Source of the DNA: an uncultured Roseovarius sp. | GTDB lineage: Bacteria; Pseudomonadota; Alphaproteobacteria; Rhodobacterales; Rhodobacteraceae | DNA length: 64,000 bases | Assembly: GCF_947489715.1 (NCBI RefSeq) | Contig: NZ_CANLER010000001.1 | Location: forward strand, 496,001 to 560,000 | Direction of reading: 5' to 3' | In this document: positions 1 to 64,000 of the stretch, in pieces | Numbering within the stretch: the stretch's first letter is position 1 | How the letters are laid out: the number at the start of each line of letters is the position of its first letter | Notes under the pieces: model-generated | What the model was told of the DNA's origin: nothing | The model's input: the letters and a program-made list of their open reading frames with translations, nothing else | Databases searched by the model: none | Position numbers and translations under genes: made by a program

Positions 1-567
1 CGCGTCGTCGGTGGGGTTGACCGGAAAGTAACCGCCCTTGAGGCCGGGACGATGGCCGGTATTGCCCATCTCATACTGCGTGTCGGTGTTCCACGAGGCA
101 TCGACCGCATCAACTTCGTAAGATACCTTGTTGATCGAATTCGAGAAACGCACGTCGTCGAACAGAAAGAATTCGGCCTCGGGGCCCATATAGGCCACAT
201 CGCCGATACCCGACGACTTCAGATAGGCCTCGGCCTTTTCCGCGGTGCCACGGGGGTCGCGGTTATAGGGCTCGCCGGTGTCGGGTTCGACCACCGAGCA
301 ATGCACGCAGAGGGTCTTTTCGGCATAGAACGGATCGACATAGGCGCTGGAGCAATCGACCATCAGTTTCATGTCGGAAGCTTCGATTGATTTCCAACCT
401 GCGATCGAGGAGCCATCGAACATGAACCCTTCTTCGAGGAAATCCTCGTCAACCAGATCGGCCACGATGGTCACGTGCTGCAGCTTGCCGCGCGGGTCAG
501 TGAAGCGGATGTCGACATATTCGATGCCGTCTTCCGCGATTTGGCTAAGAACTGCGTCTTTGCTCAT
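1..567 (-). CDS. glnA: Glutamine synthetase, type I (5' part only, cut by window edge)
   Basis: Only the first 189 codons are present; the rest lies beyond position 1. The reading frame runs from an ATG at 567 and begins MSKDAVLSQI, followed by the FMFDGSSIAGW segment (near residues 48-58) and an EAEFFLFDDVRF segment that are typical of GlnA. The family makes glutamine from glutamate, ammonia and ATP as a cytosolic dodecamer and is controlled by adenylylation and the PII system. It lies 35 bases downstream of glnB on the same strand, so glnB-glnA are probably co-transcribed, the usual alphaproteobacterial arrangement. The catalytic C-terminal half cannot be judged here. Confidence 0.95.
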   Translation of the reverse strand, partial: MSKDAVLSQIAEDGIEYVDIRFTDPRGKLQHVTIVADLVDEDFLEEGFMFDGSSIAGWKSIEASDMKLMVDCSSAYVDPFYAEKTLCVHCSVVEPDTGEPYNRDPRGTAEKAEAYLKSSGIGDVAYMGPEAEFFLFDDVRFSNSINKVSYEVDAVDASWNTDTQYEMGNTGHRPGLKGGYFPVNPTDDA

Positions 568-602
568 AACTCAGATCCTTCTTGTGCTGAGAGTGTTTGG
601 AA

Positions 603-2689
<2,087 letters not shown>

Positions 2690-2749
2690 TCAATAGAGAG
2701 CCTCGGCATCGCCGGGGGATCGTGGCTTTATGCCAGGAGGGGCAATCCT

Positions 2750-3247
2750 TCAGGCAGCGAGGGCTGCGGACGTGGCCGCGAGGTGGCCTGCCACTTCGAG
2801 ACCATCGACATAAAGGATATGCGGGTGGTCGAATTCAATTTCGACAATGGTCATGCTGGTCGGACCGAGCGGGGTGATGAATTCCCCATCAATCAGTTGC
2901 GAGACCGGAACCATCGCCTGCGCCGTTCCGAAAATCGCCTGCGCACGCCAGTCACGCACCAGAATGCCCTGACCGGCGGGCAGGGTCACATCACGGTCGG
3001 GGCGCGTGTGGCCCAGCGATCCGGCTTTGATCCGAACAGCCTTGTCGACGATTTTGTGCTGGCGGACGGCCTTGATCTGCGCGGTGCCGCTGTCGCGGGT
3101 AATCACGCGCTGACCGTCACAAAGATCGCCCACGCGCACTTCGCCATCCAATGTCAGAATGATGCTGTCGGCCATCAGGCCTGACGATTCTGTAGGGGGC
3201 GTCACGGAACGGAACCCGTTTTCCCGCCCGACCGTTTTCGGTTTCAT
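2750..3247 (-). CDS. Hint-domain (hedgehog/intein-like) protein
   Basis: 165 residues. The segment from residue 25 to about 160 matches the short bacterial Hint_2 pattern: a turn-rich LDGEVRVGDLCDGQRVITRDSG opening, a LPAGQGILVRDWRAQAIFG middle and an FDHPHILYVDGLEVAG ending with the conserved H.....DG.E. The cysteine or serine nucleophile expected at the start of a self-splicing Hint domain is not visible: the domain begins LMADSIILT, where family members usually have C-T/F. Autoprocessing is therefore doubtful. No partner domain or signal peptide is seen. It is convergent with nnrD. The biological role of this family in Roseobacters is unknown. Confidence 0.75.
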   Translation of the reverse strand: MKPKTVGRENGFRSVTPPTESSGLMADSIILTLDGEVRVGDLCDGQRVITRDSGTAQIKAVRQHKIVDKAVRIKAGSLGHTRPDRDVTLPAGQGILVRDWRAQAIFGTAQAMVPVSQLIDGEFITPLGPTSMTIVEIEFDHPHILYVDGLEVAGHLAATSAALAA

Positions 3248-3423
3248 GGCGTTTCTCGCTTTGTTACTGCCTCAGTTTTTCCAACAGAATATGGCAAGAT
3301 TGGGTAAATGTCGCGCTTTTTGTTGGGTTGCAGGCAGGGCGAAATGCATACAATTTTATCCTCGCAAACGGCGCAAAGCTTTGTTAGAGAGCGCGCCAGC
3401 GGCATGGTTGTGCTGCGAAATGT

Positions 3424-3507
3424 GCGGGTGTGGCGGAATTGGTAGACGCACCAGATTTAGGTTCTGGCGCCTTTGGCGTGGGGGTTCGAGTCCCTTCACC
3501 CGCACCA
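3424..3507 (+). tRNA. tRNA-Leu (anticodon UAG), CCA encoded
   Basis: Acceptor stem GCGGGTG (3424-3430) pairs with CACCCGC (3497-3503), followed by ACCA. The D-loop TTGGTAGACGC, anticodon stem CCAGA/TCTGG around loop TTTAGGT (anticodon TAG at 3458-3460), a long variable arm (GCGCCTTTGGCGT) and the T-arm GGGGGTTCGAGTCCCTT are all present. The long variable arm marks it as class II, fitting leucine. Confidence 0.97.
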
Positions 3508-4078
3508 AATCGAAGATAAGCAGAGAATTGGTTTTAAGCGCGCGACGTGGGCAACCTGCCTGATCCTGCGATCCTGCGCCGCATCACGTCGACCATCTGA
3601 AGGTCGTGCAGGGTTGAATCAATCGTGCTGCAGGGCCAGATTTTTCAAAATTGATAAATTTTTCGCAAAAAACGATCTGTTTCCAGACTGGAAAAGCATC
3701 AAATATCGGGGCGATTTTGCCCGGATTGGCAGCGCGGCATTGACCAAATGGAAACAAACCCATGGTGAATGAGGCCAGCATTCGCAGGTTGGTCCTGTAT
3801 TTATGTAAAATCCGTTGGAATACGAAACAGCGTAAAATTGGCTCGGAGAGGCGAACGTAATTCTGACCGATCCGCGCCATATTTCAGCCAATATCGTGCC
3901 TTTTTCCTGCCACAATTCGATGGCGATAAGACCCTTGTGCTGTAACGAGTATCTGTCTGTCGGGTTCGTAATATCCTCCCGAAAACCAGATCCCGGATTG
4001 TAAAGTGAGCGCGACCGTCATCGCCTCATCCTCGGGAATATTTTGCGCCTGGCAGACAGGGTTTCGAAGGGGTGGAAA
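3508..4078. other. Gene-poor, AT-richer gap after tRNA-Leu
   Basis: About 570 bases between the tRNA and the small membrane ORF. Open frames on both strands here are short, lack good ribosome-binding sites and have no recognisable composition or motif. The stretch around 3630-3960 is clearly richer in A and T than its surroundings. No integrase, repeat or second tRNA fragment was seen. It may be decayed DNA beside a tRNA insertion point, but nothing proves that. Confidence 0.4.
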
Positions 4079-4246
4079 ATGAATTCTCTGGTTGGTGCCA
4101 GGCGAGCGCATGCGCTGTCTGGTGATGTTTTGACGCCGTTGTCGGCAGAAGTTATTTCAGAACGTCAGGTCCGGCGCATGCTGCTTTTTGCCGGATCAGC
4201 GGTGTATCTTGTCATCGCATTTACAGGGTTGGGTCTGCTTGGCTGA
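4079..4246 (+). CDS. Small single-pass membrane protein (hypothetical)
   Basis: 55 residues. The ATG at 4079 is preceded by an AAGGGGTGG Shine-Dalgarno-like run. The first 30 residues are polar (SLVGARRAHALSGDVL and so on). The last 22 (MLLFAGSAVYLVIAFTGLGL and on) form one convincing transmembrane segment ending in GLLG. Not recognised as a known family. It lies 176 bases upstream of tig on the same strand. Small tail-anchored proteins like this are easily missed, but the call rests only on the ribosome-binding site and hydrophobicity. Confidence 0.4.
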   Translation: MNSLVGARRAHALSGDVLTPLSAEVISERQVRRMLLFAGSAVYLVIAFTGLGLLG

Positions 4247-4422
4247 ATTTTGATCATGCATTTCCTGGGTCGGGCGTGGAGAAATCCACGTCCGATCGGG
4301 AAAATTGCGCGTGAAATAATGCCTCTTTGCCCTTGCGTGCGGGCAGGGGGGTCAATAGAAGAGCGACTGATTTTGACCGCTGCGGACGCCTCCGCGGCCC
4401 GATGCAATGGATGAGGACGAAC

Positions 4423-5754
4423 ATGCAGGTCACCGAAACCCTGAATGAAGGCCTGAAACGAGGCTACAAGATGATCCTGTCGGCCAAGGAACTGGACGAC
4501 AAGGTAATGGACAAGCTGAAAGAAGCGCAGCCGGATGTGGAGCTGAAAGGCTTTCGCAAGGGCAAGGTGCCTCTGGCGCTGATGAAAAAGAATTTTGGTC
4601 AGCGTGTGCTGGGTGAAGCCATGCAGGAAGCCGTTGACGGCGCCATGAGCAAGCATTTCGAGGACAAGGGCGAACGCCCCGCCGCCGAGCCTGACGTCAA
4701 GATGACGAACGAGGACTGGAAAGAGGGCGACGACGTCGAGATCGAAATGAACTACGAGGCGCTGCCGGAAATCCCGGAAGTCGATCTTAAATCGATCAAG
4801 CTGGAGCGTCTGGTTGCGAAGGCCGACGACAAGGCCGTGGACGAGGCCTTGGGCAACCTGGCCGAAAGCGCGCAGGATTTCAAAGACCGCAAGAAGGGCT
4901 CCAAGGCCAAGGACGGCGATCAGGTCGTGATGGATTTTGTCGGCAAGGTTGACGGCGAAGCGTTCGAAGGCGGTAGCGCCGAAGATTATCCGCTGGTGCT
5001 GGGGTCGAACAGCTTTATCCCCGGTTTCGAGGAACAGCTGGTCGGTGCGAAAGCCGGTGAGGAAAAGGCCGTGACGGTCAGCTTCCCCGCCGATTACCAG
5101 GCCGAGCATCTGGCTGGAAAGGAAGCGGTGTTTGATTGCACCATCAAGGCAGTCAAGGAACCCACTGCGGCCGAGATCAACGACGAACTGGCGCAGAAAT
5201 TCGGCGCCGAAGACCTGGCCGGTCTGAAGGCTCAGATCAGTGAGCGTCTGAACGAGGAGTATGCCGGGGCCGCCCGCGCTGTACTCAAGCGCAAGCTGCT
5301 GGACGAGTTGGACAAGAAAGTCAGCTTTGATTTGCCCCCCAGCATGGTTGAGATCGAAGCCAAGCAGATCGCGCATCAGCTATGGCACGATGAAAACCCC
5401 GATGTTCAGGGCCATGATCACCCCGAGATCGAACCGACCGACGAGCATAAGTCGCTGGCCGAGCGCCGCGTGCGTCTGGGCCTGTTGCTGGCCGAACTGG
5501 GCCAGAAGGCCGAGATCGAAATCAGCGATGCCGAGATGACCCAGGCGGTGATGACGCAAGCGCGGCAATATCCGGGACAAGAGCGTGAGTTCTTTGAATT
5601 CGTGCAGCAGAACCCGCAGATGCGCCAACAGCTGCGTGCCCCGATCTTTGAAGACAAGGTTGTGGACTACGTGGTCGAGCTGGCCAAGGTGACCGAGAAG
5701 GAAACCACAAAGGCCAAGCTGGAAAAAGAGATTGAGGCGCTGGAAGAGGTCTGA
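4423..5754 (+). CDS. tig: Trigger factor, ribosome-associated chaperone and peptidyl-prolyl isomerase
   Basis: 443 residues from the ATG at 4423, chosen because GAGGACGA sits just upstream and trigger factors begin [13 protein letters not shown]. The N-terminal ribosome-binding domain carries the signature GFRKGK at 43-48. The FKBP-type isomerase domain is at about 155-240 ([21 protein letters not shown], then [13 protein letters not shown]). The rest is the helical chaperone arm, rich in charged residues. It binds nascent chains at the ribosome exit. A strong hairpin terminator follows 28 bases after the stop. In many alphaproteobacteria clpP/clpX follow tig; here they do not. Confidence 0.97.
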
Positions 5755-5782
5755 TCCTCGGGTGCCAACGCTGAAAATTGAG

Positions 5783-5808
5783 AAGGGCCGCCCGGGAGAG
5801 CGGCCCTT
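5783..5808 (+). terminator. Hairpin terminator after tig
   Basis: Nine-base perfect stem AAGGGCCGC (5783-5791) / GCGGCCCTT (5800-5808) with an 8-base loop, 28 bases after the tig stop. Only a weak T-rich tail follows (CGTTCATT), so it could act on both tig and the opposing luxI transcript. Confidence 0.75.
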
Positions 5809-5876
5809 CGTTCATTCTGGCGCGGGGTATTGGTAAAACTGCAATCACCCCCCGGCCTGCACTCGCCCCTGGGGGG

Positions 5877-6689
5877 TTAGGCGTTGCAGGCTCGCGTCGA
5901 ATGAAACTTGTCGAACAGAACGCGTTGCAATGCCAGTGCGGCACCACGTTCCTTTTCCGTGAGCGCGGCGTCGATCTGTTCGGTGCAGTAGCCGGCAAGA
6001 TCAATAATCTTGGCCGAGCTACGTGCAGGTTGTGCCGCAGGTTGATAGTTTTGTGCGGCCAGTATTTCGTCTTCGGCAATGAAGACGTCGTGGTGGATTT
6101 CGGCGAACGCGCGGATCCGCGCAATACGTTCTTCTGTGCAATCAAGCAGGGCTGCCAGCGCGGGCACCTTGCCCATGTCGGCCTGCTTGCCGACATAACC
6201 ATAGGGCGTGTTGCCCGAGCGTTTCAGGATGCGATCCATCAGCGGGTCGATGACGGTAACGATATCGGTCACACCCGCCTCTTTCGCGGCTTCCAGCGAG
6301 GCGATCATCAATTCGCATGTCGCATAGGATACCGAGCTGCGTCCCTTGCCGCGCCCCAAACGCTTGGTGTCGACGCAAAAGCGGGTCGATTCCCAGATGG
6401 TCGCGCTGCGCAGCGGAGGTTCGCCATTCAGAATGGCCGAGAACACATCCGCCAGCATATGCGGACCGGTGGTTTGAAGTGCCCGGACACAGGAAACGAC
6501 CCGGCCCTCATCATCAAGGCCGACGGCGTAGGACGGATCCATGTCATCGAACTTATCGCGTTCCATGCCATTCTTGATGGTGACATCCCAGCCCATACGA
6601 TCGCCAAAGACGCGCGCCCGAAGCCTGAACATTTCGTCCATAATATGTGGGAATTTATGTTTGTTTAGCGCATCTATAACCAAGATCAT
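5877..6689 (-). CDS. luxI: Acyl-homoserine-lactone synthase (LuxI family)
   Basis: 270 residues. All the family hallmarks are visible: R24, F28 and W34 in FRLRARVFGDRMGWDV, acidic residues at D45/D48 (GMERDKFDDMD), R69 in SCVRAL, and E100/R103 in IWESTRF. It should make an N-acyl homoserine lactone from S-adenosylmethionine and an acyl-ACP. The protein is longer than typical LuxI (about 190-220 residues); the extra C-terminal ~60 residues (after IHHDVFIAEDE) are not part of the catalytic fold. It lies downstream of luxR and an XRE regulator on the same strand, with 117 bases between luxR and luxI. A 7-base inverted repeat overlaps its ribosome-binding site. Confidence 0.95.
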   Translation of the reverse strand: MILVIDALNKHKFPHIMDEMFRLRARVFGDRMGWDVTIKNGMERDKFDDMDPSYAVGLDDEGRVVSCVRALQTTGPHMLADVFSAILNGEPPLRSATIWESTRFCVDTKRLGRGKGRSSVSYATCELMIASLEAAKEAGVTDIVTVIDPLMDRILKRSGNTPYGYVGKQADMGKVPALAALLDCTEERIARIRAFAEIHHDVFIAEDEILAAQNYQPAAQPARSSAKIIDLAGYCTEQIDAALTEKERGAALALQRVLFDKFHSTRACNA

Positions 6690-6698
6690 TGTAAGTAC

Positions 6699-6727
6699 CT
6701 CGTGAGTGGTGAGTTGATGTTCACGAG
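6699..6727 (-). promoter_or_regulatory. Inverted repeat over the luxI ribosome-binding site
   Basis: CTCGTGA (6699-6705) and TCACGAG (6721-6727) are a perfect 7-base inverted repeat with a 15-base spacer, ending 9 bases before the luxI start codon. Read on the luxI strand, the 3' arm runs into GAGG, the only purine-rich Shine-Dalgarno candidate. In RNA it could form a hairpin that hides the translation start; in DNA it could be an operator. The spacer is longer than in classical 20-base lux boxes. Confidence 0.5.
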
Positions 6728-6806
6728 TTTAAAATGATTGTTAATTTTAGCTATTGGGGGAATCCCGTAGGCGATTTTCAGGGTGCCGTAGGGTCAAGTT
6801 TCGGGG

Positions 6807-7526
6807 TCAGCCTGGGCCCACAATACCCAAAGCAATAGCGCGCCCGACTGCCTGCGCCGTGGTCAGGGCATGCAGTTTTTGCCGCGAGGATCGCAGGTGC
6901 ACCTCGACGGTGCGGTGCGAAATGGACAGGATATCGCCGATATCCTGTTGTGATTTCCCAGCCGCCGTCCATTGCAGGATCTCGACCTCGCGGGTGGAAA
7001 GCTGCGGCGATGTCAGGGCCTGCATCAGTGGGTTGGCCTGCATCACCAGATCGTGCACGTTGGCCGCAGCCTGTTGCAGGTCCGAAATTATATGCCGTTT
7101 CAGCTTGCCCCATTCGGTCTGCGACAGCTCGCTGGTCACGCTGAGCCCGCCGATATCGCCGTAAGGACCGCGCACCGGGATCGTCAGTCCGGTATCGGTA
7201 ATGCCGAAATCATGGGCATCGCGAAACACCGCCTTGAAATTCGCAGTATGTTCCAGCCGCGACCAATCCACTGGCGCCACGCTGCGGCGCGCCTCGATCA
7301 GGGTCGGGTCGATCCGAAAGAAACCCTGACTGGCATAATGCTGTGTCCAGCGATCATCATAGGTCACATGGCCGTGGGTCGTTCCGCTGATGGGATTGAA
7401 GCCGGCATAGGCCACATGATCGAGGCCGAATTTGTCACGTGTCTTCAGAAGGAGCTCTTTGAAGGGATCCTTGCGTTCCGGGACAAAACTGAGATCGAGA
7501 TGATCCATCAGGTCCGTAATTGCCAA
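6807..7526 (-). CDS. luxR: LuxR-family quorum-sensing transcription regulator
   Basis: 239 residues. Residues 20-165 form an autoinducer-binding domain with the conserved pattern YDDRWTQHYASQGFFRIDPT (W and D contacts), PVDWSRL, and the proline/glycine-rich TIPVRGPYGDIGGLSVT. Residues 175-239 are a LuxR helix-turn-helix (LSTREVEILQWTAAGKSQQDIGDILSISHRTVEVHL). The frame begins at a TTG (7526), preceded by GAGGGGG at a somewhat long spacing; an internal ATG at 7508 is the alternative. It lies 16 bases after the XRE gene, so both are probably one transcript, and upstream of luxI, its likely partner synthase. Confidence 0.93.
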   Translation of the reverse strand: MAITDLMDHLDLSFVPERKDPFKELLLKTRDKFGLDHVAYAGFNPISGTTHGHVTYDDRWTQHYASQGFFRIDPTLIEARRSVAPVDWSRLEHTANFKAVFRDAHDFGITDTGLTIPVRGPYGDIGGLSVTSELSQTEWGKLKRHIISDLQQAAANVHDLVMQANPLMQALTSPQLSTREVEILQWTAAGKSQQDIGDILSISHRTVEVHLRSSRQKLHALTTAQAVGRAIALGIVGPG

Positions 7527-7542
7527 TGTGGCCGCGCCCCCT

Positions 7543-7917
7543 CTAATTGTGCTCTGGTTCGTTGATATTATCCAAAGATTGAAGGAATGAACTCATCGCC
7601 AATTTTTGCGCTGGGGGAAGCCGGTTGAATATCTTAATCATTTCAGATGTTTCTGGCAGTGACGGGTCGTTGCTTTCGCCTGCCTTGTCGGCAAAGCCCG
7701 GCACTTCCAGGTCTTCGAAAAAATACGTGATCGGAACTCTAAGTGTCTCAGCTATTTTCCACAAGCGCGAGGCAGCAACACGGTTAACGCCGGTTTCGTA
7801 TTTTTGCACTTGCTGAAATTTAACGCCGACCCGCACAGCCAGCTCAGTTTGCGACAGGCCAAGCAGCTTGCGGCGCTGTCGGATTCGCTGCCCGACGGCA
7901 GAGTCAATTCCGTTCAT
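7543..7917 (-). CDS. XRE-family helix-turn-helix regulator
   Basis: 124 residues from the ATG at 7917, with AAGGA upstream; the frame stays open further upstream but that part is not protein-like. Residues 8-65 form an HTH_3/Cro-CI domain (VGQRIRQRRKLLGLSQTELA, then VGVKFQQVQKYETGVNRV). The pattern resembles the short regulators of Rhizobiales and Rhodobacterales (HipB/RghR-like) with a C-terminal tail ending LQSLDNINEPEHN. It is the first gene of a probable XRE-luxR unit leading to luxI, so it may set the expression of the quorum-sensing receptor. Its targets are not deducible from sequence. Confidence 0.85.
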   Translation of the reverse strand: MNGIDSAVGQRIRQRRKLLGLSQTELAVRVGVKFQQVQKYETGVNRVAASRLWKIAETLRVPITYFFEDLEVPGFADKAGESNDPSLPETSEMIKIFNRLPPAQKLAMSSFLQSLDNINEPEHN

Positions 7918-8095
7918 ATCCCCAATTTCCTTCCGTTTTTCAACGGTAACGCGTTCCGCTATGAAGCAGATTTTCGCGTCCAGAGTACCGTTATGGTAGA
8001 AATTTAGCATGATCGCGCCAAAGTTGTCGACCCGGAGTTGCATGGGAATTCGTACAAATGTGTGATCGTTCGTATAGGGGCTTGTCAGAACAGAC

Positions 8096-8129
8096 AAAAA
8101 AACCGCGCGAAAGAAGGCTTCGCGCGGTT
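8096..8129 (-). terminator. Rho-independent terminator of the rpsF-rpsR-rplI operon
   Basis: Eleven-base perfect stem AACCGCGCGAA (8101-8111) / TTCGCGCGGTT (8119-8129), followed on the minus strand by a run of seven T (complement of 8096-8102). It lies about 30 bases past the rplI stop. Confidence 0.92.
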
Positions 8130-8160
8130 CTTAAATTTTACAGCATATGCCCCGAGGCGA

Positions 8161-8793
8161 TCAGCTGTCGTCGTCGTTGTCTTCTGCCTCGGGCAGGACG
8201 TCTTCGACTGTTTCTGCCAAGTCGTCATCATCGGACGCAGCAGCACCGATATCGTCGAACAGTTCCGCGATTTCGTAATCTGCGGCTTCTTCTTCTTCGG
8301 CAGCGGCTTCCTGGATGGTTTTACCCGACGCTTGCAGCTCGGCCTCTTCGGGCGAGCGGGCGACGTTGAGGGTAATGATGGCGTCAACTTCGGGGTGCAG
8401 GTGCACTTCGACCTCGTGCAGGCCAAGCTCCTTGATCGGCTGACGGATCAGAACCTGTTTCCGGTCCAGCGAGAAGCCTTCTTCCGAAGCGACGTTCGCC
8501 GCGTCGCGGGTGCTGACGGAACCATAGAGGCTGCCGCCGTCAGACGCCTGACGAATCACGATGAACTGCTGACCGTCGAGGCGCGATGCCAGATCTTCGG
8601 CTTCTGTCTTGGTTTCAAGGTTGCGGGCTTCAAGCTGGGCTTTCTGCCCCTCGAAATTGGCGATGTTTTCCTTCGACGCCGTCAGCGCCTTGCCTTGCAG
8701 CAGCAGGTAGTTGCGGGCGTAGCCGGGTTTGACATCGACCACATCGCCCATCTGGCCCAATTTGGCCACGCGTTCCAGTAGGATAACTTGCAT
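8161..8793 (-). CDS. rplI: 50S ribosomal protein L9 with acidic C-terminal tail
   Basis: 210 residues, starting [30 protein letters not shown], the canonical L9 N-domain. The long central helix (about 40-75) and the C-domain ending near residue 150 follow. About 55 further residues extend beyond the normal L9 end and are extremely acidic ([12 protein letters not shown], then SDDDDLAE, then EDNDDDS). Such tails occur in L9 of Rhodobacterales; their function is not known. It is the last gene of rpsF-rpsR-rplI, 12 bases after rpsR, followed by a strong terminator. Confidence 0.96.
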
Positions 8794-8805
8794 GTCGCTC
8801 TCTCC

Positions 8806-9033
8806 TTACTTCACAGCATAGGGCAGCAGCGCAAGAAAGCGGGCGCGTTTGATGGCGCGGGCCAGTTCACGTTGCTTCTTGGCCGATACGGCGGTGATGC
8901 GCGAGGGCACGATCTTGCCGCGTTCGCTGATATAGCGTTGCAGCAGACGTGTGTCCTTGTAGTCGATCTTGGGTGCGTTGTCGCCCGAGAAGGGGCAGAC
9001 TTTGCGACGGCGGAAAAATGGTTTTGCAGCCAT
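8806..9033 (-). CDS. rpsR: 30S ribosomal protein S18
   Basis: 75 residues with the family core [22 protein letters not shown] and the basic [21 protein letters not shown] end. It pairs with S6 on the 30S platform. It lies between rpsF and rplI on the same strand in the standard bacterial order. Confidence 0.97.
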
Positions 9034-9061
9034 GACTTATCGTCCTTTCTTCAAGCGTTGA

Positions 9062-9415
9062 TCAGCGACGTTCGCGGCGTTCGCCACGTTCTTCGCGTTT
9101 CTGCATCTGGACCGAGGGACCTTCCTCGTGCTCGTCGACCTTGATGGTCAGGACGCGCATTACGTCGTCATGCAGGCGCATCAGGCGTTCCATTTCCTGA
9201 ATGGCCTCGGCAGGCGCGTCGGTCTTCAGAAAGGCATAGTGGCCCTTGCGGTTCTTGTTGATCTTGTACGCCATTGTCTTGACACCCCAATACTCGTTCT
9301 CGACGAGTTTGCCGCCATTGTCGGACAGGACGGTGCCAAAATGTTCGATCAGCCCTTCGGCCTGCGCGTTGGACAGATCCTGACGCGCGATCATTACATG
9401 CTCATATAGCGGCAT
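9062..9415 (-). CDS. rpsF: 30S ribosomal protein S6
   Basis: 117 residues from the ATG at 9415 (MPLYEHVMIARQDLS), chosen because GGAG lies about 9 bases upstream; the frame extends a further 9 codons without family similarity. The ferredoxin-like S6 core includes EYWGVKTMAYKINKNRKGHY and RLMRLHDDVMRVLTIKVDEHE. The last ~15 residues are alternating R and E (KREERGERRERR), a low-complexity tail. First gene of the rpsF-rpsR-rplI operon. Confidence 0.96.
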   Translation of the reverse strand: MPLYEHVMIARQDLSNAQAEGLIEHFGTVLSDNGGKLVENEYWGVKTMAYKINKNRKGHYAFLKTDAPAEAIQEMERLMRLHDDVMRVLTIKVDEHEEGPSVQMQKREERGERRERR

Positions 9416-9448
9416 GTTCACTCCACTTCTATCAAGGCGCATTTCAAA

Positions 9449-9477
9449 GGCGGGTCCTTAACCTTTCGCGACCCGTC
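9449..9477 (-). promoter_or_regulatory. Leader hairpin upstream of rpsF
   Basis: GGCGGGTC (9449-9456) can pair with GACCCGTC (9470-9477), with one G-U pair and a 13-base loop, 34 bases before the rpsF start. The rpsF operon of many bacteria is autoregulated through an S6:S18-binding leader. The conserved CCGAAC-type core of that motif was not recognised here, so this is only a candidate. Confidence 0.3.
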
Positions 9478-9659
9478 CACGAGAGACTGCGCGGTTCAGC
9501 ATTTCCTGCGAAAGGATGGGCGCGTATACGACGCTTTGCCCTTATGCGCAAGGCCGAAGCGCCCGCAGCGAAACATGGCAGAAAATCGTCTTTCTCGCGC
9601 CCCATTCTTGTCGTTTTTCACGCGGAAAATAGGGTTAACCCAGAGCCGAGGACAAGATC

Positions 9660-10163
9660 ATGGTAGCACTTCCCGACACACATATGCCCGATACCCCGAT
9701 CAAACGCCTGGAGGCGGCGGAAGTGATTGCAGAATCCAGCAGTGCCAGCCCGTTGAAACGCGCCTTGCTGGCCGGGTTCGGGGTTGCCACGCTGCTGGCA
9801 GCCTTGGGTGTCTGGATCGTCCCTGTCGACGAGGGTGATACGGCCATGCAACTGGTCAAGCTGGTTTTTTCTGTCTCAATGCTGGTGTTGGGCATGCTTT
9901 TTGTCAGTGCGCTGGACAGCCGCCATGCGGAGCCTGAAATTCATCTGGACCCCACGGCACGCCGGTTGCGGATTGTCGAGGTCGACACCCGGGGCAAGGC
10001 CCATGTGGCAGGTGATTTTTCCCTTGATGAGCTGTCGGATATCACCCTGCGGGACCGTCATCTGACGGCGCGGGATGCGACGGGTGAAGAGGTGGTCTCG
10101 GTCCCGGTCCGCAACGCTGCTGCCGAGCAGGCGATCCGTGAGGCGCTGAGCCAGGCGGCCTGA
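9660..10163 (+). CDS. Two-helix membrane protein of unknown function
   Basis: 167 residues. A polar N-terminal ~32 residues precedes two transmembrane helices (about 33-55 ALLAGFGVATLLAALGVWIV and 67-85 LVKLVFSVSMLVLGMLFVSA). A soluble C-terminal domain (about 90-167) contains LDPTARRLRIVEVDTRGKAH and a predicted beta-sheet pattern, ending in an Ala-rich helix. Not recognised beyond a Rhodobacterales hypothetical; the C-terminal part resembles PH-like or DUF-type cytosolic modules. It stands alone. The start could also be 9684 (second Met); no decisive ribosome-binding site was seen. Confidence 0.65.
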   Translation: MVALPDTHMPDTPIKRLEAAEVIAESSSASPLKRALLAGFGVATLLAALGVWIVPVDEGDTAMQLVKLVFSVSMLVLGMLFVSALDSRHAEPEIHLDPTARRLRIVEVDTRGKAHVAGDFSLDELSDITLRDRHLTARDATGEEVVSVPVRNAAAEQAIREALSQAA

Positions 10164-10285
10164 TCCCATTTTGGCGAGTGTTCGCTGATCCACACTAGTT
10201 GTTGAGTAACCGCCAATTGCCTTGCGCGCAGGGCACTCTATCTTCTCTGCATTGATATTTCCCACGACCCTCAATGGAGAAGATG

Positions 10286-10861
10286 ATGAAATCGACCTTG
10301 TTTGCCGCGGCCTTGGCCCTGAGCGCGACCGCCGCAATTGCGGCCCCGGAAAAATATGTTCTGGACCCCAGTCACAGCCAAGTCATATTCAATTACAATC
10401 ACTTAGGCTATTCCACCACCTATGGCATGTTCTCGGGTTTCGAAGGTGAGATCATGTTTGACCAGGAAGATCCGGCCAATTCCAGCGTGAGCGTTTCGAT
10501 GCCCGTCATGTCGATGTTCACCGGCTGGGAAAAACGCGAAGCGCATTTCATGTCCGAAGATTTCTTTGGTGCCGCGGAAGGCGATATGGTAACTTTCACC
10601 TCGACCAGCATCGAAGTGACAGGGGACGATACCGCGAAAATCACCGGTGACCTGTCGATGAATGACATCACCAAATCGGTGGTGTTGGATGCAAAACTGA
10701 ACCAAGTACAGGCGCACCCGATGAAAGACGGTCAGCCCTGGGCCGGGTTTGATGCGACGACCACGCTGAAGCGGTCGGATTTTGGGGTCGACAAATTCGC
10801 TCCCTTCGTAAGCGACGAGATTCAGGTAATGATCTCGATCGAAGCAGGCAAGGCTGAGTAA
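10286..10861 (+). CDS. YceI-family periplasmic protein
   Basis: 191 residues from the ATG at 10286, 5 bases after GGAGA. A classical signal peptide ends ATAAIA/APEKY. The mature part is a lipocalin-like YceI barrel: KYVLDPSHSQVIFNYNHLGYSTTYGMFSGFEGEI-type opening, and FGVDKFAPFVSDEIQVMISIEA at the end. YceI proteins bind isoprenoid-type lipids or amphiphiles in the periplasm. Upstream is an AT-rich promoter-like stretch; a strong terminator follows. Confidence 0.9.
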   Translation: MKSTLFAAALALSATAAIAAPEKYVLDPSHSQVIFNYNHLGYSTTYGMFSGFEGEIMFDQEDPANSSVSVSMPVMSMFTGWEKREAHFMSEDFFGAAEGDMVTFTSTSIEVTGDDTAKITGDLSMNDITKSVVLDAKLNQVQAHPMKDGQPWAGFDATTTLKRSDFGVDKFAPFVSDEIQVMISIEAGKAE

Positions 10862-10886
10862 AGTTCCACCACTCACAGCTTGCCGA

Positions 10887-10917
10887 GGCCGCCTGCGGGG
10901 ATGCAGGCGGCCTTTGT
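10887..10917 (+). terminator. Terminator after the YceI gene
   Basis: Ten-base perfect stem GGCCGCCTGC (10887-10896) / GCAGGCGGCC (10903-10912), 6-base loop, followed by TTTGTTAT. It may also serve the converging SHMT-like gene. Confidence 0.85.
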
Positions 10918-10927
10918 TATCAAATGG

Positions 10928-12244
10928 TTAGAGAACGTAGTGCAACTGCGTGAACTGCTGCCGGAAAGCGGATGTTTCCGCCAGCAGGCTGGCCGGATCA
11001 TCCGCGTTCAATGCGCGGGCGATCAGGGAAGCGAGCTGCTTTGAATGCGCGGCGGTCAGGCCCCAGCGGACAAGTTCGGGCGTGCCGATGCGCAACCCGT
11101 TCATATCCCCCGGCACCTCGGCGATGGGCAGGCCGATGCCACAGGCCAGGAAACCGGCCTTGCGCAAGGTTTTTGACGCGACCTGTCCACCCCCGAATGA
11201 GGCGGCTTCGATCGCAAATTGATGCGAGTTGGTGAAGCCATGTGCCGCGGCAAAGACGGGCAAGCCTTCGGTATGAAGATCGGCGGCTAGTGATTTGGAA
11301 AGGTTAACCATTTCGCGGGCATAGGTTTGCCCGAATTGGCGCCAGTCAAGCATGGTCACGGCCAGTGCTGCGGATTTGGCGGCGTCGAAATTGGCAGTCA
11401 TGCCGGGAAAGGCGATGGCGTCGAGCTTTTGCGCGATCTCGGCATCGTCGGTCACGATCAGCCCGCCCGCCGGACCGCCGAGGCTTTTGTAAGTGCTCAT
11501 GTTCATGAAATGAGCGCCTTCTTTCAGCGGGTTACGCCAGGCGCGCCCGGCGATGATGCCGCATTGATGGGCAGCGTCGAACATCACCTTGGCACCAACT
11601 TGATCGGCGATCTGGCGGATTTCGCGCACGGGGTGTTCAAAGAGGTTGAGGCTACCGCCGACGGTGATCAGTTTTGGCTTTTCCTTTTTGGCAAGATCGG
11701 ACAAGCCGTTGATATCAATGGTATATCCATCAGCATGTACCGGCGCATTCATGATCCGTAACCCATAGAGACCAGCGCAGCCCGCGACATGGTGCGTGAC
11801 ATGTCCGCCGATGGAGGCGGGCGGGGCGATGATGGTATCGCCGGGTTTGCAGGTGGCCATGAAGCCGTAAAGATTGGCCAGCGCGCCCGACGGCACGCGG
11901 ATCTCGGCATAGGATGCATCGAAGATTTCGGCGCTGAGCTCAGCAGCGATAACTTCAATGTTTTCAATTGCTTCAAGACCCATTTCATACTTGTCGCCGG
12001 GATACCCGAGTGAGGGGCGAGAGCCGATGCCAGAGGCCAGAAGTGCCTCGGCCTTGGGGTTCATGACGTTCGTCGCGGGGTTGAGGTTGAAACATTCGCG
12101 TTCGTGTATGTCACGGTTTCGATCCGCCAAGTTGTTGATTTCACGCAGGATATCAGACGCGTTTTGGCCAGCGGTACGGGTGGCGATGGTCTGGACATGG
12201 GCCTCGCAAGGGGCGGGCACCCAGGGGCGGGCGGCAAGGGGCAT
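10928..12244 (-). CDS. SHMT-family PLP-dependent enzyme (not GlyA itself)
   Basis: 438 residues, a fold-type I PLP enzyme. The Schiff-base lysine is K253 in the STYKSLGGPAGG motif, parallel to the THKTLRGPRGG site of serine hydroxymethyltransferase. The cofactor aspartate is D223 in VMFDAAHQCG. The N-terminal part has NLNPATNVMNPKAEALLASG and YPGDKYEMG, like SHMT. The substrate-site arginine region near the end (LRIGTPELVRWGL) is also SHMT-like. It is divergent enough that another hydroxymethyl/aldolase reaction (for example on a methylated serine or a hydroxy-amino acid) is possible. It is divergent from a GcvA-like LysR gene, which is its probable regulator. Confidence 0.8.
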   Translation of the reverse strand: MPLAARPWVPAPCEAHVQTIATRTAGQNASDILREINNLADRNRDIHERECFNLNPATNVMNPKAEALLASGIGSRPSLGYPGDKYEMGLEAIENIEVIAAELSAEIFDASYAEIRVPSGALANLYGFMATCKPGDTIIAPPASIGGHVTHHVAGCAGLYGLRIMNAPVHADGYTIDINGLSDLAKKEKPKLITVGGSLNLFEHPVREIRQIADQVGAKVMFDAAHQCGIIAGRAWRNPLKEGAHFMNMSTYKSLGGPAGGLIVTDDAEIAQKLDAIAFPGMTANFDAAKSAALAVTMLDWRQFGQTYAREMVNLSKSLAADLHTEGLPVFAAAHGFTNSHQFAIEAASFGGGQVASKTLRKAGFLACGIGLPIAEVPGDMNGLRIGTPELVRWGLTAAHSKQLASLIARALNADDPASLLAETSAFRQQFTQLHYVL

Positions 12245-12347
12245 AATCGTGTCTCCTGATCACGGATTTGCAGCATTTTGCGGCTCATGGCTTGCGGGTG
12301 CAAATCAGATTTTATAAATCTTGGCATAGGAAAACTAAGGCTGAAAA

Positions 12348-13226
12348 ATGAGCGTCTCTCCACCCCGTCCCAAAGGCCCGCCGCTGAATGCGTTGCGCGC
12401 CTTTGAAGCCGCCGCCCGTCTGGGCGGATTTGCCAATGCTTCCGAGGAGTTAGGGGTGACGCCCGGCGCGATTTCACAACATATCAAAGCCCTGGAGGAC
12501 TGGGTTGGTGTGGCACTGTTCGAGCGGCGTTCTCAGGGGGTGAAATTGACGGAAACCGGGGCCGATCTGGCGCCGGAATTCGGCCATGCCTTCGATGCGA
12601 TGGGCGCGGCGGTGCGGCATTTGCGGTCACGGGCAAAGAACCGGACGCTGCATATCGCGGCGCTGCCCAGCATCGCGCAGTTGTGGCTCAGCCCGCGTTT
12701 GCCGCAGGTACGCAAGGCCCTGCCCAATCTGGGTCTGTCCGTGTCGGCGACGGAATTACCCCCCAATCTGAGCCGCGAAATGTTTGATCTGAGCCTCTTT
12801 TTCAAGGCGCCGGAAGGTCATGGCCGCGAGGTGGTTCTGGCGCCGGATGTGATCACGCCGGTCTGTGCGCCCGAGCTGGCCAAGCAGTTGAAAACGCCAG
12901 AAGATCTGGTAGGGCAAACCTTGCTGCACGATGCGCTTTGGCCCGGTGACTGGGCGCTGTGGGCCAGGTCCGTTGGGGTGGATTTGCCGGGTCTGAACCG
13001 GGGGCCGAGTTTCAGCCTTTACGCGGTGGCGCTGGAAGAGGCGAAACATGGCGCGGGGGTGTTGATCGGGCACAAGGCGCTGGTGGCCGGGGCACTGGCC
13101 CGAGGCGAGCTGGTAGCGCCCTTCACGGCGCAGATCACCACGCCGAAATCGCTGGTGTTGGAAACCGCTGTCCGGCCCAAACCCGGGGACGATCTGGCCC
13201 GGATCACGGCATTGCTGGCCGGGTGA
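12348..13226 (+). CDS. LysR-family transcription regulator (GcvA-like)
   Basis: 292 residues. The winged helix-turn-helix is at about 15-75 (LNALRAFEAAARLGGFANASEELGVTPGAISQHIKALEDW). A periplasmic-binding-protein-like effector domain fills about 100-290. The GcvA subgroup signature includes the LFERRSQGVKLTE end of the HTH and a shortened effector domain. It is divergent from the SHMT-family gene, with 103 bases between starts, the classical layout for a LysR regulator controlling the neighbour. Glycine/serine-type metabolites are a reasonable guess for the effector. Confidence 0.88.
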   Translation: MSVSPPRPKGPPLNALRAFEAAARLGGFANASEELGVTPGAISQHIKALEDWVGVALFERRSQGVKLTETGADLAPEFGHAFDAMGAAVRHLRSRAKNRTLHIAALPSIAQLWLSPRLPQVRKALPNLGLSVSATELPPNLSREMFDLSLFFKAPEGHGREVVLAPDVITPVCAPELAKQLKTPEDLVGQTLLHDALWPGDWALWARSVGVDLPGLNRGPSFSLYAVALEEAKHGAGVLIGHKALVAGALARGELVAPFTAQITTPKSLVLETAVRPKPGDDLARITALLAG

Positions 13227-13233
13227 GCGGGTT

Positions 13234-13273
13234 TGTGTGAACTGTGTAAACAATGTACGCGGATTGTGTAAAC
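13234..13273 (+). repeat. Three TGTGTRAAC repeats upstream of the GTA
   Basis: TGTGTGAAC (13234-13242), TGTGTAAAC (13243-13251) and TGTGTAAAC (13265-13273). The first two are directly tandem (9-base step) and the third starts 22 bases after the second, about two helical turns. They lie just after the lysR stop and about 60-100 bases before the CtrA-like box, in the only long non-coding stretch upstream of the GTA cluster. A GTTGAC/GTCAAC inverted repeat (13294-13299 / 13310-13315) lies between them and the box. Probably operator DNA. Confidence 0.5.
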
Positions 13274-13335
13274 TCGACCCCTGACGCCGCACGGTTGACC
13301 TGACAATCCGTCAACGCGCTCCCCGCTTTCAGATC

Positions 13336-13350
13336 TTAACAGAAGGTTAA
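13336..13350 (+). promoter_or_regulatory. CtrA-type box (TTAA-N7-TTAA) in the GTA upstream region
   Basis: TTAA (13336-13339), seven bases, TTAA (13347-13350): an exact match to the alphaproteobacterial CtrA full-site consensus, about 180 bases before the g1 start. CtrA is required for GTA production in Rhodobacter and related bacteria, often through intermediates. A direct site here would be informative. Confidence 0.55.
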
Positions 13351-13532
13351 TTCGCGGGGCGGGTCCAAAACCATTCCCTAGCACCTCTGGTCAATATTGA
13401 ACGGGCTTTCCTGAAAACGGAAAAAACTTGTTGGCAGCGACGAATGCCGGTTTCGGGAGGTCCCGAAATCCGGCCTGCATCGCTGAAATGCGGAGGGGCA
13501 AACATCGCAATCCTATGGGGCAACGAGCAAAC

Positions 13533-13883
13533 ATGACTTTGATTACCCTCGATGAGGCACCAACAGGGCTCAGTACCTCAATCACGTCACTTGAGCGACA
13601 GCTTAACGACATGAGAGCCGATCTGGAGCTGCTCCAGGAAAAAATACGCGCCGGGGATCTGGATGAGTTGAAGAACTCGACCAGAGCCATATCCGACATC
13701 CGGCAGTGGTTGAAAATTGCAATTGAAGCGGAGGTTAACCTCAATGAACGAAACAAGCGCGACAAGGGTATCGTCCACGACTACGCACTCGACTTCGACA
13801 CGGCCCGAACTTCAATCGGGTGCCGCCTGGATCGTCTCAGAAGGGCCCGATGCACAGGAAGAGTTTCTAGATGCACTGGATGA
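13533..13883 (+). CDS. GTA g1 (small-terminase-like)
   Basis: 116 residues from the ATG at 13533 (MTLITLDEAPTGL). The first part is a coiled coil (LERQLNDMRADLELLQEKIRAG) followed by LKNSTRAISDIRQWLKIAIEAEVNLNER, a helix-rich segment fitting the GTA g1 family, the presumed small-terminase partner. The frame upstream to 13428 lacks such character. The last ~45 codons overlap the start of g2 in another frame; the C-terminal residues in the overlap (TSIGCRLDRLRRARCTGRV) look low-complexity basic. First gene of the GTA head module. Confidence 0.75.
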   Translation: MTLITLDEAPTGLSTSITSLERQLNDMRADLELLQEKIRAGDLDELKNSTRAISDIRQWLKIAIEAEVNLNERNKRDKGIVHDYALDFDTARTSIGCRLDRLRRARCTGRVSRCTG

Positions 13884-15153
13884 TGGCGAGCTGCTGGCGC
13901 TGCCGTACCTCTTCGAGTTCTGGGCGCTAGAACATCAGCTGCCCCCCGGTGGTGATTGGCGCAGCTGGGTCATCATGGGCGGGCGCGGGGCGGGCAAGAC
14001 GCGCGCCGGTGCCGAATGGGTGCGCAGCCAGATGGAAGGCGCGAAGCCGCTGGATCCGGGGCCGTGCCGGCGCATGGCGCTGGTGGGTGAGACCATCGAC
14101 CAGGTGCGCGAGGTGATGATTTTCGGCGAAAGCGGCATTCTGGCCTGTTCGCCGCCTGATCGCCGGCCCGAGTGGCAGGCGACGCGCAAGCGGCTGATCT
14201 GGCCCAATGGCGCGACCGCACAGGCGTTTTCGGCGCATGACCCTGAAGGGTTGCGCGGACCGCAGTTCGACAGCGCCTGGGTCGATGAGATGGCCAAGTG
14301 GAAAAAGGCGCGCGAGACCTGGGATATGCTGCAATTCGCGCTGCGCCTGGGCGATGACCCGCGGGTTTGCGTTACCACCACGCCGCGCAATGTGGGCGTC
14401 CTGAAAGAGTTGCTGGAAAGCCCGACCACGGTGGTGACAAGTGCGCCGACCGAGGCCAACCGGGCGTTCCTGGCCGAAAGCTTCTTGGACGAGGTGCGGG
14501 CGCGCTATTCCGGTACGCGGCTGGGGCGGCAGGAGCTGGATGGCATCCTGCTGGACGAGGCCGAGGGCGCGCTATGGTCGTCGAACCTGATCGAGAAGAT
14601 CCAGATCGACACCCCACCCGAGATGGACCGGATCGTGGTGGCGGTGGACCCGCCGGTGACGGGCCGATCGACATCGGATGAATGCGGGATCGTCGTCGTT
14701 GGGGCCCGTATGCAGGGGCCGGTGCAGGATTGGCGTGCTTACGTGCTGGCCGATTGCAGCATTGGTGCTGCCAGCCCCAACACCTGGGCCAACCGGGCGA
14801 TCAACGCGATGGTCGAACATGGGGCGGACCGGCTGGTGGCCGAGGTCAACCAGGGGGGCGATCTGGTATCGTCCGTCATTCGCCAGGTCGATCCGATGGT
14901 GCCGATCAAGGCGGTGCATGCCAGCCGGGGCAAGGTGGCCCGGGCTGAGCCGGTGGCGGCGCTTTATGAGCAGGGGCGTATCCTTCACCTGAAGGGGCTT
15001 GGAGAGCTGGAGGACCAGATGTGTGCAATGACCGCACAGGGGTTCGAGGGCAAGGGCAGCCCCGATCGTGTCGATGCGCTGGTCTGGGCCCTGACCGAGC
15101 TGATGATCGAACCGGCGGCCAAATGGCGACGCCCTCAGGTCCGCGCTGTCTGA
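13744..15153 (+). CDS. GTA large terminase (g2)
   Basis: 469 residues from the ATG at 13744, with GCGGAGG upstream. The ATPase domain shows Walker A GGRGAGKT at 79-86, the acidic Walker B end DSAWVDE with D181/E182, and the TTTPR coupling motif at 211-215. The nuclease half includes VVAVDPPVT and DGE-like acidic positions. The protein packages random host DNA into GTA heads. It overlaps g1 by 140 bases and is followed 22 bases on by a strong terminator. In RcGTA the portal gene follows directly; here it is 9.5 kb away. Confidence 0.95.
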   Translation: MNETSATRVSSTTTHSTSTRPELQSGAAWIVSEGPDAQEEFLDALDDGELLALPYLFEFWALEHQLPPGGDWRSWVIMGGRGAGKTRAGAEWVRSQMEGAKPLDPGPCRRMALVGETIDQVREVMIFGESGILACSPPDRRPEWQATRKRLIWPNGATAQAFSAHDPEGLRGPQFDSAWVDEMAKWKKARETWDMLQFALRLGDDPRVCVTTTPRNVGVLKELLESPTTVVTSAPTEANRAFLAESFLDEVRARYSGTRLGRQELDGILLDEAEGALWSSNLIEKIQIDTPPEMDRIVVAVDPPVTGRSTSDECGIVVVGARMQGPVQDWRAYVLADCSIGAASPNTWANRAINAMVEHGADRLVAEVNQGGDLVSSVIRQVDPMVPIKAVHASRGKVARAEPVAALYEQGRILHLKGLGELEDQMCAMTAQGFEGKGSPDRVDALVWALTELMIEPAAKWRRPQVRAV

Positions 15154-15174
15154 TACGGCTGCTAAAGGCATAGG

Positions 15175-15201
15175 AAAAAGGGCTCTTCGGGGCCCTTTTT
15201 T
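15175..15201 (+). terminator. Rho-independent terminator after GTA terminase
   Basis: AAAAAGGGC (15175-15183) / GCCCTTTTT (15192-15200) with an 8-base loop and further T, 22 bases after the g2 stop. This would end transcription of g1-g2 before the inserted DNA. Confidence 0.88.
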
Positions 15202-15450
15202 GTGTTGCGAGGCCGGGCTTGGCGGCGGAGCGCTTTGCGGCAAAAACCCCATAGGGTGGGTGAAACCCAGGCAGGACAACGCAGGAAAGAAGACGCTTGC
15301 CACGAAAATCCGCTTGAGAGCCTGACAGATTGCAACGGACGTCTTTTCAGCAATACTTTATCGGCATAGGTCGCCAAAAGGGCAACTTTGTCTGCTGTGA
15401 GCCCATTGAGTTCGTTTGATTGATAGATAAACTTGAGTAGGATGGTATCC

Positions 15451-15741
15451 ATGACTGCGCGCCCTAAATATATTCTTCATAGCCCACTGTCAGATGTAAC
15501 CCGCCTCGATACATTCATCGAAAACTGCCTCACTGAAGGCGTCTCTTTGATCGCAGTCTTTGGCTCGGGTAGCGCCGAACTCGAAGATATGATTGACGAA
15601 ATCATCGTTGGGGATGGTAAGGACGATAGTCGATTCATATGTACTACTTCGCATCCAAATGAGACCTTTGATGATGTTCTGTCATTCGTAGAGGCTTGGG
15701 AACTCAACGATGGCGGAGCGATAATTGAGGCTCGCCTTTAA
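15451..15741 (+). CDS. Small acidic protein of unknown function (possible immunity-type)
   Basis: 96 residues from the ATG at 15451 with AGGATGG upstream; ATG 15442 and TTG 15433 are alternatives. Composition is acidic (ELEDMIDEIIVGDGKDD) and the predicted pattern alternates strands and helices: KYILHSP, SLIAVFGSG, RFICTTSHPNE, AWELNDGGAIIEARL. The size, acidity and AT-richer codons, beside a broken coding fragment and another immunity-like gene, fit an orphan immunity protein, but no family was firmly recognised. Confidence 0.6.
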   Translation: MTARPKYILHSPLSDVTRLDTFIENCLTEGVSLIAVFGSGSAELEDMIDEIIVGDGKDDSRFICTTSHPNETFDDVLSFVEAWELNDGGAIIEARL

Positions 15742-15747
15742 TGGTAA

Positions 15748-15960
15748 TGGATAGTCGTACAAACGGCAGCTCCGTCCGCGTTCTTGCATACAGCGGTCCA
15801 AGCTTCGTACCCGAATGATTTATTGAAGGCGTCAATTCATCAGGGCAATTTTATTGCTGCTCAACAAATGGATATTGATGACATTCGATCCCTATTTGGA
15901 AAGAAATATGATAGCGCGATTGAACAAATGCTAAACGATACACAAGGGCTATTCCGTTGA
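15748..15960 (+). pseudogene. Orphan C-terminal coding fragment without start codon
   Basis: A 70-codon open stretch in the same frame as the gene before it, entered after two in-frame stops (15739 and 15745) and ending at TGA 15958. It reads WIVVQTAAPSAFLHTAVQAS and on to DIDDIRSLFGKKYDSAIEQM. There is no good start or ribosome-binding site. It is followed 20 bases later by an immunity-like gene, the layout of a displaced toxin C-terminus with its cognate immunity gene. The toxin idea is inference; it could be any gene remnant. Confidence 0.4.
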
Positions 15961-15980
15961 TCTGGAGAAGAGTGAATAAC

Positions 15981-16403
15981 GTGCCTTATGACATTCAACC
16001 ATTTATCGGTGCTGGTGATATTTGTTTCGGTATGACGCCTGAACAGGTCAGGAGTTGTTTAAGGGGCCGATATAGCACCTTCAAGAGAGGAGGTAGTACA
16101 GATGAACCTTCCGACCATTTTGAATCAATTGGCGTGATTGTTTCTTATAAGCTGCCTGGTTTGGTGAACACCATTGAGTTTTACACGCCCTCCAAGCCAG
16201 TGTTTGAAGGAGTAAATCTACTAGCCGTATCGTTTCGTGAGATGGTCGATTTTCTGCGAACAAAGGATATGAAATTGAGGGTAGAATTTGATGGGGTCTA
16301 TTCGGATGAAAATGGTATAGCTGCGTATGCGCCTCTTGCGAAGGATGATCCTGACTCGCCCGTTGAGAGCGTAATTGCTTTCGAAAAAGGTTACTATGAC
16401 TAG
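15981..16403 (+). CDS. Immunity-like small protein (GMTPEQVR family)
   Basis: 140 residues from a GTG at 15981 preceded by GGAGAAGAG; a TTG at 15957 and GTG at 15972 are alternatives. The pattern IGAGDICFGMTPEQVRSCL, then GVIVSYKLPGLVNTIEFYTPSKPVFEGVNLL and the AFEKGYYD end matches a widespread family of small proteins often found next to polymorphic-toxin loci. Codon use and composition are AT-richer than neighbours, suggesting transfer. Function as immunity is inferred from context, not shown. Confidence 0.6.
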   Translation: MPYDIQPFIGAGDICFGMTPEQVRSCLRGRYSTFKRGGSTDEPSDHFESIGVIVSYKLPGLVNTIEFYTPSKPVFEGVNLLAVSFREMVDFLRTKDMKLRVEFDGVYSDENGIAAYAPLAKDDPDSPVESVIAFEKGYYD

Positions 16404-16454
16404 TGATATGGCAAGCGTAGAGAGGGTGCTAACCCACCATTTAGTTTTCATCCG

Positions 16455-16667
16455 TTAGCTCACCACTGCGATCACCCAAGCCGCTATGCATAGAAACGGC
16501 CAAATGCATAACAGTGTTTGAAAGCTCCTCACCATCGGCCACACAGACAATCTTTCGAAACCCCACGCGCCGCCGCCCCCAAAAACCACCATACCCGCTA
16601 TCGCCGCTCCCAGCACGGCAAACACCGTCGACGAAAACCCACACAGCAATCCAATCAACGGCAGCAA
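16455..16667 (-). CDS. Possible small membrane protein
   Basis: 70 residues from a TTG at 16667. Two hydrophobic helices are predicted (LIGLLCGFSSTVFAVLGAAI and LLCIWPFLCIAAWVIAVV). It is the only protein-like frame in the 395 bases between the neighbouring genes. No good ribosome-binding site was seen and the start is weak, so it may be chance. Confidence 0.3.
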   Translation of the reverse strand: MLPLIGLLCGFSSTVFAVLGAAIAGMVVFGGGGAWGFERLSVWPMVRSFQTLLCIWPFLCIAAWVIAVVS

Positions 16668-16798
16668 AGTCCGCTCAGCGGACCTTAAGGGGCAATCCTC
16701 TGGGTCTTATTTTGATCGACACCATAAGGTGAACGGTTCGCGCCTGAAGCTGCACCATTGGTCTTGTATCACATTGTTGCGGGCACCAAGATGTAGCC

Positions 16799-17389
16799 AT
16801 GCAACAAATGAATGAGATCACCACTTACTTCGAGTTTGTACGTCCGTCTTACAACAACCGAGATGCAGGCCATGATTTGCGCCATATTGCTCGGATAATT
16901 GAGCGGCTGGATGACCTTTCGGTGGGTTGTCATCCCGCACCAACGCGTCACCTCTTGTTCTTCCTTGCCGCGTTTCACGGGCTCGGAGAAAAGCTGCAAG
17001 AAGACTCTGATTTCCGTCAGTTGACCGAGGATTTCTTGAGGCAACTTGGGTGGAAAAGCGATGAAATTCCAGGGGCTTTTGTTGCGCTACAAAGGCATCT
17101 TTCAGCGCCGGAAACAACCGAAGAGATGATAGTTCACGATGCAAATTTCTTTGAGGTGACTGGACCATTTGGAATTGCAAAAGCGTTTACCGTTGGCGGG
17201 CACTTCAACCAAACATACGAACGCACGTTGGAGATTTTCGAGGAGAATGTTGAAAAGTTGGTTTTTCGAACACCGGTTGGACGCAGCGCTTATCACAATC
17301 GAAAAGACTACGCGCGTGCCTTTATCGTGGAGCTTCGCGAAGAACTGAAGCTAAAGCGCTTCGATGAGAACCTTTCACTGGCTGAATGA
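16799..17389 (+). CDS. HD-superfamily-like protein (degenerate metal site)
   Basis: 196 residues. The order of motifs follows small predicted HD phosphohydrolases of the YpgQ/yeast-like group: GHDLRHIARIIERL near 24-37 (usually YHNxxH), FLAAFHGLG near 58-66 (usually WFHD), RHLSAPETTEEMIVHDANFFEVTG near 103-126 (usually H...DADL). The second histidine-aspartate pair has become HG, so catalysis is doubtful. AT-richer codons than the flanking GTA genes. It is monocistronic inside the insert, convergent with the phosphatase gene. A nucleotide-binding or hydrolase role is inference. Confidence 0.6.
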   Translation: MQQMNEITTYFEFVRPSYNNRDAGHDLRHIARIIERLDDLSVGCHPAPTRHLLFFLAAFHGLGEKLQEDSDFRQLTEDFLRQLGWKSDEIPGAFVALQRHLSAPETTEEMIVHDANFFEVTGPFGIAKAFTVGGHFNQTYERTLEIFEENVEKLVFRTPVGRSAYHNRKDYARAFIVELREELKLKRFDENLSLAE

Positions 17390-17422
17390 CGACGTCACCC
17401 CTTGCTGCGGTCTCCCAATCTC

Positions 17423-18208
17423 TCAGCCGTGCAGAACGTTCATGGTCTTCTCCATCAACGCCTTATCTCCGGCGGCCAGAACATTGCCGTTCATATCGAA
17501 AGACAGGGCATCCCCGTTCCAATCGGTGACAAGGCCGCCAGCCCCGGTAATGACCGCTGCCGGGGCGTAAATATCAAAGGCATCCAGCCCCCCATCCAGC
17601 GCCAGATCGACCCGTCCCGAGGCCAGAACCCCGTAGGAATAACAGGACCCGCCATATTGCACGTATTGAACCTGCTCGCGGACGCGGTCGAACTTTGCCT
17701 GTTCGGACGCGCTCATGAAATCGCGGTTGCTGCAGGTCGCATAGGCGGTTGCCATCGATGCGCAGGACCGGACCCGGATGGGATTGCCGTTGAACCGGGC
17801 AAATGACCCTGCAACCCCGACCCAGCGGTCCGAGGTCATCGGGTGTTCGATCACCCCCACAAAGGGCGCGCCGTTCCAGGCCAGCCCGATCAGGGAGCCG
17901 TAAACCGGTATCCCGGCGACAAGGGCCGCCGTGCCGTCGATCGGGTCCAGCACCCAGACAAATTCAGCGTCGGTGTTGGTGTTCTCAAATTCCTCCCCCA
18001 GAATGCCATGATCGGGATAGGTGTCCTGGATCATCTCGCGCAGCGCCACCTCGACCGCCTTGTCGGTCGCGGTGACGAATGAGGCATCCTGCTTGATCTC
18101 CACATCCGGCGCGCGCTGGCTGGCATCAAGCAGCATCGACCGGCTGCGATCCGCCAGCTTTTCGGCAAAGGACAGGAATTCCGCGTGGGGGGGAAGGTCG
18201 GACATCAT
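17423..18208 (-). CDS. Inositol-monophosphatase-family phosphatase
   Basis: 261 residues. Metal and phosphate site motifs are present: GEEF near 70-73, VLDPIDGTAALVAGIPVYG near 85-103, and the C-terminal FDIYAPAAVITGAGGLVTDW, where family members have WDxAAxxxIxxxAGG (W replaced by F and D kept). The closest functional relatives are HisN-type histidinol phosphatases and other small-sugar phosphatases; specificity cannot be told. It is the last gene of a six-gene minus-strand unit, 11 bases after the ABC ATPase, suggesting it dephosphorylates a metabolite of the imported compound. Confidence 0.88.
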   Translation of the reverse strand: MMSDLPPHAEFLSFAEKLADRSRSMLLDASQRAPDVEIKQDASFVTATDKAVEVALREMIQDTYPDHGILGEEFENTNTDAEFVWVLDPIDGTAALVAGIPVYGSLIGLAWNGAPFVGVIEHPMTSDRWVGVAGSFARFNGNPIRVRSCASMATAYATCSNRDFMSASEQAKFDRVREQVQYVQYGGSCYSYGVLASGRVDLALDGGLDAFDIYAPAAVITGAGGLVTDWNGDALSFDMNGNVLAAGDKALMEKTMNVLHG

Positions 18209-18219
18209 GCGAGTTACCC

Positions 18220-18966
18220 TTAGTGTTTGAGGATCTGACTGAGGAAGAGCTTGGTGCGTTCGTTCCTGGGCGCGTTGAAGAAAGTTTCCGGTTCCGCCTC
18301 TTCGACGATCTCTCCCGTATCCATGAAGATCACCCGATCCGCGACCGAGCGGGCAAAACCCATTTCATGGGTGACACAGATCATCGTCATGCCGTCGCGC
18401 GCCAGATCAACCATCACTTCCAGCACTTCGTTGATCATCTCGGGATCAAGCGCCGAGGTGGGTTCATCAAACAGCATGACCTCGGGCTTCATGCAGAGCG
18501 CGCGGGCAATGGCGACGCGCTGTTGCTGTCCACCCGATAGCTGGATTGGATATTTCCCGGCCTGTTCGGGGATTTTTACCCGTTCAAGGTAATGCATCGC
18601 CACATCGCGGGCCTCAGCTTTGGGCGTCTTGCGTACCAGTTTCTGGGCCAGCATCAGGTTGTTGAGGATGGTCATGTGCGGAAAGAGGTTGAAGCTTTGA
18701 AACACCATGCCAACCTCGCGGCGCACGGCGTTGAGATCCTTGAGATCATCGGTCAGCTCGATCCCGTCGATGATGATCCTGCCCTGATCATGTTTTTCCA
18801 GCCGGTTTATACAGCGGATCATGGTGGATTTTCCCGATCCGGACGGGCCGCATACCACGATACGTTCACCCTTGGAGACGTTCAGATTGATGCCCTTGAG
18901 CGCCTGAAACGTGCCGAAATGCTTGCCCACCTCCAGCATTTGAATAAGCGGTTCCGGGGATGTCAT
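18220..18966 (-). CDS. Polar amino acid-type ABC transporter, ATP-binding protein
   Basis: 248 residues from the ATG at 18966. Walker A GPSGSGKS at 40-47, signature [15 protein letters not shown], Walker [15 protein letters not shown] and the H-loop CVTHEMGFA are intact. It belongs to the GlnQ/HisP branch ([13 protein letters not shown], then [11 protein letters not shown]). One base separates it from the upstream permease stop, so the unit is tightly coupled. It energises uptake of an amino-acid-like solute across the inner membrane. Confidence 0.95.
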
Positions 18967-18967
18967 G

Positions 18968-19663
18968 TCAGCCCTCTCTTTCGGCATAGCGGCCAAGGTA
19001 ACGTTCGATACGGGCCAGCAGTTTCTGGATAAAGAATGTGAGGATCATGTAGATGATCGCCAGGGAGATGAAAATTTCATAGGGGGCGTATGTCTGTGCC
19101 ACAATCGTGCGGGCGATACCGGTCATGTCCATCAATGTGATCGTGCTGGCCAGCGCCGTGGATTTCAACAGGCTGATGATATCGTTACCATAGGCGGGCA
19201 GGGCCAGTCGCGTCGCAATCGGCGTGGTCAGGTAGATGAACCGCTGCGGCTTGGAGAGGCCCAGCGCCTCGCCTGCTTCGAGCACGCCGCGATCCACGCC
19301 CAGCACGCCGCCGCGCAGGATTTCCGAGACATAGGCCCCGGTGTTCAGGGTCAGCGCCACGATGGCACAGCCGAACGGGTCGCGGAAGATCGGCCAGAGA
19401 AAGCTATCGCGGATGAAATCCAGCTGCGGAAAGCCGTAATAGACGATGAAGATCTGCACCAGTATCGGCGTGCCGCGAAATACGTAGATATAGACCTGCG
19501 CGGGCCACGACAGGTACCATTTGCCGCTGATCCGCATCAGCATGAGGCCAATCGCCAATATCAACCCCAGAATGGCCGACAGGATCAACAGCTGAAAGGT
19601 CAGCCCGATGCCCACCAGCATTTTTGGCAGTGCTTCGGCGATCAGGGACAGATCAAAGCTCAT
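18968..19663 (-). CDS. Polar amino acid-type ABC transporter permease (second)
   Basis: 231 residues from the ATG at 19663, whose ATGA overlaps the stop of the first permease by 4 bases. Family pattern: [15 protein letters not shown], then [24 protein letters not shown] (the EAA loop that docks the ATPase) and [19 protein letters not shown]. About five transmembrane helices. The open frame continues upstream to 19906 but that part lies within the first permease gene and is not used. Confidence 0.94.
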
Positions 19664-20355
19664 GTCCCGGTCCTCAGCGTGCGCTGGCCATAGCGTTCCA
19701 GCGCCATGACCGTCAGCGTGATCACCGTGGAAAATCCCAGATAGATCAGCCCGACCACGATGTACATGGTGAAGGGTTTGCCGGTGGACCCAATCGCCTG
19801 TTTGGCGACAAACAATGTCTCGTTCAGACCGATGATGGAAATCAGCGCCGTATCCTTGATCAGCGAAAGCATGTGATTGCCGAACGCCGGTAGCGCCAGC
19901 CGCCACATCTCGGGGATGCGCACGTAGATAAAGGTCTGCAGGTTCGACATGCCCAGCGCCCGCGCGGCCTCGATACTGCCGGGTTTCACGCCCAGAAACG
20001 CGCCGCGAAAGGTTTCGGTCGCATATGAGCCGACGATCAGCGCAATCGCGATTGTCCCGGCCCAGAAGGGTGGCACATCGAGAAACTTGACTTCGGGGTC
20101 AAAGATCTGGGCAATCGCGGTTAGCGTGATGGCTGAGCCGAAATAGAGCAGCAGGATCACAAGGATTTCGGGCGTGCCGCGAAATATCACGGTATAGGCG
20201 CCGGCTATTTTCTGGGCGATGCGGTTGTTGGAAAGTTTTGCCGCGGCGCCGACCAGGCCGAATAGGACCATCAGCACCAGCGACGCCAGAAACACTTTCA
20301 GAACAACGACCGACCCCCAAAAGAAGTCATCCCACCACCCGGTCAAGACTTCCAC
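19660..20355 (-). CDS. Polar amino acid-type ABC transporter permease (first)
   Basis: 231 residues from a GTG at 20355 with AAGGGA upstream. It shows the HisM/HisQ pattern RGTPEILVILLLYFG and the EAA loop GAFLGVKPGSIEAARALGMS, with LPAFGNHMLSLIKDTALIS. It forms a heterodimer with the next permease. 73 bases separate it from the substrate-binding protein gene. Confidence 0.94.
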   Translation of the reverse strand: MEVLTGWWDDFFWGSVVVLKVFLASLVLMVLFGLVGAAAKLSNNRIAQKIAGAYTVIFRGTPEILVILLLYFGSAITLTAIAQIFDPEVKFLDVPPFWAGTIAIALIVGSYATETFRGAFLGVKPGSIEAARALGMSNLQTFIYVRIPEMWRLALPAFGNHMLSLIKDTALISIIGLNETLFVAKQAIGSTGKPFTMYIVVGLIYLGFSTVITLTVMALERYGQRTLRTGT

Positions 20356-20428
20356 AGCATGTCCCTTCGATTAACTGAATTCGGCAGAGCCGGTAGCGCG
20401 CCGGGAAGCACGCTACCGCAGGAGACGT

Positions 20429-21235
20429 TCAGCTGTCGCCCCATTCCTCGTTGTGGATCGGGAAGGGGAAGTACTTAAGTGCGTATTCGGTCAGCTTGCC
20501 ATCGTTGATCAGCTGCTTGATCGCACCGTTCAGGCGCTCTTTCAGCTCGGGCTGACCCTGCCGCAGGCCGATGCCGACACCGATGCCGAAAAATTCAACT
20601 TCGCTGATCGCCGGGCTTATGAATTCGAACCCGCTGCCCTCTTCCTGCGTCAGGAACCGCAAATGCGCCTTCATCGGGTTGGTCATGATCGCATCGACGC
20701 GGCCATTGACCAGGTCCAGATACATCGGCTCGGACCCGTCATAAAGCACGATATCCGCATCCGGCAGCTTGGCGTTGAACCAGCTTTCATAAGTTGAGGC
20801 GCGCTCCAGCCCGATCCGCAGACCGGCGAAATTTTCCGCAACCGGATTGCCGGATGGATCAAAGAGATTCAGATCCTGCCCCGATTTGCCCACGATCCGA
20901 CCGACGCTGTCCCGGTAAGGGCCAGAGAAATCTATCTTTTCCAGTCGGCTTTCGGTGATCGACATCGACGCCACGATCAGGTCGAACTTGTTGGCCAGAA
21001 GTGCTGGGATCATCCCGTCCCATTGCTGACAGACAAATTCTAGCTCGGCCCCGATGATCTCGGCGACACCCCGGGCGACATCGACGTCATAGCCCGCCAG
21101 TTCGCCTGATTCCGTGCGGTAGTTGAACGGCGCATAGGTGCATTCCATGCCCACGCGCAGTTTCTCGGCCGAGGCAGGCGCGCCCAGTGCCAGCACCGCC
21201 AATGCGGTTGCCAATAGTCTGGTTCCAAAGTTCAT
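20429..21235 (-). CDS. Periplasmic amino acid-type substrate-binding protein
   Basis: 268 residues. The signal peptide MNFGTRLLATALAVLALGAP ends ASA/EKLRVG. The mature part is a family-3 solute-binding protein: VGMECTYAPFNYRTESGELAGYDVDVARGVAEIIG, FDLIVASMSITESRLEKIDFSGPY and FGIGVGIGLRQGQPELKERLNGAI. The start at 21235 is fixed by the signal peptide. Ligand unknown. It is the second gene of the uptake unit, 37 bases after the PLP enzyme. Confidence 0.93.
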   Translation of the reverse strand: MNFGTRLLATALAVLALGAPASAEKLRVGMECTYAPFNYRTESGELAGYDVDVARGVAEIIGAELEFVCQQWDGMIPALLANKFDLIVASMSITESRLEKIDFSGPYRDSVGRIVGKSGQDLNLFDPSGNPVAENFAGLRIGLERASTYESWFNAKLPDADIVLYDGSEPMYLDLVNGRVDAIMTNPMKAHLRFLTQEEGSGFEFISPAISEVEFFGIGVGIGLRQGQPELKERLNGAIKQLINDGKLTEYALKYFPFPIHNEEWGDS

Positions 21236-21272
21236 TTTTGTCTCCTCCTTGTCAGAATATGTCGGCCGGTTT

Positions 21273-22526
21273 CTATCCGGCTTCTGTGACAGTTTGTGAT
21301 ATCTTCTCCAGCGTCCGATCAATTTCGTCCGCAGTATTGTAATGCGCCAGTCCGACCCGCACGACGCCCTCGTCCAGCGGCAGCCCCAGGGCACGGGTCG
21401 GTTCATAGGCATAGTTATGGCCGTGCCAGACATGGATGCCAGCCCGGCCCAGGGCAGATGCGATCGTGTCGGGCGACTGGCCGTCATGCCGGAATGACAC
21501 CGTGGGCACGCGCGCACCGATGCGGTTGGGGTTGACGATACCATAGATCGAAATCCCCGGAATATCCTGCAACCCTGCGATAAAGCGGTTGGTCAGCGGC
21601 TCCTCATAGGCGCGAGACGCCTCATAGGCGCGCTCGATCAGCGCGCGGCCTTCGCCGCTGCCGCCACAGGCCTGACCCAGTGCTTCGAAATAGCGCATCG
21701 TCGCCGACAGCCCGGCCAGCAATTCATATTGCGGCGTGCCCATCTCGTACCGGTCGGGGCTGGCGTCGGACACGCAGCGACCCTTGTAGGGATAAAGCGC
21801 ATTCAGCAGCGCCTCGCGCCCCCAGGCGATGCCCATATGCGGCCCGAAAAACTTGTATGAAGAACAGGCCAGGAAATCGCAGCCCAGCGCTTGCACATCG
21901 ACCAGGTGATGTGGCGCTAGCTGCACCGCATCGACATAGACCCATGCACCCGCCTCCTGCGCGAGGCGCGTCAGGCGCTTCACGTCATTGATCGACCCGG
22001 TGAGGTTGCTGGCATAGTTCAGCGCCACCAGCCGCGTCCTGTTGGTCAGCTGCGCCGCCAGATCCTCGGGTTCGACCTGCCAGCTGTCGCGGTTGAAATC
22101 GACCCAGCGAATTTCCAGCCCCTTGTCCTTGGCAATCTCCAGCCAGGGCCCGACATTGCCCTCATGCTCCATCCGGCTGATCACGATCTGATCGCCGGGC
22201 TGGAACCCGTGGCAGATGCTGCGCGACATGTGAAAGGTCAGACAGGTCATGCTTTGGCCGATCACGATCTCGGCGGCAGACCCTGCGCCCAGAAACGTCG
22301 CCATATCCGCATGCGCCTGTTCCCAGACACGATCCGTTGCAACACTGGTGCAGAACCTTCCCCCGGCATTGCTGGAATCATGCAAAAGGTAATGGCTGAT
22401 CGCGTCGACCACGGTTTTTGGCACCTGGGTGCCCGCCGGATTGTCCAGATAGGTCCGCGCCGCGCCATCATCCGTCACCGAAAGCGATGGGAAGCGGTCA
22501 CGGATCTCTGAGATCGGAAATTCCAT
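21273..22526 (-). CDS. Cysteine-desulfurase-like class V aminotransferase (PLP)
   Basis: 417 residues from the ATG at 22526 (ATG 22538 possible). Schiff-base lysine K225 in CSSYKFFGPHMG and cofactor residues D199/Q202 in YVDAVQLAPH place it in the SufS/CsdA-like family, in the group annotated as cysteine-desulfurase-like proteins. The catalytic cysteine loop typical of true desulfurases (RxGHHCA) is replaced near the C-terminus by HVWHGHNYAYEPTRALG, with no cysteine. It may thus be a lyase or transaminase on another amino acid. First gene of the minus-strand uptake unit, divergent from a LuxR regulator. Confidence 0.85.
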   Translation of the reverse strand: MEFPISEIRDRFPSLSVTDDGAARTYLDNPAGTQVPKTVVDAISHYLLHDSSNAGGRFCTSVATDRVWEQAHADMATFLGAGSAAEIVIGQSMTCLTFHMSRSICHGFQPGDQIVISRMEHEGNVGPWLEIAKDKGLEIRWVDFNRDSWQVEPEDLAAQLTNRTRLVALNYASNLTGSINDVKRLTRLAQEAGAWVYVDAVQLAPHHLVDVQALGCDFLACSSYKFFGPHMGIAWGREALLNALYPYKGRCVSDASPDRYEMGTPQYELLAGLSATMRYFEALGQACGGSGEGRALIERAYEASRAYEEPLTNRFIAGLQDIPGISIYGIVNPNRIGARVPTVSFRHDGQSPDTIASALGRAGIHVWHGHNYAYEPTRALGLPLDEGVVRVGLAHYNTADEIDRTLEKISQTVTEAG

Positions 22527-22697
22527 AGCGGTCAACATCCCCGGTGGCGGCCAGATTTCCCGCCGTTTTGCCCAAGTGTCGGTCAAAAACCGCATTGGCC
22601 CTATCATCCCAAAGGATGAGGCGCGCCAGAGGTGACTTGATCGAAGAGGGATTGTGTTTGTTAATGGCAGCGCAGAATTGTCTGGACGATGCGCCCC

Positions 22698-23531
22698 ATG
22701 AAACATGAAACGCCCGATGCCGCTTACCCGGCGCTGACCGACGCGATGATAATTTCACTTATTGATCTGCTGGGCCGCGACAGCTTTGCCCCCGATCTTG
22801 CCGCCACGCTCGAGGCGCAGTTCGGCTACAGCCATTTTCACATCTTTCTCTATAGCGAGAAACTGGCCCCGGCGGCCCTGGCTAGCTGCCCCGATCCCAC
22901 GACCTATGAGCGCGGGCTGCAAAACTATATTAACTATACTTACGTCATCAATCCCGCCTACCGGGCCTACCGGATGGGCAAACGGGCCGGGGTCTACATG
23001 ATCTCGGATTTCATCCAGAATGACAGCCAGACATTCATCGACACACATGATGTCGAGGTGCATATCGACGATTCCGAGCCGATCGGCTACCGCACCCCTG
23101 GCTGGCCCAAGAACATGGCCGAGGTCATCATCCTGATCAACCTGCCGAACAAGACGACCCTCGATTTCAGCTTTCTGACACCGCTTGGCAGCCAGCAGAC
23201 CGGGGAATGCAAAGTGTCGCTTGAACGTCTGTTTCCGTTTCTCAACAGCGTGCTGCTGCGCCAGTTCGCGATCAATCCTGGCAGCCTTGACGCGGAACAC
23301 AGCGTCGTCGGGCAGGAAGACCGGTTTCACGACTTCGGCGGCGATGTCCTGACCATCCGTGAACGCGAGATCGTGCAGTTGATCCTGGTCGGGCACAGCA
23401 GCAATTCGATCTCGCTCAATCTTGGAATCTCCATGCCAACGGTCAAAACACATCGCCGCAACATCTACAGCAAGTTGCAAATCTCCTCGCAGGCCGAATT
23501 GTTCAGCCTGTTTTTGCTGCACCTCAAATAG
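22698..23531 (+). CDS. LuxR-type regulator of the uptake cassette
   Basis: 277 residues from the ATG at 22698 (ATG 22689 is in frame just upstream, with poor spacing). The N-terminal ~200 residues have no recognised sensor domain, but contain HFHIFLYSEKLAPAALASCP and NYINYTYVINPAYRAYRMG, resembling LuxR-type sensors of small molecules. The C-terminal HTH (about 213-277) is canonical: LTIREREIVQLILVGHSSNS, then MPTVKTHRRNIYSKLQISSQ. It is divergent from the PLP enzyme, with starts about 170 bases apart, so it probably controls the six-gene unit in response to its substrate. Confidence 0.85.
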   Translation: MKHETPDAAYPALTDAMIISLIDLLGRDSFAPDLAATLEAQFGYSHFHIFLYSEKLAPAALASCPDPTTYERGLQNYINYTYVINPAYRAYRMGKRAGVYMISDFIQNDSQTFIDTHDVEVHIDDSEPIGYRTPGWPKNMAEVIILINLPNKTTLDFSFLTPLGSQQTGECKVSLERLFPFLNSVLLRQFAINPGSLDAEHSVVGQEDRFHDFGGDVLTIREREIVQLILVGHSSNSISLNLGISMPTVKTHRRNIYSKLQISSQAELFSLFLLHLK

Positions 23532-23905
23532 GGGAAACGCGGAACGGCAAGCCAAATCTACCGATCCCGTAGTATTTTTGGCTTTCTCGACCCATCTGAA
23601 AGCTTTGGCGTTCAGTCAACATACAGTTGTCAGATCAGCCAAGGCGCTCCTTCTGTTGGCGATAGCGGTCATTGGTTCGAATGCAGCGACTGAAATGTAC
23701 GCCTTACAATCAATTGGTCTTTGTATTTGCGGCGCAGTGAACGAACGGCGACGCGACTACCTTGGGTATTGATCGAATGTGCCTGGTGGATTTTGCGGGG
23801 CAATCTTGAAGATTACGGAGCAAAGTGAAAGCTGGTTTTCAGATTTCCCGAATTATTCGGAAATGAATGTTATTATGAGATTGCATTTTTTTAGGAGACT
23901 TAACG
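23532..23905. other. Non-coding, AT-rich stretch with a leader hairpin
   Basis: 374 bases without a convincing gene. At 23843-23864 ATTT-C-CCGAA-TTA-TTCGG-AAAT forms a nine-base-pair hairpin with one bulged C, 41 bases before the next start codon. It could be a leader structure or an operator. A clear Shine-Dalgarno AGGAG follows at 23893. No transposase or repeat was seen. Confidence 0.4.
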
Positions 23906-24268
23906 ATGGTTCAGAATAATTTTTCGATTAGTCGGCGGCAACTGGCAAGTGTCGGCATGCTGGCCGGACTGGGAACTTTAGCATGCGCGCCACTTTCAAG
24001 CCCGGCTTCTGCACATAGCGGAGGCTTGACGACACTGATTGCTCTGATGACAAGTTCTTTGAAATCAACATCAGAAACGGCAACCAGCACGGTCGAGAAC
24101 CAGAGAAGCCTTGTAGAACAGTTGTCGAACCAAGGTGAACTTTCGCAAGAGGTTGAGCGTTTGATCGACGTGCAGTTTCAGACACTTGGTGAGCTAAGCC
24201 AAGCATTGGTGAACATGGATTCCCTCCTTAAAGAGATCGCAAAAACGGTCAATCAGGACTGCGGATAA
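23906..24268 (+). CDS. Tat-type secreted or lipoprotein-like small protein (hypothetical)
   Basis: 120 residues with AGGAG 8 bases before the ATG. The N-terminus FSISRRQLASVGMLAGLGTL has a twin-arginine motif before a hydrophobic stretch and ends in APLSSPASA/HSGG; an LAC sequence at the end of the hydrophobic run could instead be a lipobox. The mature part is a helical, Ser/Thr-rich coiled coil (SLKSTSETATSTVENQRSLV, ELSQEVERLIDVQFQTLGEL). AT-richer codons than the GTA genes. No family recognised; last gene before the second terminator and the GTA portal. Confidence 0.65.
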   Translation: MVQNNFSISRRQLASVGMLAGLGTLACAPLSSPASAHSGGLTTLIALMTSSLKSTSETATSTVENQRSLVEQLSNQGELSQEVERLIDVQFQTLGELSQALVNMDSLLKEIAKTVNQDCG

Positions 24269-24706
24269 TTAAGCACACAGACTTCTGAATTAGGTGCTGC
24301 AAACAGGAAGGGATTGGTTTCCCAACTGGTGTTTGCACTCTGCGTTACGTGTATTTCACAAGACTTTTCGGCACGATATGTTCGGCGTGGCGCGACTTTC
24401 CCTGAACCGGTCATTCGACCGAGCAACCAGTTCGCCGGAACGCATTTTTTTCGATAACCAGCTGGAAAACCAGACAAAACCCTGTTTGAGGGTTGTTTCT
24501 TTGCTATGCAGAAATTGGGAGGCGCGACCGGGAACTTCATTACGCGGGTGGGTTTTGAGGTAGTGATCGCTGGGCGCGTCAGGGCGGTCTCTGGCAGGTC
24601 GAATTCATTGCGCGCGGTCTGGTTCACTTTCTTTAAACGTTTGGGGGTCTGATGCACGCCAAGCGGGGAATGGCCCGGGTGAGGCATGACGAAGGAGCAT
24701 CAGCGG
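24269..24706. other. Junction between the insert and the GTA portal gene
   Basis: 438 bases. It holds a terminator-like hairpin (24478-24502) and a 48-codon ATG frame (24506-24652, MQKLGGATGNFITRVGFEVV and on) with no good ribosome-binding site, probably chance. The last 200 bases, between the hairpin and the portal start, must contain any promoter for the g3-g15 module, but no clear -35/-10, CtrA box or TGTGTAAAC repeat was seen there. Confidence 0.4.
24478..24502 (+). terminator. Terminator-like hairpin before the GTA portal
   Basis: AACCCT (24478-24483) / AGGGTT (24489-24494) with a 5-base loop followed by GTTTCTTT. The stem is short, so activity is uncertain. If real, it separates transcription of the insert from the g3-g15 module. 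Confidence 0.5.
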
Positions 24707-25900
24707 ATGATAATGGATTTCTTCCGGCAGAAAGGCGCGGCGCAGGATGCGCCCGAGCAGAAAGCCAGCGCCAGCGGACCGGTGATGGCCTGGCAGGGCG
24801 CCGGGCGTGTGGCCTGGAGTCCGCGGGATGTGGTGACGCTGACGCGCACCGGTTTCAGCGGCAACCCTGTCGGCTTTCGTTGCGTCAAAATGATCGCCGA
24901 GGCGGCGGCGAGCCTGCCGCTGGTTTTGCAGGACGCCACTCAGCGCTATGCCGAACACCCGGTGCTGGGGCTGATCAAGAACCCAAACCCGGTACAAGGC
25001 CGGGCAGAGCTGTTCGAGGCGCTTTATGGTCAATTGCTGCTGACCGGGAACGCCTATGTCGAGGCCGTTGGCGGTGACGCCAGTGTGCCGCTGGAGCTTC
25101 ATGTGCTGCGTTCGGACCGGATGAGCGTTGTGCCGGGGCAGGATGGCTGGCCCGTGGCGTTTGAATATGCGGTGGGCGGGCGCAAGCACCGGTTCAACGT
25201 GGCCGAGGGGCATCCCGCAATCTGTCACCTGAAAAGCTTTCACCCGCAGGATGATCATTACGGTCTGTCACCCTTGCAAGCGGCGGCGCAGGCGGTCGAT
25301 GTACATAATTCAGCCTCGCGCTGGTCGAAGGCGCTGCTTGATAATGCCGCGCGGCCCAGTGGTGCGATCGTCTATCGCGGCGCCGAGGGGCAGGGGTCGC
25401 TTAGCACCGATCAGTATGACCGGCTGGTGAGTGAGATGGAAAGCCACCATCAGGGTGCACGCAATGCGGGTCGCCCGATGCTGCTGGAAGGCGGGCTGGA
25501 CTGGAAACCGATGGGCTTCTCGCCCTCGGACATGGAGTTTCAGAAGACCAAGGAAAGTGCCGCGCGCGAGATTGCGCTGGCTTTTGGAGTGCCACCGATG
25601 CTGTTGGGGATCCCCGGCGATGCGACCTATTCGAACTATCAGGAGGCGAACCGCGCGTTTTATCGGCTGACGGTGTTGCCACTGGCGACGCGGGTGTCTG
25701 CCGCTGTGGCGGATTGGCTGTCGGGTTTCCAGAGTGATGCGTTGGAACTGAAACCCGATCTGGACCAGGTGCCGGCATTGTCGGCAGAGCGGGATGCGCA
25801 TTGGAGCAGGATCTCAAAAGCAGATTTCCTGTCGGATGCGGAAAAGCGCAGCCTATTGGGGCTGCCTGCGTTGACGCCTGAGGACCAGGCGGATGGGTGA
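24707..25900 (+). CDS. GTA portal protein (g3)
   Basis: 397 residues from the ATG at 24707, chosen because AAGGAG lies 9 bases upstream; ATGs at 24686 and 24713 are in frame. HK97-family portal: VTLTRTGFSGNPVGFRCVKM, then HPVLGLIKNPNPVQGRAELFEALYGQLLLTGNAYVE and LLGIPGDATYSNYQEANRAFYRLTVLPLATRV. It forms the dodecameric ring at the unique vertex through which g2 packages DNA. Its 3' end overlaps g3.5 by 8 bases. Confidence 0.95.
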   Translation: MIMDFFRQKGAAQDAPEQKASASGPVMAWQGAGRVAWSPRDVVTLTRTGFSGNPVGFRCVKMIAEAAASLPLVLQDATQRYAEHPVLGLIKNPNPVQGRAELFEALYGQLLLTGNAYVEAVGGDASVPLELHVLRSDRMSVVPGQDGWPVAFEYAVGGRKHRFNVAEGHPAICHLKSFHPQDDHYGLSPLQAAAQAVDVHNSASRWSKALLDNAARPSGAIVYRGAEGQGSLSTDQYDRLVSEMESHHQGARNAGRPMLLEGGLDWKPMGFSPSDMEFQKTKESAAREIALAFGVPPMLLGIPGDATYSNYQEANRAFYRLTVLPLATRVSAAVADWLSGFQSDALELKPDLDQVPALSAERDAHWSRISKADFLSDAEKRSLLGLPALTPEDQADG

Positions 25901-26126
25901 CGCGCCTGAGCGCTACGGGTTTGAATCGTTCGATTGTGCCCCGGCCTTGCGGCTGGAGGCCTCGGAAAAGCTATCGGAGTTGCAATTCAAGGTGCAACGC
26001 GAGCGGATCACCCGGTTGGAAGAGATGATCGAGCGGTTGGAAAAACGCCTATGGCTGGCGGTTTATGGTGTCGTTGCGACGATCCTGGCACAGGCCTTTC
26101 AGCCTTTGCTTTCGGCGCTGCCGTGA
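25893..26126 (+). CDS. GTA head-formation protein (g3.5 homologue)
   Basis: 77 residues. A charged coiled coil (LRLEASEKLSELQFKVQRER, then LEEMIERLEKRL) is followed by one transmembrane-like helix (LAVYGVVATILAQAFQPLLS). Position and layout match the small gene between portal and protease in RcGTA. Overlaps the portal gene by 8 bases, so translation is probably coupled. Confidence 0.8.
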   Translation: MGDAPERYGFESFDCAPALRLEASEKLSELQFKVQRERITRLEEMIERLEKRLWLAVYGVVATILAQAFQPLLSALP

Positions 26127-26182
26127 CGTGGGTGGTGGGGTGAATTCTAACCCTGCGGCTTGCATGATGTGGATGGATAAGG

Positions 26183-26746
26183 ATGAGAGAGATGGATCTG
26201 GATACGGGCCTGGAATGCAAATTCGCGCGATTTGATGACGCCGCGCTGAGCGTGAGCGGCGACAGCCTGATCGAGGGGTATGCCAGTTTTTTTGGCGATG
26301 CCGATCAGGGCGGTGATATCGTGACCAAGGGCGCTTACGCGGCCTCATTGACGCGGCTGGCAACTGAGGGACGGCAGGTCAAGATGCTGTGGCAGCACGA
26401 TCCGGCGCAGCCGATCGGCATCTGGGATGAAGTGCGCGAGGATGAGCGCGGTCTTTTTGTCAAAGGCCGTTTACTGGACAGCGTGGCGCGTGCCCGCGAG
26501 GCGGCAGCGCTGATCGAGGCGGGGGCGATTGACGGGCTTTCCATCGGCTACCGCACGGTGAAAGCGACGAAGAATGACAAGGGCCAGCGGCTCTTGACGG
26601 AACTGGAGCTGTGGGAGGTGTCACTGGTGACATTTCCGATGTTGCCCAGTGCGCGGGTGGGGGTCAAGGGTGACAGCCTGGACGGCCGCATGCTGCGTGA
26701 ATTGGCGGCGGCCTTTGAGGACGCGCGTCAGGAGATGGCGCAATGA
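26183..26746 (+). CDS. GTA prohead protease (g4)
   Basis: 187 residues, HK97-type U35 prohead serine protease. The catalytic triad is visible: H72 in MLWQHDPAQPIG, S120 in GLSIGYRT and E145 in LWEVSLVTFP. It trims the N-terminal scaffold-like part of the capsid protein during head maturation. ATG 26183 was used; ATG 26192 is possible. It lies directly before the capsid gene. Confidence 0.93.
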   Translation: MREMDLDTGLECKFARFDDAALSVSGDSLIEGYASFFGDADQGGDIVTKGAYAASLTRLATEGRQVKMLWQHDPAQPIGIWDEVREDERGLFVKGRLLDSVARAREAAALIEAGAIDGLSIGYRTVKATKNDKGQRLLTELELWEVSLVTFPMLPSARVGVKGDSLDGRMLRELAAAFEDARQEMAQ

Positions 26747-26790
26747 GATAGCGCCGGGACCGTAACCTCAGAAAACAACAGGAATGAACG

Positions 26791-27972
26791 ATGAGCAAAA
26801 CCGAGGAATTTTCTCGGCCCGGGGAAGATGTGTCTCCGGTGGCCGAGGTGAAATCTGCCGTGGCGGGTTTCATGAACGACTTCAAGGGCTTTCGGGCCGA
26901 CATCACACAACGACTGCAACAACAAGAAGAGAAACTGACCATGTATGAACGCAAGTCCTTGGCGCCGCAGCGCCCGCAATTGTCCGCCGCAAACGAGGCC
27001 GAGGCGCCGCATCAGAAGGCGTTCAATGCCTATCTGCGCAGCGGTGACGATGATGGGCTGCGCGGTCTGGAACTGGAAGGCAAATCGCTGAACACGGCAG
27101 TTGCGGGTGAAGGCGGATATCTGGTCGATCCGCAAACCTCTGAGACGATCAAATCGACGCTGAGTTCAACCGCTTCGGTCCGGGCGATCGCCAATGTGGT
27201 GGGTGTCGAGGCCACAAGCTATGACGTGCTGGTTGACCATACCGACGTCGGCCATGGCTGGGCCACCGAGGCCGATCCGACCGCCGAGACCGGCACGCCA
27301 GTGATCGACCGCATTACCATCCCGCTGCACGAGCTGAGCGCGTTGCCCAAGGCCAGCCAGCGGCTGCTGGACGACAGCGCCTTTGACATCGAGGGCTGGC
27401 TGGCGGGCCGGATCGCCGACAAGTTTGCCCGCGCCGAGGCTGCCGCCTTTGTCGGCGGTGACGGCGTGGACAAGCCCAAGGGTTTCCTGACCCATACCAG
27501 CGTCGACAATGATGTCTGGACCTGGGGCAATCTAGGTTATGTGCCGACCGGTGTGGACGGTGATATCGGCGGGCCCGATCCGATCATTGATCTGGTCTAT
27601 GCGCTGGGCGCTGAATACCGCGCCAATGCGACGTTCGTGATGAACTCAAAAACCGCAGGTGTGGTACGCAAGCTGAAGGATGCCGATGGCCGCTTCCTGT
27701 GGTCTGATGGTCTGGCCGCTGGGGAACCCGCGCGCTTGATGGGATATCCGGTGCTGATCGCCGAGGACATGCCCGATGTGGCAACGGATGCCACACCGAT
27801 CGCGTTTGGTGATTTCGGCGCGGGCTACACTGTCGCAGAGCGCCCTGATCTGCGCGTCCTGCGCGACCCGTTTAGCGCCAAGCCGCATGTTCTGTTTTAT
27901 GCCACCAAGCGTGTGGGCGGTGACGTGAGCGACTTTGCCGCGATCAAACTGCTGAAATTCGGCACCTCCTAA
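26791..27972 (+). CDS. GTA major capsid protein (g5)
   Basis: 393 residues, HK97 fold. Residues 1 to about 97 are a polar, helical delta-domain (MNDFKGFRADITQRLQQQEE and so on). The mature part should begin near residue 98-100 (LEGKSLNTAVAGEGGYLVDP). The conserved E-loop/P-domain text includes TSYDVLVDHTDVGHGWATEA, LDDSAFDIEGWLAGRIADKF and GDFGAGYTVAERPDLRVLRD. A perfect 11-base hairpin follows 12 bases after the stop. Confidence 0.96.
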   Translation: MSKTEEFSRPGEDVSPVAEVKSAVAGFMNDFKGFRADITQRLQQQEEKLTMYERKSLAPQRPQLSAANEAEAPHQKAFNAYLRSGDDDGLRGLELEGKSLNTAVAGEGGYLVDPQTSETIKSTLSSTASVRAIANVVGVEATSYDVLVDHTDVGHGWATEADPTAETGTPVIDRITIPLHELSALPKASQRLLDDSAFDIEGWLAGRIADKFARAEAAAFVGGDGVDKPKGFLTHTSVDNDVWTWGNLGYVPTGVDGDIGGPDPIIDLVYALGAEYRANATFVMNSKTAGVVRKLKDADGRFLWSDGLAAGEPARLMGYPVLIAEDMPDVATDATPIAFGDFGAGYTVAERPDLRVLRDPFSAKPHVLFYATKRVGGDVSDFAAIKLLKFGTS

Positions 27973-27984
27973 GCGGTGACGAAA

Positions 27985-28011
27985 GGACCGGCGGCCACGT
28001 GCCGCCGGTCC
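27985..28011 (+). terminator. Strong hairpin after the capsid gene (no T-tract)
   Basis: GGACCGGCGGC (27985-27995) / GCCGCCGGTCC (28001-28011), perfect, loop CACGT. No run of T follows, so it is more likely an mRNA-stabilising or attenuating structure inside the GTA operon than a full stop. Confidence 0.55.
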
Positions 28012-28125
28012 GGGGCGTGTGTTGTCGTGTTTTAAGCGTTGTCCAACTGCTCCCCTCCGTCCGAGCAACGCTGACAGCACGCGCCTGAAAAACCCAGAGG
28101 GTGCGAAAATTCCTGGAGGTTTTCC

Positions 28126-28725
28126 ATGATGTTAATCGAAGAAACCGCGGTACTCCCGGCCGCGCTGCCATTAGCCGAATTCAAGACGCATCTGCGGCTG
28201 GGAACCGGGTTTACGGATGATGATATTCAGGACGCCCTTATGGAAAGTTTTCTGCGGGCCGGGATTTCGGCGATCGAGGCGCGGACAGGTAAGATCCTGA
28301 TCGAGCGGTCTTTTTCACTGACCCTGTCGCAGTGGCGTGATGTCAGTGGGCATCCGTTTCCGCTGGCGCCGGTGTCGGCAATCACCAGCCTTCGGCTCAG
28401 GGATCGCGCTGACGAGGAAGAGGTGGTCGACCCTGCCCATTACCGACTGGAGGCAGATGCGCATCGACCAATGATCCGGCCTGCGGGGGCGGTTCTGCCG
28501 GTGATCCCGCTGGGCGGCACCGTCGAGATTGGACTGGTTGCCGGGCTGGCCGTTGATTGGGCCGGATTGCCCGCTGATCTGGGTCAGGCGGTCTTGTTGC
28601 TGGCGGCACACTATTACGAAAATCGCAATGAAACAGCGCTAGGCGGCGGCTGCATGCCCTTCGGTGTCACCAGCCTGATCGAGCGGTATCGCACAATCCG
28701 CCTGTTTGGTGGGGGTGCGTCCTGA
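28126..28725 (+). CDS. GTA head-tail connector (g6)
   Basis: 199 residues, ATG preceded by TGGAGG. Phage connector family (phiE125 gp8-like): LAEFKTHLRLGTGFTDDDIQ, LRAGISAIEARTGKILIERS and LSQWRDVSGHPFPLAPVSAI. The C-terminus has LLAAHYYENRNETALGGG. It forms the adaptor ring below the portal. The stop overlaps the start of the next gene by one base. Confidence 0.9.
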   Translation: MMLIEETAVLPAALPLAEFKTHLRLGTGFTDDDIQDALMESFLRAGISAIEARTGKILIERSFSLTLSQWRDVSGHPFPLAPVSAITSLRLRDRADEEEVVDPAHYRLEADAHRPMIRPAGAVLPVIPLGGTVEIGLVAGLAVDWAGLPADLGQAVLLLAAHYYENRNETALGGGCMPFGVTSLIERYRTIRLFGGGAS

Positions 28726-29063
28726 TGGCGGCAGTGAACCTAAATCGCCGGATGGTGCTGGAAGCGCCCAACCAAGTGCCGGACGGTGCTGGCGGTTTCA
28801 CCGAGACCTGGGCCGAGTTGGGTTCGCTCTGGGTGGAACTGCGCGCACGCGGTGGGCGAGAAACCAGTGGTGAGGAGACCAGCCTGTCGCAAACGGGTTT
28901 CAAAATTTTAGTGCGTGCCGCCCCTTACGGCGCACCGTCACGCCCATCGCCGGGACAACGGTTTCGCGATGGCACCCGGAATTTCAGGATCAGATCGGTC
29001 GCCGAATTTGATCAGCGGGGCAGATATCTGTCCTGCTTCTCGGACGAGGAGGTTGTAACATGA
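28725..29063 (+). CDS. GTA head-tail adaptor/joining protein (g7)
   Basis: 112 residues, head-tail joining family: NRRMVLEAPNQVPDGAGGFTETW opens with the typical short beta-barrel pattern; LWVELRARGGRE and RPSPGQRFRDGTRNFRIRSV follow. Tightly overlapping both neighbours (1 base with g6, 4 bases with g8). Confidence 0.88.
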   Translation: MAAVNLNRRMVLEAPNQVPDGAGGFTETWAELGSLWVELRARGGRETSGEETSLSQTGFKILVRAAPYGAPSRPSPGQRFRDGTRNFRIRSVAEFDQRGRYLSCFSDEEVVT

Positions 29064-29473
29064 GCTATGCAGCCGCAGCGGCTTTGCAGGAGGCGGTTTT
29101 CCAAAAACTGAGCGGCGACAGTTCACTGGCTGCTCTGGTGGGAAATGCGGTCTATGACACGCTGCCGGTGGGCAATCTGCCTACCACCTATGTAACACTT
29201 GGCCCTGAAGATGTGCGCGACCGGTCGGACAAATCCGGTGGTGGCGCGTGGCATCGTTTTACCATCTCGGTGATTACCGAAAGCGGTGGATTTTACGTGG
29301 CCAAGCAGGTTGCCGGTACGATCAATGACGCCCTCGTGGGGGCCGATCTGAACCTGACGCGCGGTCGCCTTGCGGGGCTGCATTTCTTTCGGGCGCGGGC
29401 AAAGCGTGAAGGCACCGGCAATCTGCGCCGGATCGACCTGACATTTCGCGCCCGCGTGGATGACACAGCTTAA
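29060..29473 (+). CDS. GTA tail terminator-like protein (g8, DUF3168)
   Basis: 137 residues matching the DUF3168 pattern of tail-completion proteins: ALQEAVFQKLSGDSSLAALV, VYDTLPVGNLPTTYVTLGPE and FTISVITESGGFYVAKQVAG. ATG overlaps the g7 stop by 4 bases. It caps the tail tube at the connector. Confidence 0.9.
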   Translation: MSYAAAAALQEAVFQKLSGDSSLAALVGNAVYDTLPVGNLPTTYVTLGPEDVRDRSDKSGGGAWHRFTISVITESGGFYVAKQVAGTINDALVGADLNLTRGRLAGLHFFRARAKREGTGNLRRIDLTFRARVDDTA

Positions 29474-29499
29474 CCTCTCAACATTTCGGAGACGACAAC

Positions 29500-29913
29500 A
29501 TGGCAGTTCAAAATGGCAAGGATCTGTTGGTCAAGATCGACCTGACCGGCAGCGGAGACTTTCAAACGGTGGCAGGGTTGCGGGCGACGCGGATCAGTTT
29601 CAACGCCGAAAGCATCGACGTCACCAGCCTTGAAAGCGCAGGCGGCTGGCGTGAGCTTTTGGGCGGCGCGGGCGTGAAATCGGCCTCGATCAGCGGGTCG
29701 GGTATTTTTCGCGACGAAGCCAGTGACGAGCGTGCGCGTCAGATCTTTTTCGACGGGGAAACGCCGCCGTTTCAGGTGGTGATCCCGGATTTCGGCACTG
29801 TCGAGGGGCCGTTTCAGGTGACCGCGATCGAATATGCCGGCAGCCACGACGGCGAGGCCACGTATGAGTTGTCCATGGCCTCGGCGGGGCAGCTGAGCTT
29901 TACGGCGCTTTAA
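29500..29913 (+). CDS. GTA major tail tube protein (g9)
   Basis: 137 residues, TP901-1-type major tail protein: MAVQNGKDLLVKIDLTGSGD, RATRISFNAESIDVTSLESA and VTAIEYAGSHDGEATYELSM. It polymerises into the tail tube. Clear ribosome-binding site (CGGAGA) upstream. Confidence 0.93.
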   Translation: MAVQNGKDLLVKIDLTGSGDFQTVAGLRATRISFNAESIDVTSLESAGGWRELLGGAGVKSASISGSGIFRDEASDERARQIFFDGETPPFQVVIPDFGTVEGPFQVTAIEYAGSHDGEATYELSMASAGQLSFTAL

Positions 29914-29917
29914 GGTC

Positions 29918-30238
29918 ATGGCGAACCCCTGGGCAGGAGAGGTGGCGCTGGTCATCGACGGTGAACGGCATGTGCTGAAGCTGACGCTGGGGGCGCTGGC
30001 GGAACTGGAGGCGGGGCTGGAGACTGGCACGCTGATCGAGCTGGTCGAGCGGTTCGAGGGCGGGGCGTTTTCCACCCGTGACGTGCTGGCGCTGATTGTG
30101 GCCGGCCTGCGTGGTGGCGGCTGGCAGGGACAACCGGCTGATCTGCTTGCCGCCGAGATCGAGGGCGGGCCCCTGGGCGCGGCCCGGGCGGCGGCGGAAT
30201 TGCTGGCGCGGGCCTTTGCGATGCCCGAGCGCGCATGA
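29918..30238 (+). CDS. GTA tail assembly chaperone-type protein (g10)
   Basis: 106 residues, GTA-specific family: LVIDGERHVLKLTLGALAEL, EAGLETGTLIELVERFEGGA and LAAEIEGGPLGAARAAAELL. Position between tail tube and tape measure fits the usual tail-assembly chaperone. ATGA overlap with the next gene. Confidence 0.85.
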   Translation: MANPWAGEVALVIDGERHVLKLTLGALAELEAGLETGTLIELVERFEGGAFSTRDVLALIVAGLRGGGWQGQPADLLAAEIEGGPLGAARAAAELLARAFAMPERA

Positions 30239-30444
30239 ACGGTTTCGACTGGCCCGCGTTGATGCAGGCGGGCGTGCGCGGACTGGGGTTGAGGCCCGCT
30301 GAATTCTGGGCGCTGACACCCGCCGAGCTGAATCTGATGCTGGGACGAGAAGGGGGCGCGGCCCCCCTGGCGCGGGCGCGGCTGGACGAGTTGCTGAGCG
30401 CGTATCCGGACAAAAAAGGAGTGAGTGAGGATGGACCACACTGA
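30235..30444 (+). CDS. GTA tail assembly chaperone (g10.1)
   Basis: 69 residues: MNGFDWPALMQAGVRGLGLR, FWALTPAELNLMLGREGGAA and LLSAYPDKKG. It matches the small second chaperone after g10 in RcGTA-type clusters. Overlaps both neighbours. In phages a frameshift joins the two chaperones; here they are separate overlapping genes. Confidence 0.85.
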   Translation: MNGFDWPALMQAGVRGLGLRPAEFWALTPAELNLMLGREGGAAPLARARLDELLSAYPDKKGVSEDGPH

Positions 30445-31093
30445 ACGAATGGACGAGCTGGATCTGCAGATTGATCAGCTGGATCAGTCTCTGGGGCAGG
30501 CGACCACGATGGCCGCCGCTTTCAATACCGAACTTGAGCGGGTCAAGACCACGTTTTCCGGCGCCGGTCAGGATGTAAAGGCGTTGGATACCGGCATCAG
30601 CCGCGGTCTGCGCAGCGCGATCAAGGGCGCGGTTCTGGATGGAGACAGCCTGTCAGACAGTCTGCACACTTTGGCAAATTCGATGGTCAACAGCGCATTC
30701 AATTCCGCCGTCCGGCCCGTTGCCGATCATGTCGGTGGCCTGGTCTCGCAGGGGATCGGCAACCTGATGGGGGGGCTATTTCCTTTTGCCAACGGCGCCA
30801 GCTTTTCCCAAGGCCGGGTGCAGCCCTTTGCCAGCGGCGGTGTCGTCGACGGACCAGTCACCTTTCCAATGCGGGGCGGCACCGGACTGATGGGCGAAGC
30901 CGGACCCGAAGCGATTATGCCGCTGAGCCGCGGGGCTGACGGCAAGCTGGGCGTCCGGGGTGCGGGTGGCGGCGGCAATGTCAGCGTGGTGATGAACATC
31001 AAAACGCCCGACGTGCAGGGCTTTCGCCGGTCGCAGGCGCAGATCGCGGACCAAATGGGCCGCGTGATCGGGCGCGGCGGGCGAAATCGTTAG
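30431..31093 (+). CDS. GTA tape measure protein (g11)
   Basis: 220 residues from the ATG at 30431, 10 bases after AAGGAG (a GTG at 30425 is possible). N-terminal coiled coil (MDELDLQIDQLDQSLGQATT, FNTELERVKTTFSGAG). Glycine-rich membrane-active-like middle, PFASGGVVDGPVTFPMRGGT and GEAGPEAIMPLSRGADGKLG, then the tape-measure tail MNIKTPDVQGFRRSQAQIAD. Short for a phage tape measure but usual for GTAs, whose tails are short. Confidence 0.9.
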   Translation: MDHTERMDELDLQIDQLDQSLGQATTMAAAFNTELERVKTTFSGAGQDVKALDTGISRGLRSAIKGAVLDGDSLSDSLHTLANSMVNSAFNSAVRPVADHVGGLVSQGIGNLMGGLFPFANGASFSQGRVQPFASGGVVDGPVTFPMRGGTGLMGEAGPEAIMPLSRGADGKLGVRGAGGGGNVSVVMNIKTPDVQGFRRSQAQIADQMGRVIGRGGRNR

Positions 31094-31111
31094 GAAAAAG
31101 GGGAAAAGCGG

Positions 31112-31744
31112 ATGGGTTTTCATGAGGTACGTTTCCCGGCAAGCCTGAGCTTTGGTTCGGTCGGGGGTCCCGTGCGGCACACTGATATCGTGGCGCTGGC
31201 CAATGGGTATGAAGAACGCAACACGCCCTGGGCGCATTCGCGGCGGCGCTATGATGCGGGTATGGCGATGCGCGGTCTGGATGATATCGAGGCGCTGATC
31301 GCGTTTTTCGAGGCGCGGCGGGGACAGATGTATGGCTTTCGCTGGAAGGACTGGGCAGATTACAAATCCTGTAATGCCTCGGCTGGGCCGCATTTCGATG
31401 ATCTGGTGATCGCCACGGGTGACGGCACCGAAACCGGGTTCCAGTTGTCGCGGCTCTATTATTCGGGGGGGCATTCCTACACCCGTCCGATCACCAAGCC
31501 GGTGGCGGGCAGCGTCCTGGTGGGGCTTGACAATGTCGAGCAGCAGGAGGGCCCGGATTTCACCGTCGATACCACCACCGGTCGCGTCATCTTTGCGACA
31601 CCGCCAGCCGCGGGCCAGGCGATTACTGCCGGGTTCGAATTTGATGTGCCGGTGCGTTTCGACACCGACCGGATCAATATCAGCATGGCCAGTTTCCAGG
31701 CCGGAGAAGTGCCCGACGTTCCGGTGATCGAGGTGCGCGTATGA
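31112..31744 (+). CDS. GTA distal tail protein (g12, DUF2460)
   Basis: 210 residues: MGFHEVRFPASLSFGSVGGP, RRYDAGMAMRGLDDIEALIA and FFEARRGQMYGFRWKDWADY are the DUF2460 signature. It forms the hub below the tail tube. Overlaps g13 by 4 bases. Confidence 0.92.
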   Translation: MGFHEVRFPASLSFGSVGGPVRHTDIVALANGYEERNTPWAHSRRRYDAGMAMRGLDDIEALIAFFEARRGQMYGFRWKDWADYKSCNASAGPHFDDLVIATGDGTETGFQLSRLYYSGGHSYTRPITKPVAGSVLVGLDNVEQQEGPDFTVDTTTGRVIFATPPAAGQAITAGFEFDVPVRFDTDRINISMASFQAGEVPDVPVIEVRV

Positions 31745-32628
31745 GCGATTTCAATGCAGCGCTGAAGGCGCATCTTGAAACCGGGGTCACCACCACCTGC
31801 AATTGCTGGGCGCTGAGCCGGCGCGACGGCGTTGTCCTGGGGTTCACCGATCATGACGGCCCGCTGAGTTTTGCTGGCATCAACTTCAAGGCCGATGCGG
31901 GTATGAATGCCCTGGCCCTGCAGCAGACCACCGGCTTGTCGATCGATAACACCGAGGCGCTGGGGGCGCTGAGCAGCACCGCGATCCGGGAGGAAGACAT
32001 CGAGGCGGGCCGCTACGATGGTGCCGAGATCCGTTCCTGGCTGGTCAACTGGCAGGATGTCAGCCAGCGGCAAATGCAGTTTCGCGGTACGATCGGAGAG
32101 CTGCGGCGCCGGGATGGTAGTTTCGAGGCAGAACTGCGCGGTCTTACTGAGGCGCTGAACAAACCGATCGGGCGGGTCTATCAGCGGCCTTGCGGGGCCG
32201 TTTTGGGCGACAAGGCTTGCGGGTTTGATCTGAACACCACAGGGTTTTTCGAACTGCGCGTGGTAGAAGCCGTCGAAAATCGTCAGGTTTTTCGCTTTTC
32301 CACCCTGAGCGGCACCCCCAGGGGCTGGTTCAATCATGGCCGGCTGGTGATGCTGGACGGGGATGCGCAGGGGTTGATCGGGCTGATCAAGCGCGACGTG
32401 ATCGACGGCAGCGAGAGGGTGATCGAACTTTGGCAGTCGATGCGCGCGAATGTGGTACCCGGCAACCAGTTGCGGCTTGAGGCCGGTTGCAGCAAGCGGA
32501 TGCAGACCTGCAAGAAAAAATTCGACAATCTGGTGAATTTCCGCGGCTTTCCTGACCTTCCCGGCGATGACTGGTCCATCGCGGCACCGCGCCAGTCCGG
32601 CGTTCTGTCGGGCGGGAGCCGCCGCTGA
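31741..32628 (+). CDS. GTA hub protein (g13, DUF2163)
   Basis: 295 residues: LETGVTTTCNCWALSRRDGV, LGFTDHDGPLSFAGINFKAD and the Cys-containing C-terminal RLEAGCSKRMQTCKKKFDNL, FRGFPDLPG, typical of this family. Expected iron-sulfur or metal-binding hub protein of the baseplate. Its stop overlaps the g14 start. Confidence 0.93.
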   Translation: MSDFNAALKAHLETGVTTTCNCWALSRRDGVVLGFTDHDGPLSFAGINFKADAGMNALALQQTTGLSIDNTEALGALSSTAIREEDIEAGRYDGAEIRSWLVNWQDVSQRQMQFRGTIGELRRRDGSFEAELRGLTEALNKPIGRVYQRPCGAVLGDKACGFDLNTTGFFELRVVEAVENRQVFRFSTLSGTPRGWFNHGRLVMLDGDAQGLIGLIKRDVIDGSERVIELWQSMRANVVPGNQLRLEAGCSKRMQTCKKKFDNLVNFRGFPDLPGDDWSIAAPRQSGVLSGGSRR

Positions 32629-33074
32629 TGGCTGGAATCGGTGATAAGGTCGTGACCTCGGCCCGGGGGTGGATCGGGACGCCCTATCGGCATCAGGCGT
32701 CGCGCAAGAATGCAGGCACGGATTGTCTGGGCCTGCTGCGAGGGGTCTGGCGCGAGGTTCTGGGCGTTGAGCCCGAGCGCCCGCCTGCCTATTCGAAAGA
32801 CTGGTCCGAGCCGGCAAATGTCGAGACGCTTTGGACCGCGGCGGCGCGCCATCTGATCCCAAAAGAGCTTGATGATGAAGCGCCGGGTGACGTGCTGTTG
32901 TTTCGGATGCGCGAAGGATCGGTTGCCAAGCATCTGGGCATTGCGGGACGGGTTGGTGACGACGCCAGTTTCGTACACGCATATTCGGGTCATGCAGTGG
33001 TCGAAAGCCCGCTGAGCGCCCCCTGGCGACGCCGCATCGCGGCGCGTTTCAAATTCCCCGAGGAGAAAAGATAA
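32628..33074 (+). CDS. GTA NlpC/P60-type cell-wall peptidase (g14)
   Basis: 148 residues with the peptidase triad C33 (NAGTDCLGLLRGVW), H102 (VAKHLGIAGR) and a further H117. It should cut peptidoglycan when the particle injects DNA. Overlaps g13 by 1 base and g15 by 1 base. Confidence 0.92.
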   Translation: MAGIGDKVVTSARGWIGTPYRHQASRKNAGTDCLGLLRGVWREVLGVEPERPPAYSKDWSEPANVETLWTAAARHLIPKELDDEAPGDVLLFRMREGSVAKHLGIAGRVGDDASFVHAYSGHAVVESPLSAPWRRRIAARFKFPEEKR

Positions 33075-36000
33075 TGGCGACAATTCTTCTTTCGGCCGCA
33101 GGCGCGGCGGTGGGCGGCTCGATCGGCGGGTCAATTCTGGGTCTGTCGACGGCAGCGATCGGGCGGTTCGCCGGTGCCTTGATCGGACGGTCGATTGACC
33201 AGCGATTGCTGGGCGAGGGATCAGAGGCGGTCGAAACCGGTCGGGTGAACCGGATGCGCCTGACCGGCGCGGGCGAGGGCGATCCGATTGCGCAGATTTA
33301 CGGGCGGATGCGGGTATCCGGACAGGTGATCTGGGCGACCGAGTTCCGCGAGGATGTGACCGTGACGCCGGGAAGCAGCGGCGGCAAAGGCGGCTCACCC
33401 AAACCGCCGACACCGGAACAGCGCGAGTACAGCTATTCGGTCAGTCTGGCGATTGCGCTCTGCGAGGGAAAGATTTCCAATGTGAACCGGATCTGGGCCG
33501 ATGGCCGCGAGATCTGGCGCAACAGTCTGAACATGCGCGTCTACAAGGGTGGACCCGCGCAACTGCCCGACCCTAAGATGGAGGCGATCGAGGGCGCAGG
33601 CAATGTGCCCGCCTATCGCGGCGTTGCATATGTGGTGATCGAAGATCTCAACCTGGGGCCTTTTGGCAACCGGGTACCGCAGTTCAATTTCGAAGTCAGC
33701 CGCCCGTCCCCGGTAAATCAGCCCGGTGCCGATGTGGACCCGCCGCATGCGCTGAAAGGTGTGGCGCTGCTGCCGGGAAGCGGTGAATACGCTTTGGCAA
33801 GCACCGCCGTCAGGATGAATTACGGCCCTGGAGCGGGCCAGATCAACAACATCAATTCCAAGGCCGGAGTTCCCAATTTCACCGCGTCCCTGAGGGATTT
33901 GCAGTCGGAATTGCCCAATTGCCGGTCCTCATCCTTGATCGTGACCTGGTTCGGCAGCGATCTGCGGTGCAAGCATTGCAACATTCGGCCGAAATGCGAG
34001 CAATCTGCTGTGGATTCGGTGAATATGCCCTGGCAGGTCTCCAGCCTGGATCGATCCAATTCGCTGCAGGTACGACGTGATCCGGATGGCAAGAAGCTGT
34101 TTGGGGGCACCCCGGCGGATGCCTCGGTGGTCGAAGCGATCAAGGCATTGAAACAGGCCGGCCAGGATGTGATGTATTATCCGTTCATCCTGATGGATCA
34201 GATCGAGGGGAATGGCCGCCCCGATCCCTATAGCGGCGCCGCGCATCAGGCGCCGGTGCCATGGCGCGGGCGCATCACCACAACGAAAGCGCCGGGTCAG
34301 CCGGGCAGCCCGGATGGCACTGCCACCGCCGAAGCCGAGGTGGCAACCTTCTTTGGCAATGCCAAGGCCAGCGATTTTGAAATCACCCCCAACAATTTCA
34401 CCCTGTCCCTGGGCACAAGCGTGCCGGGTATGCTGGGCCATGTCGGGCCGGTTCATCACAGCCCGGTCAGCTATACCGGCCCCGAAGATTGGGGCTATCG
34501 CCGGTTCATCCTGCATCAGGCGGCGCTTTGTGCCGCGGCGGGTGGCGTTGAAAGCTTCTGCATCGGCTCCGAGATGCGCGGCCTGACCCAGATCAGGGGG
34601 GCCAATAACAGCTTCCCTGCCGTGGCCGAGCTAAAGAGCCTGGCCGCGCAAGTGCGCAGCCTTTTGGGGCCAGGCGTCAAGATCAGCTATGCTGCCGACT
34701 GGTCGGAATATTTCGGCTATCAGCCCGATGACGGAAGCGGCGACCGTTTCTTTCATCTGGATCCGCTTTGGGCCGACCCGAACATCGATTTCATCGGAAT
34801 CGACAATTACATGCCCCTGTCTGACTGGCGCGATGGCCACGACCATGCCGATGCGGCGTGGGAAACCATCTACGACATGGGGTATCTGCAGTCCAATATC
34901 GAAGGCGGCGAAGGCTATGACTGGTACTATGCCTCGCCCGAGGATGAAAAAGCCCAGATCCGCACGCCGATCACCGACAATGCGCATGGCGAACCCTGGG
35001 TCTGGCGCTACAAGGATATTCGCAACTGGTGGCTGCATTCGCATCATGACCGAGTGGGTGGCGTGCGCTCTGCCACAAAGACGCCCTGGATACCGCAATC
35101 GAAACCCATTCGCTTTACTGAATTCGGGTGTGCCGCGATTGACAAGGGGACCAACCAGCCCAACAAGTTTCTTGATCCGAAATCGTCAGAATCAAAATTC
35201 CCAAAGTTTTCATTGGGTTACCGTGACGAGTTAATCCAGTTACAATATCTGCGCTCGATGCTCGGCTACTGGACGAACCCGGCCAATAATCCGATTTCTT
35301 CCAGATATGGCAAACGCATGCTGGATATGGAACACGCCTATGCCTGGGCTTGGGATACGCGGCCGTTCCCGTATTTTCCCAACAATCGCGGACTTTGGTC
35401 GGATGGTGCGAATTTCCCGCGCGGTCACTGGCTGAACGGGAGGATGTCGTCCCGCACGCTGGCGTCGGTCGTCGAGGAAATCTGTACCGACAGTGATATG
35501 AAACATCTGGACACGAAAAAACTGCATGGGCTTGTGCGCGGCTATTCGGTCGATCAGACCGGCAAGGCACGTTCTACCTTGCAGCCCCTGATGCTGTGCG
35601 CTGGCTTCGATGCGGTAGAACGCGGCGGAAAACTGGTCTGCCGCAACCGTGACGGGCATGCGAATGCGGTGATCGCCGGCGGTGGCATGGTCCGCGATCC
35701 GGAAAACGATTCCGTCATTGAGACCACCCGTGGCAGCGTGGCCGAGTTGCCGGGCCGGGTCAGGTTGCGCTTTATCAACGCCGATAGCGAATTCGAAGTC
35801 CTGGCCGAAGAGGCGGTCTTGCCCGATGAAGATAAGCAAGGCATCTCGAATTCCGAGATGCCCATCTGCCTGACCCGGGGAGAAGGGCGTCAGACCGTTG
35901 AACGCTGGCTGGCCGAGGCGCGGGTGTCGACCGATACGGTGCGTCTGACCCTGCCGCCGTCGCGCATGGATATCGGTGCCGGCGACGTGGTCGAACTGGA

Positions 36001-37087
36001 AGAGGCCGGTGGCGTCGGCTTGTTCCGTGTCGACCGTGTCGAGATGATGGGAAATGCTCAACGCGTTGAAGGGGTCCGGATCGAAGCAGAAAGCTATCTG
36101 CCGCTCGAGGTGGACGAAGAAGACCCGAAACTGTTGCGCTTCACGCCACCCACCCCGGTGACACCGCTGTTTCTTGATCTGCCGCTCCTGACCGGCGAAG
36201 AGGTGCCTCATGCCCCCCATGTCGCGGTGATGGCAGACCCTTGGCCCGGATCGGGTGCGCTTTATGCGTCGGACACTGATGCGAACTATCAGCTGAACAA
36301 GATCATCCCGGCGCGTGCGCCCGTCGGCATAACAGAAAACGCGCTTGCGCCCTGCCGGTCGGGTCTGATCGACCGGGGCGAGGGGTTGATCGTGAAAATG
36401 CGTTTTGGAACCATGGAAAGCGTGGTGAATGACGAGTTTCTTGCCGGTGCGAATATATGCGCGATCGGTGACGGGGCTCCCGACGGTTGGGAATTGTTTC
36501 AGTTTCGCGATGCAGAGCTGATCGACACCGATACCTATCTGTTGCGGCACCGCCTGCGCGGCCAGTTCGGCACCGAGGCGTTGGGCAAAGATGCCTGGCC
36601 CGCCGGATCGTTCTTGGTGCGGCTGGATGGAACTGCCATTCAGATCAACATGGCCGAGGGTAAGCGCGGGCTGGTCCGGCATTACCGCGCGGGTCCGGCA
36701 AACCGGCCTCTGGATGATCCATCCTATCAGCATGGCGAACTGTCATTCGATGGGATCGGCCTGAAACCCTATAGCCCGGTGCATCTATGCGCGGTCCGGC
36801 AAAACGGTGGTGATATCCGGTACAACTGGATCAGGCGCACTCGAACCGGCGGTGACCGCTGGGACACGCCCGAGATACCATTGAATGAGGAAAGCGAACA
36901 GTACCTGCTGCGGGTCAAGCAGGGCACAAATGTGCTGCGCGAGGAAATGTTGAGCACTCCGGAATGGATCTACTCGGCGGTCGCACAATCCGAAGATGGT
37001 CTGACTGGCGCGTTCGAGCTGGAGGTGGCGCAGGTTTCAGCCAGTTTCGGTCCAGGCACCTTTGCCGTGTTGGCACAGACGGCCTAG
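33074..37087 (+). CDS. GTA host-specificity/megatron protein (g15)
   Basis: 1337 residues. N-terminal glycine/alanine helix (LLSAAGAAVGGSIGGSILGL). Between about 390 and 780 lies the TIM-barrel glycoside-hydrolase-like domain with VESFCIGSEMRGLTQIRGAN, YAADWSEYFGYQPDDGSGDR and IDFIGIDNYMPLSDWRDGHD, containing the conserved E and D positions, and VWRYKDIRNWWLHSHHDRVG. The C-terminal half is beta-rich tail-fibre-like (from about 880). A CKHCNIRPKC cysteine cluster near residue 300 could bind metal. It ends the GTA cluster; its stop shares bases with the stop of the convergent dksA-like gene. Confidence 0.94.
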   Translation: MATILLSAAGAAVGGSIGGSILGLSTAAIGRFAGALIGRSIDQRLLGEGSEAVETGRVNRMRLTGAGEGDPIAQIYGRMRVSGQVIWATEFREDVTVTPGSSGGKGGSPKPPTPEQREYSYSVSLAIALCEGKISNVNRIWADGREIWRNSLNMRVYKGGPAQLPDPKMEAIEGAGNVPAYRGVAYVVIEDLNLGPFGNRVPQFNFEVSRPSPVNQPGADVDPPHALKGVALLPGSGEYALASTAVRMNYGPGAGQINNINSKAGVPNFTASLRDLQSELPNCRSSSLIVTWFGSDLRCKHCNIRPKCEQSAVDSVNMPWQVSSLDRSNSLQVRRDPDGKKLFGGTPADASVVEAIKALKQAGQDVMYYPFILMDQIEGNGRPDPYSGAAHQAPVPWRGRITTTKAPGQPGSPDGTATAEAEVATFFGNAKASDFEITPNNFTLSLGTSVPGMLGHVGPVHHSPVSYTGPEDWGYRRFILHQAALCAAAGGVESFCIGSEMRGLTQIRGANNSFPAVAELKSLAAQVRSLLGPGVKISYAADWSEYFGYQPDDGSGDRFFHLDPLWADPNIDFIGIDNYMPLSDWRDGHDHADAAWETIYDMGYLQSNIEGGEGYDWYYASPEDEKAQIRTPITDNAHGEPWVWRYKDIRNWWLHSHHDRVGGVRSATKTPWIPQSKPIRFTEFGCAAIDKGTNQPNKFLDPKSSESKFPKFSLGYRDELIQLQYLRSMLGYWTNPANNPISSRYGKRMLDMEHAYAWAWDTRPFPYFPNNRGLWSDGANFPRGHWLNGRMSSRTLASVVEEICTDSDMKHLDTKKLHGLVRGYSVDQTGKARSTLQPLMLCAGFDAVERGGKLVCRNRDGHANAVIAGGGMVRDPENDSVIETTRGSVAELPGRVRLRFINADSEFEVLAEEAVLPDEDKQGISNSEMPICLTRGEGRQTVERWLAEARVSTDTVRLTLPPSRMDIGAGDVVELEEAGGVGLFRVDRVEMMGNAQRVEGVRIEAESYLPLEVDEEDPKLLRFTPPTPVTPLFLDLPLLTGEEVPHAPHVAVMADPWPGSGALYASDTDANYQLNKIIPARAPVGITENALAPCRSGLIDRGEGLIVKMRFGTMESVVNDEFLAGANICAIGDGAPDGWELFQFRDAELIDTDTYLLRHRLRGQFGTEALGKDAWPAGSFLVRLDGTAIQINMAEGKRGLVRHYRAGPANRPLDDPSYQHGELSFDGIGLKPYSPVHLCAVRQNGGDIRYNWIRRTRTGGDRWDTPEIPLNEESEQYLLRVKQGTNVLREEMLSTPEWIYSAVAQSEDGLTGAFELEVAQVSASFGPGTFAVLAQTA

Positions 37088-37461
37088 CCTTTCGCGCATG
37101 AAATGCATTTTGCGGCGGCGGGATCAAGCTCAAGTCTTTTGAGCGAGATCTCGTCGCCGCAATCATCGCAATAGCCAAATTCACCCTCTTCAAGGCGTCC
37201 AAGCGCCGCTTTGAGCCGGGTTTTCTCGGATCGGCGGCGGGTGGCCTGGGCCTTGGCCATCGCCTGATATTGCAGGGCATCCATCCGGCTGAGACGGCCA
37301 ACCGACTGCTGATCCAGCTCGACCGTGGCTTGACCGGCCTCTCCCAAGGCGTCCTCCTGCGCGATCTCGGCAAGGCGCGCCTGGATAAGATCGCGGAATT
37401 TCACTTCGTCAGTTGCATTCAATTTGCTTATCCCCGCAATCACAGCTTTGCATTTTACCAT
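37084..37461 (-). CDS. DksA/TraR-family zinc-finger protein
   Basis: 125 residues. N-terminal coiled coil (VKFRDLIQARLAEIAQEDAL and so on) and C-terminal zinc finger CDDCG-N16-CISC. Similar proteins bind RNA polymerase in the secondary channel. The start at 37461 is uncertain because the first ~13 residues look unrelated to the family. Convergent with g15: the four bases CTAG at 37084-37087 provide both stop codons. Confidence 0.85.
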   Translation of the reverse strand: MVKCKAVIAGISKLNATDEVKFRDLIQARLAEIAQEDALGEAGQATVELDQQSVGRLSRMDALQYQAMAKAQATRRRSEKTRLKAALGRLEEGEFGYCDDCGDEISLKRLELDPAAAKCISCAKG

Positions 37462-37506
37462 CCGTGCCTATCTGTTATAGTCAAGGCCTGCCAAAGGAGC
37501 CTGCAT

Positions 37507-38334
37507 ATGGTTGAAACACGTGCAAAACTTGCCCAGCTTGATCCCGTCTGGGCGCAGATCATCAGCGAGGCACAGGATGCCATTGAATCTGAGCCGCTTT
37601 TGGGTGGCCTGGTGCATTCCAGCATCCTGCACCACAAAAGCATCGAATCGGCGCTGTCCTACCGGATTTCACTGAAGCTGGCCTCGACTGAGATGTCCGA
37701 GCAGATTCTGCGTGAAATCTGCGATGAGGCGATGGCGATGGACCCGGAAATAGCGCTGTCGGCACGTGCTGATATCGTTGCGGTGAACGACCGTGACCCC
37801 GCCTGCGACCGGTTCATCCTGCCCATGCTCTATTTCAAGGGCTTCCAGGCAGTGCAGGCGCATCGTGTCGCGCATTGGCTGTGGGATCAGGGCCGCAAGG
37901 ATCTGGCGCGTTTCGTGCAGATGCGCTGCTCCGAAGCGTTCGGCGTTGATATCCATCCTGCCGCGAGGATCGGCAAGGGCATCATGATCGACCACGCCCA
38001 TTCCATCGTGATCGGCGAAACCGCCGTGGTGGGTGACAATGTGTCGATGCTGCACTCGGTCACGCTGGGCGGCACCGGCAAGGAAGAAGAGGACCGCCAC
38101 CCCAAGATCGGCAATGGCGTACTGATCGGGGCAGGGGCCAAGGTGCTGGGGAATATCCGTGTTGGCAATTGCAGCCGCGTGGCCGCAGGTTCCGTCGTGC
38201 TGCAGGAAGTGCCCCCCTGCAAGACTGTCGCAGGCATTCCAGCCAAGATCGTCGGTGAGGCCGGTTGCGATCAGCCGTCGCTGACCATGGATCAGTTACT
38301 GCAGACGGCTCCCTGTCCTGAAGATCTGTCCTAG
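37507..38334 (+). CDS. cysE: Serine O-acetyltransferase
   Basis: 275 residues from the ATG at 37507, preceded by AAAGGAG; the frame stays open upstream to 37270, inside dksA, but there is no reason to use it. The C-terminal left-handed hexapeptide helix is clear: HPAARIGKGIMIDHAHSIVI, VVGDNVSMLHSVTLGGTGKE, ILIGAGAKVLGNIRVGNC-type turns. Makes O-acetylserine, the first step of cysteine synthesis. The start lies 46 bases from the divergent dksA-like gene. A terminator follows. Confidence 0.95.
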   Translation: MVETRAKLAQLDPVWAQIISEAQDAIESEPLLGGLVHSSILHHKSIESALSYRISLKLASTEMSEQILREICDEAMAMDPEIALSARADIVAVNDRDPACDRFILPMLYFKGFQAVQAHRVAHWLWDQGRKDLARFVQMRCSEAFGVDIHPAARIGKGIMIDHAHSIVIGETAVVGDNVSMLHSVTLGGTGKEEEDRHPKIGNGVLIGAGAKVLGNIRVGNCSRVAAGSVVLQEVPPCKTVAGIPAKIVGEAGCDQPSLTMDQLLQTAPCPEDLS

Positions 38335-38355
38335 CTCCGCCTCATTGAACTCAAG

Positions 38356-38396
38356 AAAGCCCCGGGTGCATCTTGCGCGACCGGGGCTTTTCTTTT
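38356..38396 (+). terminator. Rho-independent terminator after cysE
   Basis: AAAGCCCCGG (38356-38365) / CCGGGGCTTT (38381-38390) with a 15-base loop and TTCTTTT following. Confidence 0.88.
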
Positions 38397-38511
38397 GCTT
38401 CGACAGGGCGCGTTGCAGACTTTCTTGTAACGGCTATATCTAGACGGATCAGATTTGCCCTACTGCAAGTGCGGGCGACTGGCTGGTTCCCGGAAACACA
38501 ACGCTTTGCGC

Positions 38512-38652
38512 CTATTTGTCGAGGATCTGGATCGCGATCTGCGGCGCGGCCGAAAACGGCTGGGTTTGGTCCTCAACATCGCTGGCAAAAAGAAGCGGCC
38601 ACTGAGCAAGGGCGCTTAAGGCTATGGCGCTGGACAGAAAAACGGTTTTCAT
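38512..38652 (-). CDS. Very small secreted protein (hypothetical)
   Basis: 46 residues from the ATG at 38652 (GAGAG upstream). A signal peptide MKTVFLSSAIALSALAQWPL ends near LFASDVED; the rest is only about 20 acidic-neutral residues (QTQPFSAAPQIAIQILDK). The signal peptide is convincing enough to suggest a real small exported protein, unrelated to the neighbours. It is preceded upstream by a long non-coding stretch containing a 20-base palindrome. Confidence 0.55.
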   Translation of the reverse strand: MKTVFLSSAIALSALAQWPLLFASDVEDQTQPFSAAPQIAIQILDK

Positions 38653-38838
38653 GACGAAGCTCTCAATTGCTGATGCGTTGTTCTCAGCCGGATATGGGGC
38701 ATTTGTGACGTGTCATTCAAAAGCAACCGGTTTGCGATAGTTTGTTATCAGATATCAAATCACGGCAAGAAGTTGGTATTTAATGGTTTTATCAAATCTT
38801 ATCCAAAACGGTTAATTGGGACCGTAGCCCATCCGATG

Positions 38839-38858
38839 AATGAACGGATCCGTTCATT
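38839..38858. promoter_or_regulatory. Perfect 20-base palindrome, operator-like
   Basis: AATGAACGGATCCGTTCATT reads the same on both strands. Size and symmetry fit a TetR- or GntR-type operator. It lies between the pdh operon terminator and the small secreted gene, about 190 bases upstream of the latter. No TetR-type regulator is nearby. Confidence 0.45.
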
Positions 38859-38870
38859 ACCATTCCAATG

Positions 38871-38900
38871 AAAACGGCGCCGGGAGGTTGCCCGACGCCG
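38871..38900 (-). terminator. Rho-independent terminator of the pdh operon
   Basis: On the minus strand CGGCGTCGGG pairs with CCCGGCGCCG (10 base pairs including one G-U, 6-base loop), followed by TTTT. It lies 46 bases after the pdhC stop. Confidence 0.82.
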
Positions 38901-38946
38901 ATCTGTCGTGTTCTTGCCCTTATACTTAGTGGGAACGCTGCCTGTG

Positions 38947-40248
38947 TCAGGCCAGCATCACCATTGGGTTTTCGAGGTTTTGCAGGATCTGTTCCAGCAA
39001 TTCCGCGCCAAGGGCACCGTCGATGACCCGGTGATCGACGCTGAGCGTAACAGACATGACTGTTGCGACGGTCAATTCGCCATCATCGCCAACAACCGGT
39101 TTTTTCTTGCCGCCGCCCACCGCCAGGATCGCGCCGTGGGGTGGGTTGATGACCGCGTCGAAATTGTCGATGCCGAACATGCCCAGGTTCGAGATGGCAA
39201 AACTGCCGCCTTGGTATTCCTCGGGCGCAAGCTTGCGGTCACGGGCGCGGGCGGCCAGGTCTTTCATCTCGGCGGAAAGCGCCGAGAGAGATTTCATCTC
39301 GGCATCTTTCAGCACCGGCGTGAACAGACCGCCTTCGATGGCCACGGCCACGGCGACGTCCGAGGGTCGGAGGCGCAGCACCTTGTCGCCGGCCCAGACC
39401 GCATTGGCATCGGGGCAGGCCTGAAGCGCCAATGCGCAGGCTTTGATGATGAAGTCGTTGACGCTGAGCTTGACGCCGCGCCCTTCGAGTTGCTTGTTGA
39501 GTTGGCTGCGGAATTTCAGCAGCGCATCCAGCTTGATGTCGCGACGCAGGTAGAAATGCGGCACGGTCTGCTTGGCCTCGGTCAGGCGCGCGGCGATGGT
39601 CTTGCGCATGCCGTCGAGCTTGACCTCTTCGTAATCGCGGCCCTGATACATCGCGGCGATGGCATCGCCGGATGGCCCTGATGGGGTCGGGGTGGCAGCG
39701 GGTGACGCAACCTTTTCCGCGGGGGCGGGTTTGTCTGACGGTTTGGCACTTTCGACATCTGCCTTGACGATCCGGCCATGGGGCCCAGAGCCCTTGATCT
39801 GGCTGAGATCGAGTCCCTTGTCCGCAGCAATCCGGCGCGCCAGAGGGGACGCGAAAATCCGATCTCCGCTGGCGGCTTTCGGGGCAGGGGGAGCGGCCTT
39901 CTCGGTGGCAGCAGGTGCCGCCTCCTCGGTGGCCGCGTCGGCCTTGGCAGCCTCCGGCGCGGGTTCTGACGGCGCCGATGTGTCGCCGATGTCGTCCGCG
40001 CTTTCACCGTCTTCCAACAACACCGCGATCGGGGTGTTGACCTTGACCCCTTCGGAGCCTTCATCGACGAGAATCTTGCCGATGGTGCCTTCGTCGACGG
40101 CTTCGAATTCCATCGTCGCCTTGTCGGTTTCGATCTCGGCCAGCAGGTCACCGGAACTGACGGTATCGCCTTCCTTGACCAGCCACTTGGCAAGCGTGCC
40201 CTCTTCCATCGTGGGGGACAGAGCGGGCATGAGTATTTCAGTAGGCAT
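38947..40248 (-). CDS. pdhC: Pyruvate dehydrogenase E2, dihydrolipoyl acetyltransferase
   Basis: 433 residues. Lipoyl domain 1-80 with lipoylated K43 in [12 protein letters not shown]. Alanine/proline-rich linker (about 90-130). Peripheral subunit-binding domain (ASPLARRIAADKGLDLSQIK). Catalytic acetyltransferase domain ending in VDHRVIDGALGAELL. Passes the acetyl group to CoA in the PDH core. Last gene of pdhA-pdhB-pdhC, 13 bases after pdhB. Confidence 0.96.
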   Translation of the reverse strand: MPTEILMPALSPTMEEGTLAKWLVKEGDTVSSGDLLAEIETDKATMEFEAVDEGTIGKILVDEGSEGVKVNTPIAVLLEDGESADDIGDTSAPSEPAPEAAKADAATEEAAPAATEKAAPPAPKAASGDRIFASPLARRIAADKGLDLSQIKGSGPHGRIVKADVESAKPSDKPAPAEKVASPAATPTPSGPSGDAIAAMYQGRDYEEVKLDGMRKTIAARLTEAKQTVPHFYLRRDIKLDALLKFRSQLNKQLEGRGVKLSVNDFIIKACALALQACPDANAVWAGDKVLRLRPSDVAVAVAIEGGLFTPVLKDAEMKSLSALSAEMKDLAARARDRKLAPEEYQGGSFAISNLGMFGIDNFDAVINPPHGAILAVGGGKKKPVVGDDGELTVATVMSVTLSVDHRVIDGALGAELLEQILQNLENPMVMLA

Positions 40249-40261
40249 ATCCCGTGTCTCC

Positions 40262-41638
40262 TTATCTGTATGTGACTTGTTTGACGGCCTCGATCACCTC
40301 GGCGGTCGAAGTTAACGCCAGTCTTTCAAGATTGGCTGCATAGGGCATTGGTACATCTTTGCCAGTGCAATTGATGACCGGCGCGTCGAGATAGTCAAAG
40401 GCGCGTTCCATCAGTGTTGCCGTAATGTGATTGCCGATAGACGCGACGGGCCAGCCTTCTTCGACGGTGACGCAGCGGTTGGTTTTCATCACCGATGCGA
40501 CGACCGTGTCGTAATCCAGCGGGCGCAGGGTGCGCAGGTCGATCACCTCGGCGCTGATGCCGTCTTCAGCCAGCTTTTCCGCCGCCTCGAGCGCGTAGGT
40601 CATGCCAATGCCGAAGCTGACGATGGTGACGTCCGTGCCCTCGCGGTGAATGCGCGCCTTGCCGAAGGGAATGGTGAAATCATCCAGCTTGGGAACCTCG
40701 AAGGACTTGCCGTAGAGTATCTCGTTTTCCAGGAACACGACCGGGTTAGGATCGCGAATGGCGGATTTCAGCAATCCCTTGGCGTCGGCGGCCGAATAGG
40801 GCTGCACCACCTTGAGACCGGGCACCTGCGCATACCAGGCAGCATAGTCCTGGGAATGCTGCGCGCCCACCCGGGCGGCAGCGCCGTTGGGGCCACGGAA
40901 GACGATCGGGCTACCCATCTGGCCGCCGGACATGTAAAGCGTCTTGGCGGCCGAGTTGATGATCTGGTCGATCGCCTGCATGGCGAAGTTCCAGGTCATG
41001 AATTCGACAATTGGCCGCAGACCGCCCCAGGAGGCGCCGACGCCGATCCCGGCGAATCCGTGCTCGGTGATCGGGGTGTCGATCACGCGTTTGGCGCCGA
41101 ATTCATCTAGTAGGTTCTGGGTGATCTTGTAGGCGCCCTGATATTCAGCCACCTCTTCGCCCATGACGAACACCGACTCGTCCCGGCGCATTTCCTCGGC
41201 CATGGCCGAATTCAGCGCCTCGCGCACGGTCATCTTGACCATTTCGGTGCCCTCGGGCCAGTCGGGGCTGGTGTCGGGGGCCGGAGCGGCGGCAGGGGTT
41301 GCGCCTGCAGAGGCAGTCGCCGCAGGGGCCTCGGCCGCTGGCGCAGCTTCAGTCGGGACAGACGCGCTGACATCGCCAATGTCATCGGCGCTTTCGCCTT
41401 CTTCCAGCAGGACCGCGATGGGGGTGTTGACCTTAACTCCTTCGGTTCCTTCGTCGATCAGGATCTTGCCGATGGTGCCTTCATCGACGGCTTCGAATTC
41501 CATCGTTGCCTTGTCGGTTTCGATCTCGGCCATGATATCGCCCGAGTTAACGGTATCGCCCTCTTTCACAAGCCATTTGGCCAGAGTACCTTCTTCCATC
41601 GTCGGAGAGAGGGCGGGCATAAGAATTTCGGTAGCCAT
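40262..41638 (-). CDS. pdhB: Pyruvate dehydrogenase E1 beta with N-terminal lipoyl domain
   Basis: 458 residues. Residues 1-80 are a lipoyl domain nearly identical to that of PdhC (K43 in ETDKATMEF), then a linker of [20 protein letters not shown] type. The transketolase-like beta subunit follows from about 125 ([20 protein letters not shown]) to the end ([20 protein letters not shown]). The extra lipoyl domain is an established alphaproteobacterial feature. It provides one half of the thiamine-diphosphate site with PdhA. Confidence 0.96.
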
Positions 41639-41653
41639 TGTCTCGTCTCCTCT

Positions 41654-42664
41654 TCAGGCGTTCTGCGGTGCAATGTCGGTGATGATGTCGGTCCACAGCT
41701 CTTCGACTGCGGGCTCCGGGCTGTCCTTGGCGAAGTCGGCGGATTTGTTGACGACGCTTTTGATCTCTTTGTCGATGGCCTTGAGGTCTTCTTCGCTGGC
41801 GTGTTTGCCGGACATCAACAATTCGCGCACATGTTCGATGGCGTCTTTCTCTTCGCGCATCTTCTGCACTTCCTCGCGGGTCCGGTATTTGGCCGGGTCT
41901 GACATCGAGTGGCCGCGGTACCGATATGTCTTGACCTCAAGAATATAGGGGCCTTTGCCCGCTCGGCAGTGCGCCACGGCTTTTTCGCCCGCCTCTTTAA
42001 CAGCCAGCACATCCATGCCGTCAACCGCTTCGCCAGGAATGCCAAACGCCGCGCCGCGTGTGTAGATATCGGGGGTAGAGGTTGAGCGTTTCTGAGAAGT
42101 CCCCATCGCGTATTGATTGTTCTCAATCACAAAGATCACCGGCAATTCCCAGAGCGCTGCCATGTTGAAGGTCTCATAGACCTGCCCTTGGTTGGCTGCG
42201 CCATCGCCGAAATAAGTGAAGGTGACATTGTCATTGCCCTTGTACTTATCGGAAAATGCCAGGCCGGCACCTAGTGGTACATTGGCCCCGACGATACCGT
42301 GCCCGCCATAGAAATGCTTGTCGGTCGAGAACATATGCATCGAGCCGCCCTTGCCGCGTGAGTATCCGCCCTCGCGGCCCGTCAGCTCGGCCATCACGCC
42401 ATTCGGGTCCATGCCGCAGGCCAACATATGGCCATGATCGCGGTAGGTGGTAACTCGCTTATCGCCTTCTTTTGTTGCAGCCTCGAGACCGACAACAACC
42501 GCTTCCTGACCGATATAGAGATGGCAAAATCCGCCTATCAGGCCCATTCCGTACAATTGACCGGCCTTTTCTTCGAATCGCCGGATCAACAGCATATCGC
42601 GATAAAATTGTTTTAGTTCATCCGCGGAAACGTTTGGTTTTTTTGAGGTTTTTCTGGCGGCCAT
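41654..42664 (-). CDS. pdhA: Pyruvate dehydrogenase E1 alpha
   Basis: 336 residues from the ATG at 42664; an ATG at 42670 lies two codons upstream and both are acceptable. The thiamine diphosphate motif GDGAANQGQVYETFNMAALW, then FVIENNQYAMGTSQKRSTS, and the phosphorylation-loop text YRYRGHSMSDPAKYRTREEV are intact. Decarboxylates pyruvate with PdhB. First gene of the pdh operon. Confidence 0.96.
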   Translation of the reverse strand: MAARKTSKKPNVSADELKQFYRDMLLIRRFEEKAGQLYGMGLIGGFCHLYIGQEAVVVGLEAATKEGDKRVTTYRDHGHMLACGMDPNGVMAELTGREGGYSRGKGGSMHMFSTDKHFYGGHGIVGANVPLGAGLAFSDKYKGNDNVTFTYFGDGAANQGQVYETFNMAALWELPVIFVIENNQYAMGTSQKRSTSTPDIYTRGAAFGIPGEAVDGMDVLAVKEAGEKAVAHCRAGKGPYILEVKTYRYRGHSMSDPAKYRTREEVQKMREEKDAIEHVRELLMSGKHASEEDLKAIDKEIKSVVNKSADFAKDSPEPAVEELWTDIITDIAPQNA

Positions 42665-42791
42665 GGGCATGCAACTCCTTGTCCGGATTAATAGTTTAGC
42701 ATTAAACTATTTCATATACCATCTGATCGCCCCTGACGAGAGCGAAAATGCCAGGCCTTTCCAGCTTTGCAGAATAGGTCAGAAAAAGGTG

Positions 42792-43091
42792 TCAGCGGAT
42801 GACGATTTCGTCGCCGCGCAACAATCCCAGAACGTCGCGGGCCTGCTGATCCAATAGGTCAATATCAAGGTAATCGTCCGACAGGCGACGTGTCAGGTTT
42901 TCCATCCGGGTCACGTGGGCGCTCAGCGCTTGAAGTTGGGTTTGTAAAGTACGGCTTTCGGCATCAATTTCAGCTCGGCGGAAAAGGCCGTAATCGCCCT
43001 GTACGGCAGCAAAGGTGAAATAGATACTCAGACCAAACGCGATCAGAAAAAAGATCAGCGCGCCCATTGCCGGTTTGGTGCGGGTGGTCAT
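42792..43091 (-). CDS. FtsB/DivIC-type septum formation initiator
   Basis: 99 residues: one transmembrane helix (ALIFFLIAFGLSIYFTFAAV), a short periplasmic coiled coil (LQTQLQALSAHVTRMENLTR), then YLDIDLLDQQARDVLGLL. This is the FtsB pattern. It forms the FtsQLB divisome subcomplex. Upstream of pdhA on the same strand, as in other Rhodobacterales. Confidence 0.88.
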   Translation of the reverse strand: MTTRTKPAMGALIFFLIAFGLSIYFTFAAVQGDYGLFRRAEIDAESRTLQTQLQALSAHVTRMENLTRRLSDDYLDIDLLDQQARDVLGLLRGDEIVIR

Positions 43092-43323
43092 TCTTGCTTT
43101 GCCTCATGCGTCGCCTCTGATGGGCGATCTGGGGGCACCATGCCACATCCGAATCGCTTTGTGAATCCCCTTTCTTTCATTGGATGGCGCCTGGCAATGC
43201 GACAGCTTTCGGCTCGCTCTTAGCGTATTGATCAGTTTCTTCTCTGGTTCCTTGCTCTGCCTTGAAAACCGGTTCCCACTTTCCGGAATGCACTCTAGAA
43301 ATATCGCTAGAGGAGAGTCGCCC

Positions 43324-44946
43324 ATGAAAAATTCATCTCCGCGTAGTCATTTGGCAACGCATGAGGTTTTCAATCAGCCTGGCCAACGAGGTGAACGGGA
43401 TTTTTGGGCACAAGATCCGGCACTTATCTGTCATGCAGGGGCGGCAGGCGCGGATATCGCACATCTGGCAGGGTATGGGGCCAAACTGGGTAACGTGGCC
43501 TTGCGCGATGCTGCACGTGATGCAAATCGTCACACGCCAGAGCTTATAAGTTTCGATACGGGGGGGCGGCGACTGGATGAGGTGAGGTTTCACCCCGGTT
43601 ATCACCAGCTAATGCAAATCGGGATTGGAGCAGGGTATGCCTCGATTGCCTGGGAGGGGCGACTGGGCGGTCATGCCAGCCATGCGGCGATGGTCTATCT
43701 GACCTCTCAGGTTGAACCGGGCGTGTGTTGTCCAATGACGATGACCTATGCCGCCATTCCAGCGCTCAAAGCAGATAAATCGCTTTTTGATGCCTGGGCA
43801 CCCAAACTCATTTCTCGCGTTTATGACGGTGCGCCCAAGCCGCTTGCCCGAAAACCGGGCGTCACGATGGGAATGGCGATGACTGAAAAACAAGGCGGTT
43901 CCGACATACGCGCCAACACCACGCGGGCGGAACGTGATGGGCCCCATTATCGACTGACCGGGCATAAATGGTTCTGCTCCGCACCAATGTCCGACGGTTT
44001 CCTGACCCTGGCGCAAGCGCCAGAGGGGTTGACCTGTTTTCTTGTGCCGCGCTGGCTTGAAGATACCCGTAATGCGATCCACATCCAGCGCCTCAAGGAA
44101 AAGCTGGGTAATCGTGCCAACGCCTCGGCCGAAATCGAATATCACAACGCGCGGGCACATCGGTTGGGCGACGAAGGCGCCGGGGTGCGCACAATCATCG
44201 AGATGGTGCATCACACGCGGCTGGATACAGCGATGGCCCCTGCGGGGCTGATGCGGGCCGCCCTTGATCATGCACATCATTGGGCGCAGCATCGAACAGC
44301 GTTCCAGAAACAGCTGATCGACCAGCCCCTGATGCGAAATGTATTGGCAGACCTGACACTGGATTGGGAGGGCACGTTGGCGCTTGGCTGTCATGTTGCA
44401 AGTGCCTTTGACGGCAAGACTGACCGCGACCGCGCCTTTGCCCGTCTGGCTGTAGCGCTGGCGAAATATCTGGGCAACAAGCTGTGCCCCGGCCTTGTCT
44501 ACGAGGCGATGGAAGCGATCGGCGGCGCGGGGTATGTCGAGGAAAGCGGCCTGCCGCTGCTTTATCGCGAAGCACCGCTGAATTCGATCTGGGAGGGGTC
44601 CGGTAACGTGATCTGTCTTGATGTCTTGCGCACACTAAAGCGCGAACCGCTGGCGGGCGAGGTGCTGAGCGAAGAATTGGGCAAAGCTGCCGGACAAGTC
44701 CGTCGCTTCGATGTCGCGATGAAAGCGCATATGGAACGCTTCCCCAAACTGCCAGACGAAGGTCAAGCGCGCTGGTATGTCGAAAGCCTGGCGACTTTGT
44801 TAACGGCCTCGGTATTGATTCGACATGCGCCGCCGGCCGTTTCCGAGGCTTATGTGGCCACGCGCCTTTCGGGAGAACGCGGACGGACGGCGGGGGCGAT
44901 TGGCGCAGTTGATCTGGGCGGTGTTTTGTCACGCCTCGGGGACTGA
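43324..44946 (+). CDS. aidB: Acyl-CoA-dehydrogenase-family protein of the AidB type
   Basis: 540 residues from the ATG at 43324 (GGAG upstream), the same length as AidB. AidB-type positions: THEVFNQPGQRGERDFW, RRLDEVRFHPGYHQLMQIGI, GMAMTEKQGGSDIRANTTRA, LTGHKWFCSAP, LYREAPLNSIWEGSGNVICL. The family binds DNA in the adaptive response to alkylation in E. coli. Whether it is a dehydrogenase here is not known. It is not next to ada/alk genes. It stops 9 bases before a convergent lipoprotein gene. Confidence 0.9.
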   Translation: MKNSSPRSHLATHEVFNQPGQRGERDFWAQDPALICHAGAAGADIAHLAGYGAKLGNVALRDAARDANRHTPELISFDTGGRRLDEVRFHPGYHQLMQIGIGAGYASIAWEGRLGGHASHAAMVYLTSQVEPGVCCPMTMTYAAIPALKADKSLFDAWAPKLISRVYDGAPKPLARKPGVTMGMAMTEKQGGSDIRANTTRAERDGPHYRLTGHKWFCSAPMSDGFLTLAQAPEGLTCFLVPRWLEDTRNAIHIQRLKEKLGNRANASAEIEYHNARAHRLGDEGAGVRTIIEMVHHTRLDTAMAPAGLMRAALDHAHHWAQHRTAFQKQLIDQPLMRNVLADLTLDWEGTLALGCHVASAFDGKTDRDRAFARLAVALAKYLGNKLCPGLVYEAMEAIGGAGYVEESGLPLLYREAPLNSIWEGSGNVICLDVLRTLKREPLAGEVLSEELGKAAGQVRRFDVAMKAHMERFPKLPDEGQARWYVESLATLLTASVLIRHAPPAVSEAYVATRLSGERGRTAGAIGAVDLGGVLSRLGD

Positions 44947-44955
44947 ACGGCGCGG

Positions 44956-45543
44956 CTATTCCGTCAGCAGTCCGTATTTGCGAATTTCCGCTTCGCTCAT
45001 CATGTGAATGTCATCGGCGGTCGCGGCGTATATCGTGAACCAATAGAACGCATCGTCGCCCAGCATGTTCTCGATATAACGCCGGTTTTGTTCGTGTACG
45101 GAATCATCGCGACGATACTCCCAGGCATCACGAGACCCGTCCGACCACGAATGTACGCCGATCCGGGCGCCGGGTTCCATCGTTCGGCGTATTCCGGCCA
45201 GAAACAGATCGACACCACCAGATTGGATGACGCTATTTGCGGTTAGATGTGTATTCAAGCCCAACTCTCGTACCCGATAAGCGAGCGCGATCATGGTATC
45301 GTCATCCACCGAACCCGGCACATCCAGTTCGACCAGCGTCTTGATGCGGGGATTGGCGGCAATGACGGCCTTGAACTGCTCCAGCGTCTTGGAATTGATT
45401 TCACCGCTCAGGTAAAGCCTTTCTCCGTCAACACGAAATTCGCTTGTCGTGATCGAATTCAAGGCGAGCACGGCGACCTGCGTACAGGCCGCCAACCCCG
45501 ACAACAGCACACCCACCAGTGCCGAGGCCAATTTCAGTGTCAT
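44956..45543 (-). CDS. Lipoprotein with ClpP-like fold (COG3904 type)
   Basis: 195 residues from the ATG at 45543; the signal peptide ends LLSGLAAC (lipobox). The mature part follows the periplasmic ClpP-like pattern: LYLSGEINSKTLEQFKAVIA, LDVPGSVDDDTMIALAYRVR, SVIQSGGVDLFLAGIRRTME, PGARIGVHSWSDG. The family may be an inactive protease. It lies 16 bases after a glycine-zipper lipoprotein gene and may be co-transcribed. Confidence 0.75.
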   Translation of the reverse strand: MTLKLASALVGVLLSGLAACTQVAVLALNSITTSEFRVDGERLYLSGEINSKTLEQFKAVIAANPRIKTLVELDVPGSVDDDTMIALAYRVRELGLNTHLTANSVIQSGGVDLFLAGIRRTMEPGARIGVHSWSDGSRDAWEYRRDDSVHEQNRRYIENMLGDDAFYWFTIYAATADDIHMMSEAEIRKYGLLTE

Positions 45544-45559
45544 GCCGGTGCTGCCGAAT

Positions 45560-45919
45560 CTAACCAACAACATTGTGGCCACGACCGCGCATGCAGTTGG
45601 AGACGATCCGCTCTTGATCGTCGCGAACATCGGATTTTTCTTCAGCCGATCCGATCAACCCACCCAAAGCCGCACCAACAACTGCGCCACCAACGGATTC
45701 GTCTTCGACACCACCAATCAGGCCGCCAACCACGGCCCCGGTTGTGGCACCCTTGCCGGTGGATTGCTTTTGCGTCGATACCTGTCGGCAGGCGTCCAGA
45801 TCGCTGTGGTAGTTGCGTGTTACCTGACCATCGACAATGGGCTCATAAGGTCCATCCGCACAGGCCGCCAAAGACAGGCCCAGGCCCAGAAACACAGTCA
45901 TTTTTACAAATTTACGCAT
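45560..45919 (-). CDS. Glycine-zipper lipoprotein (first of two paralogues)
   Basis: 119 residues from the ATG at 45919 with GAGGACAAG directly upstream; an in-frame ATG at 45934 is weaker. Signal peptide ends GLSLAAC. Mature protein: DGPYEPIVDGQVTRNYHSDL, CRQVSTQKQSTGKGATTGAV, glycine zipper VVGGLIGGVEDESVGGAVVG and end CMRGRGHNVVG. The same layout recurs in the gene at 46838-47197. Glycine zippers insert into outer membranes; function unknown. Confidence 0.85.
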   Translation of the reverse strand: MRKFVKMTVFLGLGLSLAACADGPYEPIVDGQVTRNYHSDLDACRQVSTQKQSTGKGATTGAVVGGLIGGVEDESVGGAVVGAALGGLIGSAEEKSDVRDDQERIVSNCMRGRGHNVVG

Positions 45920-46099
45920 CTTGTCCTCTTTCATGAACTCCCCGGGTTTTCCCCCGGATGAAGAGGCATATAGGAGACACCATTTCGATTCGCAATAATA
46001 ATTTTAAATAAAACATAAAATAAACAATATTAGGCTATAAACATATTATGAGATAAACTAAGTATCCGGTAACGCCGCGAGGCAAGCAGAGGTACCCGC

Positions 46100-46609
46100 A
46101 TGAATTTTCTGGCAAAAACAGCGATGTTGATTAGCCTGATCTATTATGTCGTGCTTATTGGCATAGCCTGGATCGGGCAAATCTTGGGGCTGCATAACGA
46201 AATCTGGGATCTGTACGATTTCCCGGTGCAGCCTGGTTCACCGCCGCTCTGGACGTTGCTTGTCGGGCTTTTGGTGTCTGCGGGCGCGCTTGCCTGCCTT
46301 GGCATGGCCTATGCCGCGATCTGGCGTATCCTCAAGGGCGGGCGCGGGCAGGATTTCCGCGATCTCGCACGTCGGCTAAAGCGCGTCGGCATCGGGCTGA
46401 TCGGCTTCTGGCTGGGGTACAACCTTCTATCCGGGGCAGTGCAGCATCTGATTGTGATCGGGCTGGAAGACATCCGCGATTTCGATTTCGGCTGGGATCC
46501 GCTGGACCTTGATATCGTCTTCTTCATTCTGGGCATCGCGATGATGGCGATATCGCAGACGCTGGAACGTGCCTGGCTGGCCGAAGAAGAAAACCAGCAG
46601 TTTCTATAG
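46100..46609 (+). CDS. DUF2975 membrane protein
   Basis: 169 residues with four transmembrane helices (around 8-28, 48-70, 92-115 and 128-150): LISLIYYVVLIGIAWIGQIL, LWTLLVGLLVSAGALACLGM. It ends with EENQQFL and precedes an XRE gene by 10 bases, a pairing common for DUF2975. It follows an unusually AT-rich promoter-like region (45960-46080). Confidence 0.8.
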   Translation: MNFLAKTAMLISLIYYVVLIGIAWIGQILGLHNEIWDLYDFPVQPGSPPLWTLLVGLLVSAGALACLGMAYAAIWRILKGGRGQDFRDLARRLKRVGIGLIGFWLGYNLLSGAVQHLIVIGLEDIRDFDFGWDPLDLDIVFFILGIAMMAISQTLERAWLAEEENQQFL

Positions 46610-46619
46610 GACAGGGCAG

Positions 46620-46826
46620 ATGGCAATCACAGTTTCCCTCGACCTGATGCTGGTCAAACGCAAGGTCTCATCCCGCGAACTGGCGGCAGCGATCGACCTA
46701 TCTGAAACCAACCTGTCGCTGATCAAATCGGGCAAGATCAAGGGTATGCGTTTCAGCACTTTGAACGCGATCTGCGCCTATCTGAATTGTCAGCCGGGCG
46801 ATATTCTGAGCTATGAACCGGACTGA
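46620..46826 (+). CDS. Small XRE/YozG-type transcription regulator
   Basis: 68 residues, just a helix-turn-helix: LMLVKRKVSSRELAAAIDLS, ETNLSLIKSGKIKGMRFSTL, ICAYLNCQPGDILSYEPD. Ten bases after the DUF2975 gene: a two-gene unit, as in Bacillus and other bacteria, where the small regulator controls or partners the membrane protein. Confidence 0.88.
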   Translation: MAITVSLDLMLVKRKVSSRELAAAIDLSETNLSLIKSGKIKGMRFSTLNAICAYLNCQPGDILSYEPD

Positions 46827-46837
46827 ACGTCGGGGAT

Positions 46838-47197
46838 CTATCCGATCACGTTATGGCCGCGCCCGCGCAGACATCTGAACACCAACCGGTCACGGATGCC
46901 TTTGACCTGGGCGCTTTCGTCGGCTGCACCAATCGCACTGCCCACCACGACGCTGGCAACGATATCGCTTGTGGATCCGCCGAATATACCCGCCCAAAGG
47001 CCACCAGAGACACCGCTGGTCGCTGCATTCGCCCCGGTCGTCTGTTTCTGTTCCGAGATCTCGCGGCATTCCGCCAAGTCTTGTTCATACGTCTCCGAGA
47101 CCGGACCGTCGATGATGGGCTCGTATTCTTTCTGGGCGCAGGCGGTCAGCATCATAGCAAGGCATAGCGGCACACAGGTTTTGACAAATTTACTCAT
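46838..47197 (-). CDS. Glycine-zipper lipoprotein (second paralogue)
   Basis: 119 residues. Signal peptide ends AMMLTAC. Shares with the first copy KEYEPIIDGPVSETYEQDLA, CREISEQKQTTGA, a glycine-rich zipper (GVSGGLWAGIFGG, VVGSAIGAADESA) and CLRGRGHNVIG. It lies on the other side of the DUF2975/XRE pair, pointing the same way as the first copy; its stop is 11 bases from that of the convergent XRE gene. Confidence 0.85.
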   Translation of the reverse strand: MSKFVKTCVPLCLAMMLTACAQKEYEPIIDGPVSETYEQDLAECREISEQKQTTGANAATSGVSGGLWAGIFGGSTSDIVASVVVGSAIGAADESAQVKGIRDRLVFRCLRGRGHNVIG

Positions 47198-47339
47198 TAA
47201 AATCCCCCGTTTTCAGGCATTTTTAGCGCGGAATTTCCGCGTGTGGCAATAGAATTATAACTACGCGCAGCCCTTCCCGCTATCACATTGGGGCGGGGCA
47301 AGGCCCGGATGCAGGTTCAAAATTTGTCGTTTACGGATG

Positions 47340-48233
47340 TCAACCTGCCACCGACGCGCGGTAGATGCTGTCGATGGTGTCTGCGATCATCGCGTTGAAC
47401 GCCTCGTCCGATTGCTGGGCCGACAGCCCTTCAGTCAGCGCGCGCGAAAAGCTGGCGATCATGCCACTGTTCTGGCTGAGGCGCATATTGGCCTCATCAC
47501 GCGAATATCCGCCAGACAGGGCCACAACCCGCATCACACGCGGATGATCAACCAACGGCTTATAAAGATTTGCATTCTCTGGCAGAGTCAGTTTCAGCAT
47601 GACCTCCTGATCGCCGGGCAGGGCATCCAGGTTGGACTTCAGTTCGGTCAGCAGCATCTCTTCGGCCTCTGCCTTATCGGCAATTGAAATCGTTACTTCG
47701 GGTTCGATGATTGGTACTAACCCGTGTCCCAGGATCTGCCGACCCACTTCGAATTGCTGTGAGACGTTGGCGGCGATCCCGCGCGGCGAGGCCGCATCGA
47801 TGGCCGAGCGCATCTTGGTACCGAAAATCCCAGCTGCGTTGGCGCGTTCCAGCAGGTTGTCCAGATTGGGCATTGGTTTCATCAGGCGCACGCCGTTGAC
47901 CTCATCGGCGAGACCCTTGTCGACCTTGAGAAAAGGGACGACGCCACGCTCTTCCCAAAGATATGTGGCCGATGGCTTGCCACTCATCTGCCGGTCCATC
48001 GTCATTTCGAAAAGGATGGCACCAACCACCTTGTCGCCGGTAAAGGCCGGGGCACTTGCGATGCGCGACCGCATACCGTGGATCAGGTCGAACATCTCAG
48101 TTTCGGAGCTGTAAGCGTCATTATTCACACCATAGAGTGCGAGTGCCTTTGGGGTCGAGCCACCGGACTGATCCAACGCCGCCACAAAACCATTCCCTGA
48201 ACTCATCTGCTTGCGCTGTGCTTCTTTCGACAT
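47340..48233 (-). CDS. Fructose-bisphosphate aldolase, class I
   Basis: 297 residues, Schiff-base class I aldolase of the bacterial type: [65 protein letters not shown] (with the active-site lysine) and [14 protein letters not shown]. Cleaves fructose-1,6-bisphosphate. About 1.4 kb downstream of pgk in the same orientation, separated by an SDR and a VOC gene. Confidence 0.93.
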
Positions 48234-48343
48234 GACGATCCCGTCTCCAACCCTGAAAAATCCTATCTGCGGCTCATAGGCGAGAGTACCGCGCGTTGCA
48301 ATTCTGGTGGCGCTAACAAAATTACCGAATGCGACGGATGGTC

Positions 48344-49117
48344 TTATTTTCCCATGATCTTGCCCGCGACGAATGTCGTCAGCCAGCGCGGAGAGAAGCG
48401 TGGCGAAAGTGCAAAGAGCTTGTTCATCAATCCGGTCACCACCACGCGCCTGCTTTTCAGCGTCGCGGCCCAGCCGGTTTCGGCCACACCGCGGGCGGTC
48501 ATCGGCTTGCGCAGTTTCAGCAATCCGATCCCATGCATGTCGGCTGCGTCGAAAAACGCGGTAGCGGTGGCGCCGGGGCAGACCGCGGTGACGGTGACCG
48601 CGCCGCCGCGCAGCTCTTCGGCCACGGCCTCGGACAGTGAAAGTACATAGGCCTTGGTGGCATGATAAACCGCCATGTTGGGGCCCGGCGTAAACCCCGC
48701 GACCGAGGCCACATTCATGATCCGCCCGCCACCATGCCCCTGCATATGCGGGATCGCGCGTTTCATCAGCAAGCTAAGCGCGGTGATGTTGACGTTGATC
48801 GAGGTCAGCTCCCGCGTCCAGTTCTGACCGTCGGCGAAATCGCCATGTGAACCCAACCCGGCATTATTGACCAGAATGTCGATATCCCTGGCTTCGCTGG
48901 CCGCCTGCCAAAGCCGATCAGCCTCTGACAGCTGATTCAGGTCAGCCGGAATAACAACGACCTCACCGGCGCTATCGCGTAATTCATCTGCCAGCGCGTT
49001 CAGCTTGTCTTCGGACCGGGCAGTCAGGATCAGGTTGCGCCCCTCTCGCGCCGCGATGCGTGCGAATTCTACACCCAATCCTTCCGAGGCCCCGGTGATC
49101 AATGTCCAACCGTTCAT
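48344..49117 (-). CDS. Short-chain dehydrogenase/reductase (SDR)
   Basis: 257 residues from the ATG at 49117 (GGAG then 6 bases). Cofactor motif [18 protein letters not shown] in [12 protein letters not shown], catalytic S in [25 protein letters not shown] with the YxxxK tetrad. Resembles the DltE-like/ketoreductase group. Substrate unknown. Confidence 0.93.
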
Positions 49118-49238
49118 ATCCATCTCCGCCGAGTTGCCTCTTTGTCCAGAGTGTCCGGTAAATACGGCTTAATGGCAATATCGGCTTCGATTCCGGTAAT
49201 AGATGCAATCAGGGCGTGTTATATGAAACAGCCAACGT

Positions 49239-49580
49239 TCAGGCGCTTACAAGTGTCAGCGTGTTACCGCTTGGATCATCGAAATGCGCCAGTTTGCCGC
49301 CCCAGCTCTGTTTTTCAGGAGGGCCTGAAAATGTCACCCCAAGAGAACGCAACCTATCGTATTCCTTGTGAATGTCGGTGCAGTCCAATGACAGGCCGGT
49401 GAAGCGACCCGCCAAAATGCGATGGTCCTGATCGACCAGCTCTATGATCAAAGAGATGCCCAGATCAAAGCCAATTGCATCGTCGCGTTCAAAGGCGACA
49501 GGCAGATCAAGTATGTCGGCGTAGAACGCACGTGCTGCGTTCATGTTGGTGACGAAGATGCGGGCGCTATGAATTTTCAT
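49239..49580 (-). CDS. VOC/glyoxalase-fold protein
   Basis: 113 residues: IHSARIFVTNMNAARAFYAD, then DLPVAFERDDAIGFDLGISL, LVDQDHRILAGRFTGLSLDC, GGKLAHFDDPSGNTLTLV. The canonical paired betaalphabeta modules with metal ligands. Substrate unknown. It lies about 60 bases from the pgk stop. Confidence 0.85.
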   Translation of the reverse strand: MKIHSARIFVTNMNAARAFYADILDLPVAFERDDAIGFDLGISLIIELVDQDHRILAGRFTGLSLDCTDIHKEYDRLRSLGVTFSGPPEKQSWGGKLAHFDDPSGNTLTLVSA

Positions 49581-49630
49581 CTACACTACTTTTTCTGGAG
49601 GCGATGTTCCGTGAACTCAAACGCCTTCCC

Positions 49631-49648
49631 AAAAGAGGCGCAAGCCTC
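49631..49648 (-). terminator. Short hairpin terminator at the end of pgk
   Basis: GAGGC (49635-49639) / GCCTC (49644-49648), loop GCAA, followed on the minus strand by TTTT. It overlaps the pgk stop codon. The stem is only 5 pairs, so efficiency is uncertain. Confidence 0.4.
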
Positions 49649-50831
49649 AACCTTTTAGGGCTGCAACCCCCGGCAAATCCTTGCCTTCCATCCATTCCAG
49701 GAAAGCGCCACCCGCGGTCGAGATATAGGTGAAGTCATCGGCCGCTCCGGCCTTGTTGAACGCGGCGACCGTGTCGCCCCCTCCCGCGACCGAGATCAGT
49801 TTGCCCGCCCGGCTCAGCGCGGCGGCGTGGCGGGCGGCGGCGTTGGTAGCTGTATCGAAAGGTTCGATCTCGAACGCGCCCAGCGGGCCGTTCCAGATCA
49901 GCGTTTTGGCGTTGTCGAGTGCGGCAGCAACACGGGCAACCGATTGCGGCCCGGCATCCAGTATCATCGCGTCCGCCGGGCAGAGATGCACTGCGAAGGT
50001 CGCGTTTTCCGCACAGGCGGCAAATTCACGCGCCACGACGATATCTGCAGGCAGGATGATCTCGCAGCCCGTTGCGGCGGCCTTGGACATGATCGCGCGG
50101 GCGGTATCGGCCATGTCATGTTCGCACAGCGATTTGCCCACGTTCAGCCCCTGCGCCGCAATGAACGTATTGGCCATTCCACCGCCGATCACCAGCTGAT
50201 CGACCTTGCTCGTCAGATTGCCCAGAAGGTCAATCTTGGTCGACACCTTGGCACCGCCAACCACGGCCACCACCGGACGTTTCGGCGTACCAAGGGCGGC
50301 CTCAAGCGCCTGTAGCTCAGCCTGCATCAATCGGCCGGCGCAGGAGGGCAGGTGATGCGCCACAGCTTCGGTGCTGGCATGCGCCCGGTGTGCGGCGGAA
50401 AACGCGTCGTTGCAGTAGACATCGCCCAGACCGGCAAGGCGTTTGGCGAACTCGGGATCGTTTGTCTCTTCGCCGGGATGAAAACGGATGTTTTCCAGCA
50501 GCAAGACATCGGCGGCCAGCGCTTCGCTGGTCAGCGCCTCGGCGCCCTCCAGCGTTTCGATCAGCGTGACCGAACGGCCAAGTGCGGCCTCAAGCGCGGG
50601 CAGGGCGACGCGCAGCGACATGTCCAGCACGACTTTGCCCTTGGGTCGTCCGAAATGGGCGAGCAGCATGGGTTTGCCGCCTTTGGCCAGAATGTCATGG
50701 ATTGTCGGCACAATCCGGTCGATCCGCGTGGTATCGGTGACCATGCCGTTTTCGACTGGCACATTGATGTCAACCCGGGTCAGCACCCGCTTGCCGTCCA
50801 GATCCATATCATCCAGGGTTTTCCAGCTCAT
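49647..50831 (-). CDS. pgk: Phosphoglycerate kinase
   Basis: 394 residues. Signature near the N-terminus [15 protein letters not shown]; substrate site LAHFGRPKG; nucleotide-binding end [20 protein letters not shown]. Transfers phosphate from 1,3-bisphosphoglycerate to ADP. No gap gene beside it in the window. Confidence 0.96.
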
Positions 50832-50959
50832 AGTCGGGTCTCCGTACCGTATTTCGCGCCCCTATTGGCGCGAAGCCTGCCAAGGGTCAAGCTCTGCGCT
50901 TGGCATTCTCAGACGAACCGCCTAGGTAACGTGGCAAACATTCTACGTAGGAGAGGCAC

Positions 50960-51469
50960 ATGGCCGAGATCAAAGACCCCGAAAACACCATCCTGATGGA
51001 GCTGAAAGACGGCACCGTCACCATCGAACTGCTGCCCGATGTGGCTCCCGGCCATTGCGCGCGGATCAAGGAACTGGCGCGTGCAGGATCCTATGATAAC
51101 GTGGCCTTTCACCGGGTGATCGACGGCTTCATGGCGCAGACCGGCGATGTGGCCAATGGCAACATGGAAAATGACTTCAACTTGCGGATGGCAGGCACCG
51201 GCGGCAGCGATCTGCCCAACCTCAAGGCCGAATTCAGCGGTGTGCCACATGATCGCGGCACGATCGGTGCGGCGCGCAGCCAGAATCCGGATAGCGCCAA
51301 CAGCCAGTTCTTCATAAACTTCAGCGACAACCACTTCCTGAACAAGCAATACACTGTCTATGGCCGTGTGATTTCCGGCATGGAACATGTCGATGCCGTC
51401 ACCCGAGGCGAGCCGCCCGTGAACCCAGACCGCATGATCAGCGTTAAGGTCGCAGCCGATGTCGCGTAA
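50960..51469 (+). CDS. Cyclophilin-type peptidyl-prolyl isomerase, cytosolic
   Basis: 169 residues: LMELKDGTVTIELLPDVAPG, CARIKELARAGSYDNVAFHR, VIDGFMAQTGDVANGNMEND, NPDSANSQFFINFSDNHFLN. No signal peptide. The active-site text (FHRVIDGFMAQTGD, SQFFI) is intact. Its stop overlaps the start of the next gene, a second cyclophilin, by 11 bases. Confidence 0.94.
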   Translation: MAEIKDPENTILMELKDGTVTIELLPDVAPGHCARIKELARAGSYDNVAFHRVIDGFMAQTGDVANGNMENDFNLRMAGTGGSDLPNLKAEFSGVPHDRGTIGAARSQNPDSANSQFFINFSDNHFLNKQYTVYGRVISGMEHVDAVTRGEPPVNPDRMISVKVAADVA

Positions 51470-52124
51470 CGCGCTGGCTGCGGTCCTGCTGGCCCTAGGG
51501 GTGGCGGCGCTGGCGATTTTTTACGCCACCAGCCGACAGGGCCCCGAACCCGTGGCAGAGATGCCTAAGGTCGACACGGAAGAGGCGCCGGAGGAAGAGG
51601 CAATCGCCTCAACCGACCAGCCGGGCCCGTATCTCGATATCGTTATCGAGGGCGAGGCATCGGGAACCATCCGCATCGACCTGAACGAAGTGTCGGCACC
51701 GGGCCACACTGAGCGCATGGTTGCGCTTGCCGAAAGCGGTTCCTATGACGACGTTGTCTTTCACCGTGTGATCGAAGGATTCATGGCCCAGACCGGAGAC
51801 GTGCAATTCGGCAAGCTTGGTGAGGACATGCGCCGCGCTGGTACCGGCGGCAGTGCGGAGCCTGATCTACAGGCCGAGTTCTCTGATCTGCCGTTTGATC
51901 GGGGTGTTGTCGGCATGGCACGGTCCCAGAACCCCGACAGTGCCAACAGCCAGTTCTTCATCATGTTCGCGCCGGGCCATTTCCTGAATGGTCAATATAC
52001 GGTGGTGGGTCAGGTGACAGAAGGCATGGAAGTTGTTGATGCCATCAAGCGCGGCCAAGGTCAGAACGGCGCGGTTGTCGGCAACCCTGATGTAATGACC
52101 TCTGTGACGGTCGCTGCCGAATGA
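51459..52124 (+). CDS. Cyclophilin-type isomerase with N-terminal membrane anchor
   Basis: 221 residues. Residues 1-22 (ALAAVLLALGVAALAIFYAT) are a signal anchor, followed by an acidic linker (EAPEEEAIAS) and a cyclophilin domain with FHRVIEGFMAQTGDVQFGKL and NSQFFIMFAPGHFLNGQYTV, like its upstream neighbour. Probably the periplasmic partner, a tandem duplication with different location. Confidence 0.93.
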   Translation: MSRNALAAVLLALGVAALAIFYATSRQGPEPVAEMPKVDTEEAPEEEAIASTDQPGPYLDIVIEGEASGTIRIDLNEVSAPGHTERMVALAESGSYDDVVFHRVIEGFMAQTGDVQFGKLGEDMRRAGTGGSAEPDLQAEFSDLPFDRGVVGMARSQNPDSANSQFFIMFAPGHFLNGQYTVVGQVTEGMEVVDAIKRGQGQNGAVVGNPDVMTSVTVAAE

Positions 52125-52154
52125 CGGATGATCGCTGATGACAAAGGCGCAAAG

Positions 52155-52910
52155 ATGACCACCTATCCCCCGCTCGGCACACTCAAACCTGTGGCCGAGC
52201 GGATTTGGGTTGTCGATGGCCCGGCAGTGATCTGCCGGCGCATGCCAATTTCGACACGCGCGACAGTGGTGCAACTATCCGAAGGTGACCTTTGGGTGCA
52301 TTCGCCCACAGGGCTTTGCGATGAGTTAAGGAATGAACTCGCCACACTTGGACCGGTGACGCATCTGGTTGCGCCCAACTGGGATCATGTAGAATTCCTT
52401 ACCGATTGGCGTGAGGCCTATCCGCAAGCGTGGGTCTGGGGCGTCCCGAGCGAGGGTGCACGGGGGCAGGGGATAGCATTCGATCACAGCTTGGGCGGCG
52501 AAACTCCGTGGATGACCGAGATATCGCATCTGATCGTGGGCGGTAGCAAGAAATACCGCGAGGCGGTCTTTTGTCACCGTCCCTCCGCGACATTGATCGT
52601 CGCCGATCTGATGCAGAATTTCGACACTGCCCGACTTCCTACATGGATGCGGCCACTGATATGGCTAGCAGGGACGGATGATAGCGATGGCAAGATGCCT
52701 TATCTGATGCGACGCCGCTATAATGGGGCCGAGTTGGGCAAGTCTATTGAAAACATGATAGATTGGAATCCGCGCACCCTGATCCTGTCACACGGGAATT
52801 GGTATGAAACCGGCGCTGTCCGGGAACTGGAGCGCGCCTTCAAAAAGCTCCTGCATGAACGCCAATGGAGCCGCGCGATGGATGATGTGGACAAGGGCGC
52901 CGATAGATAA
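52155..52910 (+). CDS. DUF4336 protein (metallo-hydrolase-like)
   Basis: 251 residues from the ATG at 52155 (AAGG upstream); ATG 52128 is possible. Pattern: VWVHS-like beta strands (IWVVDGPAVICRRMPISTRA), THLVAPNWDHVEFLTDWREA, FCHRPSATLIVADLMQNFDT, RTLILSHGNWYETGA. The fold resembles metallo-beta-lactamases with degenerate metal ligands; function unknown. Confidence 0.75.
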   Translation: MTTYPPLGTLKPVAERIWVVDGPAVICRRMPISTRATVVQLSEGDLWVHSPTGLCDELRNELATLGPVTHLVAPNWDHVEFLTDWREAYPQAWVWGVPSEGARGQGIAFDHSLGGETPWMTEISHLIVGGSKKYREAVFCHRPSATLIVADLMQNFDTARLPTWMRPLIWLAGTDDSDGKMPYLMRRRYNGAELGKSIENMIDWNPRTLILSHGNWYETGAVRELERAFKKLLHERQWSRAMDDVDKGADR

Positions 52911-53063
52911 GGCAGCAATAGCAAATGGGTATCCACGCTTAGGAATTCATTTACTTGTATTGCGAAATTTTAGCGTTTGGTTTCGCGTCCGGGAAAATAT
53001 GCCGGTTTGCCGGAAATTTGATCCCGACCACCATCGTACTAGCTCCTTTCCCGGAGGTACCTA

Positions 53064-53465
53064 ATGCGACATTTCATGATCACGCTTTGTGCAGCGATTT
53101 TGTTTTCGATGCCGGCACGGGCGGATGAGGCTGCGATACAGTCGGTTATTTCATCCCAGATCGAGGCATTTCAAGCGGACGATTTCGCCTCGGCCTTTAC
53201 CTATGCCAGTCCGACAATCCATAATGTATTCAAAACGCCCGAGAATTTTGGTTCGATGGTGCGGCAGGGCTATCCGATGGTCTGGCGCCCAGCCGAAGTG
53301 GATTTCCTGTCAATCGACACGATCGACGGCGAGCTTTGGCAAAATGTCATGATCCGCGATCAGCAGGGTGGATTGCACATTCTGGAATATCAGATGATCG
53401 AGCAGGAAGGCGGATGGAAAATCAATGCTGTACGCAAGCGCAAGGCTGCGGATGGAACCGCTTGA
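53064..53465 (+). CDS. Secreted DUF4864 protein
   Basis: 133 residues with GGAGG before the ATG. Signal peptide MRHFMITLCAAILFSMPARA. Mature part: IQSVISSQIEAFQADDFASA, FTYASPTIHNVFKTPENFGS, MVRQGYPMVWRPAEVDFLSI, HILEYQMIEQEGGWKINAVR. NTF2-like fold family; function unknown. Confidence 0.85.
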   Translation: MRHFMITLCAAILFSMPARADEAAIQSVISSQIEAFQADDFASAFTYASPTIHNVFKTPENFGSMVRQGYPMVWRPAEVDFLSIDTIDGELWQNVMIRDQQGGLHILEYQMIEQEGGWKINAVRKRKAADGTA

Positions 53466-53477
53466 GGTCAGACGCGT

Positions 53478-54128
53478 TTAGAATTCTTTCCAGATGCCGA
53501 ACTTGACCCCGTAGGCGTCGTAATTCTGGATGCCAGTCACCACGCCCAGTTCAAAATACTTGCCGGGTTTTCGTTCGAACACGACCGAGGGAGCAAATTT
53601 GAGATATCTGTCGCCCTCTGACGGCATCCCGCCCTGAAGTTGTAGAATGGCCTTGAAACGCTTGCTGATGCTAAGGCCAAAGGTGAAATCCGCTTCCAGC
53701 CGTTGATTGGCTTCACCGCCAGGTAACACAAGGCGGGTGTCCAGTGTGATCCAACCGTGACGCCCCCGCATCGAGACACCGCGACCCACGGAAACGCCGG
53801 GTCTGAGTGCGTTTTCACCATCAACCAATCCGATGCCCAGCTCGGCAGAAAATCTGAGCTGGCGATCACCATTTGCAATGGGAATGCGTACGAAGGCGAT
53901 GGCCTTGTCGGTTCCCAGTTCGCTACCGCTGTAATCCACGCCCAAGGTGATCGTATCGGTCAACCCATATTCGCCGTAGATCGTAGCATATTGGCGTATG
54001 TCCAGCAGATCCCTGGACGCTTCGGCGTTGCCGTGAAATGACAGAAAAACCTTGCCATCGCCGCGCGGCCAGGGGCCGGCTTGAGCCTGAAACCCAAGCA
54101 CCAGTAACAGAAGCAATACGCGAAACAT
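53478..54128 (-). CDS. Secreted beta-rich protein (hypothetical)
   Basis: 216 residues from the ATG at 54128 (GGAGGAAACC upstream). Signal peptide MFRVLLLLLVLGFQAQA. Mature part alternates strands, YATIYGEYGLTDTITLGVDY, IPIANGDRQLRFSAELGIGL, RGRHGWITLDTRLVLPGGEA, ending GIWKEF; an outer-membrane-type beta-barrel or a transporter-like porin is plausible. Convergent with the DUF4864 gene. Confidence 0.75.
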   Translation of the reverse strand: MFRVLLLLLVLGFQAQAGPWPRGDGKVFLSFHGNAEASRDLLDIRQYATIYGEYGLTDTITLGVDYSGSELGTDKAIAFVRIPIANGDRQLRFSAELGIGLVDGENALRPGVSVGRGVSMRGRHGWITLDTRLVLPGGEANQRLEADFTFGLSISKRFKAILQLQGGMPSEGDRYLKFAPSVVFERKPGKYFELGVVTGIQNYDAYGVKFGIWKEF

Positions 54129-54239
54129 GGTTTCCTCCGCGTTAACCATCCTTAAAAAGGGTAAAGCGAGGGTTAAGGCAGGTTAAAATTTGCCCCGGCG
54201 GCGCAACCTGTTAGGCTGAAGGCATTGAGGAGAATAGCC

Positions 54240-54560
54240 ATGCCTATAATCGCCAAATCCAATAGCCATCAAACCGTGATCACCACCTTCGAGATGACCC
54301 CCGGCACCTGCCAGGATCTGCTGGATCTGCTGACGGCGGCCTATGAGGAGTTCATTTCGAAACAGCCCGGTTTCGTCGCGGCGGGGCTGCATGTGAACGA
54401 CGCCCAGACGCGGATCGCCAATTATTCGCAATGGCAACGGCGCGAGGACTTTCTGGCCATGCTTCGTACGGACGAGATGCGCCAGCGCAACCGGGCGATC
54501 AACGAACTCTGTAAGAGTTTTGAGCCAGTGATGTACGACGTGGCAGCCACGTTCGACTGA
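54240..54560 (+). CDS. Antibiotic-biosynthesis-monooxygenase-fold protein
   Basis: 106 residues from the ATG at 54240, with GAGGAGA upstream. ABM-type ferredoxin-like fold: VITTFEMTPGTCQDLLDLLT, FISKQPGFVAAGLHVNDAQT, RIANYSQWQRREDFLAMLRT. The substrate is unknown; these dimeric domains are often quinone- or heme-related monooxygenases. Confidence 0.8.
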   Translation: MPIIAKSNSHQTVITTFEMTPGTCQDLLDLLTAAYEEFISKQPGFVAAGLHVNDAQTRIANYSQWQRREDFLAMLRTDEMRQRNRAINELCKSFEPVMYDVAATFD

Positions 54561-54625
54561 CCTGCATCAAAGCGGCAGGTTAGCAGACGTGCCAATATCG
54601 GGGTGGACCGAGATGGAGAGCCCCG

Positions 54626-55033
54626 ATGTATGACAAAATCCTAGTACCGATTTCATTTGATCAGGACCGAGATGCAGCAGGCGCTATTAACGTCGCCAAG
54701 GCACTTTTGAACGAGGGTGGCAGCATCATCCTGATGCATGTGATCGAACACATCCCCGACTATGCGGCCTCGTATTTGCCACCGAATTTCGTTGCGAACA
54801 AACGCTTGGCGATCGAAGAAGAGTTGGACAAGGTCGTCGAGAGCGTGCCGAATGCGGTAGGTGTCGTCGTGTCGGGTCATGCCGGGCGGACGATTTTGGA
54901 TTGGGCCAAGGAACACGGCACCGATTGCATCATCATTGCCAGCCATCGCCCTGGCATGCAGGATTTATTGCTGGGCTCGACCGCGGCGAAAGTCGTGCGT
55001 CATGCGGGTTGCGCGGTGCATGTTCTACGCTGA
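54626..55033 (+). CDS. Universal stress protein (UspA family)
   Basis: 135 residues, one Usp domain: KILVPISFDQDRDAAGAINV, IILMHVIEHIPDYAASYLPP, ASHRPGMQDLLLGSTAAKVV with the ATP-binding G2xG9GS pattern. Role in stress survival inferred from family. Confidence 0.9.
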   Translation: MYDKILVPISFDQDRDAAGAINVAKALLNEGGSIILMHVIEHIPDYAASYLPPNFVANKRLAIEEELDKVVESVPNAVGVVVSGHAGRTILDWAKEHGTDCIIIASHRPGMQDLLLGSTAAKVVRHAGCAVHVLR

Positions 55034-55081
55034 AGTGAAAACGCTGGTGTGAAATCCCGGGGCTGTGCTAGCGATGGGGCC

Positions 55082-55837
55082 ATGAACAAGCTGATTGTCC
55101 TTTGGTCCCACCCGCGTTCAATGTCCACTGCAACCGAGCGGGTGATGCGCGAGCGCGGTGATCTGTGGTGCGCGCATGAACCTTTCATGTATGATTATTA
55201 CGTGCATCGCGGCGTGGCGCGGATGCCGCATTTCGATGTGCGGCCGGATCATCCGGTGCGATACGAGGATATTCGCGACATGCTGGTTGAAAAGGCGGCG
55301 TCGGAGCCGGTGTTTTTCAAGGATATGGCTTATTATGTGATGCCTAGTATCCTGTCAGATCCGGACTTCATTCACCGGCTGACCCATGTTTTCCTGATCC
55401 GCTACCCGGTGGCGTCGATCCTGTCCTATCACAAGCTGGATCCGGATTTGACACTTGAGGAGATCGGGATCGAGGCACAGTGGCGCCTTTACGAAGCACT
55501 GCGCGAAATGGGAGTCGACACGGCAGTGATCGAGGCCGAGGCGGTGCAGCACGACACCCGCGCCGTGATGGCGGCTTTGTGGCAGCGGATCGGGCTGCCG
55601 TTTCGCGCGCAGGCTTTCGACTGGCAGGACACAACACCGAAGGATTGGCAGCAGGTTGGCAGTTGGCACGACGCAGCTAGTAGCTCAAGCGGCATACGCC
55701 CGATTGATCCCAAAGAGATCGCCCGCAAGAAGCAGGAATTCGAGGTGCTGTGCCAGAAAGTTCCGCATCTGGCCGAGTATCTCGCGCATCACATGCCGTA
55801 CTACCAACGGCTCAAAGAGGTCGCTCTGCCGACCTAA
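55082..55837 (+). CDS. Sulfotransferase-like P-loop protein
   Basis: 251 residues from the ATG at 55082. N-terminal 5'-PSB loop LIVLWSHPRSMSTATERVMR and 3'-phosphate loop LTHVFLIRYPVASILSYHKL are typical sulfotransferase positions. Acceptor unknown. It is preceded by the Usp gene and followed 4 bases on by a convergent transporter gene. Confidence 0.75.
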   Translation: MNKLIVLWSHPRSMSTATERVMRERGDLWCAHEPFMYDYYVHRGVARMPHFDVRPDHPVRYEDIRDMLVEKAASEPVFFKDMAYYVMPSILSDPDFIHRLTHVFLIRYPVASILSYHKLDPDLTLEEIGIEAQWRLYEALREMGVDTAVIEAEAVQHDTRAVMAALWQRIGLPFRAQAFDWQDTTPKDWQQVGSWHDAASSSSGIRPIDPKEIARKKQEFEVLCQKVPHLAEYLAHHMPYYQRLKEVALPT

Positions 55838-55841
55838 TGCG

Positions 55842-56180
55842 TCAGGCCACGCGCACCATCAATACCATCGACAGCAGGGCGCAGCCGATGCCTGCGTATT
55901 CGCGCAGATAAAGTGGTTCGTCGAAATAGATAGCCCCGATGGCACAAAGCGCCAGCAGCGAAAACATCGAAAACGCCACACCGGCCTGTGATAGAGTCAC
56001 ATGGTGAAGCGCAAAGAACCACAAAATGGCCGAGGAAGCGTACAGCGCACAGCCCGAAAGGACCAGTGTCGACGTTACGGGTTGACCGCCATCAGCAGCA
56101 AGTTTGATCAGATAGTCGCCCAGAATAACGATGAGCGCGGTAAAAAGGGAAAAGGCAAATCCAAAAGTTAGTACAAGCAT
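55842..56180 (-). CDS. Small EamA/SMR-type membrane transporter
   Basis: 112 residues with four hydrophobic helices: LTFGFAFSLFTALIVILGDY, TLVLSGCALYASSAILWFFA, LSQAGVAFSMFSLLALCAIG, YAGIGCALLSMVLMVRVA. It has the half-size EmrE-like layout (a single EamA module), so it probably acts as a dimer. The start at 56180 removes an unlikely 35-residue basic extension. Substrate unknown. Confidence 0.75.
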   Translation of the reverse strand: MLVLTFGFAFSLFTALIVILGDYLIKLAADGGQPVTSTLVLSGCALYASSAILWFFALHHVTLSQAGVAFSMFSLLALCAIGAIYFDEPLYLREYAGIGCALLSMVLMVRVA

Positions 56181-56335
56181 AAAAGGGCTCCAATAATCGG
56201 AGAGGAAAATGAAACAGTGAATACGTTTCTTTAGGAAGTGCGCCCCGAGACAACGGGCCCCCGGGGCGCTTGTACAAATAAACAAATCAATGGTTAATGA
56301 CGTGCATTTTCAAGCAAAGGACAAACTCTCACAAG

Positions 56336-57202
56336 TCAGGAGAACCTTACTCCGTCACGCAGTTCCTCGAGGTATTTGGGTAGTTCACGGGCGGAAACCG
56401 CAGCCTCGCGCACCAGATGGTCGAAATGCGCGGTCAGGGCCTGTACCCTTTCGGTATCGCGAAAGGCCATGTAGTTCCGCCCGATGTAGATGACCGCCAG
56501 CAGGGGGCCGAAGATCGTGACCGGGGCGGAATAGACCCGGCGCGCGTCGTAAAGGTAAAGGCGCAAGCGCGGGTATAACTGTTGCGTGACCTCCAGCAAA
56601 TTATCAAGCTGTGCCGTACGCAGGTCCGCATCAAGGCCACGGTAATACCCCTCGCCATGCGCAAAGCTGGTCAGTTCGTAGATTGGCAGGGCAATCTCAT
56701 AATCTGATTGTGTGCCCCGCATCCACGACAGCCGGTCTTCGGAGGCACCGATAGCCTGATCTGTCGAGCGACCCAGATGCGGCGCATATTCCCATTGCAG
56801 CATGGCGCGGGTTTTCAGCATGTCGGGCAGACCTGCGGGCACATGGCGGATCTTGTAGCCCGCAGCCTCTTTGTGCCACTGGAAAATCTGTTCGTCGACC
56901 AGGGCGCGGGGGGCTTCGGTCAGTGACGGCGACGTGGCGAGGATATCGGCAGCGGTTTCGGGCCGGTCGGTCAGGCCCAGAAGCCAGTCTGCGGAAATGC
57001 CAAGAGCGGCGGCGCATTCGCCCACCACCTGCGCATTGGGCAGGCGCGCGCCCGATCCTTTCAGCAATTGCGAGATGGTCGAGCGGTCCACCCCAACGCG
57101 GCGGGCCAGCGCGCTTTGGTTGACTTTGCGCTCGCGCATCGCATCGCCCAGCCGGGTGCGAAACAGGTCGGCACGCTGTCGCTTGTCGGTTTTTTCTATC
57201 AT
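56336..57202 (-). CDS. XRE regulator with C-terminal ligand domain
   Basis: 288 residues. HTH at about 20-75 (RERKVNQSALARRVGVDRST). The C-terminal ~210 residues (LQWEYAPHLGRSTDQAIGAS, LYLYDARRVYSAPVTIFGPL, VIYIGRNYMAFRDTERVQAL) are a sensor domain of unknown type. It is divergent from the DUF2061/desaturase pair; a perfect palindrome at 57204-57221 touches its start, so it probably regulates itself and the neighbour genes. Membrane-lipid control is inferred from the desaturase. Confidence 0.82.
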   Translation of the reverse strand: MIEKTDKRQRADLFRTRLGDAMRERKVNQSALARRVGVDRSTISQLLKGSGARLPNAQVVGECAAALGISADWLLGLTDRPETAADILATSPSLTEAPRALVDEQIFQWHKEAAGYKIRHVPAGLPDMLKTRAMLQWEYAPHLGRSTDQAIGASEDRLSWMRGTQSDYEIALPIYELTSFAHGEGYYRGLDADLRTAQLDNLLEVTQQLYPRLRLYLYDARRVYSAPVTIFGPLLAVIYIGRNYMAFRDTERVQALTAHFDHLVREAAVSARELPKYLEELRDGVRFS

Positions 57203-57203
57203 A

Positions 57204-57221
57204 TGGTGATATTTATCACCA
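57204..57221. promoter_or_regulatory. Operator-like palindrome before the XRE regulator
   Basis: TGGTGATA (57204-57211), TT, TATCACCA (57214-57221): a perfect 8-base inverted repeat starting 2 bases upstream of the XRE start codon and 87 bases before the DUF2061 gene. Typical size for an XRE dimer. Confidence 0.7.
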
Positions 57222-57307
57222 ATGCAGAAAAATGTTAACTAGAAACGAAATCCCCTCCTGTCATTTTTTGTCGTAACAGAGTTGTGAAGGGAACATTTGG
57301 GGAAAAT

Positions 57308-57514
57308 ATGGACACGAAACAGCGCACGCTGGTGAAGGCGGTTGTCTGGAACCTGATCGGATTGGCGATGATGAGCCTTGTGGGGTTTGTCATGACAGGG
57401 TCGATCGCTGTGGGCGGCACTATCGCGGTGATAAATTCGGCGATTGGCCTGAGCTGCTATGTGATCTACGAGCGGGTCTGGGCGCGGGTGCGATGGGGGC
57501 GGTCGCATGGCTGA
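57308..57514 (+). CDS. DUF2061 membrane protein
   Basis: 68 residues from the ATG at 57308: TLVKAVVWNLIGLAMMSLVG, FVMTGSIAVGGTIAVINSAI, GLSCYVIYERVWARVRWG. Two transmembrane helices; typical small DUF2061. It overlaps the desaturase gene by 8 bases. Confidence 0.88.
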   Translation: MDTKQRTLVKAVVWNLIGLAMMSLVGFVMTGSIAVGGTIAVINSAIGLSCYVIYERVWARVRWGRSHG

Positions 57515-58403
57515 GCCGCGCCCAATCGTCGAATGGCCCACGTTGGCGCTGCTGATAGCATGTTATGCAGGTTGGGGCCTGTCAGTCTTTTGGTTGTCGG
57601 CGCTCTGGCTGCCATTGGGGTTTGTCGCGACGGTCATTTTCATTGCCCTGCACTCGTCTCTCACCCATGAGATGATCCACGGGCACCCGTTTCGAATCTC
57701 GCTGCTGAATGAGATCGTCGGATTTCCCTGCCTGGGCCTGCTGATCCCCTATCGCCGGTTCAAGGATTTGCATCTGGCACATCACCGCGATGAAAACCTG
57801 ACCGATCCCTATGACGATCCCGAAAGCAATTATCTCGACCCCGAGGCCTGGAACCGGCAACCGCACTGGCGGCAGCAGCTGTTGCGGTTCAACAATACAC
57901 TTCTGGGTCGGATGCTGGTGGGGCCGGTGATTGGATTTCATGCTTTTGTGCGCACCGATTGGCGGTCAATCCGCGAAGGTGACCGGCGGGTGACGCTGGC
58001 GTGGCTTTTGCAGGTGCCGGCGGTCGCGGTGGTTCTGTGGCTGGTCTTGCTGTCGCAAATGCCGGTCTGGGCCTATCTGCCGGCGGCATATCTTGGCTAC
58101 AGCATCATCAAGATCCGCACCTTTCTGGAACATCGCGCCCATGACCAGGCCCGCGGACGCACCGCCATTGTCGAAGATCGCGGAATTCTGTCATTTCTCT
58201 TTCTGAACAACAACCTGCACGTCGTTCATCATCTGCATCCAAGGGTGGCCTGGTACGATCTGCCGGCCCTGTACCGCGCCAACAGGGACAGCTACCTGCA
58301 ACGCAATGACAGCTATGTCTACCGCTCCTACGCGCAGATCTTCCGGCAACATTTCTGGCGCGCCAAGGATCCGGTACCGCATCCGCTCTGGCCTAAGCGA
58401 TAA
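57507..58403 (+). CDS. Membrane fatty acid desaturase
   Basis: 298 residues with the three histidine boxes: HSSLTHEMIH (49-58), HLAHH (89-93) and HVVHH (238-242, plus H244). About four transmembrane helices lie between them. It probably introduces a double bond into membrane acyl chains or a carotenoid-type lipid. Translationally coupled to DUF2061 and facing an XRE regulator with a shared palindrome. Confidence 0.9.
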   Translation: MAEPRPIVEWPTLALLIACYAGWGLSVFWLSALWLPLGFVATVIFIALHSSLTHEMIHGHPFRISLLNEIVGFPCLGLLIPYRRFKDLHLAHHRDENLTDPYDDPESNYLDPEAWNRQPHWRQQLLRFNNTLLGRMLVGPVIGFHAFVRTDWRSIREGDRRVTLAWLLQVPAVAVVLWLVLLSQMPVWAYLPAAYLGYSIIKIRTFLEHRAHDQARGRTAIVEDRGILSFLFLNNNLHVVHHLHPRVAWYDLPALYRANRDSYLQRNDSYVYRSYAQIFRQHFWRAKDPVPHPLWPKR

Positions 58404-58412
58404 ATCCCGTGC

Positions 58413-59318
58413 ATGACGGGCCGGATGGAGGCCTGGATTATCCTCTCAATGGCGGCTGCGGCGTTTCAAACGCTGCGGTTCATGCTGCAAAAGCACCTGA
58501 GCATGGGCACCCTCAGCACAGGTGGGGCCACTTTCGCGCGCTTTATCTATTCAATGCCATTCGTGGTGACGTTGGCATTGGGGTATCTGGTCTATAGCGG
58601 TGTGAACTGGCCGCGGTTCAGCGGGCTTTTCTGGGCTTACGCGTTGAGCGGTGGGTTGACTCAGATATTGGCGACATGGTGTGTCGTTGCCCTGTTCGCG
58701 CAACGCAATTTCGCGGTCGGCATCACCTTCAAGAAAACAGAGGTGATCCAGACCGCGCTGGTCGGGCTGATTGTGTTGGGCGACCGGATCAGCCTGCCGG
58801 GACTGGCGGCCATTATTATCGGCCTCGTGGGCGTGCTGATCCTGTCGGATAATCGTATTGCCGGGAGCACGCGGCTGCTGAACCGGGCGGCGGGGCTGGG
58901 GCTGCTGTCGGGCGCGTTTTTTGCTGTCTCGGCGGTGGGTTATCGCGGTGCCACGCTTGAGATTGCCAGCGCCGACCCTTTTCTGCGCGCCAGTGTGGCG
59001 CTGGCGATCGTCACCACATGCCAGGTGCTTGGCATGGCTGCCTGGCTGGCCTGGCGCGAAAAGGGAGAGATCACCCGCGTCATCGCAGCCCGACGCACGG
59101 CGGTCTGGATGGGGATCACCGGCATGGCTGGCAGCCTGTGCTGGTTCACCGCCTTTACGCTGCAAAACGCGGCATATGTCTTTGCGGTGGGGCAAATCGA
59201 GGTCATCTTTTCACTCATGGCGTCGGTGCTTTTCTTCCGCGAAAAAATTGCGTTGCGCGAATTGCTGGGCATCGGCCTGTTGAGTAGCAGCATCATTGGG
59301 CTGGTTATGTTGACCTGA
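58413..59318 (+). CDS. EamA-family (DMT) metabolite exporter
   Basis: 301 residues with about ten transmembrane helices in two EamA repeats: LSMAAAAFQTLRFMLQKHLS, ARFIYSMPFVVTLALGYLVY, IGLVGVLILSDNRI, and LVGLIVLGDRISLPGLAAII in the middle, with VFAVGQIEVIFSLMASVLFF in the second half. Ten bases after the desaturase gene. Substrate unknown. Confidence 0.9.
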   Translation: MTGRMEAWIILSMAAAAFQTLRFMLQKHLSMGTLSTGGATFARFIYSMPFVVTLALGYLVYSGVNWPRFSGLFWAYALSGGLTQILATWCVVALFAQRNFAVGITFKKTEVIQTALVGLIVLGDRISLPGLAAIIIGLVGVLILSDNRIAGSTRLLNRAAGLGLLSGAFFAVSAVGYRGATLEIASADPFLRASVALAIVTTCQVLGMAAWLAWREKGEITRVIAARRTAVWMGITGMAGSLCWFTAFTLQNAAYVFAVGQIEVIFSLMASVLFFREKIALRELLGIGLLSSSIIGLVMLT

Positions 59319-59334
59319 TCAGGGTCAGGCATAC

Positions 59335-60039
59335 TCAATCGTCGTCGTTCGGATCAAAGCCCCGTAAGCGCAAAAATAGGCTCGCCTCATCATTATTCCG
59401 GAAAAACGGGACTGAGGCTGGCGGGGAAGGGTCATGAGCGCGCGCGGCAACCTCGGCCAGAACAACTTCGGTGATGAATGGCAAATCAAATTCTTCGCGC
59501 GCTTTGGACAGTGGCACCCATTGCAGGTGCGAAAGCTCGTCACAGGCGGCGGAAAAATCATCCAGATCGCTGACGATCTCTCCTGCGTCAACAACAAAGA
59601 AACGCGCATCAAAGCGGCGTGGGCGGCCCGGCGGAGTGATGGCGCGAAAGACGAATTGCAGCGCGTGGGCCGTGGGCACGTGGCCGCTGTCTGCGAAGCC
59701 TTTCCAGTCATCGGGTACGGCACCGGCCCATTTACCCGTCTGGCCCAAAACAAGCCCTGTTTCTTCCCACAACTCTCGTATGGCGGCAACGGCCAGGGCA
59801 TGACCAAGATCGACCTCGCTATCTTCGCGCAGGCGATCAGCACAGATTGCAGGCAAGGGTCGCGCCAGCGATACCTCCGCGTCCGCGGCATCCACAGCCC
59901 CCCCCGGAAAGACAAATTTCGAAGGCATGAAGGCTGCATTGGCGCCGCGCTGACCCATCAGGACATGTGGGTCGGAGGCACGGTCACGCAGGGCGATTAC
60001 AGTCGCCGCGTTGCGAATAGCGGTTTTGTCGAGTGTCAT
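59335..60039 (-). CDS. NUDIX hydrolase
   Basis: 234 residues from the ATG at 60039. The NUDIX box is ALAVAAIRELWEETGLVLG (REx2EExGL). Additional text: VFPGGAVDAADAEVSLARPL and LSHLQWVPLSKAREEFDLPF. Substrate not predictable. ATG at 60081 adds only unconserved residues. Confidence 0.88.
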   Translation of the reverse strand: MTLDKTAIRNAATVIALRDRASDPHVLMGQRGANAAFMPSKFVFPGGAVDAADAEVSLARPLPAICADRLREDSEVDLGHALAVAAIRELWEETGLVLGQTGKWAGAVPDDWKGFADSGHVPTAHALQFVFRAITPPGRPRRFDARFFVVDAGEIVSDLDDFSAACDELSHLQWVPLSKAREEFDLPFITEVVLAEVAARAHDPSPPASVPFFRNNDEASLFLRLRGFDPNDDD

Positions 60040-60064
60040 GTGAGCCCTTTCAACCAGGAAAGGG

Positions 60065-60451
60065 TCAGGCCTTGCTTCCAAACCCGTGCATATACCGCGC
60101 CCATTGAAACGCCACGATCGCCCCTTTCAGTCTTGGCAGAAGGTATAGCGACAGTCCGACACAGCCAAGCCCGAATATGGTGAAAAGCACCAGTGGTTCA
60201 GGCCGCCAGGTTGTGAACGCCACATGCAGAAGCGGGGCCATAAGGTGTCCGACGATCAGGATGGTCAGATAGGCAGGGCCATCATCCGCGCGGTGATGCG
60301 ATAAATCCTCGCGACAAACCGTGCAGGTATCGCGTACTTTCAGATAGCTTTTTAGGATTGGACCGCTGCCGCAATTGGGGCATTTGCGTCGGAAACCTTT
60401 CCAGACGGCGGGCCAGAGTTCGCGTTCGTCAGATTTGATCGCTTCTTCCAT
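60065..60451 (-). CDS. DUF983 membrane protein with zinc ribbon
   Basis: 128 residues from the ATG at 60451 (GAAGG upstream); other in-frame starts at 60481 and 60499. N-terminal zinc ribbon CPNCG-N14-CTVC. Two transmembrane helices (YLTILIVGHLMAPLLHVAFT, LFTIFGLGCVGLSLYLLPRL). Typical DUF983. It precedes the NUDIX gene on the same strand. Confidence 0.85.
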   Translation of the reverse strand: MEEAIKSDERELWPAVWKGFRRKCPNCGSGPILKSYLKVRDTCTVCREDLSHHRADDGPAYLTILIVGHLMAPLLHVAFTTWRPEPLVLFTIFGLGCVGLSLYLLPRLKGAIVAFQWARYMHGFGSKA

Positions 60452-60680
60452 CGGGGTACCTTCGATTCCTGTCGCACTCATATGGGCTAGCGCAGTCATA
60501 CTATAAAGCGGTGAATCCACCCTTGCGTCCTGATGTCGCAAATCGGGCGATAGATACGCATGATGAAAAAAGTTTTCTCCCTGGCGACGGAAGTTTAATC
60601 GAGCGACGTAGAAACAGTATGATCCGGCGTGAAGATCGGATTGGGGCAGACAATGCTGACTGAAATACGGAGAAACCCGA

Positions 60681-61175
60681 ATGAAAAATACAGTTCTGAT
60701 AACCTCACTGGGCTTGGCCATCATCGCAGGCGGTGCGGTTGCGTCTGGTGACAAGGCCGGGGGGATGAAACATCGCCCTCAGCATTCTTTCGAAGAGCTG
60801 GATGCAAATGGCGACGGCAAGCTGATGCAGGAGGAGATGGCGGCGCATATGCAAGCTCGGTTTGAAGGCGCGGATGCCAACGGAGACGGTGTACTTTCAA
60901 AAGACGAACTGTTGGCGCGGATCAACGAGCGGATGGCCAAGCGAGCTGAGAAATACGCAGCCCATATGCTGGAGCGTCGTGATGCGAACGGCGATGGCGC
61001 GTTAGACATGGAAGAAATGAAATCGCGGCGGGATGGCAAGATGTTTGCCCGCATGGATGCGGATCAGGACGGCGCGGTGACCAAAGAAGAATTTGAAGCG
61101 ATGCGCGCCAAACATAAGGGTCATAAACGTAATGGTCACGCTCACGGAAACAAAGGCCAGGACCCGGCTGAATAA
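60681..61175 (+). CDS. Secreted EF-hand protein with four calcium loops
   Basis: 164 residues. Signal peptide MKNTVLITSLGLAIIAGGAV ends near ASG. Four canonical EF loops: DANGDGKLMQEE (42-53), DANGDGVLSKDE, DANGDGALDMEE and DADQDGAVTKEE, in two pairs. His/Lys-rich tail (KHKGHKRNGHAHGNK). Binds calcium outside the cytoplasm. It is upstream of the sigma-factor unit on the same strand. Confidence 0.9.
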   Translation: MKNTVLITSLGLAIIAGGAVASGDKAGGMKHRPQHSFEELDANGDGKLMQEEMAAHMQARFEGADANGDGVLSKDELLARINERMAKRAEKYAAHMLERRDANGDGALDMEEMKSRRDGKMFARMDADQDGAVTKEEFEAMRAKHKGHKRNGHAHGNKGQDPAE

Positions 61176-61216
61176 GACGTGAATTCGGCGCGGATGCCGT
61201 TGGTTTCCGCCCCGAA

Positions 61217-61255
61217 GCGCAATCCGGAAGGGCTGGAACCGATTTCGGATTGCGC
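61217..61255 (+). promoter_or_regulatory. Long hairpin between EF-hand and sigma-factor genes
   Basis: GCGCAATCCGGAA (61217-61229) pairs with TTTCGGATTGCGC (61243-61255), 13 pairs with one G-U, loop of 13. No T-tract. It could be an attenuator or a 3' end of the EF-hand transcript. The sigma-factor gene starts 75 bases later. Confidence 0.45.
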
Positions 61256-61329
61256 ATCAAGATAAAAAGTCGGAGCGTTTAGGTCATAATTGAAGGCCGA
61301 CGCCCTGATTTGGTTGACGGGCAGGGGAA

Positions 61330-61908
61330 ATGCCGCTGGATGCCATGAGTGATGAAAGCGATGAGGCGTTGCTGATGCAATATGCAGCAGGGGATCAGGG
61401 TGCCGCGCGTGCCCTGACATTGCGACTGACGCCGCGTATCTATGCCCATGCCTGCCGGATGCTAGGTGTGGCCGCCGAGGCCGAGGATGTCACGCAGGAG
61501 GCGCTGTTGCGGCTGTGGCGGATCGCACCAGATTGGCGGCGCGGTGAGGCGCAGATCACCACCTGGCTTTACCGGGTCGTGGCGAACCTTTGCACCGACC
61601 GGTTGCGGCGTGCGCGGGGGGTCGCGCTGGACGCTGTGCCCGAGCCCGAGGATGAGACCGCCAGCGCGCTAGAGCGGCTGCAGCAGCAGGACAGAACGGT
61701 GGCCTTGCAGGCCGCATTGAACCGTTTGCCAGACCGTCAGCGGCAGGCGGTGATCCTGCGCCATATCGAAGGGCTGGCCAATCCCGAGATTGCCGAGATC
61801 ATGGAGATCAGCACCGAGGCGGTGGAAAGTCTGACGGCACGGGGAAAATGGGCACTCAGCGCCGACCTGTCGGATCGACGCGAAGAACTGGGGTATCAAA
61901 ATGACTGA
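61330..61908 (+). CDS. ECF-type RNA polymerase sigma factor
   Basis: 192 residues. Region 2 (LMQYAAGDQGAARALTLRLT, DVTQEALLRLWR) and region 4 (LPDRQRQAVILRHIEGLANP, EIAEIMEISTEAVESLTARG) are intact. Start at 61330; ATG 61345 is possible. Overlaps the next gene by 8 bases. Probably regulates this unit. Confidence 0.9.
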   Translation: MPLDAMSDESDEALLMQYAAGDQGAARALTLRLTPRIYAHACRMLGVAAEAEDVTQEALLRLWRIAPDWRRGEAQITTWLYRVVANLCTDRLRRARGVALDAVPEPEDETASALERLQQQDRTVALQAALNRLPDRQRQAVILRHIEGLANPEIAEIMEISTEAVESLTARGKWALSADLSDRREELGYQND

Positions 61909-62272
61909 AAATCACAGTAAAGACAAAATGGTAGAAGACCTTCTTGATCTTGTACAGCGGAAGGTTCCGGCGCCACCTGGCGACCTGATGGAGCGGATTT
62001 TGTCCGACGCGATGAACGTGCAGGCCGGGTTCTCTCAAGTGCCTGACCGCAGCGAACGTCCCGGTATTTTGAATGATCTTTTTCGGGTTCTGGGGGGATG
62101 GCCCGCGGTGGCCGGGCTGGCAACGGCGACGGTTGCCGGGGTCTGGCTGGGAGTATTTCCGCCCGGGTTCCTGTCGGACGCGACAGGTGTCTATCTGGGA
62201 CAGGATGATGCCACCTTTATGATCGACACTGCCGCAGGTTCGGGCTTTGATCTAGGTGAGGAGGCGCTTTGA
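61901..62272 (+). CDS. Possible anti-sigma membrane protein
   Basis: 123 residues. Cytosolic N-terminal part (KMVEDLLDLVQRKVPAPPGD) then one transmembrane helix at about 66-85 (GWPAVAGLATATVAGVWLGV) and a short periplasmic tail. Position directly after a sigma factor and an 8-base overlap suggest an anti-sigma role; no known anti-sigma motif (ZAS, H-x3-C-x2-C) is present. Confidence 0.6.
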   Translation: MTENHSKDKMVEDLLDLVQRKVPAPPGDLMERILSDAMNVQAGFSQVPDRSERPGILNDLFRVLGGWPAVAGLATATVAGVWLGVFPPGFLSDATGVYLGQDDATFMIDTAAGSGFDLGEEAL

Positions 62273-62784
62273 TGGCAGACGAGACTCAGGCAACTGATCG
62301 CGGCACGAAACGCTGGGTGCGTGTTTTGCTGGTCTTTTCACTGGCCCTGAACCTGTTGGTTCTGGGCACTGTTGGCGGGGCGATGCTAACCTGGTCGAAA
62401 TGGCGGTCGCACGATCCGCCGCGTCTTGATTTGGCAGGCGGGCCGCTGACCCAGGCGTTGACACGTGAGGACCGGCGCGCCATCGCGCGCCAGATGCGCA
62501 AGACCTATCGCGATAACGGCGGTGTACCTCGTGCCGATATGAAAGCGGAACTTGAAGCTTTGGTGCGTGATCTCAAGGCGGATCCTTTTGAACCAGCATT
62601 GGTCAAAAAACGCCTTGCGCGTCATCGTGGCGTGTTTCGCGAACGTTTTGCCCTGGGTCAGTCGTTGCTGTTGGAGCGTCTGACGCAAATGCAACCCAAG
62701 GAGCGTGTGGCTTATGCCGACCGTCTGTTGCGCGCTCTGGAAAAGCACAGCGACCGTGGCCGACAAAAAGAAGGTCGTGAATAA
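62272..62784 (+). CDS. Periplasmic heavy-metal sensor / CpxP-like protein
   Basis: 170 residues from the ATG at 62272 (the frame starts one codon earlier at a TTG). One transmembrane helix near 18-42 (VLLVFSLALNLLVLGTVGGA), then a helical periplasmic domain (GGPLTQALTREDRRAIARQM, KRLARHRGVFRERFALGQSL, LTQMQPKERVAYADRLLRAL) resembling the heavy-metal-resistance/CpxP group. Last gene of the sigma unit. It may sense periplasmic metal or stress and feed the sigma/anti-sigma pair. Confidence 0.7.
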   Translation: MADETQATDRGTKRWVRVLLVFSLALNLLVLGTVGGAMLTWSKWRSHDPPRLDLAGGPLTQALTREDRRAIARQMRKTYRDNGGVPRADMKAELEALVRDLKADPFEPALVKKRLARHRGVFRERFALGQSLLLERLTQMQPKERVAYADRLLRALEKHSDRGRQKEGRE

Positions 62785-62788
62785 TCCG

Positions 62789-64000
62789 TCAGGCGGCGGT
62801 GCGCGCGCAAAGCGTTACAGTGTTACGCCCGTCCGCCTTTGATCCGTAAAGAGCCCGGTCGGCGTGATCCAGCAGGCCCTCGACCGTCATGGCGGGCTTG
62901 CAAGACGCGCGTTGGCCCATTGCAACCCCGACGCTGACAGTGACTTCGATCGGTTCACGCTGCCCCGGAACGTTTATCGGTGTCTGCTGAATGATCCGGC
63001 AGAGTTTGCTGGCAGTCTGGCGTGCCTGGGTCTTGTTGGTATCTGGCGTGACGATCAGGAATTCCTCACCGCCTATACGGGCGATCAAATCGTCATCACC
63101 CAAATTGGCGCGCAGCGTATCGGCGACCCGCGAAAGAACCGCATCGCCCGCGGCATGCCCGTAGCGATCATTGACCTGTTTGAAGTGATCGAGATCGGCC
63201 ACCATGACGGCAAAGCTGCGCCCATCGGCCTGAGAAGAACGGATCAAGCGATCCAGAAACGGCAGGGCGTAGCGGCGGTTATAAAGCCCGGTCAGCGGGT
63301 CGATGACCGCAGCCTGCAACCCAATATGCAACTGGTCGCGCATCAGATCGGCGCTTTGCTTGAAGTCCAACTGTGTTTTGACGCGCAAGGTTAGTTCATG
63401 CGGGTCGATTTCGCCGCAGATGACATCATTCGCGCCCATATCCAGCACCGTAGCGGCCAGTTTGGCGCTTTCGTTCGGCAGGAGCACAATGATCGGGCAA
63501 TTGCGAGTTCCCGGTGCCGCACGGAGTTCAGCCATAAGGCGCAACCCGTCATCGCAGGCATCGGCGTCAAATTTCAGAACAAAGATATCCGGTTGTTTCG
63601 AACCATTTGGTGCGCCACCGGCGCAGTCCGAGGACATGGCCAGATATTCATGGTTGGCCCGGGCTGACAACGTCGCACGAAGCCGGGTCGCGTCGGGTTT
63701 TTTCTGGGCGACAACGGCAACGCGACCGGGGCGCACAAAGGTTTTCTGTGCTTCGGCGAAGCCAAGGGCGGTCGCAGTGCCCGAATGTAGCTTGAGGTCG
63801 TGATCCATGTGACGCTGCCGCAGCAGGCTGCGCAAGCGCGCCAATAGCAAGGTTTCATCAACAGGTTTGGACAAGACTTCGCTGGCACCGGCCTCAAGCG
63901 CCTTGATGCGTGCCTGGGGTGTGTCCTGGGCAAGGATCAGAATAACCGGTAAAGCGTCGATCGTCGCGCAGTTGTGAACCGCGCGCACAAATGCACTACT
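62789..64000 (-). CDS. pleD: PleD-type response regulator / diguanylate cyclase (5' part missing)
   Basis: The frame stays open through position 64000, so the N-terminus lies outside the window. Visible: end of a first receiver domain (ALEAGASEVLSKPVDETLLL), a second, degenerate receiver domain (about KFDADACDDGLRLMAELRAA to LTLRVKTQL), and a full GGDEF domain (DPLTGLYNRRYALPFLDRLI, RIGGEEFLIV, SVGVAM). The GGEEF active site is intact. The usual RxxD inhibitory site five residues upstream is GDDD here. It makes c-di-GMP, which in alphaproteobacteria drives the motile-to-sessile switch. Convergent with the sigma unit, 4 bases apart. Confidence 0.9.
   Translation of the reverse strand, partial: SSAFVRAVHNCATIDALPVILILAQDTPQARIKALEAGASEVLSKPVDETLLLARLRSLLRQRHMDHDLKLHSGTATALGFAEAQKTFVRPGRVAVVAQKKPDATRLRATLSARANHEYLAMSSDCAGGAPNGSKQPDIFVLKFDADACDDGLRLMAELRAAPGTRNCPIIVLLPNESAKLAATVLDMGANDVICGEIDPHELTLRVKTQLDFKQSADLMRDQLHIGLQAAVIDPLTGLYNRRYALPFLDRLIRSSQADGRSFAVMVADLDHFKQVNDRYGHAAGDAVLSRVADTLRANLGDDDLIARIGGEEFLIVTPDTNKTQARQTASKLCRIIQQTPINVPGQREPIEVTVSVGVAMGQRASCKPAMTVEGLLDHADRALYGSKADGRNTVTLCARTAA

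What the first reader, a model, noticed from the sequence alone, without database searches (positions are those of the whole stretch)
13234..13350. Candidate GTA control region: three TGTGTRAAC repeats plus a CtrA-type box
Three 9-base repeats (two tandem, one two helical turns further), an inverted repeat GTTGAC/GTCAAC and a perfect TTAA-N7-TTAA site occur in the only long gap before g1. CtrA is genetically required for GTA production in Rhodobacter, often indirectly; a direct site would link GTA expression to the cell-cycle/quorum network in this lineage. The repeats could be the site of the GafA-type activator.
Basis: partly seen in the sequence, partly recalled or inferred. Interest (0 to 1): 0.7.

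Follow-up and report, generated by a model that had tools for sequence, protein, structure and literature searches.

The report
Dispersed repeat beside a GTA switch
The three short repeats before the gene-transfer-agent cluster are one copy of a repeat scattered dozens of times through this marine bacterium's genome, while the neighbouring TTAA box is a conserved part of the cluster's control region.

Summary
The motifs are real, but they are two unrelated things. (A) The repeats (13233-13276) are one copy of a ~44-bp dispersed element with at least 30 places in this genome (E<=0.001). It matches in 11 of 40 genomes of the genus (own included) and weakly in 1 of 197 other genera. Species have their own dialects on a 9-9-13-bp frame of TGTAC-like subsites. 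Copies favour stop codons and convergent gaps over divergent promoters; this one lies 7 bp behind a LysR stop. In ispD the element is spelled in codons rather than inserted. It is not a GafA site; I infer a binding array for an unidentified protein. (B) The TTAA-N7-TTAA box (13336-13350) is conserved before g1: 37 of 78 regions at <=1 mismatch against 4.5 expected. In relatives it sits mostly 48-49 or 37-38 bp from a conserved promoter, which a covarying intrinsic terminator follows 52-58 nt later. The window lacks that promoter and T tract. CtrA binding is plausible but untested; CtrA did not bind the R. capsulatus GTA promoter. The relatives' leader predicts antitermination.

The parts
12348..13226 (+). 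LysR-type regulator gene immediately upstream; its stop codon lies 7 bp before the first repeat
   Evidence: ORF; Pfam HTH_1 and LysR_substrate. In relatives L030 and L103 a different gene end stands here.
13233..13276 (+). One copy of the dispersed Roseovarius element: subsites TGTGTGAAC, TGTGTAAAC, TGTACGCGGATTG, TGTGTAAAC (9-9-13 frame)
   Evidence: Model R1 hit G000:C1:509233-509276, E 1.9e-7; PWM 42.2 bits at 13232, next best in the window -1.3. This copy (as L008) was among the sequences both were built from; the independent evidence is the pattern searches.
13294..13315 (.). Inverted repeat GTTGAC-N10-GTCAAC; no conservation seen
   Evidence: not seen in the relatives
13336..13350 (+). 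TTAA-N7-TTAA box, conserved upstream of g1 in Roseovarius and other roseobacters; CtrA-type consensus
   Evidence: 37 of 78 regions at <=1 mismatch vs 4.5 expected
13370..13382 (+). ACCATTCCCTAGC, tentative -10 region, resembling sequence in L030 and L103 only
   Evidence: alignment; weak, no -35 recognised (best promoter match has 9 mismatches)
13435..13485 (+). Strong stem-loop in the g1 leader, without a T tract, roughly where relatives have the intrinsic terminator
   Evidence: I1, I4, folding 13425-13500: -33.8 kcal/mol, z -2.58, 3 of 200 shuffles as good
13533..13883 (+). g1 (GTA small terminase by position; no Pfam match)
13744..15153 (+). g2, GTA large terminase
   Evidence: Terminase_6N and Terminase_6C

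Best explanation
The stretch holds two unrelated features. (A) 13233-13276 is a copy of a genus-restricted dispersed element that belongs to the 3' end of the LysR gene, not to the GTA promoter. Shown: tens of copies per genome in element-bearing species, a 9-9-13 subsite frame, species dialects at inherited positions, placement behind stop codons and between convergent genes, and a copy spelled out in ispD codons rather than inserted. Inferred: the element is a binding array for an unidentified, accessory sequence-specific DNA-binding protein whose specificity drifts between species, so the sites of a genome drift together; it acts at gene 3' ends or on chromosome organisation rather than as a promoter operator. 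(B) 13336-13350 is the conserved upstream activator box of the GTA cluster. Shown: enrichment before g1 and, in relatives, preferred spacings of 48-49 or 37-38 bp to the promoter, about one helical turn apart. Inferred: phosphorylated CtrA, or a protein with a similar TTAA dyad preference, binds there and helps RNA polymerase.
For: Dispersed family: 23 matches at <=3 mismatches of the core, backward control 1; 30 distinct places at E<=0.001 with model R1 and 47 matches at E<=0.05 (some may be both-strand duplicates of one copy, and 20 of the model's 100 sequences come from this genome). Dialects: orthologous copies 69% identical on average against 79% for paralogues of the same genome, paralogues closer in 40 of 49 directed comparisons; in the 10 groups that share genes on both sides, 73% against 79%, 24 of 31. 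Context: 40 convergent, 54 codirectional, 8 divergent gaps versus 19, 73, 33 control gaps of the same loci, Fisher convergent-vs-divergent p=2e-6; 49 of 65 left-hand genes that read towards the element stop within 15 bp of it. ispD: codons rewritten in place. RAYT transposase (PF01797): none in element-bearing G000, G051, G062, G066, G060. Box; of 37 spacings counted, 22 are 48-49 bp and 8 are 37-38 bp.
Against: No binding protein was identified for (A), and no binding was measured for (A) or (B). 9 of 49 directed comparisons (7 of 31 in the strict set) go against the dialect pattern. Inverted repeats within the element also covary above shuffles, so a structural role is not excluded. The element also lies before g1 in a second lineage (L034, L036, L037), there behind mltG, so recurrence at GTA clusters is somewhat more than I would expect by chance (not computed). 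The 78 upstream regions are related to each other, so counts are not independent. The window lacks the conserved promoter, so the spacing cannot be checked there. Many relatives have TTAA-N6-GTAA, one base off the CtrA spacing. CtrA did not bind the R. capsulatus GTA promoter (PMC6363796).
Confidence: 0.6

Rival explanations
1. One reading: the repeats are the operator of a GafA-type GTA activator and, with a direct CtrA site, form one control region.
For: They lie in the g1 upstream gap; an element is also found before g1 in L034, L036 and L037. GafA has a DnaA-like N-terminal domain (PMC9638019 passages), and TGTGTAAAC resembles a DnaA box (recalled, not tested).
Against: 30 or more places in the genome, enriched at convergent gene ends; not found before g1 in L030 and L103, nor in element-rich relatives L044 and L064; 260-299 bp from g1, whereas the GafA probe lies 76-125 bp upstream.
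Confidence: 0.03
2. The element is a selfish or REP/MITE-like repeat spread by a transposase, with no host function.
For: Many copies; 3'-end and convergent placement as in REP elements (recalled); patchy presence, with no match in the close relative G061; 72 matches in G033, several with equal scores. G078 has one strong and one weak Y1 transposase match, and G045 and G071 a weak one each.
Against: No PF01797 match in element-bearing G000, G051, G062, G066 and G060, while G061, G064 and G079, without a match to the element, have one or more; G070, G072, G073, G074 and G076 have neither as far as tested. In ispD codons were rewritten in place. Copies at inherited positions change dialect.
Confidence: 0.25
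3. The TTAA box is bound by something other than CtrA, such as a GafA domain or another activator.
For: 27 of 78 regions match TTAA-N6-TTAA at <=1 mismatch beside 37 of 78 for N7 (the sets may overlap), and many relatives read TTAA-N6-GTAA, whereas the R. capsulatus CtrA sites TTAAC-N6-GTAAC and GTAAC-N6-TTAAC (PMC6363796 passages) correspond to a 7-base gap between the four-base halves. CtrA did not bind the RcGTA promoter; a GafA N-terminal fragment bound promoter fragments on both sides of the core (PMC9638019 passages).
Against: TTAA-N7-TTAA is the conserved alphaproteobacterial CtrA consensus (PMC9437464 passages), and the window's site is a perfect match.
Confidence: 0.4
4. The element works as RNA in 3' untranslated regions (stability or termination).
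For: 49 of 65 left-hand genes read into it from within 15 bp; subsites can pair and covary above shuffles.
Against: Two mutually exclusive foldings both score above shuffles, as expected of repeated palindromic subsites; no T tract in the consensus; for 29 of 110 copies both flanking genes read from the other strand; the four searched ispD copies are antisense to the gene.
Confidence: 0.1

Closest known systems
REP/BIME elements of enterobacteria and pseudomonads (recalled)
   Same: Short, dispersed, intergenic, next to gene 3' ends, species-specific consensus
   Different: No consistent link to Y1/RAYT transposases here; repeated 9-9-13 subsites rather than one hairpin; one position spelled within ispD codons
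Chromosome-organising site sets (matS/MatP, SlmA, Noc; recalled)
   Same: Tens of palindromic sites over the chromosome for one presumed protein
   Different: Spread over both halves: 11 of 24 (G051) and 9 of 22 (G078) sites lie in the origin-proximal half, taking parS as the origin; 4-subsite array; strong link to stop codons
CtrA box of gafA and ctrA promoters in R. capsulatus (PMC6363796, passages)
   Same: TTAA-type dyad upstream of a GTA-related promoter, conserved across species
   Different: Here before the structural cluster itself, where CtrA did not bind in R. capsulatus; many relatives have a gap one base shorter
Caulobacter GTA promoter with GafY, GafZ, IHF and terGTA (PMC11150451, passages)
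   Same: GTA cluster with a promoter and a terminator that must be read through
   Different: In roseobacter relatives the terminator is an intrinsic hairpin 52-58 nt behind the -10, before g1, not behind the first gene; the window's own leader lacks the T tract

Membership tests
CtrA binding site | TTAA-N7-TTAA dyad | tested here: met
   13336-13350 perfect
CtrA binding site | Conserved at the same promoter in relatives | tested here: met
   37 of 78 vs 4.5 expected; but many relatives have the N6 form, and the window's promoter is not recognisable
CtrA binding site | Bound by CtrA~P | not testable with these tools
   needs EMSA or ChIP
GafA operator (repeats) | Confined to GTA, gafA and lysis promoters | tested here: not met
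   30 distinct places at E<=0.001, mostly at gene 3' ends
GafA operator (repeats) | Lies in the core promoter, 76-125 bp upstream of g1 as in RcGTA | tested here: not met
   260-299 bp upstream of g1
REP/BIME element | Dispersed, intergenic, 3'-end associated | tested here: met
REP/BIME element | Associated RAYT (Y1) transposase | tested here: not met
   no PF01797 match in G000, G051, G062, G066, G060; matches in G078 (strong), G045 and G071 (weak)
REP/BIME element | Forms one conserved hairpin | tested here: inconclusive
   two exclusive foldings both score above shuffles
Inserted mobile repeat (MITE, RPE) | Insertion lengthens the target | tested here: not met
   ispD: 6 of 7 element-bearing rows have the same span (23) as 9 of 16 element-free rows; G000 is two codons shorter (21); the other element-free rows have 19-22
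Q-type promoter-terminator leader (lambda-like; recalled) | Promoter followed closely by an intrinsic terminator before the structural genes | tested here: not met
   met in 45 of 47 relatives with the promoter, but not in the window

The most novel reading that the evidence does not exclude
Roseovarius carries an undescribed chromosome-wide site system: 4-subsite DNA arrays placed behind stop codons, read by an accessory DNA-binding protein whose specificity drifts so fast that species have their own dialects at inherited positions, with selection strong enough to rewrite IspD codons.
Probability: 0.35. Interest if true: 0.8.

Novelty: new variant of a known kind. Interest (0 to 1): 0.6.

Why it matters
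A dispersed element whose sites change dialect together while keeping their places, even inside the coding sequence of ispD, would be a natural experiment in co-evolution of a DNA-binding protein with its genome, and the protein is still to be found. Separately, the conserved box-promoter-terminator leader of roseobacter GTA clusters makes an open question directly testable: whether GafA is an antiterminator, which the authors of the Caulobacter work name as a possibility (PMC11150451 passages).

Tried and rejected
Rejected: repeats as GTA operator. Consistent RAYT/REP link. Insertion into ispD: I first read the ispD copy as an in-frame insertion like Rickettsia palindromic elements (note); two searches showed no lengthening. 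Replication polarity: 15 co-directional to 9 opposite in G051 and 16 to 6 in G078, with parS taken as origin and the terminus opposite; weak. Origin or terminus exclusion: none. One conserved hairpin in the element: inconclusive. Rfam on 12600-14000: no match up to E 1. TerL in phage records: 121 records, all under 60% identity, none followed. A search for the inverted repeat used a 12-base gap, which is wrong; one search gives 10. Model R1 over 198 family genomes and the genus-wide counts may miss foreign dialects, and the family search used stricter filters.

Rows dropped: L129 (G065) left out of the element sets as a chance match; 100 of the 109 references were aligned for model R1, L194 having been left out before; 17 of 21 flank-sharing groups, without weakly similar members, went into the dialect test, one of them (L018/L182) sharing its gene on opposite sides, and the strict recount uses 10 groups; 78 of 81 upstream regions had enough sequence, L095, L105 and L107 not; of 50 hairpins, L031 was filtered out by position and L044 and L104 left out by judgement, 47 aligned; 30 of 38 promoter matches were fetched. 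Gene contexts come from my own codon-usage gene caller, not annotation. Element copies in ispD of G062, G067 and G077, and a decayed one in G063, were recognised by eye. The hairpin structure counted was written by me from row L032, which favours it over the slid controls.

Full report
What was checked. The window belongs to a genome of 5.03 Mb in 40 contigs. By its large terminase it is a Roseovarius: best hits are Roseovarius sp. MMSF_3359 (L103, 92%) and R. aestuarii (L030, 90%).

The repeats are a dispersed element. A pattern of two TGTGTRAAC within 30 bp gave six matches at five separate places in the genome, backward control 0. The core TGTACGCGGATTGTGTAAAC has 23 matches at <=3 mismatches, backward control 1, and by eye all stand in a longer similar block. 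The commonest units are [TTGCAACTG][TGTAAACTG][TGTACGCGGATTG][TGTACAC]. In some copies (e.g. L009, L010) the left two units are inverted. Related genomes hold the same frame with other letters, for example [TGTACAGGT][TGTACAGCC][TGTACGCGGGTTA][TGTACAC] in G045. A sequence-only model from 100 copies, 20 of them from this genome (R1), gives at E<=0.05 47 matches in the window's genome, 27-55 in six others, 11-12 in two, 1-4 in three, and none in six of the 18 genomes searched. Some matches are both-strand duplicates of one copy, as the coordinates show for G051. At E<=0.001 the window's genome has 30 distinct places. In an even draw of 40 genomes of the genus, own included, 11 have a match at E<=0.001; nine of these have 9-72 matches and two have one. 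In 198 genomes of the family, one per genus, one genome besides the own has one weak match, with stricter filters. G061, in the same three-genome clade as G000 and G060 (support 96/96), has none although they have 47 and 11.

Where it sits. With my own gene caller, of 110 elements 40 lie between convergent genes, 54 between codirectional ones, 8 between divergent ones, 7 inside genes, and one lacks a right-hand gene. Control gaps in the same loci are 19, 73 and 33; in the window and the 80 GTA loci 24, 206 and 53 (Fisher convergent against divergent, same loci, p=2e-6). Of 65 copies with a left-hand gene reading towards them, 49 start within 15 bp of its stop codon; on the right side 4 of 69 do. 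In the window the copy starts 7 bp behind the LysR stop. This is not the usual placement of a promoter operator.

Dialects and ispD. Grouping copies by similar flanking genes gave 21 groups across genomes. In 17 of them orthologous copies average 69% identity against 79% for other copies of the same genome, and paralogues are closer in 40 of 49 directed comparisons. Restricted to the 10 groups with genes shared on both sides, the figures are 73% against 79%, 24 of 31. Orthologues are still slightly more alike than non-orthologous copies of the two genomes (73.3% against 70.2%, 22 of 28), so some common descent shows. One inherited position is inside ispD, behind the HDxAR motif: G000, G060, G066 and G078 by search, and G062, G067 and G077 by eye. 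From HDxAR to the APAL/APAV motif, 6 of these 7 rows have 23 residues, as do 9 of 16 element-free rows and the decayed G063; G000 has 21 and the other element-free rows 19-22. So the element was not simply inserted there; it brings in tyrosine codons. I infer selection on the DNA and a site-specific binding protein that drifts with its sites. I did not find it. A Y1/RAYT transposase is not a consistent partner: none in G000, G051, G062, G066 and G060; one strong match in G078; weak ones in G045 and G071; and matches in G061, G064 and G079, where model R1 finds no element.

GTA relation of the repeats. In PWM scans of the 80 related loci (shuffled maximum 3.4 bits), the element scores before g1 only in L034 (45.7 bits), L036 (18.2) and L037 (15.4); another hit, L050 at 16.7 bits, lies inside the terL coding region. 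L035 shows a diverged trace by eye (1.9 bits, not above chance). In L034-L037 it lies behind what I read as mltG. Element-rich relatives such as L044 (G071) and L064 (G078) show none there. So it is a neighbour, not a fixed component.

The TTAA box. In 78 upstream regions (window and 77 relatives) TTAA-N7-TTAA with <=1 mismatch occurs in 37 against 4.5 in dinucleotide shuffles and 9 for the AATT control; perfect sites 6 against 0.2. N6 gives 27 against 4.6 (AATT control 8), while N5, N8 and N9 give 3-5 against 4.5-5.0. The regions are related, so they are not independent. TTAA-N7-TTAA is the CtrA consensus (PMC9437464 passages); R. capsulatus sites TTAAC-N6-GTAAC and GTAAC-N6-TTAAC (PMC6363796 passages) have the same seven-base gap, whereas many relatives here read TTAA-N6-GTAA. 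In R. capsulatus GafA, not CtrA, binds the GTA promoter (PMC6363796 section 13), so a direct CtrA site would be a lineage difference. In D. shibae predicted CtrA sites at gafA and other GTA-associated genes are reported (PMC6473078 passages), and GTA expression is slightly lower in ctrA, cckA and chpT mutants (PMC4046655 passages).

The leader of relatives. Downstream of the box many relatives carry TTGAC-N3-GCG-N2-CGGT-N-T-N2-CGTATAGG: 47 of 78 regions at <=5 mismatches, where the reverse strand never does better than 7. Of these 47, 45 have a GC-rich hairpin with a T tract starting 52-58 nt behind the -10. Of 37 box-to-promoter spacings counted, 22 are 48-49 and 8 are 37-38 bp. A separate scan finds a terminator-like hairpin in 50 of 78 regions and in 0 of 78 on the reverse strand; one of the 50 (L031) lies further upstream than the rest. 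The hairpin covaries: 9 of 11 pairs change on both sides, 30 cells against 6.1 in shuffles, 0 of 500 shuffles as high. As a test from outside, the promoter pattern alone (<=3 mismatches) was sought in 198 family genomes, one per genus: 38 matches in 35 genomes against 25 backward-control matches, so the tally itself is weak. But of the 30 loci fetched, 20 have a large-terminase match starting 367-481 bp downstream on the same strand, and 18 of those 20 have the hairpin and T tract 51-56 nt behind the -10; of the 10 without terL in the locus, one has it. This layout predicts that GTA transcription must pass a terminator before g1. Caulobacter GafZ is presented as an antiterminator related to the C-terminal part of GafA, and its authors write that GafA might have previously unrecognised antitermination activity (PMC11150451 passages). 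My searches found no report of this leader or of the element in the open library; subscription papers are largely not covered. Of the papers cited I saw passages, and one section of PMC6363796.

The window's own leader. Window, L030 and L103 have no recognisable copy of that promoter (9 mismatches each) and none of the three is among the 50 regions with a terminator-like hairpin, but they keep the box at <=1 mismatch. The window has a strong stem-loop at 13435-13485. How g1 is started here is therefore open.

Noticed in passing
L032, L033, L041, L058, L064 and others, upstream of g1: Conserved promoter followed 52-58 nt later by a covarying intrinsic terminator before g1 in 45 of 47 regions with the promoter; recovered independently in 18 of 20 terL-linked loci, each from another genus. 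Suggests antitermination of GTA clusters.
   Followed up: partly
L032, L041, L042, L046, L050, L067 leaders: Between promoter and terminator lies a short reading frame such as MLDEMGKRPRG*, overlapping the hairpin; the start TGCTGGACGA is found in 18 of 78 regions, and 6 of these 18 stop at that place.
   Followed up: no
window 15154-24685: About 9.5 kb of other genes (by reading translations only: amino-acid ABC transporter parts, an inositol-monophosphatase-like protein, a class V aminotransferase-like protein, a LuxR-type regulator) separate the GTA large terminase from the portal gene. In 67 of 80 relatives a portal match lies within the flank; in 13 it does not, though some flanks are cut short.
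   Followed up: partly
ispD, e.g. L013, L126, L148, L189: The dispersed element is spelled within ispD codons without lengthening the protein, giving AYxxY-type residues.
   Followed up: yes
   Followed up: no
window 13435-13485: Strong stem-loop just upstream of g1, roughly where relatives have the intrinsic terminator, but without T tract.
   Followed up: partly
L050:4202-4251: A 16.7-bit match to the dispersed element inside the terL coding region of a relative, possibly another codon-embedded copy.
   Followed up: no
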